Shown piece by piece: positions 1 through 64,000 of a DNA stretch of 64,000 nucleotides; positions within the stretch are counted from its first letter, which is position 1; each line of letters begins with the position of its first letter. The position numbers and the translations under genes were made by a program. This DNA comes from Sphingomonas hankyongi (lineage in GTDB: Bacteria; Pseudomonadota; Alphaproteobacteria; Sphingomonadales; Sphingomonadaceae): contig NZ_JAMGBE010000002.1 in assembly GCF_023516575.1 (NCBI RefSeq), positions 124,001 to 188,000 of the forward strand. The letters run 5' to 3'. Below the pieces are notes generated by a model. It saw only the letters and a program-made list of their open reading frames with translations. It was not told the origin of the DNA and made no database searches.

Positions 1-307
1 GCAGCTGAAGCGTGCCCGTGGACATCCGGTTCATTCCGAAGCTCATCGCGAAGACGATCGCCAGCGGCGACAGCGTCACGATCCACCCCAGTCCGCTCAG
101 GCCGCCGTTGGCGCCTACCAGCACCTGCCCCGCATAAGGAGCGAACAGCAGGGCGATGATGCCCGTCAGCAGCACGCCGGAAGCCATGTAGTTGTAAACC
201 GAAAGCATATAGGACCGAAGGCCCGCGTCGCGGGCGGCGCGCGGAACACCGACCGTAGCGGTCGTGGTGTTCACACCGGTCGTTTGCGGGTCTTGCCAAT
301 TGGCCAT
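1..307 (-). CDS. Bax inhibitor-1 (BI-1/YccA-like) membrane protein, N-terminal part
   Basis: Only the first 102 codons are in the window; the gene runs off the left edge. The start is the ATG at 305-307, opening with MANWQDPQTTG. A hydrophilic N-terminus with a conserved RDAGLRSYML segment is followed by hydrophobic helices (MASGVLLTGIIALLF, then a segment ending in IVFAMSFGMN). This is the usual layout of alphaproteobacterial BI-1/YccA proteins, multi-pass inner-membrane proteins linked to stress survival and to FtsH substrates. It is divergent from the phosphatase gene. Family call by motif; the substrate or exact role is unknown. Confidence 0.8.
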   Translation of the reverse strand, partial: MANWQDPQTTGVNTTTATVGVPRAARDAGLRSYMLSVYNYMASGVLLTGIIALLFAPYAGQVLVGANGGLSGLGWIVTLSPLAIVFAMSFGMNRMSTGTLQL

Positions 308-392
308 CGTTTCTCCTCTCGCGCGGGCGAAGGGCCCGTCGCTAAGGCTGATATATCGTGGATGCGCAGGGGCGATTCAAGCGAATCCGGAC

Positions 393-1526
393 ATGACCGC
401 CCCGCCATTGCCTCTCTCCTCCCAAGGTGACACACTCTCGGATGAGTTCTCGTGGAGGGGCAACCTGTTCCATCGGGTCATCAAAACGGCGTTGCTGTTG
501 CTCGCTCTGCTCGTCCTCGCGCCCGCCCAGGGCGCGGTGCCGCAAGGGGCGGATCGGATCGTTGCCGTGGGGGACCTTCACGGCGATTACGACGCGTGGA
601 TCGCCATTGCGCGCGCGGCCGGCCTGATCGACGCCCAGAACCGCTGGACCGGCGGCAAGACGACGCTGGTGCAGCTAGGAGACATTGCCGACCGCGGCCC
701 GGACTCCCTCAAGATCATCCACAATTTGCAGCAGCTCCAGCGCGATGCACCGAAGAAAGGCGGGCGAGTCGTCGTCGTTCTCGGCAACCACGAAGCCATG
801 AACCTGCTCGGCGACCTGCGCTACGTGACGCCGCAGGAATTCGCAGCCTTTGCGGACAATAAGTCCGTTGCCCGCCGCGAACGCATCTACATGGCCAACC
901 GCCAGAAGCTTGAAGACGCTGCTCACCAAGTCGACCCCAATCTAAAGCCTTCACAAGTCCGCGATCAGTGGCTGGCGCAGACGCCACTCGGCTGGGTCGA
1001 GCATCGCGCCGCGTGGAGTCCCTCCGGCGACATCGGTCGCTGGGCGGCTGCGAACCCTGCCGCGATCAAGATCGGGAGCACCGTCTTCGTGCACGGTGGC
1101 TTGAGCGCGGAATATGCGGCGATCGGCATCGACGAGATCAATCGCCGCGTGGCTGCCGCAATGTCTTCGGCGGACCTGAGTCCGACATCGGTTCTCAACG
1201 ATCCGCTTGGCCCGCTCTGGTACCGCGGCCTCGTGACGCGCGATCCGAAGGTCGATCCCGACGGCGCCGCCGCCGCTGCGGTGAAGCCCCGCCCGCCTTT
1301 GGACCAGGAAATTGCGTCGGTCCTCACGGCGACCGGCGCCAAGCGCATCGTCGTCGGCCACACGCCGTCGCTCCAGGGCATCATCGTCAGCAACGACGGT
1401 CGGCTGGTCCGGATCGATACCGGCATTTCGCGCTACTATGGGGGGCCGCTCAGCTATCTCGAGATCGTCGGCGACCGCCTCGTCCCCCACACCGTTCCCC
1501 GACCGCCACAGGGAGCCGCAAGATGA
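393..1526 (+). CDS. Shelph-type (Shewanella-like) PPP-family protein phosphatase, exported
   Basis: Calcineurin-like metallophosphatase of 377 aa. All three metal motifs are present: GDLHGD (about residue 60), GDIADRGPDS (about 96) and LGNHEAMNLLGDLRYV (about 131). A later GHTP motif supplies the distal histidine. The extended GNHE-MN-GD-RYV form is typical of Shewanella-like phosphatases, known for phosphotyrosine or broad phosphoprotein activity. A hydrophobic stretch ending APAQGA suggests export. The reading frame stays open to 264, but that part overlaps the divergent BI-1 gene, so I place the start at ATG 393, without a strong ribosome site. The stop overlaps the next start (ATGA), so the two genes are translationally coupled. 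Confidence 0.82.
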   Translation: MTAPPLPLSSQGDTLSDEFSWRGNLFHRVIKTALLLLALLVLAPAQGAVPQGADRIVAVGDLHGDYDAWIAIARAAGLIDAQNRWTGGKTTLVQLGDIADRGPDSLKIIHNLQQLQRDAPKKGGRVVVVLGNHEAMNLLGDLRYVTPQEFAAFADNKSVARRERIYMANRQKLEDAAHQVDPNLKPSQVRDQWLAQTPLGWVEHRAAWSPSGDIGRWAAANPAAIKIGSTVFVHGGLSAEYAAIGIDEINRRVAAAMSSADLSPTSVLNDPLGPLWYRGLVTRDPKVDPDGAAAAAVKPRPPLDQEIASVLTATGAKRIVVGHTPSLQGIIVSNDGRLVRIDTGISRYYGGPLSYLEIVGDRLVPHTVPRPPQGAAR

Positions 1527-2539
1527 AAGCAGCTTTGTGGGCGGCGCTGGCCGCTTTCATGAGCGTCCCGGCTCTTGCCGGACCGGCGACGCCTTTGTTT
1601 TCGGCCGACACGCCGATCAGGATCACGATCAAGGGACCGATCACCGCGCTCACGTCGAACCGATCGAACGCTCAGCGAGCCGGAACGCTGACCGTCACCG
1701 GCACGCAGGAGAGCTATCCGATCATGCTCTCGGTGCGCGGGATCACCCGGCGGCAGGGCGACGTCTGCCAGTTTCCGCCGCTCCGCGTCGACTTCCCCCA
1801 GCATCCCGCAGCGGGCTCGCTCTTCGCCGGCCAGCGCCGCCTCAAGCTGGTGACCCATTGCCGGCGCAACGAGGACTTCCAGCAGAAGGTGCTCCTCGAA
1901 TATGCAGCCTACCGCCTCTATAATCTCATGACGCCGCTGAGCTTCAGGGCTCGTCTCGCCAACATCGACTATGTCGACGAAGACGGACGGCCTTACATTT
2001 CGCGGATCGGCTTCTTCGTCGAGGACGGCGACGACATGGCGAAACGGAACGACCTCCACGAGCCCAAGCTGGGAGATCGCGTCTCGGTCAGCCAGCTGGA
2101 GCCGCGCGGCGCGGCCCGCTTCGCGCTCTTCAACTACATGATCGGCAATCTGGACTGGTCGATGCGGGCCGGGCCGGCAGGCGAAAGCTGCTGCCACAAC
2201 GGTCGGCTGCTTTCCGCGAACAAGGCCGGCAGCGGCGTCCTCGTTCCGGTGCCCTACGATTTCGACTTCTCCGGCCTGGTCGACGCGCCCTACGCCACCC
2301 CGCCCGACGCGATTCCGGTCGGCAGCGTCAGGCAGCGCGTCTATCGCGGCTATTGCGCCCACTTCAACGAGGCGCGCGCGGTAGGCGCCGACCTGTCCGC
2401 GCGACGCTCGGAATTGCTCGGCCTGCTGTCCACCATTCCCGGCATGACCGAGAGGACCCGCGCCAATGCCGCCGATTATCTTGGCGGGTTCTTCCGCGAC
2501 CTCGACAGCGGCAAAGCGCTCAAGAACTGCGTCAACTGA
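1523..2539 (+). CDS. exported protein of unknown function with kinase-like (CotH-like?) motifs
   Basis: This 338-aa protein begins with a clear signal peptide (MKAALWAALAAFMSVPALAG), so ATG 1523 is preferred; the longer open frame upstream is a shadow of the phosphatase gene. The middle has a conserved EYAAYRLYN segment, then IGNLDWS and, about 45 residues later, PYDFDFSG. An N-x-D followed by a D-F-D reminds me of the catalytic and metal-binding motifs of atypical secreted kinases such as CotH, but this is inference from two short motifs. It overlaps the upstream phosphatase by 4 nt and ends against the convergent DUF4956 gene with no gap. Confidence 0.6.
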   Translation: MKAALWAALAAFMSVPALAGPATPLFSADTPIRITIKGPITALTSNRSNAQRAGTLTVTGTQESYPIMLSVRGITRRQGDVCQFPPLRVDFPQHPAAGSLFAGQRRLKLVTHCRRNEDFQQKVLLEYAAYRLYNLMTPLSFRARLANIDYVDEDGRPYISRIGFFVEDGDDMAKRNDLHEPKLGDRVSVSQLEPRGAARFALFNYMIGNLDWSMRAGPAGESCCHNGRLLSANKAGSGVLVPVPYDFDFSGLVDAPYATPPDAIPVGSVRQRVYRGYCAHFNEARAVGADLSARRSELLGLLSTIPGMTERTRANAADYLGGFFRDLDSGKALKNCVN

Positions 2540-3262
2540 TCATTCGCTCGGCGCGGGCGGCGGCGGTGCCGCTGCCGCCGCCGGCGGGGCTGCCGCCGCC
2601 GCTGCAGCTTTCTTCTCCGCCGATGACGGCGCGGATTCGTCGATGCCGTCATAGTCCGCGAGATAGCGTTTCATGCCTTTGCGCTCGCCGTATTCCGTGA
2701 GCCACAGGGCGGCGAACGTATAGTTGAGCGCGATGCTGATCACCGCCGCGAGCTCGACGGCGCCGATGCCCGCGGAAAGCCCGATCGCCACCGCGCAGAG
2801 GATGAACAGCGCGTCGCCCGAGCTCTTGAGCGAGTTGCGGAAACGCACCGCCCCCGCGATCCCTGCCAGCGCAAACGCCAGGGCCAGCGAGTTCTGCACG
2901 ATGATCACGATACCCGTGACGACCATCGGCAGGACGATGATCGTGTTCACGAGCGACTGGTCATATTCCTCGCCGCTGCGCACGGCCATGTAGACCCAGC
3001 TGACGGGCAGCGCGGCGAGCAATGCGCCGAAGATCGCGACGACCAGCCAGAACAGGCTGTCGCCGAGGTTCCCGACGCTTGCCGCGCGAACGGAGTCGGG
3101 TCCTTCGAGCAGGTTTTGCGCGGGCTGGTTGATTAGGGATTCGACGCCCCCGATCGGAAGGTAGCCCTTGAGATCGGGCCAGAGCTTCACGGCGACAAAC
3201 ACCAACAATCCGATGACCAGATAATAGATGGTCAGTTGGCCGAGCAGTTTCGAAGCGCGCAT
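2540..3262 (-). CDS. DUF4956-type membrane protein
   Basis: 240 aa with four hydrophobic helices: LTIYYLVIGLLVFVAV near the N-terminus, LFWLVVAIFGALLAAL, and two more around LPMVVTGIVIIVQ and ALFILCAVAIGLSAG. The segment AGAVRFRNSLKSSGDALF between helices is typical of DUF4956 proteins, often found beside polyphosphate or CYTH-type genes. The C-terminus is a low-complexity Ala/Pro tail that could be a flexible cytoplasmic extension. It lies 9 nt downstream of the PPK2 gene on the same strand, so the two are probably one operon. Its molecular function is unknown. Confidence 0.72.
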   Translation of the reverse strand: MRASKLLGQLTIYYLVIGLLVFVAVKLWPDLKGYLPIGGVESLINQPAQNLLEGPDSVRAASVGNLGDSLFWLVVAIFGALLAALPVSWVYMAVRSGEEYDQSLVNTIIVLPMVVTGIVIIVQNSLALAFALAGIAGAVRFRNSLKSSGDALFILCAVAIGLSAGIGAVELAAVISIALNYTFAALWLTEYGERKGMKRYLADYDGIDESAPSSAEKKAAAAAAAPPAAAAAPPPPAPSE

Positions 3263-3271
3263 ACGTCCCCC

Positions 3272-4081
3272 CTAGTGTTTGCCGTGTTTCCCCTTGTGCA
3301 CCTTGTAGGCTGGAATGGGCTGGAGCACGCCGTAGCGCTCCTTGTGCGGTTCGTGACCGAGCGGCGGCCACGGTATTTCCGCGAGCGGCAGCTCGGTGTC
3401 CGGCACGCGGTCGAGCAGGTCGCGAAGCAGGGTCAGCCGACCGAGTGGCTGGTCGTTGAAATCGACCAAGGTCCACGGCGCATAGTCGGTGTGCGTCGCC
3501 GACAGCATCATCTCCCGCGCGTCGGTATATTCGGTGTATTTCCCGCGGGCCTTGAGGTCGATCGGCGACAGCTTCCAGCGCTTCATCGGGTTGTGGAGCC
3601 GGTTCTCGAACCTCTCCTCCTGGACCTCCTGGTCGCAGCACAGCCAATATTTGAAGAAGAGGATTCCATCCTCGACCAGGTGACGCTCGAAATCCGGAAC
3701 GACGTTCAGGAAGTCCTGCGCCTGTTCCGGCGTACAGAATCCCATCACCCGCTCGACTCCAGCGCGGTTGTACCAGCTGCGGTCGAACAGCACGATCTCG
3801 CCCTCGGCCGGCAGGTGCTGAACATAGCGCTGGAAATACCATTGCGTGCGCTCGCGCTCATTCGGGCTCGGAAGCGCTACGACGCGGCATTGGCGCGGAT
3901 TGAGCAGCCGGGCGAACATGTCGATCGATCCGCCCTTCCCGGCGGTGTCGCGCCCCTCGAATACGACCACCACCCGCTGCTTGGTTTCGGCCACCCAGCG
4001 CGCCATCGCGCTGAGCTCCTTCGCCATCGGCTCCAGAAGCTCGTCATATTCGTCGTCGCTGAGCTCGGTATGTCCGCTCAT
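3272..4081 (-). CDS. ppk2: polyphosphate kinase 2 family protein (PPK2)
   Basis: 269 aa. PPK2 enzymes transfer phosphate between polyphosphate and nucleoside di- or monophosphates in the cytoplasm. The Walker A-like loop GRDTAGKGG (about residues 44-52) and the Walker B/lid motif DRSWYNRAGVERVMGF are intact, followed by the family segments EDGILFFKYWL and NPMKRWKLSPID. Length fits single-domain PPK2. The open frame extends 17 codons further, but ATG 4081 (MSGHTELSDDEYDELL) starts where the family homology normally starts. It is the promoter-proximal gene of a likely operon with the DUF4956 membrane protein. Class (ADP- or AMP-phosphorylating) cannot be read with certainty. Confidence 0.9.
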   Translation of the reverse strand: MSGHTELSDDEYDELLEPMAKELSAMARWVAETKQRVVVVFEGRDTAGKGGSIDMFARLLNPRQCRVVALPSPNERERTQWYFQRYVQHLPAEGEIVLFDRSWYNRAGVERVMGFCTPEQAQDFLNVVPDFERHLVEDGILFFKYWLCCDQEVQEERFENRLHNPMKRWKLSPIDLKARGKYTEYTDAREMMLSATHTDYAPWTLVDFNDQPLGRLTLLRDLLDRVPDTELPLAEIPWPPLGHEPHKERYGVLQPIPAYKVHKGKHGKH

Positions 4082-4140
4082 GCCGTCGCCCCCAATTGAT
4101 GGGAATGTGACATTACCGGCAAAGCTCGGCAACCGGGACG

Positions 4141-4656
4141 ATGGAACTGCCCGATCCCGCCGGAGTCATCGCGTCGATGAAAGGTCCCCGCCCGCCCTTC
4201 CGTGACCGCGCACTTCGCTTGCTGCTGACCGCCGCGCATCGGCTGCTAAAGGTCAATTGGTTCGTCCGCCGGCCGCGCACGTTCGGAGCGCATGCGCTTG
4301 CTCTCACCCCGGGGCGGAAGGTTGTGCTCGTGAAGCTGCGCTATGCGCCCGGATGGCGGCTTCCCGGCGGCGGCCGAGGTAAAGACGAGGATCCGCGCGA
4401 CGCCGTGCTCCGCGAGCTGCGGGAGGAGATCGGCCTGACGAGCCATGGGCGGGTCCGGCTGGCCGCCGAGCTCGATGAAGCGACCGACTATAAGCATGAC
4501 CTCGCCTCCCTGCTGATCGTCGAGGACGTTCGCTACGCGCCTCTTAAATGGTCCTGGGAGGTGGAGCGGATTTGCGAAGCCGAGCTCGACCGTTTGCCTT
4601 CGGGACTGTCACGTCGCGCCGAGCGCTGGATCGACGCCGTCCGGGATAGGCTCTGA
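4141..4656 (+). CDS. Nudix hydrolase
   Basis: 171 aa with a complete Nudix box at about residues 77-99: G-x5-E-x7-RELREEIGL, carrying the metal-binding glutamates. Nudix enzymes hydrolyse nucleoside diphosphates linked to other moieties; the substrate cannot be told here. The N-terminus (residues 1-45) is a basic, partly hydrophobic helix-like extension before the fold starts at GAHALAL. It lies 2 nt before thpR, so the two are probably co-transcribed, and it is divergent from ppk2. Confidence 0.85.
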   Translation: MELPDPAGVIASMKGPRPPFRDRALRLLLTAAHRLLKVNWFVRRPRTFGAHALALTPGRKVVLVKLRYAPGWRLPGGGRGKDEDPRDAVLRELREEIGLTSHGRVRLAAELDEATDYKHDLASLLIVEDVRYAPLKWSWEVERICEAELDRLPSGLSRRAERWIDAVRDRL

Positions 4657-4658
4657 TC

Positions 4659-5192
4659 ATGCATCGCCTGTTCGTCGCCATCCGCCCGCCCGAGCATATC
4701 CGCGACCTGCTGATCGACGCGATGGACGATAGTCCCGACTTCCGCTGGCAGGAGGATGAGCAGCTCCACCTCACCTTGCGTTTCGTGGGCGAAGTCGATC
4801 GGCCGGTCGCGAACGACCTGGCCGACGCCCTGTCGCGCATTCGCGCCGAGCCTTTTGAGCTGCGCATTCGCGGGGTTGGCCGTTTCGAGCAGCGCAACTC
4901 CGGCGCCTTGTGGGCCAGCGTCGAGCCAAAGGATCCGGTCGCTGCCCTGGCCGCAAAGGTCGAGCGGGTCTGTCAGCAAGTCGGCCTCGAGCCCGAGCGG
5001 CGCGCCTTCCATCCGCACATCACGCTTGCACGTTGGAAAGGTCGCCGGACGCTCGAGGTCCACGACTTCATCGAACGGCATGCAGGACTCGTCTCGGAAC
5101 CCTTTCCGGTGGACAATTTCACTTTGTTCGAAAGCCAGCTGTCGCGTCACGGCGCGCGCTACGAAGAGGTTGCCGAATATCCGCCCGGGTGA
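4659..5192 (+). CDS. thpR: RNA 2',3'-cyclic phosphodiesterase ThpR
   Basis: 177 aa, the usual length of the ThpR/LigT branch of the 2H phosphoesterases, which open RNA 2',3'-cyclic phosphates. Both catalytic HxTx motifs are visible: LHLTLRFVGEV (about residue 32) and HPHITLARWK (about residue 115). The opening MHRLFVAIRPPEHI is typical. ATG 4659 follows the stop of the Nudix gene by 2 nt, indicating translational coupling. Confidence 0.92.
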   Translation: MHRLFVAIRPPEHIRDLLIDAMDDSPDFRWQEDEQLHLTLRFVGEVDRPVANDLADALSRIRAEPFELRIRGVGRFEQRNSGALWASVEPKDPVAALAAKVERVCQQVGLEPERRAFHPHITLARWKGRRTLEVHDFIERHAGLVSEPFPVDNFTLFESQLSRHGARYEEVAEYPPG

Positions 5193-5274
5193 AGGCGAAG
5201 GCGCGCGACGACGAGCGGCTAATCTAGGTCAAAATGTGAAACGGCCGAGCCTGGAATCCGTTTGTGAGCGCAAG

Positions 5275-5439
5275 ATGGCTGACGACCGAGATTATTTCCT
5301 CAGTCGCGCTGCGGAAGAAGAAGCCAAAGCCGCCGAAAGCGACAACGAAGCCGCCCAGGAAGCGCATTCAAGGCTTGCCGAATATTACCGCCGGACCGCC
5401 GCACACCGCGGCCCGAGACCGCTCCCAAAATCGGCCTGA
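5275..5439 (+). CDS. small conserved hypothetical protein (54 aa)
   Basis: 54 aa, very charged and predicted helical: an N-terminal DRDYFLSRAAEEEAKAA segment, then AHSRLAEYYRRTA. It resembles the 60-aa protein at 24720-24902 (DRVYYVRRAAEERAAAL ... AHLEMAEGYDRRL), so both seem members of one small sphingomonad family. The frame is open far upstream as a shadow of thpR, but ATG 5275 gives the family-like start. No function can be assigned. Confidence 0.6.
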   Translation: MADDRDYFLSRAAEEEAKAAESDNEAAQEAHSRLAEYYRRTAAHRGPRPLPKSA

Positions 5440-5457
5440 CCCGGGAGCATCCGATCT

Positions 5458-6411
5458 TCAATCAGGCTGCTTCGCGCGTGCGTCGCCGTCCGTCCGAATG
5501 AACTTCGTCATGCGCTTGGCGAGATCGCCTCGATGCGCTCCGGCGACATACATGTCGGAGTAACTGTAGAGGGCGCGCAGATAGGCGAGGTCCCATTCGG
5601 TCAGGCTGGCGGGCGCCGGCCTCCCGGTCCGCGCGTCATCGAGCAAGGTGAGGATCGTCGGCGCAGGTTGCGTTGCTCCAGCCTGCAGCTTGGTGCGGGC
5701 GAACAGCTGCATCGCCGCGAAGTCGGCGAGCTGAGTGAGGTTAGAGCCTCCGGCTGCCCGTCCGTCGACGACCAGGACCGAGATGTCGAAGCCGATCCGC
5801 AGCGGATTCAGGATGCGCGAAATCGGTGCCCCGACATTGTCGATTGCCGATCCAGGGGACATTTCGACTTTTGCCGCCTCGTTCGGATTTGAAAGTCTGG
5901 CAATCCTGTTTCGAGCCAGCCCTCGACCGTCGGAGCCGCGATAAGCCAGCACCTGCCAGGACGTCGCCGCTTCGGTGCTGTGAACGAGCTGCCTTATCTC
6001 GCCGTCGGTCAGCTCGCTTCCCCACAGGATTGAATCCGATTTCCTCCAGTCCGCCAGGAGCTTGGCCTTGTCGGGCGCTACGTAAAGGAGTGCGTTCGCA
6101 GAGCATTGCTCATCGGCAACCTTCATGCCCGCTGCCGCAGCTACTCGCCGCATGCGCTGCTCCACGAACTCGTTCGATCGCTCGCCGAGACCTGCCACGT
6201 ACGGACACACTGGGTCGTAGAATCGAGCAAGCTGCTTGTCGGCGGACGGGATTGCCACAGAACCAACGAAACCGCGCATTGCCTGCGCCGGGTTCCGTTG
6301 TCCGGTAACCAGGATGTCGCCCGACTGCGCCGTTTCCGGCTCCGAAGGAGGCGCCGCGGCGATCAACACCAATGCAGCGAGCGAAACGAGAGCCTTGGTT
6401 AAAGAATGCAT
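5458..6411 (-). CDS. exported protein of unknown function
   Basis: 317 aa. ATG 6411 has an AGGGG ribosome site 6 nt upstream and opens a signal peptide (MHSLTKALVSLAALVLIAAAP). The mature part starts with a SGDILVTGQR motif, often seen after signal peptides in sphingomonad outer-membrane or periplasmic proteins, followed by a PVCPYVAGL segment and the cysteine in ADEQCSANAL, which may form a disulfide. No enzymatic motif is recognised. It is convergent with the small gene at 5275. Confidence 0.72.
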   Translation of the reverse strand: MHSLTKALVSLAALVLIAAAPPSEPETAQSGDILVTGQRNPAQAMRGFVGSVAIPSADKQLARFYDPVCPYVAGLGERSNEFVEQRMRRVAAAAGMKVADEQCSANALLYVAPDKAKLLADWRKSDSILWGSELTDGEIRQLVHSTEAATSWQVLAYRGSDGRGLARNRIARLSNPNEAAKVEMSPGSAIDNVGAPISRILNPLRIGFDISVLVVDGRAAGGSNLTQLADFAAMQLFARTKLQAGATQPAPTILTLLDDARTGRPAPASLTEWDLAYLRALYSYSDMYVAGAHRGDLAKRMTKFIRTDGDARAKQPD

Positions 6412-6629
6412 ACAGAACCCCTGACGCAATGAATTTACCTAGGGATCGAAGAGCCGTCACCGTCGTCACCAACCGACGGGTGATCTGAGACGCTATTGCG
6501 TCCATCTGTTCGACCAATGCGTCATTGGATCGACGAACGCTCACTACGCGCTCCATTCGCGAGGCGAGAATTCTGTGATTAGAAGGATTTTGGTTATGCC
6601 CTTGAGGAAGGGTAGCGGAAGGGGGAAAC

Positions 6630-7025
6630 ATGCCGGTCGAACTCAGGATACTTGCGTGGGGCGCTTTGTTGCTTGTCGTCCACATCTTCACGGCGACGCG
6701 CTTCAAGACCGCGCAATATGGCCGCAAATGGAATGCCGGAGCGCGCGACGAGGCCCTCGCTCCGCCTTCTCCCATTACGGGCCGGACGATGCGCGCGCAG
6801 GCGAACTTCCAGGAGACCTTCCCGATCGCCATCGTCGCCCTGCTCGGCGTCGTGCTCGCAGACCGGACGAACGACATGACGGCGCTAGGCGGTTGGATCT
6901 GGCTCGGGGCGCGCGTCGTTTACTTGCCGCTTTACGCGGCCGGCATTCCGGTCATCCGAACCGTCGTTTTCGGCATCAGCATGGTGGGCCTTGGACTGGT
7001 GCTGGCGCCACTGTTCGCCGCATAG
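6630..7025 (+). CDS. MAPEG family membrane protein
   Basis: 131 aa with four hydrophobic helices, the size and layout of MAPEG proteins (membrane-associated eicosanoid/glutathione metabolism). Family segments include RANFQETFPIAIVALL in helix 2 and the GARVVYLPLYAAGIP segment in helix 3. Bacterial members may act as glutathione transferases or peroxidases, but the activity is not proven by sequence. A GC-rich hairpin at 7030-7055 lies right behind the stop. Confidence 0.85.
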   Translation: MPVELRILAWGALLLVVHIFTATRFKTAQYGRKWNAGARDEALAPPSPITGRTMRAQANFQETFPIAIVALLGVVLADRTNDMTALGGWIWLGARVVYLPLYAAGIPVIRTVVFGISMVGLGLVLAPLFAA

Positions 7026-7029
7026 GAAA

Positions 7030-7055
7030 GGGGAGCCGTACGGGCACGGCTCCCC
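7030..7055. terminator. bidirectional hairpin terminator between convergent genes
   Basis: A perfect 10-bp stem (GGGGAGCCGT / ACGGCTCCCC) with a 6-nt loop lies between the MAPEG gene and the M13 peptidase gene. On the minus strand it is followed by a short pyrimidine run (CTTTCC); on the plus strand there is no T tract. It probably ends both transcripts. Confidence 0.65.
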
Positions 7056-7090
7056 CCGTCTGGGCCGAAGCCCAGGGCAATTCGATGGCG

Positions 7091-9142
7091 CTACCAGAGG
7101 CGGACGCGCCTCTCCGGCGGAATGTAGAACTTCGACTTCGGGTCGATCTTGAACGCATTGTACCAGGCGTCGAGGTTCCGAAGCGGCCCGATGATGCGGT
7201 AACGCCGCGGGCTGTGCGGGTCGCTCGCGACCTGCGTCTTGATCGCATCGTCGCGCTGCTCGCCGCGCCATGCCTGCGCATAGGCCAGGAAGAAGCGCTG
7301 GTCGCCGGTCAGGCCGTCGACCACCGGCGCTTCCTTGCCGCCAAGCGCCATCTTGTAGGCCTCGTACGCGACCTCGAGACCGGACATGTCGCCGATATTC
7401 TCGCCCATGGTCAGGTCGCCGTTGATGAAGACCCCCGGCGCCGCTTCATATGACGAATATTGCTTGCCGAGGTCGCTCGTCAGCGCCTTGAAGCGCGTCG
7501 CATCTTCCTTGGTCCACCAGTCGCGAACGGCGCCATTTTCGTCGATCTTGCGGCCCTGATCGTCAAACCCGTGCATGATCTCATGGCCGATGACGGCGCC
7601 GATCGATCCGTAATTGACCGCCGTGTCCGCTTCGGAATCGAAGAACGGCGGCTGCAGGATTCCGGCCGGGAACACGATCTTGTTCTCCAGCCCGCCATTG
7701 TAGGCGTTCACCGTCGCCGGGCTCATCGCCCACTTCTTGCGGTCGACCGGCTTATTGAGATCGCTGAGCTGATAGGCCCATTCGAATGCGCTGCTGCGCT
7801 TGACGTTCCCGTACAGGTCGCCGGCCTTCATCTCGAGGCCGGAGAAGTCGCGGAACTTCTCCGGGTAGCCCACCATGACGTCCATTCGGGCGAGCTTGGC
7901 GATCGCCGACTTCTTGGTCGCCGGAGACATCCAGCTATTGCCTTCGATGCGCTTGGCGGCGGCCTTCTTCAGGTTGCCGACCAGCTCTTCCATCATCGCC
8001 TTCGACTTTGGCGAGAAGTAGCGCTGGACATAGGTCTGTCCGAGCAGCTCGCCGAGGCGGTTGTCGACCTCCGTGATTCCACGCCGCCAGCGCGGGCGAA
8101 GCTCGGTCGCACCGCTCAGCGTCTTGGTGAACTCGAACTTGCTGTCGACGAAGCGCTTTGAAAGATAGTTGGACGCCTGGTCAGCGACCTTGAAGCGCTG
8201 CCACGTCTTCAGCGTCTCCAGCGGCGTCTTGTCGAATAGCACGGCCATCGCCTTGACCGCCGTGTTGTCCGCTACGATCATCTTCGGACTGCTTGCCTTG
8301 CTGGTCTCGAAGAAGCTCGCCCAGTCGAACCCGGGGGCGTAAGCCGCGAGCTGCGCCGCGTTCATTGGATTGTTGATCTTGTCGATGTCGCGCAGGTCCG
8401 CCTGGGCCCAGGACAGCTTTGCCATCTCGGTCTCAAGGATCATGATCTTGTCGGCTTCTGCCGAGGCGTTCGGCGTACCGATCATGCCGAGCGTGCGTTC
8501 GATATAGGCGCGATAGGCGTCGCGCTGCTTCTTGTACTTGTCGAGCAAGTAATAATCGCGATCCGGCAGGCCCAGTCCGCTCGTGCCGACGAACATCAGG
8601 TTCATCTTGGGATTGTCGGGATCCGGGCCGACGCCAACGCCGAACAAGGTGCTCCCGAAGTCCCACTGCGTCGACGCCATGTGGCGCAGGAATTCGGCCT
8701 TGTCCTTGATCGCCGAAACGCGATCGAGGTCGGCTTTGAGCGGCGCGGCGTCGAGTTGCTCCAGCCGTCCCTCATCCATGTAGCTTCCGTAGAACGCGCC
8801 GAGCTGGCTGTCCGCGGCGGCGCCCATCACGATTGCGCGCAGCTGCTCCTGGTTGCGGTCGGCAAGCTCGGACCCGACACCATTCTGCGACTTGTCGGCA
8901 GGGATGTCAGTCTCGTCCATCCACTTGCCCGCGGCATAGCGCTGGAAGTCGTCGCCCGGATTGACCGACAGGTCGCGCGTGCCGAGGTCGACGCCCCAGG
9001 TCCCGAAGTGAACGACGCGGGACGCGGCGGCGTTTGAACCGGCGCTGTCCTGTTGAGCCGCAGCCGGCGTTGCCGAGAGCGCCGTGCACGCCAGCAAAAG
9101 CGCGCCGGCTCGCGACAAGCGAGTAGAATCGAAGAGTGCCAT
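7091..9142 (-). CDS. M13 family zinc metallopeptidase (PepO/neprilysin-like), exported
   Basis: 683 aa, normal for M13. A signal peptide (LSRAGALLLACTALSATPAAAQ) precedes the domain, which starts at TWGVDLGTRDLSVNPGDDFQRYAAGKW. The zinc site is HEIMH at residues 520-524, followed by GFDDQGR and the third ligand in ENIGDMSGLEVAY. The substrate-binding NAYNGG and the FPAGILQPPFF segment are also present. The frame opens with a TTG four codons earlier, but ATG 9142 has a GGGG ribosome site at the right distance. It should cleave short peptides in the periplasm. Confidence 0.92.
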   Translation of the reverse strand: MALFDSTRLSRAGALLLACTALSATPAAAQQDSAGSNAAASRVVHFGTWGVDLGTRDLSVNPGDDFQRYAAGKWMDETDIPADKSQNGVGSELADRNQEQLRAIVMGAAADSQLGAFYGSYMDEGRLEQLDAAPLKADLDRVSAIKDKAEFLRHMASTQWDFGSTLFGVGVGPDPDNPKMNLMFVGTSGLGLPDRDYYLLDKYKKQRDAYRAYIERTLGMIGTPNASAEADKIMILETEMAKLSWAQADLRDIDKINNPMNAAQLAAYAPGFDWASFFETSKASSPKMIVADNTAVKAMAVLFDKTPLETLKTWQRFKVADQASNYLSKRFVDSKFEFTKTLSGATELRPRWRRGITEVDNRLGELLGQTYVQRYFSPKSKAMMEELVGNLKKAAAKRIEGNSWMSPATKKSAIAKLARMDVMVGYPEKFRDFSGLEMKAGDLYGNVKRSSAFEWAYQLSDLNKPVDRKKWAMSPATVNAYNGGLENKIVFPAGILQPPFFDSEADTAVNYGSIGAVIGHEIMHGFDDQGRKIDENGAVRDWWTKEDATRFKALTSDLGKQYSSYEAAPGVFINGDLTMGENIGDMSGLEVAYEAYKMALGGKEAPVVDGLTGDQRFFLAYAQAWRGEQRDDAIKTQVASDPHSPRRYRIIGPLRNLDAWYNAFKIDPKSKFYIPPERRVRLW

Positions 9143-9219
9143 GAATTGCCCCAAATGATTGATTTGCCGACGCTAGTTGAAAGGCGCGAAGCTCGCCAGC
9201 CACCCCTGATCGACGAGCG

Positions 9220-11055
9220 TCAGGAGTCCGTCGACGAACCTCCCGGCGCGGTTCGCGCTTCGAGCTGCTTCAGGCGGGTTTCCAGGCTTTCGAACAATCG
9301 TTCGTAGCGGGACTCCCGCTCCTGGCGGCTGACAGCGACCTGCACTGCACGCGCAACGGAGTCCGCGATTTCCTCGATCGCGTCGCATTCGGCCTTGCCG
9401 AACAGGCTTCCGTCCGGGCGCGCACCGAGAAGGAGCCAGCCAACGCGCCCGTGGCCTTCGGCTTCGAGCGGGACGCGAACCGGGAAGAGTTCGTCCGAGC
9501 GGTCCCAATCGATGCCGTCGTGCGCGGGAGGTGCCCAGCTCCGCCACCATGTCTCGACCTCGGCGGCAGGAATGTCGCGGGCGTCGATGACCTCGTCGCG
9601 CGCGATCAGCGCGGCGCGTTGCGCCCGGACGCCTTCGATCACGCTATCCAACGTAGCGCCCGCGATCTGTTCGAGACCTGCCGTCTCGCGGAGATCCCCG
9701 ACCAACGGAGGCAGGCCGTAGCGGAGGCGATACAGCGCTTTCTGGAATCTGCGCTCTGCCCAACGCTGCGCGCGGTTGTGCATCGGGGCAATGGCGACCG
9801 CGGCGAGCGCCGCGCCCACGCCGCCGGCGAACCCGCCGATATTCTGGCCGAGATATTCCTGGCCGATCAGCTCGATGATTTTCTGGCTGCCCGCGAAAAG
9901 CGCCACGAAGCCAATGGTGAGTACGCCATACGCAACTGAACGGCCAATCACGGCGTCGGCGTCGTAAAGCCGGTACCGCAGGATCGACACGATCAGCCCC
10001 AGCGACATGACGCAGAAGACCGCAGACAATAACGGCCCGCCGATCGCATATTCCCAGGCAACCCAACGTGGGTCTTGAGCCTGCCATGCAGCTGCCGCGA
10101 TCTGTCCCAGCAACAGCGCGCCCATCAGGATCATGCCGACCCCGAGCCCAAAAAAGGCCCAGCGCAGTTGGAGGCGCTCCATCCCCGGTCCGACAGCCCG
10201 ATAGCGGCTAATGAGGACAATGAGGGCGGAAAGGACGACTACCAATCCGACGACCGGCGAATCGATCAGGTACGTTGGAAGGAGAAGCAGGAACGGAATG
10301 GCCGTCCAGCGCGGCTCGAAACGGCCGGAGGGGAAAGCGAAGATAGCGACAAAAAGCAGTGCGGTCGCCGCGGCCCCAATGATGTTGACTGCGTCGACTC
10401 CGATTCCCAACATGTCGCTGTTGGTCGCGATTCCAGCAAACAGCAGAAACGAGAGCGACAGGCACGCGGGAACCACTTCCCGGCGACGTCTCAGGAACAA
10501 CAGGACCGCCGCCGGGATGAAGAGCGCTGGCCTTAATAAGGACCCGACAATCGACAGCGCCCTCGCCAGGGGAAAGCTTACGCCTGCGTCGCGAAACCGC
10601 TCACGCTCGAAGGCCATGCTACGCCTAAGCGTTATGTCGAAAATGCGACCGTCTGACTTGCGAATTGTGAAGGCCGTCGGTGATCCGTCAGGCTTTACGA
10701 CATGCGCTCTGGCTTCGGCTCGCGCGGCGGACTTGGGGACCGTCCAGCCGTCGATCGCAATCACATAGTCACCCGCCTCCAGCCCGCTCGCTCGAGCCGG
10801 CCCGGACATGACGCTGTACACTTGCAGCCCACGAGAATCCTCGGCGGTCGCGAAACCGTAGGGCGACCACATGGTCGGAGTCGAAATCACTATGTAGGCG
10901 GCGATCCCCGCACCGATCAGCGAAAGCGGAAAGACGATCGCCCACACCACCGTGTAAAGCGTCAGCCACTTGCCCTTGAGGTCGGGCAGCCGCTCGGGCA
11001 GGCGCAGCCGCCACCGGCGCGGCGCAGGTTCGGCAGTTCCTACGGCTGTCGCCAT
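9220..11055 (-). CDS. PDZ / multi-TM / GAF-like membrane sensor protein without a kinase domain
   Basis: 611 aa. After a basic N-terminus there is a TM helix (TVVWAIVFPLSLIGAGIAAYIV), a PDZ-like domain (GLQVYSVMSGPARASGLEAGDYVIAIDG, about residues 75-150), then about seven TM helices to residue 410. A soluble GAF-like part follows (FPVRVPLEAEGHGRVGWLLLGARPDGS), ending in a coiled coil (YERLFESLETRLKQLEAR). This arrangement matches the sensory half of certain histidine kinases and PP2C-type regulators, but no DHp, HATPase or phosphatase domain follows. The stop is genuine and the next gene is 78 nt away. It may signal through a partner protein. Confidence 0.7.
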   Translation of the reverse strand: MATAVGTAEPAPRRWRLRLPERLPDLKGKWLTLYTVVWAIVFPLSLIGAGIAAYIVISTPTMWSPYGFATAEDSRGLQVYSVMSGPARASGLEAGDYVIAIDGWTVPKSAARAEARAHVVKPDGSPTAFTIRKSDGRIFDITLRRSMAFERERFRDAGVSFPLARALSIVGSLLRPALFIPAAVLLFLRRRREVVPACLSLSFLLFAGIATNSDMLGIGVDAVNIIGAAATALLFVAIFAFPSGRFEPRWTAIPFLLLLPTYLIDSPVVGLVVVLSALIVLISRYRAVGPGMERLQLRWAFFGLGVGMILMGALLLGQIAAAAWQAQDPRWVAWEYAIGGPLLSAVFCVMSLGLIVSILRYRLYDADAVIGRSVAYGVLTIGFVALFAGSQKIIELIGQEYLGQNIGGFAGGVGAALAAVAIAPMHNRAQRWAERRFQKALYRLRYGLPPLVGDLRETAGLEQIAGATLDSVIEGVRAQRAALIARDEVIDARDIPAAEVETWWRSWAPPAHDGIDWDRSDELFPVRVPLEAEGHGRVGWLLLGARPDGSLFGKAECDAIEEIADSVARAVQVAVSRQERESRYERLFESLETRLKQLEARTAPGGSSTDS

Positions 11056-11195
11056 ATTTCGCCCCCCGTTTCGCAGCTTACATCAATGCGAAAGGCTAGC
11101 AATCCAACAACGCGCACCCATATTGCCAGTGTCGACGTTGACGACGACGACCACCTCCAGTTAGACTAGAACATAAGCGGAACGAAGCAGGCCGA

Positions 11196-14174
<2,979 letters not shown>

Positions 14175-14215
14175 TAGTTGCTACGCCGCTTGACTAACAC
14201 GCGTTTATAATTTCT

Positions 14216-14326
14216 GGTTATGCCATGCACGTGTTGTGCTAACCGGCGTCCGGAAGATCACCTTGCAGTTTGACAACGGCTGTCAAACGCCCTTCGTAAA
14301 CGCATCCCTGACTATCGGGCGCCGGT
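14216..14326 (+). ncRNA. candidate structured RNA in front of the reverse-transcriptase gene
   Basis: The 175 nt between uvrA and the reverse transcriptase can form three stems by eye. Hairpin 1 (14216-14244) pairs GGTTA with TAACC and GCAC with GTGC around a 6-nt bulge. A long-range stem pairs ACCGGCGTCC (14242-14251) with GGGCGCCGGT (14317-14326), ten pairs with one G-U; three pairs compete with hairpin 1. Inside it is a perfect 8-bp hairpin, GTTTGACA / TGTCAAAC (14268-14288, loop ACGGC). A TATAAT lies at 14206-14211, but no good -35 box is 16-18 nt upstream. Several defence reverse transcriptases (DRT2, DRT9) and all retrons use a non-coding RNA encoded directly upstream. The RNA itself is inferred; ends are approximate. 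Confidence 0.45.
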
Positions 14327-14349
14327 GACCCTCTTTAGGTTACCAGTAC

Positions 14350-15912
14350 GTGCGTGAAGTCATCGAAGAAGCCATCATATTTAAGTCCCGCGCCATCTTG
14401 CGAGACCAGCGGATTGCACGTGCGACCCGCCTAAAATACGCTGACAGATTCTCAAAAAGGACGGGTGCGTTCGCGGGTCAGCCCAACCTTATCACACCAC
14501 GTTGGTGGGGCTTCCACCCACACTTCGACCCTACCTACTGCATACGTCATGCGGAATATCTCGCGAAGACCATTTGGCAGCGCCTTGTCTCAGGCGACTA
14601 TCAACCGGTCCCTGCGGTTCAGTTTGACGTGCCCAAGAAGGATGGCTCCTTTCGCGAAATCATGGGCTTCGCCATTCCCGATGCCGCAGTAGCCAACGTA
14701 TTCCATCGATCTATCACGAAGCGAAACCTGAACCTGTTTTCTAGTCATAGTTTCGCCTATCGTCCTGACCAGAATGTATTCGACGCCATTCTGCATCTGC
14801 AAAGATCAATGAAACATCCGAAATCGTACGTGATACAGTACGATTTTCGTAAGTACTTCGACACTATCGACCATGCGTACATAGAAAGTCTCATCAGCGA
14901 CCGAGACCTATTCCTAATAACAAAGGCGGAGCGAACCGCCATTAGAGCGTTTCTCTCGCATGCGTTCGCTCACGTGAATGACTATCCGCAGAGAGATTTT
15001 ACCATACGAGCGAAGGGCGTTCCGCAGGGCTGCTCGCTTTCGCTCTTTTTGTCGAACGCCGCGGCCCACGAACTCGATTTGGAACTGGAGCGTCAAAACG
15101 GCACATTTGCGCGCTTCGCCGATGACGTCGTCGCCGTAGCGCATTCTTACACCGACGCGCGGAACATAGCTCTGCAGTTCAGGACGCACTGCAAAAGAGC
15201 AGGCATTTCCATCAATTATGAGAAATCGCCCGGAATAAAACTACTCGACCGGGGCAAGGGCGGCGATATCCGCACATTCTTCGTAGATCAGGATGATGGC
15301 GGACCAATCGAAATGATTAAGGACCTAGATTACTTAGGTCACAATCTTTCAGCGCATGGCGTGACGCTTAGCAGCGGAGCGATCAAAAAGATCAAGCGCC
15401 GAGTCTCGGAGATAATTTACAAGCACCTCTTCCTTTATCGTCGGTCTGCTCCGAACCTGATTGATCCCAATCGTGTTGGTCCGGGCTTCTACGATTGGGA
15501 CTTGGTCACATGCGTGAACGAAATCCGTCGATATCTATATGGCGGTCTCAGGGAACAGCAGATCACGCCATTCCTGGAAGGCGAAGGCAAGCTTCCGTTT
15601 GTGAGAGGCCTTCTAGCATTCTATCCTCTGATAGATCGGCCGGCGGATCTGATCCGTCTCGACGGATGGCTCTCAAATGTGATGCATCGCGCAGTTCGGG
15701 AGCGCATCAAGGTCCTTCACGCTCTTGGTATCGTCCAGCAAGCCCTCACTAAAGAGCAACTCCTGAGCGGCGATTGGTATAACTATCCGGCGATCCTGAA
15801 CGACGTACGACTACCGAGCTTCGTTCGAGGGTGGCGTGCTGCAAGACGATATTATCTACGGTATGGGCTGAAGAGCATTGAGCCCCCGTCGTACTACAGT
15901 CTGCTCTACTGA
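14350..15912 (+). CDS. reverse transcriptase, unknown-group/defence-associated (UG/DRT) type
   Basis: 520 aa. RT motifs in order: template-grip region VPKKDGSFREI (94-104), motif A QYDFRKYFDTID (Asp165), motif B GVPQGCSLSLFLSN (223-236), motif C ARFADDVV (Asp258, Asp259), motif D GISINYEKS (285-293), motif E LDYLGHNL (327-334). About 185 further residues follow with no maturase, HNH or other domain I know. There is no retron VTG motif, no intron ends and no DGR repeats, which leaves the UG/Abi-like lineage, several members of which are phage-defence systems. The only in-frame start is GTG 14350; the frame closes at 14326-14328. Codon use and G+C differ clearly from uvrA, suggesting transfer. 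No partner gene is adjacent. The UG class cannot be named without alignment. Confidence 0.88.
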   Translation: MREVIEEAIIFKSRAILRDQRIARATRLKYADRFSKRTGAFAGQPNLITPRWWGFHPHFDPTYCIRHAEYLAKTIWQRLVSGDYQPVPAVQFDVPKKDGSFREIMGFAIPDAAVANVFHRSITKRNLNLFSSHSFAYRPDQNVFDAILHLQRSMKHPKSYVIQYDFRKYFDTIDHAYIESLISDRDLFLITKAERTAIRAFLSHAFAHVNDYPQRDFTIRAKGVPQGCSLSLFLSNAAAHELDLELERQNGTFARFADDVVAVAHSYTDARNIALQFRTHCKRAGISINYEKSPGIKLLDRGKGGDIRTFFVDQDDGGPIEMIKDLDYLGHNLSAHGVTLSSGAIKKIKRRVSEIIYKHLFLYRRSAPNLIDPNRVGPGFYDWDLVTCVNEIRRYLYGGLREQQITPFLEGEGKLPFVRGLLAFYPLIDRPADLIRLDGWLSNVMHRAVRERIKVLHALGIVQQALTKEQLLSGDWYNYPAILNDVRLPSFVRGWRAARRYYLRYGLKSIEPPSYYSLLY

Positions 15913-15934
15913 AGGCACATAGCTAGGAGAGCAG

Positions 15935-16576
15935 CTAAGCAGCCGCGTTCTGCACCAGCTTCACCACGACCTGCCGCAGCTCGGCCGGGCTCATTTCGCC
16001 GCCAACCACTTCGACATAACCTATTCCCGCGCGGCGCAGCGCTTCCTTCTTGACCGCATCGCGCGCGGCGGTCGCGTGCGCGCCCTTGAAGTGCGCCCCG
16101 CCCTGATATTCGATCGCGTGTAGCGGCCTGCACTCGTCATCGACGATCAGCAGGTCGACGCGCTTTGAGTTGATGCAGGCGTATGCGTCCTTGTCCGCGC
16201 TGCGCAGAATTTCGCCCAGGCTGACCTGCGCCATCACCTGCCAGCCGGGACGCATCTCCAGCACCATCTTGTCTATCGCCTTGAACAGCCGCGCCTCACT
16301 CTTGTTGAGCAACGCCTGCGCCATGAAGTCGGCGTTCATCACCGTGCGCAGCTGGTCCGCCGCGTCGGGCACTTTCTCCGGCAGCCTGTCATGCTTCGGC
16401 ATCCAAGGGCCAGCCTTCAACTCGCCCTTGCGGCCCCAACCCTTCCGGCGTCGCCATTTCTGACGATTGGGCCACGCGACGAAGCGCTCGACATAAATCC
16501 CGATCATCGCGCCCACGAACAGGAGCGCGATGAGCAGGATGGGCTTATCGATCAGCGCTGCGATTTCAGGCGGCAT
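15935..16576 (-). CDS. DUF2726 protein with restriction-endonuclease-like fold, membrane-anchored
   Basis: 213 aa. One N-terminal TM helix (PILLIALLFVGAMIGIYV) is followed by a basic linker and a DUF2726-type domain: LLNKSEARLFKAIDKMV, QVSLGEILR, then VDLLIVDDECRPLHAIEYQG and a run of AARDAVKKEALRRAGI. The D-x-(14)-E-Y-Q-G arrangement resembles the PD-(D/E)xK nuclease core, so a nucleic-acid role is possible but unproven. The gene faces the reverse transcriptase tail to tail with 22 nt between. Its G+C is like the rest of the chromosome, so it probably belongs to the host backbone, not the insert. Confidence 0.75.
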   Translation of the reverse strand: MPPEIAALIDKPILLIALLFVGAMIGIYVERFVAWPNRQKWRRRKGWGRKGELKAGPWMPKHDRLPEKVPDAADQLRTVMNADFMAQALLNKSEARLFKAIDKMVLEMRPGWQVMAQVSLGEILRSADKDAYACINSKRVDLLIVDDECRPLHAIEYQGGAHFKGAHATAARDAVKKEALRRAGIGYVEVVGGEMSPAELRQVVVKLVQNAAA

Positions 16577-16588
16577 GGCGCCTCCTGA

Positions 16589-17266
16589 CTAGCGCTGCTG
16601 CGCTGCGCCCGATGCTGCCGGCGCAGCCTGAACCTGCATCGGGGCTGCGGGCGCGCCCACGACCATCGGCGCCTGCGATGCCACCGGCATCGCCAACGGC
16701 ACGTCCTCATCGACGAACGCCTTGATGATCGTTCCGGCCGGTACCAGCGCGCTCGTTCCTGTCATGAAGAAGCCCGCCGGAAGGAAAACGATGCCGGAAA
16801 CGAGGGCCGCGCCAACGCCGCCGGCGACGCCCTTGTCGTCGAACGCACCGCTCATGCGGATCTGCCGGCCGTTCACCGTCACGTAGAGGATGCGCGCGCC
16901 GAGGTGGCCCGACTTGCCCCACATGCCCTTGTTGCGGACGTCGGTGATCTCACCCACGGCAGGGCTGCCGACCGGGATGACGTTCACGCCCTGGACCATC
17001 ACCGGCTCGGACGTTTCCAGATGGAAGCGCCCGCCGACGCGAAGCTTCTTGCCCTTCGTCGTCAGCTCCTCCGAAAGCCGCAGCGGAACTTCGGTCCCGA
17101 CGCGAAGGATCGCATTGGGCGTGGCCGGCGCGATGATCGGAGTAACCGGCGCTGCGACTGGCGCTGCGGCTACTGTTGCTTGCTGCTGTTGCTGAAGCGG
17201 CGTCCACTGGGCGCCAGAATTTGCTTGCGCCGCGGCGGCCGCGGCGAACGCGATACTCATGTACAT
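16589..17266 (-). CDS. exported hypothetical protein
   Basis: About 225 aa. The open frame runs upstream to 17506, but a strong AGGGGGAG site lies before GTG 17269 / ATG 17266, which open a short signal-like segment (MYMSIAFAAAAAAQANS). The mature protein has a Gln/Ala-rich linker, then a conserved core with LRVGTEVPLRLSEELTTKGK, VGEITDVRNKGMWGKSG and a glycine-rich hydrophobic hairpin near VAGGVGAALVSGIVFLPAGFF. Low-complexity Ala/Pro/Gln ends the protein. The core is reminiscent of sphingomonad conserved hypotheticals; no function is known. Confidence 0.68.
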   Translation of the reverse strand: MYMSIAFAAAAAAQANSGAQWTPLQQQQQATVAAAPVAAPVTPIIAPATPNAILRVGTEVPLRLSEELTTKGKKLRVGGRFHLETSEPVMVQGVNVIPVGSPAVGEITDVRNKGMWGKSGHLGARILYVTVNGRQIRMSGAFDDKGVAGGVGAALVSGIVFLPAGFFMTGTSALVPAGTIIKAFVDEDVPLAMPVASQAPMVVGAPAAPMQVQAAPAASGAAQQR

Positions 17267-17456
17267 CACTTTACGAACTCCCCCTTTGCGACCGGCTCCC
17301 GAGCTCGAGCGCAGGCCGCAACCTGCCCGAAGTGATTCAACTATGCAAAATGTTCGCGCACGCCTTGTTGTTTTCAGTTCATGCGGCGATTTCGCGGACG
17401 GCTCGTTCTTGCCCCTGAACTCGCCGGCGTTTCCCGGGCGAGAACAAGGAAATCCC

Positions 17457-18056
17457 ATGCAGACCCGAACCCGTTTTCTCGTCGCTGCAGCGACGATCGG
17501 CGCCATCGCCGCTCCCGCCGTTGCGCAATATCCGCAGGCCTACCCGCAAACCTACCCGCAGGCGTACCCGCAGGCCTACCCGGGCTATGCGCAGCCCTAC
17601 GGCTACAACCAGGGCTATGGCGCGCAGAATTCCGTCGGCGCGATCGTCGATCAGCTGCTCGGCAACCGCTACAACGTCACCGACCGGCGGGCCGTAAGCC
17701 AGTGCGCGGCGGCCGCGACCACCGAGGCGCAGGCGCAATATCGGGGTAATCATGCCGGCCAGTACGGCTATCAGCAGGGCTACAACCAGGGCTACGGCTA
17801 CCAGCAGCAATTCGCCGCGCCGTCGATGCGGGTGACGGCCATTACCGACGTGCAGCGCCGCTCCAACGGGCTTCGCGTGCGCGGGCTGCTGAGCTCGGGC
17901 TATGCCGGCCATCATGGCGGCCAGTACGGCTACCAGAACGGCTACCAGAACCGGAATTATGCCGCGGGCGACATCGGCTTCCGCTGCAACGTCGATTATC
18001 GCGGCGTCGTCACCAGGGTTCGGATCGACCGCGACGTCGCGACGCGCCGCTACTAG
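17457..18056 (+). CDS. exported Tyr/Gln/Gly-rich repeat protein
   Basis: 199 aa. ATG 17457 has AAGGA 6 nt upstream and starts a signal peptide ending APAVAQ. It is followed by a tandem YPQAYPQT-type repeat and then Gly-Tyr-Gln repeats (GYNQGYG). The globular part has NSVGAIVDQLLGNRYNVTDRRAVSQCAAAA and a C-terminal FRCNVDYRGVVTRVRIDRD; the two Cys may pair. Probably a periplasmic or surface structural protein. No enzyme motif seen. Confidence 0.75.
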   Translation: MQTRTRFLVAAATIGAIAAPAVAQYPQAYPQTYPQAYPQAYPGYAQPYGYNQGYGAQNSVGAIVDQLLGNRYNVTDRRAVSQCAAAATTEAQAQYRGNHAGQYGYQQGYNQGYGYQQQFAAPSMRVTAITDVQRRSNGLRVRGLLSSGYAGHHGGQYGYQNGYQNRNYAAGDIGFRCNVDYRGVVTRVRIDRDVATRRY

Positions 18057-18118
18057 GCGTTTCATCTTCGAACCAGGCGCAGGGCGGCGGGCGAAAGCTC
18101 GCTGCCCTGACGCTCACC

Positions 18119-18973
18119 CTAACCACCAACCGGGCAATCCTGCTTCCACGGGATCGGCTTGCTCGCCAGTTCCGACACGATCAGGTTGATCGTCCTCTGG
18201 TCGGAGTTCGGAAGCGGGTTGTAGATGCCGGTCACCCGCGGCGCGACGACCGTATCCTTATCGTAGACGATCGCCTTGACCGACCCGAGCGCGAGGATCG
18301 CATTCTGGATGGTGGTCGGGTTTAGCTCGCTCGGCAGCGGCAGCGCGGTCGTGACCTGGCGACCGGTGATCCCCAGCGTCTGCAGGATCAGCGAGCCGCT
18401 GACCCGCTCCGCCTGCGCCGCGGCGGATAGGGCGCCGAGGCTGGTCAGATTGACGCTTCCCCTGAGCACGGTGACGTTGGCGGTCAGGCGCAGGCCCACG
18501 CCGACATACACCGGGATCACGAACTCGCCGGTCCCGGGCTGCGCCGCCGCCGGGGCTTCATCGTCCAGCCGGGCCAGCGCCTGCAACGGCGCTCCTTGCT
18601 CGATACCGACGCCGCTGTAGCGGAACCTGAGGTTCGCGACGTCCGCGTTGATGTAATCGAGGATCACTTGGTAGCTGTTGCCCTCGACGCCGACCTGGAC
18701 CGGGGCGACGCCGCCGCTCACCGATCCGCTGAGCTTCCGCACCGCGATGCGGACGGCATTGTCGGGAAGCACGTTGAGGATCGATCCGCGCGGGTTGCCG
18801 GGCGCGCAATTGGCGCCGTCGACCACGTGCACCGGCAACGGGTCGAGGGGCACGTAGCTGAAGCCGGAGAAGATCGCCGCCGGTGTCTGGGGTGTGTCCG
18901 GGAAGCTGCTCCCGAACGATGCGCAGCCGCCGAGGGCCGCAGTCGAAAGCATCAGAACGCATGCACGCCGCAT
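18119..18973 (-). CDS. putative outer-membrane lipoprotein, unknown function
   Basis: 284 aa. ATG 18973 has an AGAGG site 5 nt upstream and begins a lipoprotein signal with lipobox LGGC (Cys17). The mature part is all-beta looking, with no catalytic motif: PLPVHVVDGANCAPGNPRGSIL near the start and IVSELASKPIPWKQDCPVGG at the end, suggesting one disulfide. The longer open frame to 19552 is a shadow of the next gene. Confidence 0.72.
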   Translation of the reverse strand: MRRACVLMLSTAALGGCASFGSSFPDTPQTPAAIFSGFSYVPLDPLPVHVVDGANCAPGNPRGSILNVLPDNAVRIAVRKLSGSVSGGVAPVQVGVEGNSYQVILDYINADVANLRFRYSGVGIEQGAPLQALARLDDEAPAAAQPGTGEFVIPVYVGVGLRLTANVTVLRGSVNLTSLGALSAAAQAERVSGSLILQTLGITGRQVTTALPLPSELNPTTIQNAILALGSVKAIVYDKDTVVAPRVTGIYNPLPNSDQRTINLIVSELASKPIPWKQDCPVGG

Positions 18974-19095
18974 CACTGCCTCTTTTCCAGAGAGCGATTC
19001 GGCGCCGCGACTATACGTGGATTTGATCGGTTGAGAACTGGTCCGGCGGGCTGCACCGACTTCACCGGCCAGCCTGAGAAATCGGCGGAGGTCCG

Positions 19096-19668
19096 CTAGC
19101 TGCCGGTCAAAACGCTTTCGATCGGGTCGAGCAGGTCGATCGCGACGAGGACGGCAAGCGCGCCGATCGCCACGTTCCGCCTTCTGGTCACGATCGCCGC
19201 GATCCCGGCCGCGAAGAGCAAAGCGAGGAAGATCCAGCCCCACCATTCGATATAGCTCCACGAGGCCCAGCCCATCGTCGCGGGGCGCAGCCCGAACGCC
19301 AGGGCATTGGCCGCGAGTACCGCGCCAATCGCCTTCCCTTTCTCCTGCGCGAAATAATCGTCGAGGTCGGTTTGTCCCTCGAGGTCGTCGGGAAAGACGA
19401 GCGCCGCCGCGAAATAGCAGAAGGCGGTGACGAGGAATCCGCCGAACAACACAGCCGACTGGTCCGTCAGCGCGTTGCGCGCGCGCCAAACGACGCGCCA
19501 GAACAGCACCGTCTCGGTCGTAACCCAGGTCGCGAGCAGGCCGGTGGCCCAACCGACGCGGATTCGCGGCCGCCGCTTCACAACCCGCGCGAGCCCGCCG
19601 AGAACCTCCGCCAGCGCGAGGCTGAGCAGGATCACCAGCAGCGAGAAGACGAACTCGAAATTGCTCAT
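19096..19668 (-). CDS. multi-pass membrane protein of unknown function
   Basis: 190 aa, about six hydrophobic helices, starting FVFSLLVILLSLALAEVLGGLARVV. A conserved acidic loop (PDDLEGQTDLDDYF) separates helices 3 and 4, and aromatic residues cluster in WASWSYIEWWGW. This resembles small conserved membrane proteins in sphingomonads, none with a known role. It lies in the same orientation as the lipoprotein at 18119, 122 nt apart, and behind the regulator gene. Confidence 0.7.
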   Translation of the reverse strand: MSNFEFVFSLLVILLSLALAEVLGGLARVVKRRPRIRVGWATGLLATWVTTETVLFWRVVWRARNALTDQSAVLFGGFLVTAFCYFAAALVFPDDLEGQTDLDDYFAQEKGKAIGAVLAANALAFGLRPATMGWASWSYIEWWGWIFLALLFAAGIAAIVTRRRNVAIGALAVLVAIDLLDPIESVLTGS

Positions 19669-19767
19669 GGGAGCCCCCTCCCGACGAACGATTTACGCTG
19701 CTTCCGGTGCGGCCTCAAATATCTCCGCGTGGCGGCCGCGGATCGCGCGGCCGCCAGCCCCACATGG

Positions 19768-20565
19768 CTAGTTGATGTAGATCCCGACCACCTTCCACGC
19801 GCCATCCTCGCGGGCGAGCGAGACCGTCTCGAGCGCGTCGGCCTTGTTGGCGAAGCTTGTGCGGAACTTGACGACGCGAACGCCTGCGGGCGGGGCGGGC
19901 ACGCGGTCCTGGCCGATCGCGACGCGCGAGACGACTGCACCGAGCGGGGCCCGGACTTTTTGCCCGACCTGGGTGAACCTCTCCAGCGTGTTGAGCTTGC
20001 GGAAGGAAGCGCTCGTGGCGTTCCAGCTCTCGCGCCAGCGGCTCTCGTCCTCGAGCGCAAGCCAGTCGCGCGCGGCGCGCTCGACTTCCGTCTGGACGGC
20101 CGGGACGACTGCCGGCGCTTCGGAGTATCCGGCGTTGCCGGCGGACTGAGGGACGGCCACGAGGGCGAGGATCCCGAGAATGACAGACATGATGACTACT
20201 CCTGCGATGAGCCAGGCGACCCGGGGAGCGGCGCCCGATGCGTTCGCTTCTCCCAGGCCGGGCACAGCTCGATGTGTCATCGTTTCGAGCGCGGGCGCTT
20301 CCCCCATTCTCTTGTCCGCAAACTTTTGAGGGTTCTCGCCTTCCCGGTCGAGCAGGAGGCGCGCCGCCTCCCGGCTGCTCGAAACCTCTAGCTTGCGCCG
20401 CGCGTCGCGCAGCCGCTCGTTCACCGTGTGGACCGAGAGACCAAGATGCCGTGCCGTGGACTTTGCGTCGTGCCCGCGCACGATAAGGCGAAGCGTCTGC
20501 TTCTCCTTCTCGGTCAGTGCCTGGTAACCCGCAGACATACGCTGCACCATGTTCGCCGCTGTCAT
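19768..20565 (-). CDS. membrane-anchored LuxR-type HTH regulator with DUF4019 domain
   Basis: 265 aa in three parts. Residues 15-70 form a LuxR/GerE helix-turn-helix (LTEKEKQTLRLIVRGHDAKS, LGLSVHTVNERLRDARRKL). A TM helix follows (VAWLIAGVVIMSVILGILALVA, about 115-137). The C-terminal domain is of the DUF4019 type (ARDWLALEDESRWRESWNATS ... DGAWKVVGIYIN), which would lie in the periplasm. The layout suggests a one-component regulator that senses an envelope signal and acts on DNA from the membrane. It is divergent from the lipoprotein gene at 20743, a possible target. Confidence 0.8.
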   Translation of the reverse strand: MTAANMVQRMSAGYQALTEKEKQTLRLIVRGHDAKSTARHLGLSVHTVNERLRDARRKLEVSSSREAARLLLDREGENPQKFADKRMGEAPALETMTHRAVPGLGEANASGAAPRVAWLIAGVVIMSVILGILALVAVPQSAGNAGYSEAPAVVPAVQTEVERAARDWLALEDESRWRESWNATSASFRKLNTLERFTQVGQKVRAPLGAVVSRVAIGQDRVPAPPAGVRVVKFRTSFANKADALETVSLAREDGAWKVVGIYIN

Positions 20566-20742
20566 GTCGCTCGTCTAGGAAGCGGCGAGGACCCTCGCCA
20601 CCCCGAAAAATTTGTGGCGTCAGATGTTCTCCAAGTGCGCGGATCACCTGAAAGATCGGTGAAAGTCCCCACTCCGGCCTTAGCCGTTTCGCCTTATGAA
20701 GTGATGCGTGCCCTCCATTCGGAACCGACAGGGGAGGTTGGC

Positions 20743-21315
20743 ATGACCTTGAAGCGCACGCTCTTTCTCGCCGCCAGCGGCTCGCTCGTCCTGGCGCTCG
20801 CCGCCTGCCAGCCGCCCGACAAGAGCGCGAAAGGCAACGGCGGCGCCGGCAGCGGCATCGGCGGCGATACGGACTCCGACCCGGAATTCATGGTCACTTC
20901 GGCCGGCAAGAACGGGGCTCCGGGCTTCACCCCGCAAGGCTGGGGCTGGAAGCCGGGGAGCAAGGTCGAGATCAGCCTGTTCAACGAGCCGGACGGACAG
21001 GGCAAGCCGAACCCGAGCTGGAAGAAGATCCTCGACGAGACGGTCGAGCCTTCGACCATGTTCGGCTTCAACGACAAGGCGCCTTTCTATCCCGTGCGCC
21101 GAACCCTCTGCGGCAATCCGCCGCCGCGCCTGATCATGCTGGCGATGGCGAAGAACACCGATACCGGGAAGATCCGCATGCGCCCGCTCCCGGTCGATCT
21201 CTACTTCACCTTCCAGCCCTGCCCGCACTCGGGGGCCGCACCGCAGGCCGGGGGCCAGCCTCTGCTCCAGCCTCCGCAAGAGCAGCCGCCGCCGCAACAA
21301 CGGCGCCGGCGTTAG
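20743..21315 (+). CDS. putative lipoprotein with Pro/Gln-rich C-terminus
   Basis: 190 aa. ATG 20743 is preceded by GGGGAGG at 5 nt, a strong site, and starts a lipoprotein signal with lipobox LAAC. A Gly-rich linker (GNGGAGSGIGG) leads to a domain with VTSAGKNGAPGFTPQGWGWKPGSKVEISL, then YPVRRTLCGNPPPRLIMLAMAKN. The last 35 residues are Pro/Gln-rich. Function unknown. It is divergent from the HTH-DUF4019 regulator. Confidence 0.75.
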   Translation: MTLKRTLFLAASGSLVLALAACQPPDKSAKGNGGAGSGIGGDTDSDPEFMVTSAGKNGAPGFTPQGWGWKPGSKVEISLFNEPDGQGKPNPSWKKILDETVEPSTMFGFNDKAPFYPVRRTLCGNPPPRLIMLAMAKNTDTGKIRMRPLPVDLYFTFQPCPHSGAAPQAGGQPLLQPPQEQPPPQQRRRR

Positions 21316-21509
21316 CCCGCGACAGCCTCTTCCCCTGTCCCTAGTGTTGGGCAGACGACGCAACGCGCCCCGCCCCTGGCTCAACCCGTCGCAACACCAA
21401 GAACTTCAGCAACTTAGCTCCGTTTAGCACCCGAGCCGTCCGAACGAGGCGGAAAAGGGCGGGCGCGTTCGCGCGCCTGTTTTGTATGCGCAACCTGAGG
21501 AGACGAGTT

Positions 21510-21851
21510 ATGCGTAATATCCTGATTGCCGCGGCCAGCATCGCGGCCCTCGCTACCCCCGCTATCGCCCAGACGAACACCGGAAGCGGAAACGGCCTTG
21601 TCGCCGTCAACATCCAGAATGTCGACCTGCTGAACAACTTCCTGAACGATTCGCAGATCGCCGCGCTCAACGACGTGGGCGTGCCGATCACCGTGCAGGC
21701 GCCGATCAGCGTCGCCGCCAACGTTTGCGGGACGACCGTCAATGCGCTCGCAGCGCTTCGCAAGACCGGCGATGCCGCCTGCGACGCGAAAACCGCCAAC
21801 AGCGCGCTCGCCAACATCGTCCAGCGTCAGAAGCTGAAGCAGAACAAGTAA
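21510..21851 (+). CDS. small exported protein
   Basis: 113 aa. ATG 21510 has GAGGAG upstream and starts a signal peptide (MRNILIAAASIAALATPAIAQ); an earlier ATG at 21486 would add eight basic residues. The mature part has NVDLLNNFLNDSQIAALNDVGVP and a Cys pair (VCGTTVNAL ... ACDAKTANSALA). It ends in a basic KLKQNK tail. A strong terminator follows, so it is the last gene of its transcript. No known function. Confidence 0.75.
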   Translation: MRNILIAAASIAALATPAIAQTNTGSGNGLVAVNIQNVDLLNNFLNDSQIAALNDVGVPITVQAPISVAANVCGTTVNALAALRKTGDAACDAKTANSALANIVQRQKLKQNK

Positions 21852-21875
21852 CTTTTCGAGCGAACTGAAGCGTTT

Positions 21876-21914
21876 GGGCTCGGCCGGTTTCCCCTTCCGG
21901 CCGGGCCCTTTCTT
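21876..21914 (+). terminator. rho-independent terminator
   Basis: A 12-bp stem (GGGCTCGGCCGG / CCGGCCGGGCCC, one G-U) with a 9-nt loop is followed by TTTCTT. It lies 25 nt behind the stop of the small exported protein gene. Confidence 0.8.
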
Positions 21915-22258
21915 CACCGGCGATAGAATCGCGCGGCCTCGGCGCAGAATGTATTTTCCTACAGGCCGCCTCTTGTGCCCTAAGCTTGCGGATGACCGCG
22001 TCGCTCGTCTCCGCACCCCCCTCGCTGACGAAAGTCACATCTCAGTCAACTTCGGCGCCGCCTCTTCTCTCTGTACCGCCCGCTCACAAAGCGCGCGGCA
22101 CGGTCAACTTCGTGACCTTCCCCGCCGCCCCAAAGTCACGAAATGGAGGAAGTGGAAGGAGCCCCGTTTCGACCCGCTTCACCGTCCACTTTGATGAACC
22201 TTGATCCGCGGATACGGCTGTTGAAACCAAATTTCGCGATTGTCGTTTGAGAGGCGAA
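21915..22258. other. intergenic region without a recognisable gene
   Basis: No convincing reading frame or RNA gene is seen here. It holds an 8-bp inverted repeat, TTCGTGAC / GTCACGAA (22109-22116 and 22135-22142, 18-nt spacer), and the motif AAAGTCAC twice. It must also carry the promoter of the small gene starting at 22259; no clear -35/-10 pair was found. Confidence 0.5.
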
Positions 22259-22480
22259 ATGGCCGCATCTGCGGTCGCGAAATCAGGGTTTGTGCGCGTG
22301 GCGGGCTACAGGCTTTATGGCCTCGACGGGGTCGATAAGGTCGCGTCCGGCGAATGGTTTGACGCCGAAGATGACGAGACCGCAGTCGAGGTCGCGAACG
22401 AAATGATGGACGGCAAGGACTGCGAGCTCTGGCAGGGCCGCAGGCTTGTCGCGCGCATCAGGGGCAAGCAGCGGCCCTGA
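22259..22480 (+). CDS. small hypothetical protein, paralogue of the convergent neighbour
   Basis: 73 aa. ATG 22259 has GAGAGG 4 nt upstream. The core GYRLYGLDGVDKVASGEWFDA leads to a helix and ends CELWQGRRLVARI. The same pattern (Y-R, D-G, W-x-D-A, D-E-x-A, K-x-CELW-x-G-x-RLVA) is found in the protein encoded at 22488 on the other strand. The two genes are convergent with 7 nt between. Such small proteins are common in sphingomonads; no function is known. Confidence 0.65.
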   Translation: MAASAVAKSGFVRVAGYRLYGLDGVDKVASGEWFDAEDDETAVEVANEMMDGKDCELWQGRRLVARIRGKQRP

Positions 22481-22487
22481 CGCGCGG

Positions 22488-22685
22488 TCAGGCGGCCTGG
22501 TTCTGCTCGCCGTCGAGCTCGGCCACCAGGCGATGTCCGTCCCACAGCTCGCACTTGGTGAAGCCGAAGGACTGTGCGCGGGCGAGCGCTTCCTCGTCGG
22601 TCGCGGCGTCGATCCAGTCGGACATGACGGTGTCGCGAGCACCGTCGTAGAAACAGATTCGGTAGGTTTTGGTTGGGAGGGTCAT
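22488..22685 (-). CDS. small hypothetical protein, paralogue of the convergent neighbour
   Basis: 65 aa. ATG 22685 has GAGGAG 9 nt upstream. The sequence reads YRICFYDGARDTV, then SDWIDAATDEEALARA and KCELWDGHRLVAEL, matching the neighbour at 22259 in order and spacing. A small alpha/beta fold is likely. Function unknown. Confidence 0.65.
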   Translation of the reverse strand: MTLPTKTYRICFYDGARDTVMSDWIDAATDEEALARAQSFGFTKCELWDGHRLVAELDGEQNQAA

Positions 22686-22891
22686 ACGCAACAGCTCCTC
22701 GAAACAGCGGGAGCTCTCAATTGTCTCTCGGTCACCGCCGTGCTGAAGCCGGACGCGGTGATGACGGCTGTGTAACATAATGCGGCCGTGTGCGGGCTAA
22801 CCTGGGTTACTGGCCGGGTCGTTCGTCGGCGAGGCGAGCAGTTTGACGCGCGGGCCCTTGCGGCGATGCCGATCACTCGAAAACCGGGGCC

Positions 22892-23740
22892 ATGTCCTTG
22901 CGATTGCTCGTATTTGCCGCGCTCATTAGCGTCTCCATCAGCTCCGCCGGCTCCTCCAAGACTCTAGAGCAGGAGGCGCGCGAGGCGCAGAAGCGGCTCG
23001 ACGACATGACGGAGCGACTCATGCGCGATCCCTATGAGGCGATGGGCAATGCGACCCTCCCTTCGGGCAAGACGGTTTCGGTGAGGCGCTACCTGAACCA
23101 GATCCTCCAGGGGATCCCGGCCGAAGGGGACGTGGTCTTCCCGGCGCACATGAAGACCACCGGCGGCAGGAAGCCGCTGAAGCTCGAATGGTCGGTCGAC
23201 GTGGTCGGGAGCACCTTCCTCCCGGGCCCGGAGGTGAAGCTGGCGGACAGCGAGATGGTCTTCGCGGGGGTGGGCAGTGCGGAAAATTACGCCGGCCTCG
23301 ATGTCGCGGGGAAGACGGTGATCGTCATTACCGACGACGGCGGGCGGTCGCGCGGTGTCCGAACGAGCCGCTCGGACCTTGCGAGCCAGTGGCGGACGGC
23401 GCTCGATCGCGGCGCCGCGGCTGTGCTGTGGGTTACGAGCAACCAGCCTGCGCTGCAGTTCTGGGATTCGATGCGGGCGACATGGAGCGGCGTGAACCAG
23501 TCGCCCGAATTCCGCGACCCCCAGGGGCACCCGCTCTATCCGCTGAAGGTTGCCGGCATCCTCAGCCACAAGGGCGCGAAGAAGATCTTCGCCAATGCGG
23601 AGGTCGATTTCGATAAGTCTGTCGCCGCGGCGCTCCGGCCGGGCTTTCGCGCTTTTGCCTTGCCGATGAAGGCCTCGATGACGTTGCAGGTACGGCCCGC
23701 GGACGAATTCGATTCCAACAGCTTCAAAGTGCCGGATTGA
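22892..23740 (+). CDS. exported protein with a protease-associated (PA)-like domain, no peptidase domain
   Basis: 282 aa with a short signal peptide (LLVFAALISVSISSAGS). Residues about 95-215 resemble a PA domain as found in M28 peptidases: DSEMVFAGVGSAENYAGLDVAGKTVIVITDDGG, then a helix with ALDRGAAAVLWVT and a late VAGILSHKGAKKIF. In M28 enzymes a zinc peptidase domain with H-x-D would follow; here only about 45 residues remain, so it is a PA-only protein. Role unknown, perhaps binding. Confidence 0.65.
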   Translation: MSLRLLVFAALISVSISSAGSSKTLEQEAREAQKRLDDMTERLMRDPYEAMGNATLPSGKTVSVRRYLNQILQGIPAEGDVVFPAHMKTTGGRKPLKLEWSVDVVGSTFLPGPEVKLADSEMVFAGVGSAENYAGLDVAGKTVIVITDDGGRSRGVRTSRSDLASQWRTALDRGAAAVLWVTSNQPALQFWDSMRATWSGVNQSPEFRDPQGHPLYPLKVAGILSHKGAKKIFANAEVDFDKSVAAALRPGFRAFALPMKASMTLQVRPADEFDSNSFKVPD

Positions 23741-23743
23741 GCG

Positions 23744-24382
23744 TCAATTACCCTGCAGGTACCGTCGCGCGGACTCGTTCGGATCGACCATGGGCTTGGT
23801 CACGTCGGCGCGCGCCCGAAAGGCCTGCTCGTCCGCCTGGCGCGCAGCCTCATATTCGGCGCGGCGGCCTTCCTGGTCGAGCACGTCGACCAAATTCTGG
23901 TGCGGGTTGCCCAGCGGCATCCCGGATTCGATCCTCTTCGCTGAGTCGATCAGCATCTTCTTCATTCCGAGAGCGTAGGCGAAGTCAGGGATCTCGGCGA
24001 TCTTGCCGTTCGGACCGTCGGCCAGCGCCGAGCGCAGCACCGACTGGTCGACATCGACGTCGCCCGTCACCAGCGTCTCGGTGCCGTCATTTTGCGGGCT
24101 GAAGGTGAAATGCGCTTGGCCAGCCTCGGCCTTGTTGAGCATCAGCTTGAGGTCGATCCGCTTGCCGCTCTCGCGTTCGACCTTGACCTCATAGTCGATC
24201 TTGCCGCCGCTGCCGTAATCGGCAGTGTCGCTCGCACTACCGCTGCCTATGGCGCTCGAAAAGGCGGAATAGACCGCGTCTGGATCCTTGTGAACGACCT
24301 GCTGTGCGTCGTGGCCGAAGCCGGCAAACGCGGCGATCCCGGCCACGCCAAATCCCGCAACGCTCAAGAGGAACATCCGCAT
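23744..24382 (-). CDS. exported hypothetical protein (paralogue of the one at 25017)
   Basis: 212 aa with an N-terminal hydrophobic signal (MRMFLLSVAGFGVAGIAAFAG). The core has HKDPDAVYSAFSSAIG, HFTFSPQNDGTETLVTGDVDVD and a C-terminal MVDPNESARRYLQGN. The same blocks occur in the protein at 25017-25664, so these are diverged duplicates separated by two small genes. Function unknown; SRPBCC-like or lipid-binding roles are speculative. Confidence 0.72.
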   Translation of the reverse strand: MRMFLLSVAGFGVAGIAAFAGFGHDAQQVVHKDPDAVYSAFSSAIGSGSASDTADYGSGGKIDYEVKVERESGKRIDLKLMLNKAEAGQAHFTFSPQNDGTETLVTGDVDVDQSVLRSALADGPNGKIAEIPDFAYALGMKKMLIDSAKRIESGMPLGNPHQNLVDVLDQEGRRAEYEAARQADEQAFRARADVTKPMVDPNESARRYLQGN

Positions 24383-24449
24383 GGCAACACTCCGCCCTAC
24401 CCTTGCGGGCGAACTGCTACCGCGAAGCGCCTAAAGAGTGCTTAAGAAC

Positions 24450-24653
24450 TCAGTCGCGGGCGCGGTGCGGCAACTTGTCGAACCGCTTCTTGCCGCGCGC
24501 CTCGAAGGAGGCGCTGAGAAGCCGCTCGGACGTTTCCTCCGCCGCGTCCGGGGTCATCGCCACATCGACGTCGTCCGGGCCGCTGACCTCGACTGCATCA
24601 TTGAGCGCTCGAACCTTGCTGGGCTGGTCGTAAATCGTCGGTTTGTCGGTCAT
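24450..24653 (-). CDS. small acidic hypothetical protein
   Basis: 67 aa starting at ATG 24653 (MTDKPTIYDQPSKV); the upstream TTG is less likely. The middle is acidic (SGPDDVDVAMTPDAAEETSERLL), the end basic (KKRFDKLPHRARD). Short proteins with this pattern are frequent in sphingomonads. The ribosome site is weak. Function unknown. Confidence 0.6.
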   Translation of the reverse strand: MTDKPTIYDQPSKVRALNDAVEVSGPDDVDVAMTPDAAEETSERLLSASFEARGKKRFDKLPHRARD

Positions 24654-24719
24654 TGCATGTGCAGAAACGATGCTACGCAACAACGGTTGCGGACGTTTCA
24701 GCAGATGAACGATTAGCGC

Positions 24720-24902
24720 TTAGGCGACGCCGACGAGGTGAACGATATTGGCCGTTTCCTGCTGGCCCAGTTCCTGAAGCCGGCGATCGTAGCCTTCGGC
24801 CATCTCCAGATGCGCTTCTCGCGCCTTCGGATGAGGCGCAGACAAAGCCGCAGCGCGCTCCTCGGCCGCACGTCGAACGTAATAGACCCGATCACTCTCC
24901 AT
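24720..24902 (-). CDS. small hypothetical protein, same family as the one at 5275
   Basis: 60 aa, ATG 24902 with GGGGGTGG 5 nt upstream. The helical segment DRVYYVRRAAEERAAAL followed by AREAHLEMAEGYDRRLQEL matches the 54-aa protein at 5275-5439 in order and spacing. The C-terminus (VHLVGVA) is hydrophobic. No known function. Confidence 0.65.
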   Translation of the reverse strand: MESDRVYYVRRAAEERAAALSAPHPKAREAHLEMAEGYDRRLQELGQQETANIVHLVGVA

Positions 24903-25016
24903 AGCGCCACCCCCCGATGGCTGCGCTTGCCCGACTCGAAGCCCGAGTCGCGGCAGCAGGAGTTATCCACATAACATGAAATCGGCCGCGTAGAACTTGC
25001 GCGATGTTAAGGCCCG

Positions 25017-25664
25017 TTATTGCCCGCTCATGTACCGCTTCGCCGCGTCGTTCGGATCCATCATCGGCTGGGCGGCGGATTGCTGCCGCGTTTCTCCGTC
25101 ATGACGCCGGACCTCGGCGAGCTGCTCCGGGTCCATGCCCTCGTAGAATTCGGGCGGCGGCTCGGAGCCCGACGTCTGCCAACCCTCTCCGGGAAGATTG
25201 AGCGGCATTCCTGCCTCAATCCTTTCGGTATATTTGGCCATCGTCCGCCGCATTCCGTTGACGTAGGCAGCTTCGGGCAAATCCGCGAGCCGCTCCTGCG
25301 GCGTGCCGGTGAACGCCTTCTTCATCACGGAAGTGTCCATTGAAACGTCGGCATCAACCAACGTCGTTTTGCCGCCGTCCTTCGGCGTGAAGGTGAAATG
25401 TACTTGCGAGGCCGTTACGCCATCGAACTTGGTGACCACGTCGACTGCCTCATCCGACTTTCGCTCGACGAATGTCTGCATGCCGCCATGCCAGAGGTTG
25501 CTGTACTGGCTCGCCCCGCCCATCGCACCTTCCGAGAAAGCCTCGGCAAATGCCTTTGAGACCGTGGCCGGATCTTCCTTGACCAATTGCTGCGGGCTCT
25601 GACTCTTGCAGCCGGCAATCGCCAGCGCCGCCGCGGCGACCGCCCATACCCAACGCCCACGCAT
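25017..25664 (-). CDS. putative lipoprotein (paralogue of the protein at 23744)
   Basis: 215 aa with a lipoprotein signal, lipobox AIAGC. The mature core has KEDPATVSKAFAEAFSEG, HFTFTPKDGGKTTLVDADVSMD and ends MMDPNDAAKRYMSGQ, the same blocks as the paralogue. It differs by carrying a lipid-attachment Cys, so the pair may sit in different envelope positions. Function unknown. Confidence 0.72.
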   Translation of the reverse strand: MRGRWVWAVAAAALAIAGCKSQSPQQLVKEDPATVSKAFAEAFSEGAMGGASQYSNLWHGGMQTFVERKSDEAVDVVTKFDGVTASQVHFTFTPKDGGKTTLVDADVSMDTSVMKKAFTGTPQERLADLPEAAYVNGMRRTMAKYTERIEAGMPLNLPGEGWQTSGSEPPPEFYEGMDPEQLAEVRRHDGETRQQSAAQPMMDPNDAAKRYMSGQ

Positions 25665-25718
25665 ACGCCACTCCCCGAATTCGATCGGGAAGGCTAGTTC
25701 TGCACTCCTAAGGAGAGC

Positions 25719-26252
25719 TTAAAGGACCTGCGGCGTCGGCTGCAGGACGGCGCAGGCGATGCGCGCCCCGCTCTTGCCGCTCGGATCGGTAACATAATCA
25801 TCCGCATCCGCATGGATCACGAGCGCGGCGCCGTCCGCGTCCAACAAAGCGCCAGGCGTACCCACCGGCGCAGTGAGGCTGGCGCCGGAAAGAGTGACCG
25901 TCTCCCCGAGCACGCCGTTCGCCGCGACGTTCACATTGCGGAGATCGCCGGCATGCGGCCCCTCGGGATTGTTTAGCCCGTGCTTGTGCGCGGTCGGATT
26001 CCAGTGGGGGCCTGCGCTCGCGAAGTCCGGGGCGTCGCAGCGTCCGACGCTGTGCACGTGGAGGCCATGAACTCCGTGGGGCAATCCTTCGGCAACGATG
26101 CGGAAGGTCACGCCGCCGGTCGTCTGCCAGGCGCGGACGGTGCCGATCTGGACACCAGCTGCGTTGATCAGCGCCATCGGAGCGCCGCCCGGCGGCTCGT
26201 TCGCGACGCAGGCCGTCATCAGGATTGGAAGGAGGAAAGTCAGTTTACGCAT
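25719..26252 (-). CDS. sodC: Cu/Zn superoxide dismutase, lipoprotein
   Basis: 177 aa. Lipoprotein signal with lipobox LMTAC, then the SodC fold: GLHVHSVGRCDAPDF (Cu ligands and disulfide Cys), AGPHWNPTAHKHG, GPHAGDLRNV, VIHADADDY (later ligand and Asp), and GARIACAVL (second Cys). All metal ligands expected for bacterial SodC are seen. It removes superoxide in the periplasm, here probably anchored to a membrane. Confidence 0.93.
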   Translation of the reverse strand: MRKLTFLLPILMTACVANEPPGGAPMALINAAGVQIGTVRAWQTTGGVTFRIVAEGLPHGVHGLHVHSVGRCDAPDFASAGPHWNPTAHKHGLNNPEGPHAGDLRNVNVAANGVLGETVTLSGASLTAPVGTPGALLDADGAALVIHADADDYVTDPSGKSGARIACAVLQPTPQVL

Positions 26253-26352
26253 GCTGTCCCCTCTGTCGTCATGCTGAACGCGTTTCAGCGTCCATTCCGT
26301 AAATTTGCGCTAAGTCTCAACTATGGACCCTGAAACAAGTTCAGGGTGACGG

Positions 26353-28245
26353 TCATTCGTCGGGCTCGACCTTCACGAGGATTTGCCCCTCGGTCACCTG
26401 CAAGCCCATGGTGGCAGCGAGGTCCGTAACTCTTCCGTCGAATGGCGCGAGCAGCCCATGCTCCATCTTCATGGCTTCGAGCGTGAGCAGGCGCTGGCCC
26501 TTCTCCACCTTGTCGCCAGCCGCGACGTCGACCGCCGTCACCTTGCCCGGCATCGGCGCCTCGATCTCGCCATCGTGAATGCCGTGCTCACCGCCACCGC
26601 CGAAGCGAGGCGGGGTGAACAAGAAGGGCTGCGCATCCTTGAACACCAGGGCGCCGTCGCCAAACGGAGCACTGAAGCCCGAGGCGTCAGCGCAGGCTTC
26701 CAGATCGATCGTCCGGCGTTCGCCGGCATGTTCCAAGGTGATCCTTACCTCGTCGTCGGCATTCATGCGGAAGCCTAAGTTCTGGGTCCAGGGCCCCGCA
26801 CGTGCATCTTGCGATCCCGCAAAATAAGGGGCGAACGACTGCATCGCTGCAAGCCGCCACTCATTTTCGCCCGCAACGGGCGCAGCGGCGAGCGCGTCTC
26901 CACGATCCCCGATCAGCCCCGTCGTAACATTCCCAGACTGGAAGTCCGGATCCTGCAAACAGGACAGCAGGAAGGCGGCGTTGGTCTTCACCGGCCAGAC
27001 CCGCAGCCCGAATAATGCGGCGGCGAGGCCCATCATTGCATCCGTGCGGTCCGCGCCGGTCGCGACCAGCTTTGCAATCATGGGATCGTAATAGGGACTG
27101 ATGGCGTCGCCCTCTTCGACGCCCGTTTCAATGCGCGTCGCCGATTCCGGAAAATCAAGGAGCGCAAGCCGTCCGACGCTCGGCAGGAAACCCTTTGCAG
27201 GGTCTTCAGCATAGAGCCGCGCTTCCATCGCCCAGCCGTCGATCGACAGCTCGTCCTGCGTCTTCGGAAGCTTTTCGCCCGACGCAACGCGGAGCTGCCA
27301 TTCAACCAGGTCCTGGCCAGTGATCTCCTCCGTCACCGGATGTTCGACCTGAAGTCGCGTGTTCATCTCCATGAACCAAATGCGATCGGGCTTCAGGCCG
27401 TCGGACGCATCGGCAATGAACTCGATCGTCCCCGCGCCCTCGTAGTTCACGGCCTGTGCGGCGCGTACGGCGGCACCGCACACGGCCTCGCGAGTCTCCG
27501 CGTCCATGCCCGGTGCGGGTGCCTCCTCGATCACTTTCTGATGGCGGCGCTGGAGCGAGCAGTCGCGCTCGAACAGATGGACGACGTTGCCGTGGCTATC
27601 GCCGAATACCTGCACCTCGACGTGGCGCGGCGAGAGGATATATTTCTCGATCAGGACGCGGTCGTCACCGAACGCGCTCGCGGCCTCGCGTTTCGCGCTC
27701 TCCAGAGCATCGTCGAAGCCCTTTGCGTCGTCGACACGGCGCATGCCCTTGCCGCCGCCGCCGGCGACGGCCTTGATCAGCACCGGATAACCGATCGCGT
27801 CGGCCTCCTTTTTGAGGTGCTTCGCGTCCTGGTTCTCGCCGAGATAGCCGGGCGTCACTGGCACCCCGGCATCCGCCATCAATTTCTTGGCTGCGTCCTT
27901 GAGACCCATGGCGAGGATGCTGCCCGGCTTCGGCCCGACCCAGATCAGTCCGGCCTTGATGACGGTCTCCGCGAACTCCGCATTCTCCGACAGGAAACCG
28001 TATCCCGGATGGATCGCCTCAGCGCCGGTCTCTTTGGCGGCCTCGATGATCTTCTCGCCGACGAGATAGGATTCACGCGCCGGGCTCGGTCCGATGTGCA
28101 CCGCCTCATCGGCCATGCGGACGTGCAGCGCCTTGGCGTCGGCGCCCGAATAGACGGCGACCGTGCGAATTCCGAGCCTGCGCGCAGTGCGAATCACGCG
28201 GCAGGCGATCTCGCCACGGTTCGCAATGAGGAGCGATTTGATCAT
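26353..28245 (-). CDS. 3-methylcrotonyl-CoA carboxylase, biotin-containing alpha subunit
   Basis: 630 aa. Biotin carboxylase domain from residue 1 (MIKSLLIANRGEIACRVIRTAR) with ATP-grasp loop KAVAGGGGKGMR, and the MEMNTRLQVEHPVTE catalytic segment. A BT linker follows, then a biotinyl domain near the C-terminus with EAMKMEH (biotinyl Lys about 593). Alpha subunits of acetyl-, propionyl- and methylcrotonyl-CoA carboxylases look alike; the 6-nt spacing to the MCC-type beta subunit upstream points to MCC. Acts in leucine breakdown. Confidence 0.9.
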   Translation of the reverse strand: MIKSLLIANRGEIACRVIRTARRLGIRTVAVYSGADAKALHVRMADEAVHIGPSPARESYLVGEKIIEAAKETGAEAIHPGYGFLSENAEFAETVIKAGLIWVGPKPGSILAMGLKDAAKKLMADAGVPVTPGYLGENQDAKHLKKEADAIGYPVLIKAVAGGGGKGMRRVDDAKGFDDALESAKREAASAFGDDRVLIEKYILSPRHVEVQVFGDSHGNVVHLFERDCSLQRRHQKVIEEAPAPGMDAETREAVCGAAVRAAQAVNYEGAGTIEFIADASDGLKPDRIWFMEMNTRLQVEHPVTEEITGQDLVEWQLRVASGEKLPKTQDELSIDGWAMEARLYAEDPAKGFLPSVGRLALLDFPESATRIETGVEEGDAISPYYDPMIAKLVATGADRTDAMMGLAAALFGLRVWPVKTNAAFLLSCLQDPDFQSGNVTTGLIGDRGDALAAAPVAGENEWRLAAMQSFAPYFAGSQDARAGPWTQNLGFRMNADDEVRITLEHAGERRTIDLEACADASGFSAPFGDGALVFKDAQPFLFTPPRFGGGGEHGIHDGEIEAPMPGKVTAVDVAAGDKVEKGQRLLTLEAMKMEHGLLAPFDGRVTDLAATMGLQVTEGQILVKVEPDE

Positions 28246-28251
28246 CGGCCG

Positions 28252-29850
28252 CTACATCCTGAACACGCCGAACTGCGGCCGATCCGGAATCGGCGCGTTC
28301 AGCGTTGCGGCGAAGGCGAGACCCAAAACATCACGCGTTTGCGCGGGGTCGATGATCCCGTCGTCCCATAGGCGCGCGGTCGCGTGCCACGGATTGCCTT
28401 GCGCTTCATAATCGTCGCGGATGGGCTGCTTGAAGGCCTCGGCCTGCTCCGGCGTCCATTTGTCCGCGTCGCGGTGGACGGTCGCCAGCACGCTAGCGGC
28501 CTGCTCGCCACCCATGACGCTGATGCGCGAATTAGGCCAGGTGAACAGAAACCGCGGCGAGTAAGCACGGCCGGACATGCCGTAGTTGCCCGCACCGAAG
28601 CTGCCGCCGATCAAAACGGTAATCTTTGGAACGCTGGCGGTGGCGACGGCGGTCACCAATTTCGCACCGTGCTTGGCGATGCCCTCTGCCTCATATTTGC
28701 CGCCGACCATGAAGCCGCTGATGTTCTGCAGGAACAGCAACGGGGTCCGGCGCTGGCAGGCGAGCTCAATGAAATGCGCGCCTTTCACCGCGCTTTCGCT
28801 GAACAGGATGCCATTATTGGCAAGGATTGCGACCGGAATTCCCCAGATGTGCGCGAACCCGCACACAAGGGTCGGTCCGTAAAGCGGCTTGAACTCGTGC
28901 AGCTCCGACCCGTCGACGACGCGCGCGATCACCTCATGCACGTCATAGGGCGCGCGCACGTCTTCGGGAATGATGCCGTAGAGCTCGTCGCAATCGAACG
29001 CCGGCGACCGCGGCTCACGCAGCTCGATCGCAGAGGATTGCGGCTGCAGCGTCGAGACGATGTCGCGAACGATGGTCAGCGCATGCTCGTCATTCTCGGC
29101 GAGGTGATCGACGACACCGCTCTTGCGCGCGTGCAGGTCGCCGCCGCCCAGATCCTCGGCGCTGATCTCCTCACCCGTCGCGGCCTTCACGAGCGGCGGT
29201 CCGCCGAGGAAGATCGTGCCCTGGTTGCGGACGATCACGCTTTCGTCGCTCATCGCCGGGACGTAAGCCCCACCCGCGGTGCAGCTTCCCATCACGCACG
29301 CGATTTGCGGGATACCCTTCGACGACATTTGCGCCTGGTTGAAGAAGATGCGGCCGAAATGCTCGCGGTCGGGAAAGACCTCGGCCTGGTGCGGCAGGTT
29401 CGCGCCGCCGCTGTCGACCAGGTAGACGCACGGAAGGCGGTTCTCGAGCGCGATTTCCTGTGCGCGGAGATGCTTCTTCACCGTCATCGGGTAGTAAGTG
29501 CCGCCTTTGACCGTGGCGTCGTTGCAAACGATCATGACCTGCCGGCCCGACACGCGACCGATGCCTGCGATCAGCCCGGCGCCCGGCACCTCGCTGTCAT
29601 ACATGTCGCAGGCGGCAAGCTGACCGATCTCCAGGAACGGCGAACCGGGATCGAGCAGGCGTTCGACGCGCTCCCGGGGCAATAGCTTGCCGCGCGAGAC
29701 ATGGCGTTCGCGGTGCTTTTCGGGACCGCCTTTTGCAGCCTCGGCCACGTCGGCCCGCAGCTTCGCGGCCAAGGTACGGTTGTGCGCGGCGCGAGCGCGG
29801 AACTCCTCGCCTTCCGTCGCAATCTTGCTGTCCAGACGCGGAGCGCTCAT
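28252..29850 (-). CDS. methylcrotonyl-CoA carboxylase beta subunit (carboxyltransferase)
   Basis: 532 aa, usual for MCC beta. Typical segments: [84 protein letters not shown] and [16 protein letters not shown]. These are the MCC form and not the propionyl-CoA form. It transfers carboxyl from biotin to 3-methylcrotonyl-CoA. First of a two-gene operon with the alpha subunit. Confidence 0.93.
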
Positions 29851-29964
29851 GGCGAGTGGCCTAGCCGCTGCGATCGAGATTGAAAACTGCCCGGCGGTTC
29901 CGCTTCAATGGCCGCAAGCGGCATGCTATGCCGGGCCAGCGAGGGGGCAACGGAGGTCAAGCGT

Positions 29965-30600
29965 ATGACCTATTGGGAGTTCAAGGGCCGCGAGCTCGTC
30001 AACTGCACGTGCGAATATGGCTGCAACTGTCAGTTCAATGCACTTCCGGACAAGGGCCATTGCCACGCTGTGGCGGCCATCCAGATCGACCAGGGGCACC
30101 ACGGCGAAACGCGCCTGGACGGCTTGCGCGTCGGCGCCATCTTCAAATGGCCGGGACCGATCCATGAAGGGCACGGCGAGGCGCTCGCCTTCGTCGATGA
30201 GCGCGCCGACGACGAACAGCGCGAAGCTTTGCTCAAGATCATGACCGGCCAGGACACCGACCCCTTCGCGACGATGTTTGCGGTCTATGCTTCGACGGTC
30301 GAAACCATGCATCCGCCGGTGTTCACTCCAATCGAGTTCGAGGTCGACGTCGAAGCGAGACGCGGCCGCATGTCGGTGCCCGGCTATGTCGAGATGACCG
30401 GCGAGCCGATCCGCAACAAGGTCTCGGGCGAGGAATCGCGGGCGCAGATCGTACTGCCGGCCGGCTTCGAATATGAAGTTGCCGACATCGGCAGTGCCTC
30501 GAGCCGCACGACCGGCGGGCCGATGCAGGTCGAGTTCGCGGACAGTTACGGCCAGTTCGCCAATCTTCATCTCTGCAGTCACGGTGTCGTCCGCGCCTGA
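29965..30600 (+). CDS. DUF1326 family protein
   Basis: 211 aa. ATG 29965 has a GGAGG element upstream. The N-terminus carries the family signature with clustered cysteines, NCTCEYGCNCQFN (residues about 14-26), followed by a conserved HCHA. The rest includes HPPVFTPIEFEVD and a late GSASSRTTGGPMQVEF. The Cys/His cluster suggests metal binding. It overlaps the start of the DUF2182 gene, with which DUF1326 genes are often paired. Molecular role unknown. Confidence 0.85.
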   Translation: MTYWEFKGRELVNCTCEYGCNCQFNALPDKGHCHAVAAIQIDQGHHGETRLDGLRVGAIFKWPGPIHEGHGEALAFVDERADDEQREALLKIMTGQDTDPFATMFAVYASTVETMHPPVFTPIEFEVDVEARRGRMSVPGYVEMTGEPIRNKVSGEESRAQIVLPAGFEYEVADIGSASSRTTGGPMQVEFADSYGQFANLHLCSHGVVRA

Positions 30601-31321
30601 CCTGACTAGCCGAATATTGCGTCACGAGCGCGCGATCGTCGCCATCGGCATCGCGCTGCTCGTCGCGCTCAGCTGGTGGTTCCTGCTTAGCGGCGCGGGG
30701 ATGGATCATGGCATGGCCATGCCTGGGATGGCGCCGCCGTCGCTGAGTGCGCTGGTGCTGATGTGGTGGCTGATGATGGTGGCGATGATGCTGCCCTCGG
30801 CCGCACCAGCTGTCCTGCTTTACGGCCGCGTTCGCCAAATGCGCGGGGGCGATGCAGACGTCGCGAAATCGTGGGTGTTCCTCGCAGGCTATGTCGCGGT
30901 CTGGTTGCTATTCTCGTTCATCGCAGCGAGCGCGCAGCATTTAATGGCCGGACCGTCTATGACCTTCGAAAATCCCGCGATCGTCAGCGCGATCCTCATC
31001 CTGGCCGGTCTCTACCAGCTCTCCCCACTGAAGGGTGCTTGCCTCCGCGAATGCCGAACGCCCGCGCAGTTCCTCAGCCGGCACTGGCGGCCCGGCACGA
31101 TCGGCGCGCTACGCCTGGGAGTGCTCCATGGCGCTTATTGCGTGGGCTGTTGCTGGCTGCTGATGGCGCTGCTCTTCGTCGGCGGGGTGATGAACTTCGC
31201 GTGGATCGCGGGCCTGACCGTGATCGTCGGGATCGAGAAGCTGGTCCCGGGCGGCGACCTGATCGGACGTCTGGCGGGAGTGGCGCTGATTGCCTGGGGG
31301 GGCGCCCGGCTGCTTCCTTAA
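30584..31321 (+). CDS. DUF2182 predicted metal-binding membrane protein
   Basis: About 245 aa with six to seven TM helices. A Met/His-rich stretch [10 protein letters not shown] lies after helix 1; helix 2 has [32 protein letters not shown] and [16 protein letters not shown] carry conserved Cys and His. I chose GTG 30584, which overlaps the DUF1326 gene by 17 nt; an ATG at 30473 would add 37 residues out of family. The pair may handle a metal. The stop overlaps the convergent isovaleryl-CoA dehydrogenase stop (shared TTAA). Confidence 0.8.
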
Positions 31322-32472
31322 ACGCCGATCACCTCGCGGCCGATCAGCATGCGGCGAATCTCGTTCGTGCCCGCGCCGATATCGAGCAGCTTCGCGTCAC
31401 GATAGTAACGCTCGACCGGCCAGTCCTTGGTGTAGCCGGCGCCACCGAGCGCCTGCACGGCTTCATTGGCCACCTTCACGGCATTTTCCGAGGCGTAAAG
31501 GATCGCGCCGGCGGCGTCGAAGCGCGTCGTTTGTCCCGCATCGCAGGCCCTGGCCACCTGGTAGACGTAGGCACGCGCGCTGTTCAACGCGACATACATG
31601 TCAGCGATCTTGGCCTGCATCAGCTGGAAGCTGCCGATCGGCTTGCCGAACTGCTTGCGCTCGCGGACGTAAGGCAGGACCGTGTCGAGACAGGCCTGCA
31701 TGATCCCGATCTGGATGCCGGCGAGGACGGTGCGCTCATAATCGAGGCCGCTCATCAACACCGCGACGCCTTCATTCTCCTGGCCGAGGATGTTCTCGGG
31801 CGGAACGAAGCAATCGTCGAACACCAGCTCATTCGTTGGTGAGCCGCGCATCCCGAGCTTGTCCATCTTCTGGCCGATGGAGAAACCGTCCATGCCCTTT
31901 TCGATCAGGAAGGCGGTGATCCCGCGGCTGCCCTCGCCCGTCTTTGCGTAGACAACGAGTGTATCGGCATAACCGCCGTTCGTGATCCAGAACTTGGTTC
32001 CGTTGAGGCGGTAGCCGTTGCCGCTTTTCTCCGCCTTGAGCTTCATCCCGACGACGTCGCTGCCGGCGCCCGCCTCGCTCATCGCGAGTGCCCCGACATG
32101 TTCGCCGCTGATCAGCTTGGGGAGATATTTCTTCTTCTGCTCGGGGTTGGCCCAGCGGCGGATCTGGTTGACGCAAAGGTTGGAGTGCGCACCGTAGCTG
32201 AGGCCGACCGATGCCGAGGCTCGCGCGACCTCTTCCTGGGCGACCACATGCTCGAGATAGCCGAGGCCCAACCCGCCCCACTCTTCCTCGACCGTGATGC
32301 CATGAAGGCCAAGCTCGCCCATCTGCGGCCAGAGCTGGCGCGGGAACTCGTCCGTCTCATCCATCTCGGCCGCGATCGGCTGGATCTTGTCGGAGGCGAA
32401 GCGGTGAGTCGTCTCCCGAATGGTGTCGGCCATCTCGCCGAGGCCGAAATCGAGGGCAGCTTCCTGGGACAT
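31318..32472 (-). CDS. ivd: isovaleryl-CoA dehydrogenase
   Basis: 384 aa acyl-CoA dehydrogenase: [23 protein letters not shown] and the C-terminal [17 protein letters not shown]. The catalytic Glu is in [10 protein letters not shown] (Glu246), the position used by isovaleryl-CoA dehydrogenases, while the usual late Glu is replaced (IGAGT), which is diagnostic for this branch. It makes 3-methylcrotonyl-CoA, the substrate of the carboxylase encoded at 26353-29850. The start is ATG 32472; the longer open frame is a shadow of the divergent thiolase. Confidence 0.92.
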
Positions 32473-32577
32473 TATCGCTTCTCCGTTGCGGGTCGCCGCT
32501 AGCAGAGCGTCCATGGTTTGAACAAGCGAGCCGCCCGCCTTATGTGCGCTGCAACATCCCGACTCCGGAGCACAACC

Positions 32578-33774
32578 ATGGCCACTTCGCCTTCTGCCGA
32601 CCCGATCGTCATCCTCTCCTATGCGCGCACGCCGATGGGCAGCTTCCAGGGTGCCCTCTCCGGACTTAGCGCTACCGAACTCGGGGCTACCGCCGTCAAA
32701 GCGGCCGTCGAGCGCGCTGGGATCAGCGGCGACCAGGTCGACAAGGTCTTCATGGGCAACGTGCTCTCGGCTGGCCTCGGCCAGGCGCCGGCGCGGCAGG
32801 CGGCGCTCGGGGCGGGCCTTCCCCGCTCCGCCGAAGCGGTGACGATCAACAAGGTGTGCGGGTCGGGCATGCAGGCCGCGATGTTCGCCCACGACATGCT
32901 GAACAGCGGCTCGGCCGACGTGATCGTCGCGGGCGGCATGGAGAGCATGACCAACGCGCCTTTCCTGCTGAAGAAGCACCGGTCCGGCGCCCGCATCGGC
33001 CACGACACCGTCTACGACCACATGATGCTCGACGGCCTCGAGGACGCCTACGAGGCGGGTCGCGCCATGGGCACCTTCGCCGAGGACGCTGCACGCGAAT
33101 ATCAGTTCACGCGCGAGCAGCAGGACGAGTATGCGATCGAAAGCCTGCGACGCGCCAATGACGCCATCGCCAACGGCCGATTCGACAAGGAGGTCGTTCC
33201 CGTGACGGTCACCAGCCGCAAGGGCGATGTCACGGTCGACCGCGACGAGCAGCCCAGCAAGGGCAATCCGGAGAAGATCCCGCAGCTCCGCGCCGCGTTC
33301 GCGAAGGACGGCACCATCACCGCCGCGACCTCATCGTCGATCAGCGATGGCGCGGCAGCTCTGGTGCTGACCCGGCAGAGCGTTGCCGACAAGCTCGGCA
33401 AGCAGCCGATCGCGAGAGTGGTCGCGCACGCTGCCCATGCGCAGGAGCCGGAGAAGTTCACCTCCGCGCCCGTTCCGGCAATTCAGAAGGTGCTCGACAA
33501 GGCCGGCTGGAGCGTCGGCGACGTCGACTTGTTCGAGGTCAACGAGGCTTTCGCCTGCGTTGCGATGATCGCGATGCGCGACATCGGAATCCCGCATGAG
33601 AAGATCAACGTGAACGGCGGCGCGACGGCTCTGGGTCACCCGATCGGCGCCAGCGGCGCGCGCATCACGACGACCCTGATCGCCGCGTTGCAGGATCGCG
33701 GCCTCAAGCGGGGGATCGCATCGCTTTGCATCGGCGGCGGCGAGGCAACAGCGATAGCGGTGGAGCTGGTCTAA
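32578..33774 (+). CDS. acetyl-CoA C-acetyltransferase (thiolase)
   Basis: 398 aa. Catalytic residues visible: Cys94 in [10 protein letters not shown], the NEAF motif, His in [16 protein letters not shown] and Cys384 in SLCIGGGEA. All belong to biosynthetic/degradative thiolases that cleave or form acetoacetyl-CoA. It is divergent from ivd with about 105 nt between starts and probably finishes leucine breakdown (acetoacetyl-CoA to acetyl-CoA). ATG 32578 begins [21 protein letters not shown], the family start. Confidence 0.93.
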
Positions 33775-33817
33775 CCGAACAGTTCGAGCGGCCGCTCAGA
33801 CGTGATATCGTTCACGG

Positions 33818-34468
33818 ATGAGCGAGCCGGCCTCCTCGATTAGCCAGGACTCAAAGCGCGGCGGATTTGGTCCGCTGCTTTCGAAGATAGCGCTTGAGCT
33901 ATTCATCGTGTTCGTCGGCGTCTCGGCCGCGTTCGCAGTCGAGAATTATCGCGATGCTCGCGCGCAAGACGGGCGTCGCGAAGCGGTCTACCGAGCGCTG
34001 GATCGCGAACTGAAACAAATGGCCGAGACTCACGGCCCGATGATGCACAGGCGCATAACCGAGCAGCTCGATGCCTGGGACAAGGCCGTTGCACGCGGAG
34101 AAAAGCCAATCCCGCCAGCCTTTCGAATTCCGGATGCCGAGCGGCCGCCGACCGGAGTTTGGAACGCAGCGATAGCCACCGGGACCATCGAACTGGTCGA
34201 GCCCGAGCTAATGTTCGAGCTTGCGCGTTTTTATACCCGCGCTGAGACGGTGGGCGACCTGTATCAGCGTTACTCTGCGGCCGCGCAGGTCGATGTCTGG
34301 CCCTATCTCAAGGATGGGCCTTCAGCGTTCTGGGAGCCGGATGGCCAATTGAAGCATGAGATCGCCGCGGACATTCAGCGTCTTCGCGATTTTCGGGATT
34401 GGCAGGGCCGGCTCAGTGAGGAGGCTAGGCTGGTACGAAAAAGGCTCGCGCAAGCCTCCAACGATTAG
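33818..34468 (+). CDS. single-TM hypothetical protein
   Basis: 216 aa. A TM helix (IALELFIVFVGVSAAFAVE, about residues 24-42) is followed by a helical, charged domain with YRDARAQDGRREAVYRALDREL and GVWNAAIATGTIELVEPELMFELARFY. The pattern matches small conserved proteins in Proteobacteria with an ENYR(D/E)-type motif after the TM helix. Function unknown. Confidence 0.68.
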   Translation: MSEPASSISQDSKRGGFGPLLSKIALELFIVFVGVSAAFAVENYRDARAQDGRREAVYRALDRELKQMAETHGPMMHRRITEQLDAWDKAVARGEKPIPPAFRIPDAERPPTGVWNAAIATGTIELVEPELMFELARFYTRAETVGDLYQRYSAAAQVDVWPYLKDGPSAFWEPDGQLKHEIAADIQRLRDFRDWQGRLSEEARLVRKRLAQASND

Positions 34469-34550
34469 CAACGGCCTCGCAAGACTCCCTGATGTTTCGG
34501 GCATGGAACAGTGGTAAGAGCGCCATTCCTGAGACAAGGGGGAAATCACC

Positions 34551-34985
34551 ATGCGCCTGACGATTGTCGCGCTTACCGCGCTTGCCTTGGTTGCGTGCAA
34601 CAAGGCCGAGGCCCCGGCTGACACCAACGTCGCGGACACCAATGCGACGGCGGACGCCAATGCGGCGGATGCCAACGCTGTGGCCACGCCCGCCGCATTC
34701 CAGCTTAACGAGACGTCTTGGACCTACAGCCGCAAAGGCAAGGAGATGCAGGAGTCAGTCGACGCAAGCGGCAATTACATCGTGAATTCAGGAAGCGAGC
34801 ATGTCGACCACGGGACTGCGGTCATGAAGGGCGACAAGGCGTGCTTCACCAGCGCGATGACCAAGGAAGGCGAGGATTGCTGGACTACGAAGCCGGTGGA
34901 AATCGGTCAGTCGATGGAGACGACCAACGACAAGGGTGAGACCCTGAACGTCACGCGTGTCGCCTACACGCCGCTGACCATGTAG
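34551..34985 (+). CDS. putative lipoprotein
   Basis: 144 aa. ATG 34551 opens a lipoprotein signal with lipobox LVAC (Cys16), followed by an Asp/Asn/Ala-rich linker with repeated DTNA/DANA units. The C-terminal part is a small beta-looking domain: TSWTYSRKGKEMQESVDASG, KGDKACFTSAMTKEGEDCW (two Cys). Unknown function. Confidence 0.75.
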   Translation: MRLTIVALTALALVACNKAEAPADTNVADTNATADANAADANAVATPAAFQLNETSWTYSRKGKEMQESVDASGNYIVNSGSEHVDHGTAVMKGDKACFTSAMTKEGEDCWTTKPVEIGQSMETTNDKGETLNVTRVAYTPLTM

Positions 34986-34998
34986 CCCGGAGGGCCAA

Positions 34999-35023
34999 AC
35001 GCCGGCCTATTTAGGGCCGGCGT
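34999..35023. terminator. bidirectional hairpin between convergent genes
   Basis: A perfect 9-bp stem (ACGCCGGCC / GGCCGGCGT) with a 7-nt loop spans the end of the RidA gene and the gap to the lipoprotein gene at 34551. There is no T run, so efficiency is uncertain. Confidence 0.5.
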
Positions 35024-35462
35024 AGGCCTGACATTCGAGCTCGATCAAAGCGCCGAGCGCGAGACCGTTCGCTCCGAACGCACTACGGGCCGGCCGCTTT
35101 CCTTCGGGGAAATAGGTCACGTAGACTTTGTTCATGGCCGCCCAATTGGCCATGTCGCTGAGCATCGCTGTGCAGTGGAACACGTCTTCGTAGCCGCGGC
35201 CTGTGCGCTTGAGGATCGCACCGATATTCTCGAGCGCCTGCTTCGTCTGGGCCTCGATCCCGTCAGGCAACTTGCCGTCAGCGCCGATACCCAGCTGGCC
35301 GGAGAGATAAAGCACATCGCCGACCCGAACCGCGTCGGAGAACGGCAAAGCCTGGCCGTTCAAGGCTGGCTTTCCATAATGTTCGACAGCTTGTCGGGGC
35401 GCGGCGCTTGCTGCGTTGGTCATCAAGAGAACTCCAGTTGCGATCGCGGCAGTGAACTTCAT
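35007..35462 (-). CDS. exported RidA-family protein
   Basis: 151 aa. ATG 35462 is preceded by GGAGGGGG at 5 nt. A signal peptide (MKFTAAIATGVLLMTNAASA) precedes a RidA/YjgF domain: DAVRVGDVLYLSGQLGIGADGKLP, QTKQALENIGAILKRTGRGYEDV and GALIELECQAYAG. Cytosolic RidA enzymes hydrolyse reactive enamine/imine intermediates; exported members are common in Proteobacteria but their substrate is unknown. Last gene of a likely operon with the SH3 and nitronate monooxygenase genes. Confidence 0.85.
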   Translation of the reverse strand: MKFTAAIATGVLLMTNAASAAPRQAVEHYGKPALNGQALPFSDAVRVGDVLYLSGQLGIGADGKLPDGIEAQTKQALENIGAILKRTGRGYEDVFHCTAMLSDMANWAAMNKVYVTYFPEGKRPARSAFGANGLALGALIELECQAYAGPK

Positions 35463-35482
35463 GTGACCCCCTCCTGCTGCAG

Positions 35483-35959
35483 CTAGTCGACCACCTCGGT
35501 CTCTCCCACGCCCCACAGATCGGTCGTGCGGATATATCCTTCGCGCTTGCCCATCGCGATGTGGCACCAGCCATCGTGACATTTCTCTATACGGCCGACC
35601 ACGCCCGGTTCCGCGAGGTAGCGAACCTTGGCATTGTCGCCGGGCCCGGCAGCAACCGGCCGCGGATCGCCTTTCTTCACAACCGCCGTTCGGCGCTCGC
35701 TGAGCAAAGTCGCAAGCATCCACCCCTGCGCGCCGTCGGGATCCTGGATAAGGCGCCAATGTTCGTAACGCTTGACCACGCGAACTGGCAGGTCACGGCG
35801 CTTGTAAAGCCATATGCCGGGGTAAGTCTTGCCGGGACCGGTGCGCGTCATCGCTTCGCCGCTCGCGATGGATGCCCAGTAAGGCGGCTGCTTCTCTTGC
35901 GCGGCTGCAGCCGCTGACAGCACCAACAGGACTGCCGCAGCCGCCCCTCTGATGACCAT
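35483..35959 (-). CDS. exported SH3-domain protein
   Basis: 158 aa. Signal peptide (GAAAAVLLVLSAAAAAQ) and two bacterial SH3-like repeats: MTRTGPGKTYPGIWLYKRRDLPVRVVKRYEHW and VRYLAEPGVVGRIEKCHDGWCHIA. Such domains bind peptidoglycan or peptide ligands in the periplasm. ATG 35959 overlaps the upstream stop as TGATG; a GTG one codon earlier is also possible. 20 nt separate it from the RidA gene. Confidence 0.82.
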   Translation of the reverse strand: MVIRGAAAAVLLVLSAAAAAQEKQPPYWASIASGEAMTRTGPGKTYPGIWLYKRRDLPVRVVKRYEHWRLIQDPDGAQGWMLATLLSERRTAVVKKGDPRPVAAGPGDNAKVRYLAEPGVVGRIEKCHDGWCHIAMGKREGYIRTTDLWGVGETEVVD

Positions 35960-37365
35960 CACGCGCCCGTGCGGATGCGGTCGACGAGCTGCTTCACCGT
36001 CGGGATGAAGCCATTCGAATAGAATGGGTCGCTCTTGAAGCGGAACGCGGCATGACCCGCGAACATCAGATTCTGCTCCACCGGTCCACCATGCGCGATA
36101 TCCTGCAGGGTCTTCTGGATGCAGAAGCTTCGCGGATCGGCGAGCCGCCCGGTCGAATTCTTCTCATTGTCCGCCCATGACGAGAAAGCGCACTGGCTGA
36201 GGCAGCCCATGCACTCGGCCTGATCGACACGGATCTGCTTCTCTTCTTCCGGCGTCACGAAGATGAGCGTGTCGTCCGGGGACTTCATCGCATTGGTGTA
36301 ACCCCGCGCATACCATTCGCGCGCGTGCTGAAGGTCGCCCTTCGTCACCCAGAAATTCTTCTTCGTGCCCACGCCAACGTCGAGCTGAAAGTGGTGATCC
36401 CCGATCGGCTCCTTGGTGTAGGCGATCTGGCGCTCGCTGCGCGCTTCGAGATTGCGCAGGAACGGGTTCCGGACCGCCGATGAATAAAAGCCGGTCGGGG
36501 AGAAGCGGTGCAGCAGCACATCGCCTTCCTCCAGCGTGAGCAGCCGCGCCTTCCATTCCGGCGGAATAGGGCTTTCCTGCGTGAGCAGCGGGCGCGTTCC
36601 GAACTGGAATACGATCTGACCGAGCTCCGGATTGTCGATCCAATCCTCCCACTCGTCCAGCCGCCAAACGCCGCCCGCCATGACGATGGGCACGCTGTCC
36701 GCGATCCCGTTCTCGCGCATGGTCTCCCGCAACGCCTTGACGCGCGGATACGGGTCCTGCGGCTTTCGAGGATCCTCGGCGTTCGAAAGGCCGTTGTGGC
36801 CGCCGGCGAGCCAGGGGTCTTCGTAGACGACTGCGGCGAGCCATTCGGCCGCCTTGTGATAGGCGCGCTTCCACAGGGCGCTGAACGCGCGCGCGGAGCT
36901 GATGATGGGCAGATAGCTCACGCCGTAGGATGCAGCGATCTCGCTCAGCTTGTACGGCATGCCGGCACCGCAAGTGACGCCGGTCACGAGGCCCTTGGTG
37001 CGTTCCAGGACGCCGTGCAGCACACGCTGGGCGCCGCCCATTTCCCAAAGCACGTTGATGTTGATGGCGCCCTTGCCGGACGCGATGTCGTAGGCGCGCT
37101 GCACCTGCGCCACGGCGCCGTCGATCGCATATTTGATCAGCTCTTCATGCCGTCCGCGGCGGGTGAGCTCCTCGTAGACCTGCGGAACTATGCGCCCTTC
37201 GGGATCATAGCTGTCGGCATTGACCGCAGAGACGGTCCCAATGCCGCCGGCAGCCGCCCAGGCGCCGGAACTCGCATGGTTCGTCGCGCTGACGCCCTTG
37301 CCGCCTTCGATCAACGGCCAGACTTCACGCCCGCCGTAGAGAATGGGCTTGAGGCCCTTGAACAA
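35959..37365 (-). CDS. nitronate monooxygenase-like flavoprotein with C-terminal Cys cluster
   Basis: 468 aa, longer than the usual 320-350. The TIM-barrel NMO/2-nitropropane dioxygenase-like part has GGIGTVSAVNADSYD (about 40-54), GVTCGAGMPYKLSE (129-142), VAG-type HNGLSNAEDP and VMAGGVWRLDEW, with QFGTRPLLTQES for phosphate binding. The C-terminal extension carries C-x2-C-x3-C (Cys385, 388, 392) in ECMGCLSQCAFS, which could bind a metal or cluster. First gene of an operon with SH3 and RidA genes. The substrate is not known. Confidence 0.82.
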   Translation of the reverse strand: MFKGLKPILYGGREVWPLIEGGKGVSATNHASSGAWAAAGGIGTVSAVNADSYDPEGRIVPQVYEELTRRGRHEELIKYAIDGAVAQVQRAYDIASGKGAININVLWEMGGAQRVLHGVLERTKGLVTGVTCGAGMPYKLSEIAASYGVSYLPIISSARAFSALWKRAYHKAAEWLAAVVYEDPWLAGGHNGLSNAEDPRKPQDPYPRVKALRETMRENGIADSVPIVMAGGVWRLDEWEDWIDNPELGQIVFQFGTRPLLTQESPIPPEWKARLLTLEEGDVLLHRFSPTGFYSSAVRNPFLRNLEARSERQIAYTKEPIGDHHFQLDVGVGTKKNFWVTKGDLQHAREWYARGYTNAMKSPDDTLIFVTPEEEKQIRVDQAECMGCLSQCAFSSWADNEKNSTGRLADPRSFCIQKTLQDIAHGGPVEQNLMFAGHAAFRFKSDPFYSNGFIPTVKQLVDRIRTGA

Positions 37366-37482
37366 ACTTTCTCTCCCGAGCGCATCAGGCGCCTTCCATC
37401 GCGCATATAGAGGCGGTTGCCGTGCAATGCGCGAAAAAAGTGAGCGGCGCCGGAAGCGGCTTCAGCCCCGCTCCATTCGAAG

Positions 37483-38211
37483 TCAGTGGTAGCAGCTTCC
37501 CGCCGCAACGGCACCGCCGAGCACGGCGCCTAACGCGCCGCCAATGGCCACGCCTACGCCAGTATTGCCGTGGTTGCCGTCGGTTCCCGCAATTGCGCCG
37601 CCAAGCGCCGCTCCAGCTACGCCGCCGACCGCGGCCCCTGCGCCAGGATTTGTGCAGCCGTACCCGTAATATCCGCCGTATCCCGGATAGCCGTACGCCG
37701 GATGCCCGTAATAGCCGTTCCCGTAGCCAGCAGACGGATAAGCGTATCCGGGATAAGCATATCCGGGCGCTCCATAGCCGTAGCCGTAGCCGGGATAGGC
37801 GTAGCCGGGCGCTCCGTAGCCGTAGCCTGGATAGGCATAGCCGGGAGCTCCGTAACCGTAGCCTGGATAAGCGTATCCCGGATATCCGTAGGTTGGGTAA
37901 CCGTAGGCATAGGGCTGATAGCCGTAGCCCGCGTAATAGGGCCTCGAATAGCCATAGCCGTAGCCATAGCCGGCATAGGGGAAGAAGCCCGTGCTCAGGA
38001 AAAAAGAGCTATGGCTGTGACCGTGATGGCCATGGCCGTGCCAGTCGCCACCCCAATGCCCGTGGCCTCCGCTCCAGCTGCCGTGACCTCCATGACCGCC
38101 GCCCCAGCCGCCATGGCCGCCGCCCCAGCCGCCGTGACCCCCGCGCGCCTCTGACGCGCTCGGCGCCGCCGTGATCACCAATGCCGATAGGATGACTGCG
38201 AGTGTCCTCAT
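37483..38211 (-). CDS. exported Gly/Tyr/His-rich repeat protein with glycine zipper
   Basis: 242 aa, starting at ATG 38211 with a signal peptide (MRTLAVILSALVITAAPSAS). Order: a Gly/His/Trp-rich part (GGHGGWGGGHGG), then tandem GYGAPGYAYPGY repeats (about residues 95-180), and a C-terminal glycine-zipper segment (GAAVGGVAGAALGGAIAG ... GGALGAVLGGAVAAG) able to insert in membranes. It may be an outer-membrane or surface structural protein. The repeat makes it prone to length change. Confidence 0.75.
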   Translation of the reverse strand: MRTLAVILSALVITAAPSASEARGGHGGWGGGHGGWGGGHGGHGSWSGGHGHWGGDWHGHGHHGHSHSSFFLSTGFFPYAGYGYGYGYSRPYYAGYGYQPYAYGYPTYGYPGYAYPGYGYGAPGYAYPGYGYGAPGYAYPGYGYGYGAPGYAYPGYAYPSAGYGNGYYGHPAYGYPGYGGYYGYGCTNPGAGAAVGGVAGAALGGAIAGTDGNHGNTGVGVAIGGALGAVLGGAVAAGSCYH

Positions 38212-38293
38212 GGAAAGACTCCTCGATGGGGGAGCGCGCTCAGTGCGCACGCAACAGGGCTTATGCCATCCGTACTGTTACGGAGCCGTTATC

Positions 38294-39148
38294 CTAAATT
38301 ACATTAACGTAAGAATAATCGAGCCCGATATCGACTGCGGGCGCGGACTGCGTGATGCGCCCGACGGAGATGAAGTCGACCCCGGTCTCCGCAATCCCCT
38401 TGATCGTCTCGAGATTGACTCCGCCGGACGCCTCGAGCGGGACCCGGCCGCGGACGAGTTCAACGGCTTCGCGAAGAACCGCCGGGGGCATGTTATCGAG
38501 GAGAAGGCGATCGGCGCCTGCTGCCAGTGCGGGCTCGATCTGGTCGATCCGGTCGACCTCGACCTGGACCTGCAAGCCGGTCTCGGCGGAACGCGCGCGT
38601 CTAACGGCCTCAGCCACCCCGCCGCACACGGCGACGTGATTGTCCTTGATGAGGACACCATCATCGAGGCGCATGCGGTGATTGTGTGCGCCGCCCATGC
38701 GCGCAGCATATTTTTCAAGGATCCGCAGGCCCGGGAGGGTCTTACGCGTGTCGAGCACGATCGCCGCGGTTCCGGCGATCGCATCGACATATCGCCGGGT
38801 CAGGGTCGCAATGCCCGAAAGATGCTGGAGCGTGTTGAGCGCGGACCTCTCGGCCGTAAGCATGGCGCGCGCGTTTCCCTTGAGCCGCATCAGAACGGTC
38901 CCGGCATCAATGCCCTCGCCATCGCGCACTAAGGCAGCAAGCTCCGCACCCGGATCGAGCATACGAAAAAAGGCGGCCGCGATGTCCATGCCAGCGACGA
39001 CGATCGGTTCACGGCAATTCATGTCGGCGGCCAAGACGGCATCCGCACCGATGGTCGCGCGCGAAGTTACGTCACCACCGGCGCCAAGGTCCTCGGCCAG
39101 GGTTCGCCGGATGAAATCATCGAGGTCAAAATCTTGTGGAAGCGCCAT
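38294..39148 (-). CDS. nadC: nicotinate-nucleotide pyrophosphorylase (quinolinate phosphoribosyltransferase)
   Basis: 284 aa, normal length. Motifs: RRTLAEDLGAGGDVTSRATI at the N-terminus, ERSALNTLQHLSGIATLT, LDTRKTLPGLRILEKYA, RMGGAHNHRMRLDDGVLIKDNH, and LLDNMPP plus EASGGVNLETI in the barrel. It makes nicotinate mononucleotide from quinolinate in NAD synthesis. nadA and nadB are not in this window, so it is separated from its pathway here. Confidence 0.96.
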   Translation of the reverse strand: MALPQDFDLDDFIRRTLAEDLGAGGDVTSRATIGADAVLAADMNCREPIVVAGMDIAAAFFRMLDPGAELAALVRDGEGIDAGTVLMRLKGNARAMLTAERSALNTLQHLSGIATLTRRYVDAIAGTAAIVLDTRKTLPGLRILEKYAARMGGAHNHRMRLDDGVLIKDNHVAVCGGVAEAVRRARSAETGLQVQVEVDRIDQIEPALAAGADRLLLDNMPPAVLREAVELVRGRVPLEASGGVNLETIKGIAETGVDFISVGRITQSAPAVDIGLDYSYVNVI

Positions 39149-39186
39149 AGCGGCCGTCTAGGCGAGGCCCGCCGCCCGCGACAAGG

Positions 39187-40020
39187 TCAGTGGGCCGGTT
39201 CCGCTGACTTCCGCAGGACCCACTTGCCGCTCTGCCAGTCGTAGCGCTGCGCGTCGTTTGCCGCGAAATTCTCGCCCGTCCAGCCGTGGACCGTTACCGT
39301 GACGCTTCCTTCGGCGATGTCGATCCTGTTAAAGCTTTGCTCCTGCGCTCGGACGCGCGTCGACGTCGCCGTGCCTGCCTGCACGACGAGCACACCGCCG
39401 GCACGTGTGACCAGGTCGCCCGCATCCTGGCTTGATGCGTGGTGCGCATGGCCGGCAAGCAGCATGTCGACGCCGGAATCTTCGACCGCGTCGAGCGCCA
39501 GCTCCTGTCGCCCTATCGCCCGCTCCACTTCGTCCCCGACCGTCAAAGCGAACAGTGGGTGATGCGTGACAAGGATGCGCACCGCCTCGGCGGGGATGCG
39601 GGCAAATGTGTCGCGAATGAAAGCGACCTGGTCATCGTTGATGCGTCCGTCCTTGAAGGTGAGCGAACGCGCGGTGTTGACGCCGAGGACCGCGACGCCC
39701 GGCAGCTCGATGAACGGGCAGAGCGTCGCATCGATGAAGCGGCGGTAGCGCGCCAGCGGAGACAGGAAGCGACGAAGCACGTCGTAGAGCGGCACGTCAT
39801 GGTTGCCGGGGACGCCGAGAACCTCATGGCCCCCATCACGAAGCCTTTCGAGAAATTCGCAGGCTTCCCTGAACTGCTCGGTGCGGGCGCGCTGCGTGAA
39901 GTCGCCGCTGACCACCACAAGGTCGGGCTTGAGTTCGGCTACGGACTGTTCGACCGCATCGACCAGGTCCTCGTCGTGGGCGCCGAAATGAAGGTCTGAA
40001 AGATGAACCAGGCGGGTCAT
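39187..40020 (-). CDS. metallophosphoesterase (class III cAMP phosphodiesterase-like)
   Basis: 277 aa cytoplasmic calcineurin-like phosphoesterase. Metal motifs: DLHFG (residues 9-13), VVVSGDFTQR, GVPGNHDVP, VTHHPLF and AGHAHHAS. The order and spacing resemble the GpdQ/CpdA branch, which cleaves phosphodiesters. The substrate is unclear. It lies between nadC and the M3 peptidase gene, all on the minus strand, with about 36-38 nt gaps. Confidence 0.85.
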   Translation of the reverse strand: MTRLVHLSDLHFGAHDEDLVDAVEQSVAELKPDLVVVSGDFTQRARTEQFREACEFLERLRDGGHEVLGVPGNHDVPLYDVLRRFLSPLARYRRFIDATLCPFIELPGVAVLGVNTARSLTFKDGRINDDQVAFIRDTFARIPAEAVRILVTHHPLFALTVGDEVERAIGRQELALDAVEDSGVDMLLAGHAHHASSQDAGDLVTRAGGVLVVQAGTATSTRVRAQEQSFNRIDIAEGSVTVTVHGWTGENFAANDAQRYDWQSGKWVLRKSAEPAH

Positions 40021-40056
40021 GGACCGACAACGCGTCCAGACCCGCCCGGTTCAGCC

Positions 40057-42270
40057 TTACTTTGTTGCGCCTTCCGACGCGGTCGATGCGCCATCGACCG
40101 GGAAGCCGCGGCGCTTCAGCAACGCCGTCACGTCGGGATCACGCCCGCGAAAGGCGCGATAGGCCTCAATCCTGTCGGTCTCGTTGCCGGTCGCGAGGAG
40201 CATCGTCTTGAACCGCTCGGCAGTCGCCTTGTCCCATACGTTCCCGGTCTCCTCGAACGCTGCCCAGGTGTCCGCGTCCATCGTTTCCGACCAGAGGTAG
40301 GAATAATAGCCGGCCGAGTAGGAATCGGACGAGAAGAGGTGGTTCATCTGCGGCAGGCGGTGCCGCATTACGATCTCCTTCGGCATTCCGATCTTCGTAA
40401 GCGCATCGCGCTCGAACTTGTCAGGATCGATGACGCCGTTCGGGTCCGTGTGGAGCATCATGTCGACGATCGCGGACGAAAGATATTCCACCGTGGCAAA
40501 GCCCTGGTTGAAGGTCTCTGCCTTCTCGATCTTGTCGACGAGCGCCTGCGGCATCGGTTCGCCGGTCTTGTAGTGCTTGGCAAAGCGGCTGAGCACCGCC
40601 GGCGTCAGCAGCCAATTCTCATTCACCTGGCTCGGATATTCGACGAAGTCGCGCTGTGCTCCGGCGAAGCTCGGATATTCGACGTCCACCGTGAGATAGT
40701 GAATCGCATGGCCGAACTCGTGGAACATCGTCTCTGCGTCATCGAGGCTGATGAGAACCGGCTCGCCGGGTGACGGCTTGGTGAAATTGTTGTTGTTCGA
40801 ATTGAGGACGATCTTGTCGCCGGTCAGCTGGACGCGGGCGCGATAGGCGTTGTGCCATGCCCCCGAGCGCTTGCCGGTCCGCGCATAGGTATCAAGATAG
40901 AACTCCCCAACGACGTGGCCGTCCTTGCGGTCGGTCACCTCGAAGGTGCGGACGTCCGGGTGGAAGACCGGTACGGTTCCGGTGTTCTCCTTGAAGTCGT
41001 AGCCGTAGAGCTCTCCGGCCGCCCAGAACATCCCGTTGAGGATGTTATCGAGCTGGAAATAGGGTTTTATCTCGTCCTGGCTAAGATCGAAGCGAGCCTT
41101 GCGGACCTTCTCCTGATAATAGCGATAGTCCCACGGCTCGATCGTGATCTTGTGGCCAAGCTTTTTCGCGAGCGCCTGCTGGTCGGCGACTTCTTCGTGG
41201 ACGCGCGCGACGGCCGCCGGCCACACCCGCATCATCAGGTCCATCGCCCGCTGCGGCGTCTTGGCCATGGTGTCCTGCATCCGCCACTCGGCATGATTGG
41301 CGAAGCCGAGCAGCCTGGCGCGGTCGGCGCGGGTTTTCACGATCTTGGCGACCGTCTCGTTGGTATCGTTCGCGTCGCCATTGTCCCCGCGGTTCACGAA
41401 CGCGCGCCAAACCTTCTCACGCAGCGCGCGGTTGTCGGCAAAAGTGAGGATGGGATCGACCGCCGAGCGCGTGTTGACGATCGCATATTGGCCGGCCGCA
41501 AGCTTGCGCTCCTTGCCGGCCGCGAGCGCCGCATTCTTCACATCCTGCGGAACGCCCTTCAGATCAGCCGAAGTCGCGGTGATGTACGTGCTTTCGTCCG
41601 CTAGGACCTTCTCGCTGAACGTCGAGAAAAGCGTCGCGAGCTCCTGGTTATAGGCTGACAGCTGCGTCTTCTGCTCGGGATTGAGGTTCGCGCCGTTGCG
41701 AACGAACGCATCATAGTAGCGCGTGACGAGCCGCTGCTGCTTCGGGTTTAGGGAAGCGCGCGCCTCGTAGACGGCCTTGATCCGCTGAAACAGTTGCGGA
41801 TTGAGCGTGATTTCGTCGCTCGCGGCCTGGAGCTTCGGGCTCCATTCCTTGTCGACCGCCTGCACTTCGGGGGTCGCCAGGTTGCTCGACAGGACTCCGA
41901 ACAGGGTCTGCACACGATCAAGCCGCCGACCGCCCTTTTCGATCGCTTCAATCGTGTTTGCGAAAGTCGGCGCTTCGGGGTTGCCGGCAATCGCCGAGAA
42001 CTCACGGCGCTGCTCGTCGATGCCGAACTGGAAAGCCTCCGGAAAGAGCGACGCCTTTACCTTATCCCACGGCGGAACTCCGCCGTAAGGCCCGGTCCAT
42101 TCCGCAAGCAATGGATTGTCGGGAACGGGAATGGGAACCGGAACAGGCTCGGCCACGGGCGCCGGTTCGGCAGCCGCCGTCGGTCCGGCATCGATTCCAG
42201 TGTAGCTATTGCCGCCGGCGCAGGCAGCAAGCGTGAGCACCGCCGTGCCCGCGAAAAGCAGATGTTTCAT
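40057..42270 (-). CDS. M3 family metallopeptidase (dipeptidyl carboxypeptidase Dcp-like), lipoprotein
   Basis: 737 aa. ATG 42270 starts a lipoprotein signal, lipobox LAAC; 18 extra upstream codons are unlikely. A Pro/Val-rich linker leads to the M3 domain with zinc site HEFGH at residues 517-521 inside TMFHEFGHAIHYL, and the downstream ESP-like Glu region VDKIEKAETFNQGFATVEYL and SDSYSAGYYSYLWSE. Probably degrades short peptides in the periplasm. Confidence 0.92.
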   Translation of the reverse strand: MKHLLFAGTAVLTLAACAGGNSYTGIDAGPTAAAEPAPVAEPVPVPIPVPDNPLLAEWTGPYGGVPPWDKVKASLFPEAFQFGIDEQRREFSAIAGNPEAPTFANTIEAIEKGGRRLDRVQTLFGVLSSNLATPEVQAVDKEWSPKLQAASDEITLNPQLFQRIKAVYEARASLNPKQQRLVTRYYDAFVRNGANLNPEQKTQLSAYNQELATLFSTFSEKVLADESTYITATSADLKGVPQDVKNAALAAGKERKLAAGQYAIVNTRSAVDPILTFADNRALREKVWRAFVNRGDNGDANDTNETVAKIVKTRADRARLLGFANHAEWRMQDTMAKTPQRAMDLMMRVWPAAVARVHEEVADQQALAKKLGHKITIEPWDYRYYQEKVRKARFDLSQDEIKPYFQLDNILNGMFWAAGELYGYDFKENTGTVPVFHPDVRTFEVTDRKDGHVVGEFYLDTYARTGKRSGAWHNAYRARVQLTGDKIVLNSNNNNFTKPSPGEPVLISLDDAETMFHEFGHAIHYLTVDVEYPSFAGAQRDFVEYPSQVNENWLLTPAVLSRFAKHYKTGEPMPQALVDKIEKAETFNQGFATVEYLSSAIVDMMLHTDPNGVIDPDKFERDALTKIGMPKEIVMRHRLPQMNHLFSSDSYSAGYYSYLWSETMDADTWAAFEETGNVWDKATAERFKTMLLATGNETDRIEAYRAFRGRDPDVTALLKRRGFPVDGASTASEGATK

Positions 42271-42356
42271 GAATCCCCCTTCAAGATCTCCGTCGGCAAC
42301 TAATCGCAGCCGCCGCTTGAGCAAGCGCCCGTTCGACGAACGGCAAGGACGCAGCT

Positions 42357-42872
42357 TCAGAAATGCATGAACATCAGCAGCTTGACGTCGATCCCGAATC
42401 CGGCGGCCCTCTTGTCTTCGACGAAACGCGGGATGTCCGGGCGCGGCACCAAGTGGACGTTGATATCCTCATGCTCGTCGCCTCCGCCGGGCCCGATCCG
42501 GCGTACTCCATGAGCCCGGACCAAAGTAAATCCTTCGCTCAGCATGCCTGGCGAGGCGTAGAAATCGCCCAGCCGCTCAACTCGTTCGGCGGTGAAGCCG
42601 GTCTCCTCCTCAAGCTCCTTGATCGCTGTCGCTTCGACCGTGGCGTCCCTGTCGACGTCCCCTACCAGGCCAGCGGGCAGCTCGAGGCACCGGCAGCCCG
42701 TCGCGGCGCGCGGCTGGTCGACCAAAATGGTTTTGCCCTCGAACTCGGCGACGACAACGACGGCGCGAATATCGTTCGTGCGCGATGCGAATTCCCATTT
42801 CCCCTTCTTGATCGCACGCACGAATTTACCCGCCCACATGACCTCGGCCGGCGCATCGTCATCTAGGCTCAT
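42357..42872 (-). CDS. Nudix hydrolase (ADP-ribose pyrophosphatase-like)
   Basis: 171 aa. A Nudix box is visible with KELEEETGF and an upstream G region, but the first Glu of the canonical G-x5-E is not in place and Arg is replaced by Lys. The GRCLELPAGLVG-type stretch (here CRCLELPAGLVGD) and YASPGMLSEGF are typical of ADP-ribose pyrophosphatases. Start ATG overlaps the upstream stop (ATGA). Last gene of the lemA-TPM-TPM operon. Confidence 0.8.
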   Translation of the reverse strand: MSLDDDAPAEVMWAGKFVRAIKKGKWEFASRTNDIRAVVVVAEFEGKTILVDQPRAATGCRCLELPAGLVGDVDRDATVEATAIKELEEETGFTAERVERLGDFYASPGMLSEGFTLVRAHGVRRIGPGGGDEHEDINVHLVPRPDIPRFVEDKRAAGFGIDVKLLMFMHF

Positions 42873-43543
42873 AGTTCGATCAGCTTGTCGGGAATTTCGT
42901 TGGTATCTGTAACGGAGCGCGGGAAATGCTCGGCAAGCACTTTGCCGACTTCCCCAATGGCGGCGACCATCCCCTCCGCGACGCGGTCCTGCTTCACCTC
43001 AATGAGGAGAGCCTCCATCGCATCGCCCCATGTGCCGGCGTCTGTGACCTTCGCGATAGCCTCGTCAGCCACGATTTCCGCGCGACGCTCTGCCATGGAC
43101 AGGTAGATCAGGATGCCTGTGCGGCCAATCGTGCGGCGCTCTGCAGCCGCCTTGAAGACGGCAATTGCGCGCCTCCGCACGCGTCGCTGCTTGGTCGCGC
43201 CTGGCGTCAGCGCCAGGCGCAAAGGCATCCACCTGAGGATCAGAAGCGCGACCGTGAACTTTAGCGCCGCGAAAACCAGGAGCAGCGTCAGCAGCTGTCC
43301 GAGAGGAGGGTCGGGCTGCCAGCCGCCAAGAAAGAAATCATACCACCACACCAATGCGGTCGGGCGCCACGCTGCCCAGGCAAGTACCGCGAACAGCGGG
43401 ATCAGAGCCCAATGCAGGGCGACATCGTGGTACGGATCGCTGATCGGCGTGGTAACGGCCACGATCTCACCGTCGCTATTCGCTTCTGCTGCGGCGATCG
43501 CAGTACTGACCTTGTCGTGATCGGCATCCGACAGCTGCTTCAC
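42869..43543 (-). CDS. TPM-domain membrane protein
   Basis: About 224 aa. The start is GTG 43543, overlapping the stop of the upstream TPM gene (GTGA). The N-terminus has LSDADHDKVSTAIAAAEANSDGEIVAVTT as in TPM-domain proteins, two hydrophobic helices (ALIPLFAVLAWAAW; LLTLLLVFAALKFTVALLIL), and a conserved C-terminal TPM part: RRTIGRTGILIYLSMAERRAEIVADEAI. Gene pairs of TPM proteins beside lemA are common. Function not established in bacteria. Confidence 0.82.
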   Translation of the reverse strand: MKQLSDADHDKVSTAIAAAEANSDGEIVAVTTPISDPYHDVALHWALIPLFAVLAWAAWRPTALVWWYDFFLGGWQPDPPLGQLLTLLLVFAALKFTVALLILRWMPLRLALTPGATKQRRVRRRAIAVFKAAAERRTIGRTGILIYLSMAERRAEIVADEAIAKVTDAGTWGDAMEALLIEVKQDRVAEGMVAAIGEVGKVLAEHFPRSVTDTNEIPDKLIEL

Positions 43544-44346
43544 CACGAGCCAGACGCTCCGCCGCCGCCGAACGAGCCGCCGCCAAATCCACCGAACGAG
43601 CCACCTCCGCCGCCGCCCCAGCTGCCACCGCCGCCGCCCCAAGAACCTCCGCCGCCTGAGCCAGGTCCCCACAAGATAATGGGTCCGCCCCAACCGCGCC
43701 GACGGCGATGGCGGCGGCCGCCGGCCCGACGCGCGAACATGCTGATCATGAACAGGATGATGATCATCCAGAAAATAACCGGCAATATGCCCGGGCTTTG
43801 GTCCCTTCGCGCCTGCTGCGCCTTGTCGGCCTGTGCCGCCCTCGCCTGAGCCTCGTTCGGCGGGAGGCTCATCTGCTTGATAATCGCATCCGCGCCGGCC
43901 TCGATCCCGCCGCCATAGTCGGGCGGATTCTGCTTGAAGTGCGGCAAGATCGCTTCGCGGATGATGATCCCCGACATCGCATCGGTCATGTAGCCGCCAG
44001 CACCGTAGCCCGTGGCGATGGAGACTTTACGCTCGTTGGGCGCGACAAGGAGGAGGACGCCATCGTCACCCTTCGCGCTTCCAAGCTTCCAGTCGCGACC
44101 TAGCCGGTATGCGTAATCGTCGACCGGATAACCTTCGAGGCTCTTGACGGTGGCGACCGCGAATGCGCGTCCGCTCTGCGCATAAAGCGCCTGGGCCTTC
44201 GATTTCAGGTCGATCACCTGCTCAGGACGCAGGATGCCAGCCTGGTCCACGACGGGCGAACCGTTGTTCTTTGGAAAAGTCTGCGCGGCGGCCGGTGCCG
44301 CCAGCGCCAGCAGCGCCAACCAAAGCAGCGCGAGGAGCTGTTTCAA
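43540..44346 (-). CDS. exported TPM-domain protein (YgcG family)
   Basis: 268 aa. Signal peptide (LLALLWLALLALAAPAAAQ), TPM domain with VVDQAGILRPEQVIDLKSKAQALYAQ and DDGVLLLVAPNERKVSIATGYG, one TM helix (GILPVIFWMIIILFMISMF) and a Gly/Ser/Phe-rich tail ending GGASGSW. The start is TTG 44346, one base after the lemA stop, so translation depends on coupling. Typical YgcG/LemA arrangement. Confidence 0.85.
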   Translation of the reverse strand: MKQLLALLWLALLALAAPAAAQTFPKNNGSPVVDQAGILRPEQVIDLKSKAQALYAQSGRAFAVATVKSLEGYPVDDYAYRLGRDWKLGSAKGDDGVLLLVAPNERKVSIATGYGAGGYMTDAMSGIIIREAILPHFKQNPPDYGGGIEAGADAIIKQMSLPPNEAQARAAQADKAQQARRDQSPGILPVIFWMIIILFMISMFARRAGGRRHRRRRGWGGPIILWGPGSGGGGSWGGGGGSWGGGGGGSFGGFGGGSFGGGGASGSW

Positions 44347-44347
44347 C

Positions 44348-44944
44348 TTAGCCGGCGTTGAAGTCGACCGTCGGCGCTTCCTGCGCCTTGGCCGACGCTG
44401 CGAAAGGCACCTTCGGCTTGGCGCCGTAGAAGATCTTCGCGCCGATCGCGTCCGGGAAGGTGCGGATGCGGGTGTTATAGGCCTGCACCGCCTCGTTATA
44501 GTCGCGGCGAGAGGCGTTGATGCGGTTCTCGGTGCCCTCGAGCTGGTCCTGAAGCGCCAGGAAGTTCTGATTCGATTTCAGATCGGGATAGGCTTCCTGA
44601 AGTCGCTGCAATGGGATGATCGCGCTCGACAGGCGGGCCTGAGCATTTTCGAATGCCTGAACCTTGGCCGGGTCGCTGAGATCGTCCGCGCTCAGCTTCA
44701 CGCTCGTGGCACTGGCCCGCGCCTGGGTCACCTCGATCAGGACCGTCTTCTCCTGCTGGGCATAGCCTTTGACCGTGCTGACGAGGTTGGGGATGAGATC
44801 GGCGCGACGCTGGTAGTCCGCCTGCAAATTCCCCCAGGCGGCGTTGACCTGCTCCTCGGCCGTTGGGACCGAATTGAGCCCGCAGCCCGCGAGGCTGAAT
44901 GCGGCGAGCGGTGCAACCAAACCAAAGCGGCGAAGTGCGGTCAT
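44348..44944 (-). CDS. lemA: LemA family protein
   Basis: 198 aa. ATG 44944 is preceded by GGAGGGG. Lipoprotein-like signal with lipobox LAGC, then the LemA helical domain: AWGNLQADYQRRADLIPNLVSTVKGYA, QARASATSVKL, and SRRDYNEAVQAYNTRIRTFPD. LemA proteins are membrane-associated four-helix proteins of unknown function. First gene of the lemA-TPM-TPM-Nudix operon. Confidence 0.93.
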   Translation of the reverse strand: MTALRRFGLVAPLAAFSLAGCGLNSVPTAEEQVNAAWGNLQADYQRRADLIPNLVSTVKGYAQQEKTVLIEVTQARASATSVKLSADDLSDPAKVQAFENAQARLSSAIIPLQRLQEAYPDLKSNQNFLALQDQLEGTENRINASRRDYNEAVQAYNTRIRTFPDAIGAKIFYGAKPKVPFAASAKAQEAPTVDFNAG

Positions 44945-45082
44945 CGTCCCCTCCGAAACATCATGTCGGGCGCATAACTAGAGAGACCGTCGTTTCGTTT
45001 CAATGGTGTCTTAGAACTACAACACAGCTGCGCAACAGCTTTAATTAGGCTAAGGCTGGACTGACGTTCGAAGGGGGGATCC

Positions 45083-45505
45083 ATGCTGACGGAATTCCGG
45101 GACTTCATTGCCAAGGGAAATGTTCTCGACCTCGCAGTCGCCGTGATCATCGGCGCAGCTTTCGCGACCATCACGACCAGCCTTACGGGTGACATCATCA
45201 TGCCGATGGTGGGCGCGATCTTCGGCGGCCTGGATTTCTCAAGCCACTTTACGTTGCTCGGCCCGATCCCGGATTCCTTCAAGGGCGACCCGGCCAGCTA
45301 TGCCGACCTCAAGAAGGCCGGCGTCGCGGTGCTAGGCTGGGGCCAGTTCATCACGGTTCTGATCAACTTCCTGATCCTCGCCTTCATCATCTTCCTGCTT
45401 GTCCGCTGGGCGAACAAGATGACGAGGAAAGGGCCGGACGCGCCAGCAGGCCCCACCGAAGTCGAGCTGCTGGCGGAGATCCGGGACGAGCTGAAGCGGC
45501 GCTGA
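45083..45505 (+). CDS. mscL: large-conductance mechanosensitive channel MscL
   Basis: 140 aa. N-terminal FRDFIAKGNVLDLAVAVIIGAAF (TM1), LTGDIIMPMVG, then TM2 FITVLINFLILAFIIFLLVRWAN and a C-terminal charged helix (EVELLAEIRDELK). All MscL hallmarks are present at normal length. It releases solutes on hypo-osmotic shock. ATG 45083 follows GGGGGG. Confidence 0.95.
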   Translation: MLTEFRDFIAKGNVLDLAVAVIIGAAFATITTSLTGDIIMPMVGAIFGGLDFSSHFTLLGPIPDSFKGDPASYADLKKAGVAVLGWGQFITVLINFLILAFIIFLLVRWANKMTRKGPDAPAGPTEVELLAEIRDELKRR

Positions 45506-45508
45506 GCC

Positions 45509-47551
45509 TTACTTCGGGCGGCCGTTGATTCCGGCCGCTTTGCGCAGGTCATCACCATCCATGACGTAACCGTCGCTGACGACAGTCAGGACCCGGCGCA
45601 GCGCGCCGAGATCGTTCGCGACATCGCCGTCGACGAGCACCATGTCGGCTTCCTTGCCCACCGCGATCGAGCCTGTGCGCTTGTCTGCGCCGACCATGCG
45701 CGCCGGGACGATGGTTGCGGACTGGAGCGCTGCGGCCGGCGTGAATCCGGCATCGCGATAGAGCTCGATCTCACGAACCAGCTCCATGCCCTGGCCGTCC
45801 GTCCCGGCAACGATCGTCACTCCGGCGTTATGGAGCTCGCCGACGAGCTGAACGAGCTTGGCCCAGCTCTTCCGATAATCGTCACGCGTATAGCCCTTCA
45901 CCAGTGGATGGCCGGCAGCCTTGAAGCTGCGGTCATAGACGGGCGAAAGGATGCCCATGTACGACGCATAAGCCGCGGCAGGCGTACCGCCGTCCGAAAT
46001 CAGTGACGCTTCGAACGTGACCAAAGTCGGATCGATGATCGTGTGGCGCTTGGCGAGGTCCGCGTAAAAGGATTGCATCGCCGGGCTCTTGAGGTCCACG
46101 TCCTTGAAATATTTGGCTGGGCCCTCGAGGCGCTCGGCGGTGTTTGCCTTGTCGACGACTTCCTGCGGCATCGCCTGCATCGCGACGAAGTTGATATGCG
46201 TGATCTCGTCGTAGCCGGCCTTCACGGCGTCCCACGGTCGCATGTGCGCGGGGACGTGACCGTGAACGTGCATGCCGAGCTTGTGCGCTTCGGCGGCAGC
46301 GGCCGGGATCCAGTCCGGATTCATCGACGTGTAGAACTTGACGCCCCACAGACCTGCATCGTGGATCTTGTGAACGGCGGCGATAGCCTCCGCCTGGCTG
46401 GACACGATCTCCGCGCCCTGCGCAGCCAGCGGATCCTTCTTGTCGATGATCTGCGAGATCCAGGGCTCGCCCATCAACAGGTCGTGCGACTTCCAGCGCT
46501 TTGTCGCGTCGACTGCGCGGTCGATCTCCGTTCCGGGGCTGCGGAAGCTGGTGATGCCTTCCGCGACATTCATCAGCACGCTCCAGTCGTCACCGATATG
46601 GAGGTGGCTGTCCCACATTCCCGGCACGAGCGTCTTCCCCCGGCCGTCGATCACCTTGACGTTGGGGGGCGGAGCAATTGATCCGCCGTCGGCGACCGTC
46701 TTGATCTTGCCGTCCATCGCGAGAACCGCGCGGTCTGCGAGGAACTTGCCGGAATCCGCATCGAACAGCTGTACGTGGTCGAAAAGAACCGGAGCGCGGT
46801 TCGCGTCAGCCAGGAAGCGATGAGCGATGTCGCGGACAGCCTTCGCCGTCTCCGCATCCTGGAAGTCGTTCATGACTTTCAGATTGCCCTCATATCCAGC
46901 GGGCATCGTCGAGATATAGCTGACCTCCGCGAAATATTTGCCGTCCGTGTCGAGCCAAACCGGCGAAGGGGCAGGCGTAATGCCGCGTATCCACGCGAGC
47001 TGGACGGTCTTAGGTCCATTCGGCCCCTTGATTGACAGGGTCGAGGACTTCTCAAGCGTTACATGGCCGCTCGGATAGAGGTCCACGCCGGCGCTCCCGG
47101 CCTTCACGAGCTTATCGACGAGCGGCATGTTGGCCATATTCGTGCCGCCGGTAGCGAGATAGAATGCAGGCTTGGCCGGCAGTTCGCCGCTGTCCGCGGC
47201 GGCTTTCCAGACCGCTTTTCCGTCCGCCACGCCGAACGTTTCAGCCGCGTCCCCGCTCGGCGTGACGCCCCGGATGGCGATCGACGTCGGAACACCATCG
47301 GCGCCGAGCTTCATCACTTCATCGATCTCCGTGATCCAGCCGCGCAACGACTGCGAATAGCGCGAGGCGATGGAACCGTCGGGCTGCGTCCAGACCCATT
47401 GATCGCCGTGCTTCCCGGCGGCCGAGACGACGACGTAGTGGGTCGCGCCCGCTGGCGGATTGAGCAGTTGATCCTTCGGCGTAGGCTCGGCGAGAGAATG
47501 TGCGGAAGCACTGGCGAGCAGCATCGCGGCAAGCGTCGAACGCATTTTCAT
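45509..47551 (-). CDS. exported amidohydrolase family protein
   Basis: 680 aa. ATG 47551 starts a signal peptide (MKMRSTLAAMLLASASAHSLA). The N-terminal third has no known motif; the amidohydrolase domain starts at DGKIKTVADG with metal motif WDSHLHIGDD (HxH), then KFYTSMNPDWIP, HGHVPAHMRP (His), a GTD motif in AGTDGQGMELVREIELY and the C-terminal GSIAVGKEADMVLVDGD. Metal-dependent hydrolase of unknown substrate, periplasmic. Confidence 0.87.
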   Translation of the reverse strand: MKMRSTLAAMLLASASAHSLAEPTPKDQLLNPPAGATHYVVVSAAGKHGDQWVWTQPDGSIASRYSQSLRGWITEIDEVMKLGADGVPTSIAIRGVTPSGDAAETFGVADGKAVWKAAADSGELPAKPAFYLATGGTNMANMPLVDKLVKAGSAGVDLYPSGHVTLEKSSTLSIKGPNGPKTVQLAWIRGITPAPSPVWLDTDGKYFAEVSYISTMPAGYEGNLKVMNDFQDAETAKAVRDIAHRFLADANRAPVLFDHVQLFDADSGKFLADRAVLAMDGKIKTVADGGSIAPPPNVKVIDGRGKTLVPGMWDSHLHIGDDWSVLMNVAEGITSFRSPGTEIDRAVDATKRWKSHDLLMGEPWISQIIDKKDPLAAQGAEIVSSQAEAIAAVHKIHDAGLWGVKFYTSMNPDWIPAAAAEAHKLGMHVHGHVPAHMRPWDAVKAGYDEITHINFVAMQAMPQEVVDKANTAERLEGPAKYFKDVDLKSPAMQSFYADLAKRHTIIDPTLVTFEASLISDGGTPAAAYASYMGILSPVYDRSFKAAGHPLVKGYTRDDYRKSWAKLVQLVGELHNAGVTIVAGTDGQGMELVREIELYRDAGFTPAAALQSATIVPARMVGADKRTGSIAVGKEADMVLVDGDVANDLGALRRVLTVVSDGYVMDGDDLRKAAGINGRPK
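45518..45541. terminator. weak hairpin terminator
   Basis: A 7-bp stem (GCGGCCG / CGGCCGC) with a 7-nt loop and TTT lies at the end of the amidohydrolase gene, just behind mscL. It may end the mscL transcript. Confidence 0.4.
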
Positions 47552-47647
47552 GAATGGAATCCCCCTTCGATCTGGCCGCACCATGGCGGCTCCGGCGCGA
47601 TGCGCAATGCCCGCATCGACAAATCGGCAAACGGAGGTCGTGGAAGT

Positions 47648-47715
47648 CCGAGGGATTCTGTTGCCCGGCTCCCTCGGAGGCCGCTGGAATCCCCTTCTGT
47701 TGCCCGGTGGGGTCC
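47648..47715 (-). repeat. twin stem-loops with identical 13-nt loops behind ssrA
   Basis: Two hairpins, 47648-47677 and 47686-47715. Each has a 14-nt loop, and 13 of those positions are identical (CCGGGCAACAGAA on the minus strand). The stems differ: CCGAGGGA / TCCCTCGG in one, and GGA-CCCC / GGGG-A-TTCC with a bulged A in the other. Conserved loops on different stems suggest a selected RNA signal rather than a chance repeat. They lie downstream of the ssrA coding part on the same strand. Confidence 0.6.
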
Positions 47716-47999
47716 AACCGCGCTTTAGCTTTGTAACTTCAGACCGTTAGGCCGTCAGTTACGCAGCAATAGCGAGCGCCTCGTTATCGTTGGCACTTGT
47801 GTGAATGAACCGTCACGGTGGCTCAATCCGATCGGCAATCAGGCCTTTATTGCACTCGTCGATCCTATTTCGCCCCCATCAGCAGCCGTCGAAACCCGTT
47901 CGAAGCGGCGGCTGGTGGTGGAGGCGCCGGGGTACTGCCCCCCGGGTCCGAAATGCCTATTCCACCCAACAATCTACCGACATAGCCGGTTGCCCGGCC
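47716..47999 (-). ncRNA. ssrA: two-piece (permuted) alphaproteobacterial tmRNA
   Basis: The order is that of permuted alpha-tmRNA. First comes an acceptor piece from about 47999 to 47916, with a T-arm (CCGGGG, 7-nt loop, CCCCGG) and 3' end CGCCTCCACCA. A 38-nt spacer to be excised follows, then a coding piece from 47877 starting GGGGGCGAAATAGGATCGACG. GGGGGCG pairs with CGCCUCC of the acceptor piece (7 bp, one G-U). The tag frame at 47794-47759 reads ANDNEALAIAA and TAA, a classic tmRNA tag. A hairpin (47762-47733) follows the stop. The 3' end is approximate. tmRNA rescues stalled ribosomes and tags the products for proteolysis. A good promoter lies upstream. Confidence 0.92.
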
Positions 48000-48004
48000 T
48001 ACCT

Positions 48005-48033
48005 AAGATAGGATTTTTGACCTGTAATCTCAA
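48005..48033 (-). promoter_or_regulatory. sigma70-type promoter of ssrA
   Basis: On the minus strand, TTGAGA (48033-48028) and TATCTT (48010-48005) are separated by exactly 17 nt. Transcription would begin at about 47999-47998, the predicted 5' end of the tmRNA acceptor piece. Confidence 0.75.
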
Positions 48034-48110
48034 GGAAAGGGTCTGGAACCGACGCGCGTTCTGCTGGTATGGCCTTTTCAGGTAAAACCACCTCCAGGGG
48101 ACAGAAGCTA

Positions 48111-48377
48111 ATGAAATTGCGTGTTTTTGCTTTGGTCGGCACAACTGCACTGACTCTCGCCGCATGCAGCAGCAACAACGAGGACACGGTGAACAACGCT
48201 GAGATGAATCAGCCCGCAGCCGACCTGAATGCCCTCTCCAATGATGCTGCCACGGATGCCGCCAATGCCGAAGCCGAAGCGCTCGGCGCGCAGCAGCAGC
48301 AGCTCGAGCAGGAAAATGCGTCCGACAATACCGTCAATCCGGCCGACGCGGACGAGCAAAACGTCAGCGGGATGTAA
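48111..48377 (+). CDS. small Asn/Ala/Gln-rich lipoprotein
   Basis: 88 aa. ATG 48111 (MKLRVFALVGTTALTLAAC) gives a lipoprotein signal with lipobox LAAC; an upstream ATG at 48069 would spoil it. The mature part is low-complexity and acidic: NNAEMNQPAADLNALSNDAA, EAEALGAQQQQLEQENAS. No fold is obvious. A strong terminator follows at 48400. Confidence 0.72.
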   Translation: MKLRVFALVGTTALTLAACSSNNEDTVNNAEMNQPAADLNALSNDAATDAANAEAEALGAQQQQLEQENASDNTVNPADADEQNVSGM

Positions 48378-48399
48378 TTTCCCGATCGATTTGGATGAT

Positions 48400-48437
48400 A
48401 AGCCGCCCAGGCGAATGCTCGGGCGGCTTTTTCTTTG
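48400..48437 (+). terminator. rho-independent terminator
   Basis: A 9-bp stem (AAGCCGCCC / GGGCGGCTT) with a 12-nt loop is followed by TTTTCTTT. It ends the lipoprotein transcript. Confidence 0.88.
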
Positions 48438-48462
48438 AGATGGCCAGGCCTAACTGCGTCCC

Positions 48463-49206
48463 ATGGCGGACGAGGCTATACCTGCGGCGACACTCATTCT
48501 CGTACGCGAATGCGTTGACGGTCCGCCTGAGCTTCTTCTCGTGGAACGGTCAGCCGGGATGGCGTTCGCGGCGGGCGCGCTCGTCTTTCCCGGGGGACGG
48601 ATCGACAAAGCCGATCATGAACTTGCCAGCGACCACCCCGAAGGGGACGGCGCCATGATCGCGGCAATCCGCGAGACAATCGAAGAAACCGCAATTCCAG
48701 TCGGTTTGCGCCCGGTTCCAGAAGCGAACGACGCACTGCGGCTACAGGACGCGCTGGCAGCCGAACGCCCTTTCTCACAAGTCCTATTGGAAATGCGGCT
48801 TGAGCTCGATCTCACGCAGCTGGCCCCTTTCGCGAGATGGGTGCCGAAATTCCACGCGGTGCGTCGCTTCGACACGCTCTTCTTCATCGCGCAGGCTCCC
48901 GCTGGGGAATGGACGCCGCGCGTGATCGAGGGCGAATGCGCAGCCGCCTATTGGATGACCGCGTCGGAGGCACTGGAGCGCGAGACGCGACAGGAGGCGC
49001 AGCTGATTTTTCCGACGCGACGCAACCTCGAACGCCTCGCCCAGCATCTGAGCTTTGCCGAAATCGTCGCCGATGCGCACGCGCACCCAGTCGAGCCGAT
49101 CACGCCGTGGGTCGAGGAACGGGAGGGCGAAAAGTTCGTCACTATCCCCGATCATCTCGGTTATCCGGTCACTCAGGAGGCGCTCGTTGGATTGTGGCGC
49201 GGGTGA
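48463..49206 (+). CDS. Nudix hydrolase (NUDT19-like)
   Basis: 247 aa. FPGGRIDKADHE begins a long insertion before the helix IAAIRETIEETAIPVG, the arrangement of NUDT7/19-type coenzyme A/acyl-CoA diphosphatases. WVPKFHAVRRFDTLFFIA is a typical follow-up strand. The call is by this layout; the real substrate is not shown. Confidence 0.8.
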   Translation: MADEAIPAATLILVRECVDGPPELLLVERSAGMAFAAGALVFPGGRIDKADHELASDHPEGDGAMIAAIRETIEETAIPVGLRPVPEANDALRLQDALAAERPFSQVLLEMRLELDLTQLAPFARWVPKFHAVRRFDTLFFIAQAPAGEWTPRVIEGECAAAYWMTASEALERETRQEAQLIFPTRRNLERLAQHLSFAEIVADAHAHPVEPITPWVEEREGEKFVTIPDHLGYPVTQEALVGLWRG

Positions 49207-49231
49207 GAGCGGGCCGAGTCGCTTCGCCATC

Positions 49232-49266
49232 AAAGAAAAAGGGGACCCGCCGCTAGGCGGATCCCC
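49232..49266 (-). terminator. rho-independent terminator of the SWIB gene
   Basis: On the minus strand an 11-bp stem with one mismatch (GGGGATCCGCC / GGCGGGTCCCC, loop TAGC) is followed by TTTTTCTTT. It lies 25 nt behind the SWIB-domain gene and may also stop the convergent Nudix transcript. Confidence 0.85.
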
Positions 49267-49290
49267 TCTGATACGAACTGGTCCGAAGAC

Positions 49291-49557
49291 TTATTTCAGA
49301 TGGTTCGAGAGGTGCTTGTTCATCTCGAACATGCTGACCCGGTCCTTGCCCCCGAAGACCTTCTTCAGCTTGTCATCAGCGAGGATTTCCCTCTTGTTTT
49401 GAGGGTTTTGCAGGTTGTTCTTGCGAATGTGGTCCCACACCTTCGAAACGACCTGGCTGCGGGGAAGCGGCGCACTGCCGCAGATCGCCGCGAGATCCGC
49501 CGAGGGTTGAACTGGGCGGGCCAGTCCGCCCCCTGCCTTACGACTGCCTTGTGCCAT
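49291..49557 (-). CDS. SWIB/MDM2-domain protein
   Basis: 88 aa. ATG 49557 has AGGAGGG 6 nt upstream. Almost the whole protein is a SWIB domain: PLPRSQVVSKVWDHIRKNNLQNPQNKREILADDKLKKVFGG. In eukaryotes the fold is found in chromatin remodelling; short bacterial versions occur in chlamydiae and many Proteobacteria and may bind DNA or proteins. Function here unknown. Confidence 0.92.
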   Translation of the reverse strand: MAQGSRKAGGGLARPVQPSADLAAICGSAPLPRSQVVSKVWDHIRKNNLQNPQNKREILADDKLKKVFGGKDRVSMFEMNKHLSNHLK

Positions 49558-49633
49558 CACGGCCCTCCTGTTGTTCCTGTCTGTGGATAGAGCGCAAAGC
49601 CGCTCCCTTTGCAATGCCGTTGCAGAGGGAAAT

Positions 49634-50452
49634 TCAGCGATCGGCCGCTCCAAACGGCACGACCCGGTTGTCGACGTCGTGGCCGATGTCCGCCCGGCCT
49701 CCGTAAGGGATGCCCGAGCGCACGCACCATTCCTCGACGATGGCGGATTCGTCGCGCCCGAAATCAGGGTCGTTGGAAGGTATATCGCCCACCCTGCCTA
49801 GGCGCAGCCGGGCCACCTTACGAACGTTGGGGCTGGCGGTCAGATGAAACATCGTCCGGTCGATCCGGTAGTGATGCTCGCTCACGTCCTCGATCAGCAG
49901 ATCCACGCCTGCGAGATCGGGCTCCAGCACCGTTCCCAGCAAGGATCCGAGAACGGTGAGGTTGAACGCCATAGCGGGCATTTGCAGGGATGGCTCCAGG
50001 GCAGAGCTGTCGCGCTTCACGAACCAGTCCAGGGCGCGCGAGACCGCCGCCTCGCCCCCTTGCCGGACTGCATCCTGTGGCATTGGCCCCCACACGGCGC
50101 TGAGGCCCGCCTTCTGCAGCCCGGCGTGAAGGAAACCGGCATCGCTATACCCAAGATAGACCTTGTCGCGCGCTGCCGATGGGAGATCCGTCAGCGCTGC
50201 CTCGGCGATACGATTGGAGCCGTAACCTCCCCGGGCAAACCAAACAGCGTCTACCGCGGGGTCCGCCATCACCTCGCGAAGCGCCTCCAGTCGTGCTGAA
50301 TCGGGTCCGGCGAAATGACCGTCTTCCAGGAAGCATTGCGGGTGGATTGCCAGCTCGCAGTCGCCGCGGTCGTCCGCGATTGCCAAGACGGCCTCGGCCG
50401 CTTCGCGTTTGAGGGTGCAGCTCGGGGCGACGACGGCGATCTTCACCGCCAT
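49634..50452 (-). CDS. ldcA: LD-carboxypeptidase (S66 family)
   Basis: 272 aa. S66 signature: ARGGYGSNRI, then nucleophile Ser in LGYSDAGFLHAGL, WGPMPQD, later Glu in LLIEDVSEHHYRIDRTMF and His in the last third. It removes the terminal D-Ala from muropeptide tetrapeptides. It is divergent from the Mpl-like gene, which uses the resulting tripeptide. The two starts are about 43 nt apart. Confidence 0.9.
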   Translation of the reverse strand: MAVKIAVVAPSCTLKREAAEAVLAIADDRGDCELAIHPQCFLEDGHFAGPDSARLEALREVMADPAVDAVWFARGGYGSNRIAEAALTDLPSAARDKVYLGYSDAGFLHAGLQKAGLSAVWGPMPQDAVRQGGEAAVSRALDWFVKRDSSALEPSLQMPAMAFNLTVLGSLLGTVLEPDLAGVDLLIEDVSEHHYRIDRTMFHLTASPNVRKVARLRLGRVGDIPSNDPDFGRDESAIVEEWCVRSGIPYGGRADIGHDVDNRVVPFGAADR

Positions 50453-50495
50453 TCCCTATTTGTGTTGCAGGCGTGCGCGCAATAGGGCCGCGCCA

Positions 50496-51893
50496 ATGTT
50501 TGATTCACCAGTGTTCTTCAGCGGCATCGGCGGCAGCGGCATGCTTCCCCTTGCCAGCATCGTGCGTGCCGGCGGTGCGAAGGTCGCCGGCTCCGACCGC
50601 TCGCTCGATGCCGGCCGGACGCCGCACAAATTCGACTATCTGCGCTCGCTCGGGATTCAGCTCTTCCAGCAGGACGGTTCAGGTCTTGCGCCGGGGATGA
50701 CTTTGGTCACCTCGGCCGCGGTCGAGGACACGGTCCCGGACGTCGTCAAGGCCCGCGAGCTCGGGCTCCAGCACCTGACCCGCCCGCAATTCCTCGCCCA
50801 GCTACTCAACTCCGCGCAGCGCAGCGTGGCGGTCGGCGGCACGAGCGGCAAGTCGACGGTCACGGGCATGATCGGCTGGATCCTTCACGCCTGCCACCGC
50901 CAGCCCACCGTGATGAACGGTGCCGTGATGAAGAATTTCGTGACGCCGTCCGCACCCTTCGCCAGCGCCCTGGTGGGCGATCCCGAGCTGTTCGTAAGCG
51001 AGGTCGACGAGAGCGACGGTTCAATCGCCCTGTATCAGCCCGAAGTCGCGGTCCTCACGAACATCAGCCTAGACCATAAGGAAATGGCCGAGCTTCGAAG
51101 CCTGTTCGGCGCGTTCGTCCTCCGGGCACGCAAGTCGGTGCTCAACCATGACGATCCGGAAGTTCGCGCCATTGCGGACGTCGTGCCCGCCGAAAAGCGG
51201 ATCGCTTACGGCTTCGACAGCCCGGGAGCCGATCTGATGGGCAAGGATCTCCAGCTGCTTGCGGACGGCGTCTCCTTTGCCCTCGAGGCGGACGGCGAGC
51301 GCTACGACGTGCGGCTGCCTGTCCCCGGCCGCCACAATGCGTCCAACGCGCTGGCCGCGCTCGCTGCCACGAAGGCGCTCGGCGTGCGGCTGGAGGATTC
51401 CGTGGCTGCGCTGGGCCGGTTCGAAGGCTTGAAGCGACGCCTGGAAACGGTTGGCGTCGCCGGAGAGGTCACCGTCATCGATGACTTCGCGCATAATCCG
51501 GACAAGATCGACGCTTCGCTTTCAACGCTCCGGGCGCAGCCTGGACGATTGCTGATCATGTTCCAGCCGCACGGATACGGGCCGCTCGCGAAGATGGGCG
51601 ACGAGCTTGCCGACAGCTTTGCCAAAGGGATGGCGCCCGGGGATCAGCTGTTCCTGCCCGACCCGGTCTATCAGGGCGGCACGGTGGAACGGAGCCGAGG
51701 TTCGGATTGGCTTGCGGCCCAGATTGCGGAACGGGGCGCGGCGGCGACGCATGTTCCGGAGCGACCGAAAATCGCCGACCTGCTGGTTTCGGAGGCCAAG
51801 CCCGGCGACCGCATCGTGATCATGGGAGCGCGCGACGACACGCTCATCGATTTCGCTGAGGACCTTGTGCACCGGCTTGGCGGACGGAACTGA
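50496..51893 (+). CDS. mpl: Mur ligase family protein, probably Mpl (murein peptide ligase)
   Basis: 465 aa. N-terminal GIGGSGMLPLASI (UDP-MurNAc-binding loop), P-loop GGTSGKSTVTGM, EVDESDGSI, LTNISLDHKEM, and C-terminal DDFAHNPDKI. This matches the MurC/Mpl branch. The adjacency to an LD-carboxypeptidase gene favours Mpl, which reattaches recycled tripeptide to UDP-MurNAc. A separate murC elsewhere cannot be checked here. Start ATG 50496; the longer frame overlaps ldcA. Confidence 0.85.
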   Translation: MFDSPVFFSGIGGSGMLPLASIVRAGGAKVAGSDRSLDAGRTPHKFDYLRSLGIQLFQQDGSGLAPGMTLVTSAAVEDTVPDVVKARELGLQHLTRPQFLAQLLNSAQRSVAVGGTSGKSTVTGMIGWILHACHRQPTVMNGAVMKNFVTPSAPFASALVGDPELFVSEVDESDGSIALYQPEVAVLTNISLDHKEMAELRSLFGAFVLRARKSVLNHDDPEVRAIADVVPAEKRIAYGFDSPGADLMGKDLQLLADGVSFALEADGERYDVRLPVPGRHNASNALAALAATKALGVRLEDSVAALGRFEGLKRRLETVGVAGEVTVIDDFAHNPDKIDASLSTLRAQPGRLLIMFQPHGYGPLAKMGDELADSFAKGMAPGDQLFLPDPVYQGGTVERSRGSDWLAAQIAERGAAATHVPERPKIADLLVSEAKPGDRIVIMGARDDTLIDFAEDLVHRLGGRN

Positions 51894-51918
51894 TCCGCGG
51901 CTCTAGCGTCGATTTCGC

Positions 51919-52296
51919 ATGGCAAGGCCAGGATCGGTAACAGGCTGGAAACTAGATGCCGACGACCGCGAGCTGCTGCTGCGGCATTTCCCGCCCACAT
52001 ATGATGATGTCATCGCCGATCATGTGACATTGCGCCTGGGAGCGACCGCGCAGACTCCCCTACCCCGCAAACCCACCGCGCGCGTCGTGGGAATGGCGGA
52101 CGACGGCCGCAGCCTGGAATGCCTGGTGGTCGAGCTCGATGGGACGACCGACCGGCCGGACGGTTCGACCTACCATATAACCTGGTCCCTAGGCGCGGGG
52201 CGGAATGCCCGGGAAAGCAACGACGTCTTGCGTGATCAGGGCTGGACGCCGGTCGATGAGTCGATCGCAATCGAATTGCAGCCGGCACGCTTCTGA
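51919..52296 (+). CDS. small protein with two HxT motifs (2H phosphoesterase-like?)
   Basis: 125 aa. Two motifs of the 2H type, DHVTLRLG (His35) and YHITWSLG (His86), are 51 residues apart, shorter than ThpR spacing. The small size would fit the compact 2H-like proteins related to RNA repair. The remaining sequence is ordinary soluble protein. It overlaps the HAD gene by TGATG. The enzymatic call is inference. Confidence 0.55.
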   Translation: MARPGSVTGWKLDADDRELLLRHFPPTYDDVIADHVTLRLGATAQTPLPRKPTARVVGMADDGRSLECLVVELDGTTDRPDGSTYHITWSLGAGRNARESNDVLRDQGWTPVDESIAIELQPARF

Positions 52297-52796
52297 TGAA
52301 GCCGTCACAGCCGCGACTGTTCCTCGATTGCGACGGCGTACTCGCTGACTTCGATGAAGGCGCGCGGCAACCGCTGGGCGCGTCTCCGCGGCAGTTCGAA
52401 GTCAGGCACGGCCGCCGTGAGTTCTGGCGACGGATCGCAAAGGCCAGGAACTTCTATGGATCGCTGCCGGAGATGCACGACGCGCGACTGTTGTTCGACG
52501 CCGTCGAGCATCTAAAGCCGACAATCCTCACCGGCCTTCCGCTGGGTCGGTGGGCCGCGCCGCAAAAAGTCGAATGGGCCGCGGAGCATTTTCCCGGCGT
52601 TCCGATCATCACATGCATGGCGCGGGACAAGCACAGGCACATGCATCCCGGCGATGTCCTCGTGGACGATCGCGAAACCCACCGCGCGGCGTACGAGGCC
52701 CACGGTGTGGTCTTTGTGCATCACAAGAGTGCCGAGGACAGCCTCAGACAGCTCGGGAGGATCTATCCGTCGGTGAAAGCGCCGGAGAGCGCCTAG
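52296..52796 (+). CDS. HAD phosphatase, 5'-nucleotidase C-like
   Basis: 166 aa. HAD motif I LDCDGVLADFDEG (Asp11, Asp13), motif II TGLPLG, a Lys after it, and motif IV PGDVLVDDRETH. The set matches the 5'(3')-deoxyribonucleotidase (NT5C) branch. Co-translated with the 2H-like protein (TGATG overlap), so both may act on nucleotide products. Confidence 0.8.
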   Translation: MKPSQPRLFLDCDGVLADFDEGARQPLGASPRQFEVRHGRREFWRRIAKARNFYGSLPEMHDARLLFDAVEHLKPTILTGLPLGRWAAPQKVEWAAEHFPGVPIITCMARDKHRHMHPGDVLVDDRETHRAAYEAHGVVFVHHKSAEDSLRQLGRIYPSVKAPESA

Positions 52797-52798
52797 GC

Positions 52799-53350
52799 TT
52801 ATGCCGCGGCCTTGAGGTCGACCTTCTCGACCCACTCGGGCCAGAACACCGGTTCGCGGCTCGACCAGCCCGGCGCGGTCGCCGCGCTCTCGCTGATCGA
52901 CTGGAGCAAAATGCGCCGGCGATCGGGATGCAGGTGAGGAAGGGCCGCCGCAGCACAGAAAGCGGACGGAAGCCACGGGCGCGACGCCGCACCGATAAGC
53001 CGCTCGTACAGGAAGCGATAAGCTGCAAAATTCGGTAGCCGGTCCTGGCCAAGATCGAAAGCCGAGATGGTGATGAGCATGCCGATGAAGGGGTCGATCA
53101 TGTCGAGACCGCTGTCATCCGGCACCTGCAGCCGAAGGTGATCGAGCTGCTTGTAAAGGCGAGCCTGGGCGCGGATCGAGGCTGCTTCACCCTCGTCGCG
53201 GGCCCAGCATTCGATCGGGTCGCGGCGACCATATGCAACATCGAGCGACCGGCGGATGTAGCGCTGCGTAGCCTTCGGGAAGCTCGCGAACTCCTTCATC
53301 TCCGAGATCAGCATCGCGCCGCTTGCCGGCTGGCTGGTCCGCGTAATCAT
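52799..53350 (-). CDS. hypothetical protein
   Basis: 183 aa from ATG 53350 (AGGAG 9 nt upstream); the open frame extends to 53488 but with a poor start. Mostly helical, no signal peptide: SEMKEFASFPKATQRYIRRSLDVAYGRRDPIECWA and IDPFIGMLITISAFDLGQDRLPNFAAYRFLYERLIG. No family recognised. Convergent with the HAD gene, 2 nt apart. Confidence 0.65.
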   Translation of the reverse strand: MITRTSQPASGAMLISEMKEFASFPKATQRYIRRSLDVAYGRRDPIECWARDEGEAASIRAQARLYKQLDHLRLQVPDDSGLDMIDPFIGMLITISAFDLGQDRLPNFAAYRFLYERLIGAASRPWLPSAFCAAAALPHLHPDRRRILLQSISESAATAPGWSSREPVFWPEWVEKVDLKAAA

Positions 53351-53545
53351 GAACCCGACTCCTTTTGCCCGAGTAGGATCATGCGGCTGATTTGGTTGCG
53401 TATTGCTTAACCACAGTCCCACCCCCCGTTCAGATTGAATCAGAGGGGAGTCATTGCGTCTAGGCCATAAATTAACCAGCGCCCTCAAAACTGTGGATTG
53501 TTGATTTATTGCAACGCCGAGGCGATTTAGTGACGGTGCCGTAAC

Positions 53546-53761
53546 TTATTCTGGAAATCCGGATGACGGCACGGGTTCGTCGGAGCAGCCCGGTTGCGCT
53601 GCTGCCGGCGGATCCGACGCATCCATGGATTCATCGCTTCCGACATCGACCTTGGCATCAAGGTTGTCAGGATTCTTCTTGAGCCGCTGCTCGAGCTCGC
53701 GATCGGGCTCGGCCGAAGTTACCGGCGGCGGCACGGTGTCAGACTTCTTGGGATCGCTCAC
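53546..53761 (-). CDS. small acidic hypothetical protein (GTG start)
   Basis: 71 aa. GTG 53761 has GGAGG 6 nt upstream, which decides the start; longer versions overlap the kinase gene. Acidic, Pro-rich and probably disordered: SDPKKSDTVPPPVTSAEPDRELEQRLKKNPDNLDAKVDVGSD. Ends CSDEPVPSSGFPE. Function unknown. Confidence 0.55.
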   Translation of the reverse strand: MSDPKKSDTVPPPVTSAEPDRELEQRLKKNPDNLDAKVDVGSDESMDASDPPAAAQPGCSDEPVPSSGFPE

Positions 53762-53906
53762 CCGTTCCTCCAATGTGTTGCGGCTTTGAAACGAGCGGCA
53801 TCGGGGCGCGTTCCGTGAGCCCCCCGTTCGACCGGCCGCGGTCATGTTTCTGCCAATGGGCAGGTGGAGGTTTGCGGGACCAAGTTTATGGTACAAGACA
53901 GCGCTG

Positions 53907-55127
53907 ATGCGCATGCTTCCCCATCCTACGGTCGTTGAACACCGCCTGAACGATTGGCCGCTCGCGGTGAAATCGATCTTCGGCATGTGGTTCGTTTATT
54001 ATCTCACCGTCGTCGCCCGGGCCTTCCTCACCGAAGACCCATGGACGATCATGGCGAACCGCCTGCTGACTGTATCGATCGGTGTGGCGCTGACGGCCGG
54101 CATCTATGTGGTGTTCGCGCTTTATGCGCGCGACACGAAGATCAAGCAGCGCATAGTCATCGGGGGAGTGGCGTCGTTCGTGGCGGCTGCCGCCCAGGCC
54201 GGGCTTCTGATCGCTGCGGACCGGTTCCTCGAAAAGCCCCAGGAGGAGATGCGCTTCATCTCACGCGAAGGCTATTCGATCGTCGAGACAGGCAACACGA
54301 TGCGTCTGGAACGGCCGGGTCAGGCGCCCCTCGTCGTTACCTGGCCCAGGCTCAACCAACTGCATGGAAGCGATCAGTTCCGTTATGCGGCCGACTCCAC
54401 CGTCACCTGGTTCTTCTTCTTTGCAGCCTGGACCGCCTTCTACATGGCGATGCTCGCGCAAGCGGAAGCGCTTAGGGTCGAGCGGCGCCTCGCTGTCGCG
54501 GAGAATGCTGCCCAGGTGGCGCAGGTCCGGGCGCTACGTTACCAGGTCAACCCGCATTTCCTCTTCAACACGCTCAATTCTCTGTCTTCGCTCGTCATGA
54601 CGGGGCGGACCGATCGAGCGGAGACCATGTTGCTCGCGCTCTCGACCTTCTTCCGCACCAGCCTTTCGCTCGATCCGACCGCGGAGGTCACGCTGGCCGA
54701 GGAGATCGATCTCCAGCGCTTGTATCTCGATATCGAAAAAGCCCGCTTCCCCGACAGGCTGCATGTCGACATCAGAGTTCCCGAAGGGCTCGAACAAGCA
54801 CGCCTACCCGCCCTCATCCTGCAACCGATTGTCGAGAACGCGATCAAATATGGCGTCTCGAAGAGTCGAAAGGCCGTCCTCATCGAGATCGAGGCTCGTC
54901 ATCTCGGCGACGGCCGCATGGTCGTTGAGATCAGCAACCGCCTGAAGAACGGCGGCGAAATCGACCTTCCGACAGCGACCCATGAAGGGACCGGCGTTGG
55001 CCTGGCCAACGTATGCCAGCGCCTGGAAGCACGCTTCGGCAATCGCGCCAGTTGCCGCTACGGCCCGATTGCGGGTGGCGGATTCAAAGTATCGCTCACA
55101 ACTCCAGTGGAAACCCATGCCCCCTGA
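53907..55127 (+). CDS. LytS-type sensor histidine kinase
   Basis: About 406 aa (starts at 53844 and 53856 are also possible). N-terminal TM helices (AVKSIFGMWFVYYLTVVAR; LLTVSIGVALTAGIYVVFALYA; and two more), a short periplasmic loop, then His_kinase domain with phosphoacceptor region RYQVNPHFLFNTLNSLSSLV (His about 217), N box LILQPIVENAIKYGV and GTGVGLANVCQRL. Signals to the LytTR regulator encoded next with 11-nt overlap. Confidence 0.9.
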   Translation: MRMLPHPTVVEHRLNDWPLAVKSIFGMWFVYYLTVVARAFLTEDPWTIMANRLLTVSIGVALTAGIYVVFALYARDTKIKQRIVIGGVASFVAAAAQAGLLIAADRFLEKPQEEMRFISREGYSIVETGNTMRLERPGQAPLVVTWPRLNQLHGSDQFRYAADSTVTWFFFFAAWTAFYMAMLAQAEALRVERRLAVAENAAQVAQVRALRYQVNPHFLFNTLNSLSSLVMTGRTDRAETMLLALSTFFRTSLSLDPTAEVTLAEEIDLQRLYLDIEKARFPDRLHVDIRVPEGLEQARLPALILQPIVENAIKYGVSKSRKAVLIEIEARHLGDGRMVVEISNRLKNGGEIDLPTATHEGTGVGLANVCQRLEARFGNRASCRYGPIAGGGFKVSLTTPVETHAP

Positions 55128-55866
55128 ATCGAAGCCGCTGCGCGTCCTGATTGCCGATGATGAACCGCTAGCGGCCGAAAGGCTGCAGCTGCTTCTCGCG
55201 CGCGCAGAAGGGGCGCAACTCGTCGGCACCGCCAGTGACGGGGATTCCGCGATCAACCTCACCGAAGCGCTGTCGCCTGACGTACTGCTGCTGGACATCG
55301 CGATGCCCGGCCTCGACGGAATTTCCGTCGCGCGAGCGCTAGCCGCGCAAAACCCTTCGCCGGCGGTGGTCTTCGTGACCGCTTTCGACCAGTTCGCGGT
55401 CGCCGCGTTCGAGGTTGAGGCCGTGGACTATCTGATGAAGCCGGTCGATCCCAACCGGCTGCAACGCGCCCTCGATCGCGCACAAGCCTATCTCCAGCAG
55501 CGCGTGAGCCAGCCGGCCCCGTCTGGCGGCTCGAAATGGCTGGAGGAATTCTGGGCATCGGACCTGTCAGGCCTCGTCCGCATTGCAGCGCGCGACGTCG
55601 ACCGGGTATCTGCCGAGCGCGATTACATGCGTCTGCACGTGGGTCGCCGAAGCTGGCTGATCCACCATTCAATGGCGGCGCTGGAGGAAGGGCTGAACCC
55701 CGAGATCTTCGTCCGGCTTCATCGCTCGGCGATCGTTCGCAAGGACTTCATTGCGGGCTTCACGCGAAACCAGTCGGGTCGCTGGATTGCCAGGCTGGCG
55801 GACGGGACGGAGCAGCCGGTGGGCCGGCTCTATTCGGATCGCGTCCGCGCGATTGCCGGACGCTAG
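55117..55866 (+). CDS. LytTR-family response regulator
   Basis: 249 aa. Receiver domain with acidic pair DD14-15, phosphoacceptor Asp60 in LLLDIAMPG, Thr88 and Lys108 (YLMKPVD). The C-terminal LytTR DNA-binding domain begins near LVRIAARDVDRVSAERDYMRLHV and contains FVRLHRSAIVRKDFI. Together with the LytS-type kinase it forms a two-component system; targets are not known, but the urcA-family gene nearby is a possible one. Confidence 0.93.
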   Translation: MPPESKPLRVLIADDEPLAAERLQLLLARAEGAQLVGTASDGDSAINLTEALSPDVLLLDIAMPGLDGISVARALAAQNPSPAVVFVTAFDQFAVAAFEVEAVDYLMKPVDPNRLQRALDRAQAYLQQRVSQPAPSGGSKWLEEFWASDLSGLVRIAARDVDRVSAERDYMRLHVGRRSWLIHHSMAALEEGLNPEIFVRLHRSAIVRKDFIAGFTRNQSGRWIARLADGTEQPVGRLYSDRVRAIAGR

Positions 55867-55875
55867 AAAATCAAA

Positions 55876-55906
55876 CCGCCGCGGCTCCACGTAGAGCGCG
55901 CGGCGG
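55876..55906 (-). terminator. terminator between LytTR and UrcA genes
   Basis: A GC-rich stem (CCGCCGCG / CGCGGCGG with an inner GCTC / GAGC and one bulge). On the minus strand it is followed by TTTGATTTT, so it ends the UrcA gene transcript and may act for the convergent regulator too. Confidence 0.7.
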
Positions 55907-55921
55907 TAGTCGACACCATCA

Positions 55922-56272
55922 TCAGTGTGCCGAAACGGTAATACCCGCGGCGGCGCCGAGGACTTCGACGCTTCCCCGACGATAGTTGTCGATGGCAGCC
56001 TCGACAGCAGGCGCTGCGCGGGTGATCGCGTCCGAGGTGCAGACCCGATCTGCCCGCACGACCGCCAGATCGGGCGACATGCCGGCGGCGCACACGATGT
56101 CAGCGGCGTTGGACACCCGGCGCTTCAACTGCTGCTGGCCCGCAAGGCTGCTGAGGTTGATGCCGGAGTATGGCACGACGACGCTGTCCGAAGTTTGAGC
56201 GTGACTGACGGTCGGTAATACTAGGGCCGAAGCGGCGACCAGCGCGGCCATGGCCGGAAATGTCTTCAACAT
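55922..56272 (-). CDS. UrcA family exported protein
   Basis: 116 aa. Signal peptide (MAALVAASALVLPTVSHA), then VVVPYSGINLSSLAGQQQLKRRVSNAADIVCA, the Y-x-(D/G)-L ... R ... A ... VC pattern of UrcA proteins, which are typical of sphingomonads and caulobacters. A second Cys (RVCTSDAI) follows. Function unknown. A 12-bp inverted repeat lies just upstream of its start. Confidence 0.85.
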   Translation of the reverse strand: MLKTFPAMAALVAASALVLPTVSHAQTSDSVVVPYSGINLSSLAGQQQLKRRVSNAADIVCAAGMSPDLAVVRADRVCTSDAITRAAPAVEAAIDNYRRGSVEVLGAAAGITVSAH

Positions 56273-56288
56273 GACAGAACCTCCTGTT

Positions 56289-56336
56289 GCGACGCGGGGC
56301 GGCTGTAGTTGGAAGGGGACAATCCCCGCGTCGCAG
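56289..56336. promoter_or_regulatory. 12-bp perfect inverted repeat upstream of the UrcA gene
   Basis: TGCGACGCGGGG (56289-56300) and CCCCGCGTCGCA (56325-56336) with a 24-nt loop, beginning 17 nt before the UrcA start. It could be a hairpin in the 5' leader or an operator site. No T run follows. Confidence 0.45.
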
Positions 56337-56449
56337 GGTCCTTATGGCCGTCGCGGATGACGCGGTCGCGCTCGTGTCGATGACAGTTCGTAACTTGTCG
56401 GCTTGCGGACAAACGGCCCTTCGCCGACAGCTGAATCGACGAACGGGGG

Positions 56450-57748
56450 TCAGCTGGCGTTCAGGTTTTCCGGGATTTCCCTGATATTTCGATCGACCGC
56501 GGCGGTCACTGCAACGTCCATCGTCACATTGCCGACGGTGCGGAATATATCCGGGATCATTTCCACGGCGACGAGCAGCGCAAGCGGCGCGATGGGCGCG
56601 CCCAGGGCGAGCGCGATGGGAGCGATCGAGCTGATGAAGCTGACCTCTCCCGGAAGGCTGACGGCGCCATAGCTCATGACTGCGCCGACGGCCGTCGCTG
56701 CGATCATTTGCCCAAGTGTGGGCTGAAGACCGAGCCAATGAGCGACGTAAAAGGCGACCGCGACATTCATCGCCGGGCCGGTCGCACGAAAAAGAGCCAC
56801 GGAGATCGGCAGGGTAACGTCGGCGACCTGTTCCCGAACGCCCATTTCGCGACAGGCCGAGAGCATGGCGGGGAGCGAGGCGAGCGAAGACCGGGTTGAG
56901 ATCGCCACCGCCTGCGGCCCGAGGGTCGCACGTCCGAAAAGGCCCGGCGGCATGCGGCCGGCCAGGATCGCGAGCGGATAGGCCGTCAAGGTGACGAGGA
57001 TGCCTACAATCGAGATGAGAACGATGTAGTGCCCAAGCCCCGCGAACGCCGCCGCGCCGGCCGCGGAGCCGACAGTGTAAGCAAGTGCGAACACGCCAAG
57101 CGGTGCAAGCCACAATACCCAGCCGATGATGACGAGCAGGGCGTCGGCAATCGCCTCGAACAGGCCGACCACGCTGCGCCGCCCTTCAGCGGAGATCTGG
57201 GCCAAGGCCAGAGCGAAAAGGACCGAGAAGACGACAAGCGGCAGGACGTCGCCGTTGACGGCGGCAGCAAAGACGTTGTCGGGGACGATCCCCTTGAAGA
57301 ATTCGCCGATGCCGGGAAGCGGCGCCGATGCCTTCTGCTCGGCAGCGGTCAGCGCTGATTCAAGTCCTTCGGCCGTTCCCCGCGGCAAGGGGAAGACGCT
57401 GGTCAGGAAACGGATCATCAGTGCGCCGAAGGCAGCCGATGCCGTGCAGATGATCACGATCCAGAGGACGGAGCGGCCCGCGATGCGGCCCGCGCTGGCG
57501 GCTTCCCTGCCCCGCGCGATGCCGACGATCAGCAGCGCGACCACCAGCGGGATGACCGTCATCTTGAGGGCGTTGAGCCAGAGGCCGCCGACGAAAGTTG
57601 CAATGCGCACAAGGGTCTCGTGGACTCCGGGCGCGACATCTCCGAGCATCGCGCCGAGGGTCAGGCCGATGACGAGCGCGATCAGCGCGCCATAAACGCG
57701 CAGGCCGCGGCTACCCTTGCTCGCTCTGGTGGCCGCGGCTTTGGTCAA
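56450..57748 (-). CDS. dicarboxylate/amino-acid:cation symporter (DAACS family)
   Basis: 432 aa with about 8 TM helices plus re-entrant hairpins. Family marks: ALKMTVIPLVVALLIVGIA, the serine-rich hairpin AISTRSSLASLPAML, and ATGPAMNVAVAFYVAHWLG in the substrate/cation region. Start is TTG 57748, sharing bases with the stop of the methyltransferase gene (TTGA). Imports glutamate, aspartate or C4-dicarboxylates with Na+ or H+. Confidence 0.9.
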   Translation of the reverse strand: MTKAAATRASKGSRGLRVYGALIALVIGLTLGAMLGDVAPGVHETLVRIATFVGGLWLNALKMTVIPLVVALLIVGIARGREAASAGRIAGRSVLWIVIICTASAAFGALMIRFLTSVFPLPRGTAEGLESALTAAEQKASAPLPGIGEFFKGIVPDNVFAAAVNGDVLPLVVFSVLFALALAQISAEGRRSVVGLFEAIADALLVIIGWVLWLAPLGVFALAYTVGSAAGAAAFAGLGHYIVLISIVGILVTLTAYPLAILAGRMPPGLFGRATLGPQAVAISTRSSLASLPAMLSACREMGVREQVADVTLPISVALFRATGPAMNVAVAFYVAHWLGLQPTLGQMIAATAVGAVMSYGAVSLPGEVSFISSIAPIALALGAPIAPLALLVAVEMIPDIFRTVGNVTMDVAVTAAVDRNIREIPENLNAS

Positions 57749-58509
57749 CGGGGCTTTCTGAACTTGTAGACGAAGCGGTCAGTCTTTCCTCGGATCTTGG
57801 GGTCGAACACCAGCAGCGAATGATCGTCAGCGGCATTGCGGTACATGTCGCTTTGCCCTTCGAGCACGAAGCCCGCCTTTTCGAAATCCGCCTTCACGAC
57901 AGCCGGATCGATACGATGCAGCTTGTCGACGACCGCCCGGGTGTCGCCGCCGGCATTCGCAACATGGTCGACAACACCGACGATGCCGCCGGGCTTCATC
58001 GCCGCATAGACCCTCTGGAGGAAGGAGGTCGGCTCCATGTGCTTCACGCCGAATTTCGCGTTCTCCCAATAGACGTCATGATAATCGAGGTTGATCAGCA
58101 TGAAGTCCGCGAAGTTGGTGGGAAGCTCGGGCGCTTCGAACGGCGAGGCGACGATCGAAACGTTCGGGTTCTTCGATGCGAAGGCCTGGAAGGCCTCCTT
58201 GGCTTTATCGTCGTAGAATTGGGTGGGTTCCCACACCAGCACCTTGCCCGTCGGTCCGATGGCCGGGGCGGTGATCTCCGCCCAGTATCGGTTGCCGCCG
58301 AACATATCGAGCACAGTCATGCCCTGCTCGAGACCCAGGAACTTCAGCAGCTCCGCCGGCTTGCGGGATTCGTCCAGCTTCACATTATCGGCGCTCCGAG
58401 ACTGTAACGCTACCGCGGAAGCAACCCCAGCAGGAGCTGCTGCGGTCGTCGGCGACAGTGGCGCGGAAGCAAGCGCGAGAATCAGTGCGAGAGATGCGAG
58501 CTTTGCCAT
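57745..58509 (-). CDS. exported class I SAM-dependent methyltransferase-like protein
   Basis: 254 aa. ATG 58509 starts a signal peptide (MAKLASLALILALASAPLS), unusual for a methyltransferase. The Rossmann part has EQGMTVLDMFGGNRYWAEI (motif I modified), VLVWEPTQF, and LINLDYHDVYW. Similar secreted proteins exist in sphingomonads and xanthomonads. The GxGxG loop is atypical (DMFGGNRY). Its stop overlaps the symporter TTG start. Confidence 0.78.
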   Translation of the reverse strand: MAKLASLALILALASAPLSPTTAAAPAGVASAVALQSRSADNVKLDESRKPAELLKFLGLEQGMTVLDMFGGNRYWAEITAPAIGPTGKVLVWEPTQFYDDKAKEAFQAFASKNPNVSIVASPFEAPELPTNFADFMLINLDYHDVYWENAKFGVKHMEPTSFLQRVYAAMKPGGIVGVVDHVANAGGDTRAVVDKLHRIDPAVVKADFEKAGFVLEGQSDMYRNAADDHSLLVFDPKIRGKTDRFVYKFRKPR

Positions 58510-58619
58510 CGAAACCCCCTTATGAATGCTCTGACGGGCTGCACAATATCCTTCGCGCACGGCAATCCGTCTTCGACGAACCTGCGCGCCCAGGCGATCA
58601 GGATTCCGCGGGTCGACGA

Positions 58620-59084
58620 TCAGCCGAAGAGTGCTTGCCGCCGGTCCAGGCTCTCGGGCGGCCAGATTTGGCTGCTGTCGTAATAAGCTTCGACCGCAAG
58701 CGCCCCCTCAGGGAGCCGCACCCAGGGCAGCTTGGACCGCGTATAAATGTGGATGTCCGGTTCCACCTCACCGGGATGATCGAGCGTACCCACGCGGACG
58801 AAGCGCAGGACATCGTTCGCGCCGCCATAATTGCTCCAGAGCGCGACCTTGCAATCGGGGCAGCGCCAGACCTGCTGCCCACGCCCGCTCTCGCTCGGGG
58901 TCATGATCGGCTCGGGCGAGCCCTGGAGTAACTCGACCTGATCGCTTTCGATCAGCGCATTGATCGCAAATGCCGACCCGGTTTCGGTCTGACAGGATGT
59001 GCAATGGCAGCAGTGAACGAACATCGGGTCGCGATTGAGGCGATAGCGCACCGCGCCGCAGGCACAGCCGCCATCGCGCTTCAT
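58620..59084 (-). CDS. GFA (Gfa-like, Mss4-fold) zinc protein
   Basis: 154 aa. Zinc-binding cysteines in order: CACG (Cys7, Cys9), HCCHCTSCQ (Cys25, 26, 28, 31) and CPDC (Cys75, Cys78). The intervening GSAFAINALIESDQVEL and the pattern YGGANDVLRFVRVGTLDHP are typical of GFA proteins, related to glutathione-dependent formaldehyde-activating enzyme. ATG overlaps the amine oxidase stop (ATGA). Confidence 0.9.
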   Translation of the reverse strand: MKRDGGCACGAVRYRLNRDPMFVHCCHCTSCQTETGSAFAINALIESDQVELLQGSPEPIMTPSESGRGQQVWRCPDCKVALWSNYGGANDVLRFVRVGTLDHPGEVEPDIHIYTRSKLPWVRLPEGALAVEAYYDSSQIWPPESLDRRQALFG

Positions 59085-60655
59085 GCGGCCTTCCGTTCTG
59101 CCGAGATCGACGCGACCAGCTTGAGCGCTTCGTGGGCCGACAAGGCCGCACCTTCCTGCCAGGCGCCCTGGTAGCTCAGGTGCTCGCCCGCGAAGACGAT
59201 GGGCCCCTCCGGTTTTAAAAGCTCCGCATAAGCCGCTCCGCGATCGGCGGGCGCGAACGGTCCCCCCGGCCAGTTCGGCGTCACCCCTTCCGACCAGCGC
59301 GTCAGCCTCCAATCGACGGTCACGCCCTTTGCCAAAAGGTGCGACTTGCCCGGATGCGACGCTTCCACCGACTCCCTACAGGCCTGGAACCTCTGCTCGT
59401 GGCTCAACGCAGAGAAGGCTTGCGGATTATCGGGTCGCGTAAACGCCAACACGTAGGAAGCGACCAGCACACCTTTGGGGCTTCCGATGCCGCTGGAAGG
59501 ATACATGATCGTCTCGGTAATCCGGTCCGTCCAACCAAGGCCGCCGTAGATGTGATCGTCCGTCTCCCAGAAGCGAGGAGACTCGAACGCGACCTTGATC
59601 GGCTGGAAGTAATTGACCGCGCGGAAGGCCGCCTTCTTGGCCGGTGAGAAGTCGTTCGGCAGCCTCGCAAGAAGGTTCATCGGGATGGTGCAGACGCAAT
59701 AGTCCGCTTCCGTCGCCTGCGTGCCCGGCCCGTGCTCTATCCGCACCCGGTCGCCCGTGCGGCGGATAGCGGTGATCGGGCTGCTCAGCCGCACGCTTGG
59801 CTTCACCTGCTCGTAAAGGGCGTGGGCAATCCGATCCATTCCGCCGACAGGCTGGAGCATCGTCGCCTGCATCTCGTGGATATGCTCGAAGATGTAAGGA
59901 AGCGTGATCGCCTGGTTCGGCAGCAATTCCTTCAGCGACAATGGCGGGACGGGCTGCGGCACCTGGTTGTACCCGCCGCCATCGACGGAATAGCCGGAAG
60001 AGCCGCCGGTCTGATACCGGCCTTCGCCGTTGAGTTGCGAGTAAGCCGCGAGGAATTGTCTGAACGCGGCGAGCTCGTCCTTCGGCATCTCCTGGTCGAG
60101 GGCATGTTTATCGATCGCCTTGGCCAGCAATTCGCCGACATGCCCGCGGATGTCGTTCACCATGCGGCGCTCCGGCTGGACCTTCCCGGCGAAATCCCAA
60201 GGCACATTCCGATTGCTGTTGACCCACACTTCCAGCGGAACGCCGAGCCGGTGGGCGTAACCGAGAATGCAGCGGTGCGTCGACGGGAGCCGCGCAGCGC
60301 CGGCATTGAAGTACAGGCCCTCGTCGAACGCGGCGCGCTGCAGCGGCCGGCCCATCTGCTCAACCGCATCGCCGCCACGGATGGTCCACACGCGACCGGC
60401 AACGCGATCGCGCGCCTCGAGGACCGTCACATCATAGCCGGCGCGCCGAAGCTCATATGCGGACACTAGGCCTGCGATCCCGGCACCGAGTATCACGACC
60501 GACTTGCCGCCGCCGCTGCCGCGCGGGAGCTCGAAATTCTCGGCGCCGGCCGGGGTTGCGACAGCCAGGCCGAGCGTTTCCATCGCGAGATAGGCAGCGC
60601 CAACCCCTCCGACGGCACCAATTCGCTCGAGCACCGCGCGCCGTGTGAGTCCCAT
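59081..60655 (-). CDS. flavin-containing amine oxidoreductase, exported
   Basis: 524 aa. The start is ATG 60655 with a Tat-like N-terminus (LTRRAVLERIGAVGG). FAD-binding VVILGAGIAGLVSAYELRRAGYDVTVLEARDRVAGRVWT is the classic amine-oxidase dinucleotide motif; the C-terminal FAGEHLSYQGAWQEGAALSAHEAL contacts the flavin. In between is QPVGGMDRIAHALY. May oxidise an amine or amino acid. Coupled by ATGA to the GFA gene. Confidence 0.88.
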   Translation of the reverse strand: MGLTRRAVLERIGAVGGVGAAYLAMETLGLAVATPAGAENFELPRGSGGGKSVVILGAGIAGLVSAYELRRAGYDVTVLEARDRVAGRVWTIRGGDAVEQMGRPLQRAAFDEGLYFNAGAARLPSTHRCILGYAHRLGVPLEVWVNSNRNVPWDFAGKVQPERRMVNDIRGHVGELLAKAIDKHALDQEMPKDELAAFRQFLAAYSQLNGEGRYQTGGSSGYSVDGGGYNQVPQPVPPLSLKELLPNQAITLPYIFEHIHEMQATMLQPVGGMDRIAHALYEQVKPSVRLSSPITAIRRTGDRVRIEHGPGTQATEADYCVCTIPMNLLARLPNDFSPAKKAAFRAVNYFQPIKVAFESPRFWETDDHIYGGLGWTDRITETIMYPSSGIGSPKGVLVASYVLAFTRPDNPQAFSALSHEQRFQACRESVEASHPGKSHLLAKGVTVDWRLTRWSEGVTPNWPGGPFAPADRGAAYAELLKPEGPIVFAGEHLSYQGAWQEGAALSAHEALKLVASISAERKAA

Positions 60656-60813
60656 TGCCCCTCCCCCGCTTTCGCTACGTTTTGGGTTCGATTTCAGCGG
60701 TAAACTGACAGCATTCTGCGGCTCGTCCCAGAAAAATCGTTTCGGAAGGCGCATCGCTGGGCCGGCTTATGCGTTCACCATGCGAGATCCTTTCAAACTC
60801 TCGGGAGATACGC

Positions 60814-61269
60814 ATGAACGACAACGGCTCTGGCGCCATCAGCACGCTCAACACGCTGATCGCGACCACGATCGACAGCATCACCGGCTATGAGGACAGC
60901 GCCAAGAATATCGACAACGAGCGCTTCCGCGAGATCTTCCGCCAGCGCGCCAATGAGCGCCAGCAGGTCGTTCAGGAGCTGCGCGAGGAAGTACGCCGCC
61001 TGGGTGGCAACCCCGAGGACGACGGTTCTTTCCTGGGAAAGGCGCACCAGCGCTTTGAGGACCTGAAGGCCGCTGTCACGGGCCGTGACGAAAAGGCGAT
61101 CATCAACGAGGTCGAGCGCGGCGAGGACTATCTCAAGGAGAAGTTCGAAACGGCGCTCGATAGCGACGAGCTGACCGGCGACAGCCGCAGCGTTGTGGAG
61201 CGGTGCTACCAGTCGGTGCGATCCGGCCACGACCAGATGAGCCAGCTGAAGCACGGCATGGAAGCCTAA
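60814..61269 (+). CDS. DUF2383 / PA2169-type four-helix protein
   Basis: 151 aa from ATG 60814 (GGGAG 7 nt upstream). Ferritin-like four-helix pattern with LNTLIATTIDSITGYEDSAKNI, FRQRANERQQVVQELREEVRRLGG and ERGEDYLKEKFETALDSDEL. Similar to PA2169-type stress proteins. Metal binding is not proven. Confidence 0.87.
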   Translation: MNDNGSGAISTLNTLIATTIDSITGYEDSAKNIDNERFREIFRQRANERQQVVQELREEVRRLGGNPEDDGSFLGKAHQRFEDLKAAVTGRDEKAIINEVERGEDYLKEKFETALDSDELTGDSRSVVERCYQSVRSGHDQMSQLKHGMEA

Positions 61270-61308
61270 AACATAAATCTCAGACCACCTCGACCATCGG
61301 GGTGGGGC

Positions 61309-61343
61309 GCGGGGCGGTTCCAAGGCCAGCGGGACCGCCCCGC
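61309..61343. terminator. bidirectional hairpin terminator
   Basis: A 13-bp stem with one G-U (GCGGGGCGGTTCC / GGGACCGCCCCGC) and a 9-nt loop lies between the convergent DUF2383-type and TetR genes. No long T run. Confidence 0.65.
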
Positions 61344-61350
61344 TTGCTGT

Positions 61351-62016
61351 TCAGGCCCCGAACAGCAGCTTCACATATTGGCGGAAGAGCCGCGTCTGCT
61401 TGCCCATCAGCGTCTCGTCGCGCAGCGCCTTGGACTGAATGATCGCCCCCTCGACGACGACATTGAGATGATCGGCGATCTGCTCGACCTCGATGTCGAA
61501 TCTCGGGGGGTAAGTAGCGACGATCTCGTCCACCCACCGGACGAACCGCACTCGCATCCGCTTTAGATAATCGACATTCATCTGCCGCACTTCGGCGTCG
61601 AACATGCGCTCCTGGTACGTCACTGTCGCGACCATGCAGCCGGGGTGCAAAGCCTCCATATCGTCCATCATCTGGGCGTATAGGTTCAGGAAAATCAGGA
61701 AACTCTGGAGCGGGTCGTCACTGAGCTCGCGCGCGCGCGATTCCAATGTGTCCAGGATGGATTCGTCCTCGGCGAGGAAGCGCTCGAACAGTTGACGCGC
61801 CAGATCGTTTTTGTCCCGGAAGTGATAGAAGAAACCGCTCTTGGTGATACCGGCGGCCTCTACCAGTTCCTCTATGGAGGTTGCCGCGAAGCCCTTCTGG
61901 ACGATCGATCGATAGGCGAGATCCATGATCCGCTCACGGGTTCGTTCGCCCTTGGTCTTGGCCGCGGAATCCAACTGCACCGCAGGTCCAGTTTTCTCGA
62001 TCAGCTTGTCGACCAT
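61351..62016 (-). CDS. TetR family transcriptional regulator
   Basis: 221 aa. N-terminal HTH (TRERIMDLAYRSIVQKGFAATSIEELVEAAGITKSGFFYHFRDK, about residues 26-69), then a helical ligand domain with HPGCMVATVTYQERMF. It is divergent from the sterol-desaturase-family gene at 62161 and may control it and itself. Ligand unknown. Confidence 0.93.
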   Translation of the reverse strand: MVDKLIEKTGPAVQLDSAAKTKGERTRERIMDLAYRSIVQKGFAATSIEELVEAAGITKSGFFYHFRDKNDLARQLFERFLAEDESILDTLESRARELSDDPLQSFLIFLNLYAQMMDDMEALHPGCMVATVTYQERMFDAEVRQMNVDYLKRMRVRFVRWVDEIVATYPPRFDIEVEQIADHLNVVVEGAIIQSKALRDETLMGKQTRLFRQYVKLLFGA

Positions 62017-62098
62017 GCGCCCTCGCTCAAACGTATGGGGAGTTCCAAGTTATACGAAACACACGCTTTTTCACAGGGAAGCGCTAACCAGACCACGT

Positions 62099-62126
62099 GC
62101 TTGCTAGAGATGCTATAGAAGCAAGC
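62099..62126. promoter_or_regulatory. inverted repeat between TetR and desaturase genes
   Basis: GCTTGCT (62099-62105) and AGCAAGC (62120-62126) with a 14-nt spacer are the only clear dyad in the 144-nt divergent gap. It could be the TetR operator. No -35/-10 pair is convincing. Confidence 0.35.
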
Positions 62127-62160
62127 TGTATTTGCGTCCCCACACCTCATCGGGGGACTT

Positions 62161-62883
62161 ATGATTGGTCTGTACCATTATATCGCGCTTGGGCTGTTCG
62201 CGGGATTTGCCGTGCTTGAGCTCATCGCCCGGGGCGGGAATTTTCCGGCCATTGCGCGCTGGCGCCTGAAAGGCGCTGGCTTCACTCTGCTTTACTTCGC
62301 GCTCGCCACGTACGCGCCGCTCTTTTGGGACGGTTGGCTGGGCGAGCACCGGCTGTTTGCTGCGGACACGCTGCCGCTCTGGGCGCAGATCGCGGGCGGT
62401 TTCCTCGCGATCGAGCTCGGCGTCTACGTATGGCACCGAACGATGCACAACACGCCATTCCTGTGGCGCTGGTTCCACCAGATGCACCACAGCGCCGAGC
62501 GCGTGGATATTTGGGGCGCCCTCTACTTCCATCCGTTCGACACGCTTGGCTTCACTTTGGTCGGCAGCCTCGCGCTGGTGCTCGGCTTCGGCGTGAGCGC
62601 AGAGGCGGCGATCGTCGTGAACCTGCTCGCGACATTTTACGGCATGTTCCAGCATGTGAATGTGCGCACGCCGCAGTGGCTCGGCTACATCATCCAGCGG
62701 CCGGAGAGCCACTCGCACCACCACGAACGAGGGGTGCACGCGCGCAATTATTCCGACCTTCCCTTGTGGGACATGCTGTTCGGCACCTTCCACAATCCGA
62801 AGCATTTCGCGCAGGAGGTGGGCTTCTACGAAGGAGGATCGAAGCGCGTTCCGGAAATGCTGCTGGGCAAGCTGATCGCCTGA
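62161..62883 (+). CDS. sterol desaturase / fatty acid hydroxylase family protein
   Basis: 240 aa membrane di-iron enzyme. His boxes: HRTMH (92-96), HQMHH (106-110), FQHVNV (165) and HSHHHERGVH (184-193). TM helices at about residues 5-25, 40-58, 75-92 and 130-160. Likely inserts a hydroxyl or double bond in a lipid or carotenoid. Divergent from the TetR regulator. Confidence 0.92.
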   Translation: MIGLYHYIALGLFAGFAVLELIARGGNFPAIARWRLKGAGFTLLYFALATYAPLFWDGWLGEHRLFAADTLPLWAQIAGGFLAIELGVYVWHRTMHNTPFLWRWFHQMHHSAERVDIWGALYFHPFDTLGFTLVGSLALVLGFGVSAEAAIVVNLLATFYGMFQHVNVRTPQWLGYIIQRPESHSHHHERGVHARNYSDLPLWDMLFGTFHNPKHFAQEVGFYEGGSKRVPEMLLGKLIA

Positions 62884-62899
62884 CGGTCGCGACCGGCCG

Positions 62900-63526
62900 C
62901 TAATAGCCCATCAGGGCGAGCACCTCGCGCCGGCTGCGCTCGTCCTCACGGAACGTCCCCATCATCCGGCTGGTGGTCATCATGACCCCCGGAGTGTTCA
63001 CGCCGCGCGCAGTCATGCAGGCGTGCGTTGCCTCGATCACCACGGCGACGCCCTTGGGCTGCAAATGCTGCCAGATACAGTCGGCAACCTCTGCCGTCAG
63101 ACGCTCCTGCACCTGCAGCCTCCGCGCAAAGCCGTGGAGGACGCGCGCTAGCTTGCTGATGCCGACAACCTTGTCGCGGGGCAGATAGGCAATCGACGCC
63201 TTGCCGATGATCGGCGCCATATGATGCTCGCAATGCGACTGGAACGGGATGTCCTTCAGAAGGACGATCTCGTCGTAACCGCCAACCTCCTCGAAGGTCC
63301 TGGCGAGGTGCCTGCACGGATCTTCCTCATATCCACGCGCATATTCGCGCCAGGCCTTGGCTACGCGTCGCGGGGTTTCGAGCAGCCCCTCGCGGTCGGG
63401 ATCGTCACCGGCCCAGCGGATGAGCGTGCGAACCGCTTCGCTGACCTCAGCGGGTATCTCGACGGCTGGCCCCGCTTCGACCAGATCGCCGTCCTCAGGT
63501 TCGCCATGATCGTTGGGCGGGCTCAT
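62900..63526 (-). CDS. folE: GTP cyclohydrolase I
   Basis: 208 aa. Zinc ligands Cys99 and His102 in SHCEHHMAP and Cys170 in [41 protein letters not shown] and [16 protein letters not shown] are typical. First enzyme of folate/pterin synthesis. Start overlaps the upstream gene's stop (ATGA). Confidence 0.96.
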
Positions 63527-64000
63527 TGCGCGAGTTCCTTCGCAATATCTTCCGCCACTTCGGCGGCCTGCTCGCGAATATCAGGCACGGCGATGATCTC
63601 CCAATAGCGGCCTTTGGTGAGCGGCCCGAGCGCCCACAGGCGTTCGGCGCCCTCGGCGCGCGAATGACCGTCGACGAGCACGCCCATGCCTAGGTCATCC
63701 GGCTGGACGGCGCCGTCATCCAGCAGCCCGCGAAGCAACGGATCCTTCGTGCGATCGATCGCCTGGAGCGGACCCGTGCAATTGAACACATAGGCGAACC
63801 GTCGAGTCTCCTCACGTTCCGATCCCCGGCGACGGATCGTTACGTCGACGCCGTCATTTCGCGTCTCCGCTGAAACGATCCTGCCCGCGGCGACTGTCAG
63901 GAAACCGCCTGCGATCTGCTGAGCGATCATCTGGGCAACCTCCGGAGCGATGCGGTGGCGGTGCACGTCCCACCACGGCCTTCCATGCCGGAGGAAACGA
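63523..64000 (-). CDS. FAD/NAD(P)-binding protein, C-terminal part
   Basis: The frame runs through the right window edge, so only the last 158 codons are visible. [40 protein letters not shown] and [25 protein letters not shown] are typical of the C-terminal part of FAD/NAD(P)-binding proteins of the NAD_binding_9 type. Overlaps folE by ATGA, so the two are probably one operon. Confidence 0.85.

Follow-up and report, generated by a model that had tools for sequence, protein, structure and literature searches.

The reverse transcriptase (RT) gene that follows uvrA in the 64,000-nucleotide stretch of Sphingomonas hankyongi DNA analyzed here (the window) raises two questions: whether the enzyme belongs to a known class of defense-associated RTs or, as the initial annotation allowed, to a possible new one, and what it copies. 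The features of the locus are collected in Table 1.

Table 1. Features of the RT locus and its flanks, in window coordinates
Feature	Position	Strand	Evidence or remark
uvrA, left neighbor, bounding the variable site on that side	11196..14174	+	NCBIfam UvrA equivalog, 1561 bits
TTGACT, candidate -35 box of the ncRNA	14190..14195	+	TTGAC spacing in related loci
ncRNA, 111 nt modeled	14221..14331	+	Match at 96.4 bits (E 5.7e-23) to covariance model R2, from which the window had been left out
SL1 hairpin GCAC/GUGC	14227..14239	+	100% of cells paired; two-sided changes in 2/4 pairs; also in single-sequence fold
Closing stem, 5' strand	14242..14252	+	Pairs with 14316-14326; 85.3% of cells paired; two-sided changes in 5/11 pairs; also in single-sequence fold
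Inner stem UUGC, 5' strand	14263..14266	+	Pairs with 14296-14299; 92.3% of cells paired; zero two-sided changes
Inner hairpin GUUUGAC/GUCAAAC	14268..14288	+	63.3% of cells paired; two-sided changes in 5/7 pairs; single-sequence fold differs
Template loop ACGCAUCCCUGACUAU	14300..14315	+	Site of U4 in canonical DRT9, before the closing strand
Closing stem, 3' strand	14316..14326	+	Pairs with 14242..14252
RT gene	14350..15912	+	520 aa, GTG start; UG28/DRT9 lineage (PADLOC Drt9, PDB DRT9 chains, fold 9vma)
Catalytic FADD, residues 256-259	15115..15126	+	YADD in SenDRT9
C-terminal tail YYSLLY (Y515, Y516, Y520), candidate priming tyrosines	15892..15909	+	Tail alignment
DUF2726 gene, right neighbor	15935..16576	-	Pfam E 1.3e-19; GC 0.636, window-like

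Lineage and predicted fold of the reverse transcriptase

The open reading frame and the RT motifs quoted for it in the initial annotation were borne out, with Pfam RVT_1 matching at E 1.3e-20, and a single match to the window RT occurs in its own 2.55-Mb genome (E <= 0.001). Its placement in the UG/DRT lineage, outside the group II introns and retrons, also stood: the group II intron maturase model scores 126 bits against a curated cut-off of 300, and none of three retron models exceeds 44.7 bits, where the cut-off is 235. A CRISPR-associated RT was rejected as well, the corresponding profile matches being far weaker than that of Drt9. The PADLOC Drt9 model (UG28, PDLC03766) matches at E 4.6e-156, aligning residues 1-516 of 520 with profile positions 1-485 of 488, and is followed by a generic RT model (1.1e-32) and by UG19 as the next DRT/UG-class model (7.4e-20). 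In a sequence search of the PDB, DRT9 chains come first (E 6.9e-67), and a group II intron RT follows at 2.6e-22.

The AlphaFold model of the window RT (63 rows; pLDDT 91.2; residues 305-314 and 516-520 are of low confidence) has an N-terminal helix at residues 2-38, and its best Foldseek matches are DRT9 entries (9vma, TM 0.87). With VIA-align, 9vma reaches Z 35.9 with an rmsd of 2.2 over 484 residues, and the first non-DRT9 entry Z 24.9. Model residues 1-517 align on 9vma 3-496, including the C-terminal part that had been described as carrying no known domain; because the best structural matches are DRT9 entries, these residues are assigned to the DRT9 fold. By sequence and predicted fold, the window RT belongs to the UG28/DRT9 lineage, and the earlier suggestion of an unassigned class gives way to this assignment.

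Of 164 relatives found, the best 80 were kept. The tree of 79 RTs, which contains UG28-like relatives only and is midpoint-drawn without an outgroup, separates two deep sets of 31 and 48 rows (SH-aLRT 100). The smaller set, here the window's branch, consists of Alphaproteobacteria except for one Mailhella and two viral contigs, and in it the window RT groups with L039 (68% identical), L040, L041, L057 and L064; the larger, canonical set includes Gammaproteobacteria, Bacillota, Bacteroidota, Myxococcota and others. Across alignment A4 (63 rows, window counted), A257, D258 and D259 are invariant, while the first position of the FADD motif is F in 15 and Y in 4 of the 19 rows from the window's branch. 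A tyrosine lies within the last 16 residues in 31/31 rows of the window's branch and 47/48 of the other; in SenDRT9, priming probably starts from the tail residues Y496/Y498 (PMC12483538).

Among 71 genomes of the genus, eight match the Drt9 model (E <= 0.001), strongly only in the window's own genome, the other seven at 1.1e-18 or weaker. In the family, the window protein matches 26 of 397 genomes (E <= 0.001), with strong matches (<1e-70) in four of the 397, one of them in two pieces. At E <= 1e-40 the Drt9 model was found in 2/385 genomes of a class sample and 5/398 of a phylum sample, at 1e-60 in one of 105 genomes from the family of G577, and at 1e-50 in eight of 345 from the family of G891.

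Nine phage records gave partial matches, below 60% identity. Scans of viral contigs with alignments A1 and A5 recovered representatives of both branches and no member close to the window RT, and with the window protein alone as query no relative was confirmed there. Members of the window's branch (L119-L122) lie on contigs that IMG/VR classes as viral and are perhaps prophage cargo. Matches came from 3043 plasmid records; among the matches listed, nearly all are group II intron RTs, and full DRT9 relatives occur in Thioclava and Hymenobacter. The Thioclava plasmid member belongs to the window's branch (L033, 3001-5131), and the gene after it is annotated as SLATT, an arrangement shared with DRT10 and part of the DRT9 systems. 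In Zymomonas (L068, also L004/L027) and Mesorhizobium (L069), a stop or frameshift interrupts the RT gene. Near the RT start of L050 and L065, the frame seems fused to remains of the ncRNA from which the template part is gone, so these two copies are likely decayed.

The upstream ncRNA and its template loop

The window RT had been described as standing alone, yet a structured ncRNA lies directly upstream, and the locus is therefore an RT-ncRNA pair rather than a lone RT. The sequence upstream of the RT is conserved among the window's kin, TTGAC precedes an ATGYRCG-like ncRNA start by exactly 35 nt in five of eight loci inspected (window counted), and the match to the ncRNA model is unique in the window's genome (E <= 0.001). 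In a seven-row alignment (A6), the proposed 26 pairs are standard in 82.6%, compared with 73.1 after shuffling (0/500 as high), and 12 of the 26 show two-sided changes, compared with 7.7 in shuffles (3/500 as high). The covariation score of 0.392 stands against 0.223 in shuffled alignments (0/500 as high) and 0.070 to 0.168 in slid controls, and further pair types number 27 against 22.7 (32/500 as high). The window's ncRNA has a folding z of -3.32, with 1/200 shuffles equally low; in its fold of lowest energy, SL1 and the closing stem are retained, but the inner part and some of the template loop are paired differently.

When searched against 20 left-out loci of the branch, covariance model R1 placed four correctly (L064 at 4.5e-5, L033 at 0.011, L056 at 0.036 and L069 at 0.47) and missed 16, and it found 0/14 canonical loci. 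Because R1 misses most, Rhodobacter-type and canonical loops were aligned by stem position and motif, using typed anchors. A similar layout is seen in the folds of 14 canonical ncRNAs: hairpin, closing stem, inner hairpin, template and closing strand, with an extra small hairpin around U4. Plan, position and CUUACU-like context, not one model, thus underlie the proposed correspondence of canonical with window-type loops.

At the place where canonical DRT9 has U4, the template loop of the window reads CCCUGACUAU, and T runs longer than three are absent from 14175-14349. Canonical loops are mostly CUUACUUUUA or near it. In the published accounts, the U tract is called 'universally conserved' in DRT9 and is copied into poly-dA (PMC12483538), and the four U's are called 'highly conserved' (PMC12489045); the universal claim was based on 201 systems in a covariance model that had been grown from SenDRT9, while the DRT9 tree in the same paper holds 438 homologues (PMC12483538).

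Of the canonical ncRNAs that can be read, 45 of 46 have U4 or a longer tract in the template context: a context pattern recognizes 41/48, and visual inspection adds L067, L070, L091 and L095, where the surroundings of U4 differ slightly. The two unreadable entries (L036 and L071) represent a single locus truncated by a contig end, and canonical L087 has U3 instead of U4. In the window's branch, U4 adjoins the closing strand in one of 25 placed loops (L062), and CCCUKACU is present in 19 of the 25. After CCCUKAC, the loops continue with UAUC (window and L057), UCUC, UCUA, UCUU, UUUA, UUUC, UUAG, UUCG, UACC or UAUU, and UUU is kept in three of them (L043, L049 and L059). In L042, U5 and U4 lie upstream, and no closing stem was found, leaving its ncRNA unplaced.

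The 25 loops were drawn from 33 listed loci, with L044, L048, L058, L060, L141, L142 and L086 left out as near copies and L042 for want of a stem; L050 and L065 (RT frame fused to apparent ncRNA remains) and the fragments L037, L038, L061, L115 and L125 were unused. All 25 loop edges come from typed anchors, which in L040, L041, L051, L052, L064 and L068 differ from or refine the best helix given by the script, and for the window, L039 and L057 the loop was cut back as far as the first solid pair of the closing stem. Under a simpler 34-nt rule, T4 is found in 43/48 canonical loci versus 4/25 of the window's branch, three of those four off the closing strand, though the rule is loose: drawn at random from the upstream DNA of canonical loci, 34% of 34-nt stretches contain T4. 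In the window's branch the canonical context pattern appears in L064 and L068, far upstream (-174 and -176). The U4 contrast coincides with one split in the tree and may go back to a single event; kinship is ignored in the Fisher p value.

In SenDRT9, deletion of one U or replacement of U4 by C4, G4 or A4 abolishes defense, and A4 yields mainly poly-dT (PMC12483538), which indicates that the base in the loop sets the product. Since the window's loop has CCCUGACUAU in place of U4, poly-dA synthesis by the published route is unlikely here. Given the likeness of CCCUKACU to the CUUACU context of canonical loops, the loop could also serve binding instead of templating.

The site downstream of uvrA

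The two neighbors of the RT gene had been taken for core genes. The left one is uvrA; the DUF2726 gene on the right is a variable neighbor rather than a fixed core gene, because a relative follows uvrA in just 6/20 longer stretches from the genus (tblastn), and tblastn found none in 11 genus loci that extend some 1.5 kb past uvrA. PADLOC gave no match for it. As a candidate partner of the system it was rejected, since tblastn over 155 loci (159 less the four of its own genome) returned L133 and L134 only, both of them genus loci near uvrA with other RTs.

The RT frame has a GC content of 0.524 versus 0.634 for the whole window, and the lowest-GC 1563-nt stretch of the window begins at 14201 (scan in 50-nt steps), which fits the expectation for acquired DNA; no convincing flanking repeats marking an insertion were found in 14100-16050. 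For a survey of the site, 20 stretches from the genus were used, G238 and G1137 being picked for a known RT and most others for good uvrA matches. A right-hand marker was located in 15 of the 20, one of the markers being weak, as a repetitive protein searched without masking, and the intervals measure 0.9 to 4.0 kb with GC contents of 0.49 to 0.63. The largest reading frames of 14 of these 15 stretches were scanned (L162 was left out), and seven of the 14 contain PADLOC matches (E <= 1e-5). Full-length cargo after uvrA comprises DRT8 in L160, UG20 in L161 and HEC-07 in L175, with weaker AAA, SIR2 or DndB-like matches in L164, L166, L167 and L173; a SIR2-STAND protein in L168 was seen by Pfam only, and the largest frames of L163, L165, L171, L172, L177 and L179 gave no matches.

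The site downstream of uvrA (window 14174-15935; L160-L179) looks like a cargo hotspot in the genus; the literature searched yielded no paper on an anti-phage defense hotspot involving uvrA. In Erythrobacter (L057), a DRT9 gene (4998-6560, 53% identical) lies beside the 3' end of a convergent uvrA (6609-9563), and its presence there suggests repeated insertion at the site. The company of such cargo after uvrA supports a defense role for the window RT by association only.

Alternative readings of the template and comparison with known systems

The reading we favor, and consider rather probable, is a two-part antiphage system in which an RT of the UG28/DRT9 lineage acts with its own upstream ncRNA, on a branch whose template differs from that of the DRT9 systems studied so far, the mechanism of which was published in 2025 (PMC12483538, PMC12489045). 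By homology with those systems, oligomerization, priming, templating, defense and abortive infection can be pictured as follows. The ncRNA would scaffold an RT oligomer, a C-terminal tyrosine would prime DNA synthesis, and the RT would copy the short ncRNA loop repeatedly, producing DNA joined to the RT itself. Phage factors that raise dNTPs or shield DNA would then allow the RT-made DNA to harm the infected cell. The predicted product would not be pure poly-dA, as other bases would be copied from the loop. The portions of the DRT9 literature searched contain no activity, product or phage data on members of the window's branch, and the literature searched yielded no paper on ncRNAs of defense-associated RTs in alphaproteobacteria.

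A broader proposition, on which we are evenly divided, extends this to the whole, mostly alphaproteobacterial branch: it would make no poly-dA, the conserved CCCUKACU and the varied bases after it would template mixed-sequence, perhaps short tandem-repeat, protein-linked DNA, and U4 would be a trait of one branch. If this is a deep DRT9 branch without U4, either poly-dA is not essential to DRT9 immunity or the branch writes another DNA, and the latter, if true, could show what the product sequence is for. The branch would offer natural template variants with a defined ncRNA, and it may bridge the homopolymer-making DRT9 and the tandem-repeat-making DRT10.

The strongest alternative, though we regard it as unlikely, is that the window encodes an ordinary DRT9 that makes poly-dA anyway, either because one to three U's suffice or because the RT itself selects dATP, so that changes in the loop are tolerated. 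The predicted fold, the tail tyrosines and the ncRNA plan all agree with the canonical systems, the base after CCCUKAC is U in every one of the 19 loops and is part of UUU in three, and canonical L087 has U3. However, loss of a single U ended defense by SenDRT9, where the loop base set the product (PMC12483538), and the window has UAUC at the U4 place and no T run above three just upstream of its RT.

Somewhat more doubtful is a DRT10-like realignment, in which an A-B-A' arrangement in the loop would give tandem-repeat DNA, for instance through CU-GA-CU (repeat AGTC) or AUC-CCUGACU-AUC in the window. The A element of DRT10 can be just 2 nt long (PMC12632851), and several loops that lack CCCUKACU contain a short element twice (UUACAGG in L054, GAUUA in L068, AAAUG in L064 and CUAC in L047). 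In a repeat test on 24 loops (L040, a near copy of L041, was excluded), the six without CCCUKACU exceed shuffles, at 4.67 versus 3.69 expected (p 0.011, range 0.008 to 0.012), but this subset was split off after inspection, the longest repeat over all 24 loops lies within shuffles (p 0.13 to 0.50), and so do the 18 CCCUKACU loops, which are of the window's kind (p 0.71 to 0.90). In the window's own loop the longest repeat is 3 nt (p 0.78 versus shuffles), and 2-nt repeats, such as CU-GA-CU, are indistinguishable from chance by this test. As a rule for the whole branch, A-B-A' was rejected, since the shuffles do not bear it out. The Mailhella loop (L054, upstream of 1913), with its two copies of UUACAGG 9 nt apart, is a striking A-B-A' candidate within the DRT9 lineage.

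It is improbable that the window holds a decaying copy in which the RT is intact, the template has drifted and function is lost. The branch does include broken RTs (L068/L004 and L069) and, in L050 and L065, RT frames that seem to continue into ncRNA remains, and a strong match is found in one of 71 genus genomes; against this, CCCUKACU is kept in 19/25 loops, the stems covary and the window's frame is open, which together argue for constraint. A new UG class outside DRT1-10, to which an identity of just 28-31% to solved DRT9 RTs and a deep branch of its own might point, is very improbable given the nearly full-length Drt9 profile match (E 4.6e-156) and the similar ncRNA plan.

Among the known systems, DRT2 (UG2) likewise pairs an RT with an upstream ncRNA, and a common ancestor of DRT2 and DRT9 has been reported (PMC12489045), but the Drt2 profile matches the window RT at only E 5.5e-18, and DRT2 has a template of about 120 nt (PMC12483538) in contrast to the 16-nt loop found here. 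DRT10 (UG17) combines an RT with an ncRNA whose template loop adjoins a stem-loop, and the way it synthesizes repeats from a protein primer may be analogous (PMC12632851). It differs in its profile (UG17 at E 5.9e-19 versus Drt9 at 4.6e-156 on the window RT), and in its SLATT partner, where the immediate neighbors of the window RT are uvrA and the DUF2726 gene; an A-B-A' pattern is not supported in loops of the window's kind.

The closest likeness is to DRT9 (SenDRT9, EcoDRT9; PDB 9nlv, 9vma, 9ioa), with which the window shares RT homology, predicted fold, N-terminal helix and C-terminal tyrosines, as well as an upstream ncRNA with SL1, closing stem, inner hairpin and a template ahead of the closing strand. 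In contrast to the solved RTs, the window RT, 28-31% identical to them, reads FADD in place of YADD and has a 14-residue insert near 303-320 that is common to L039, L041, L057 and L064; the canonical ncRNA fold places U4 in a small hairpin, and the U4 template is absent from the window. Judged by its template sequence, the window system is thus a DRT9 of known RT lineage with a differing template, and not a poly-dA DRT9.
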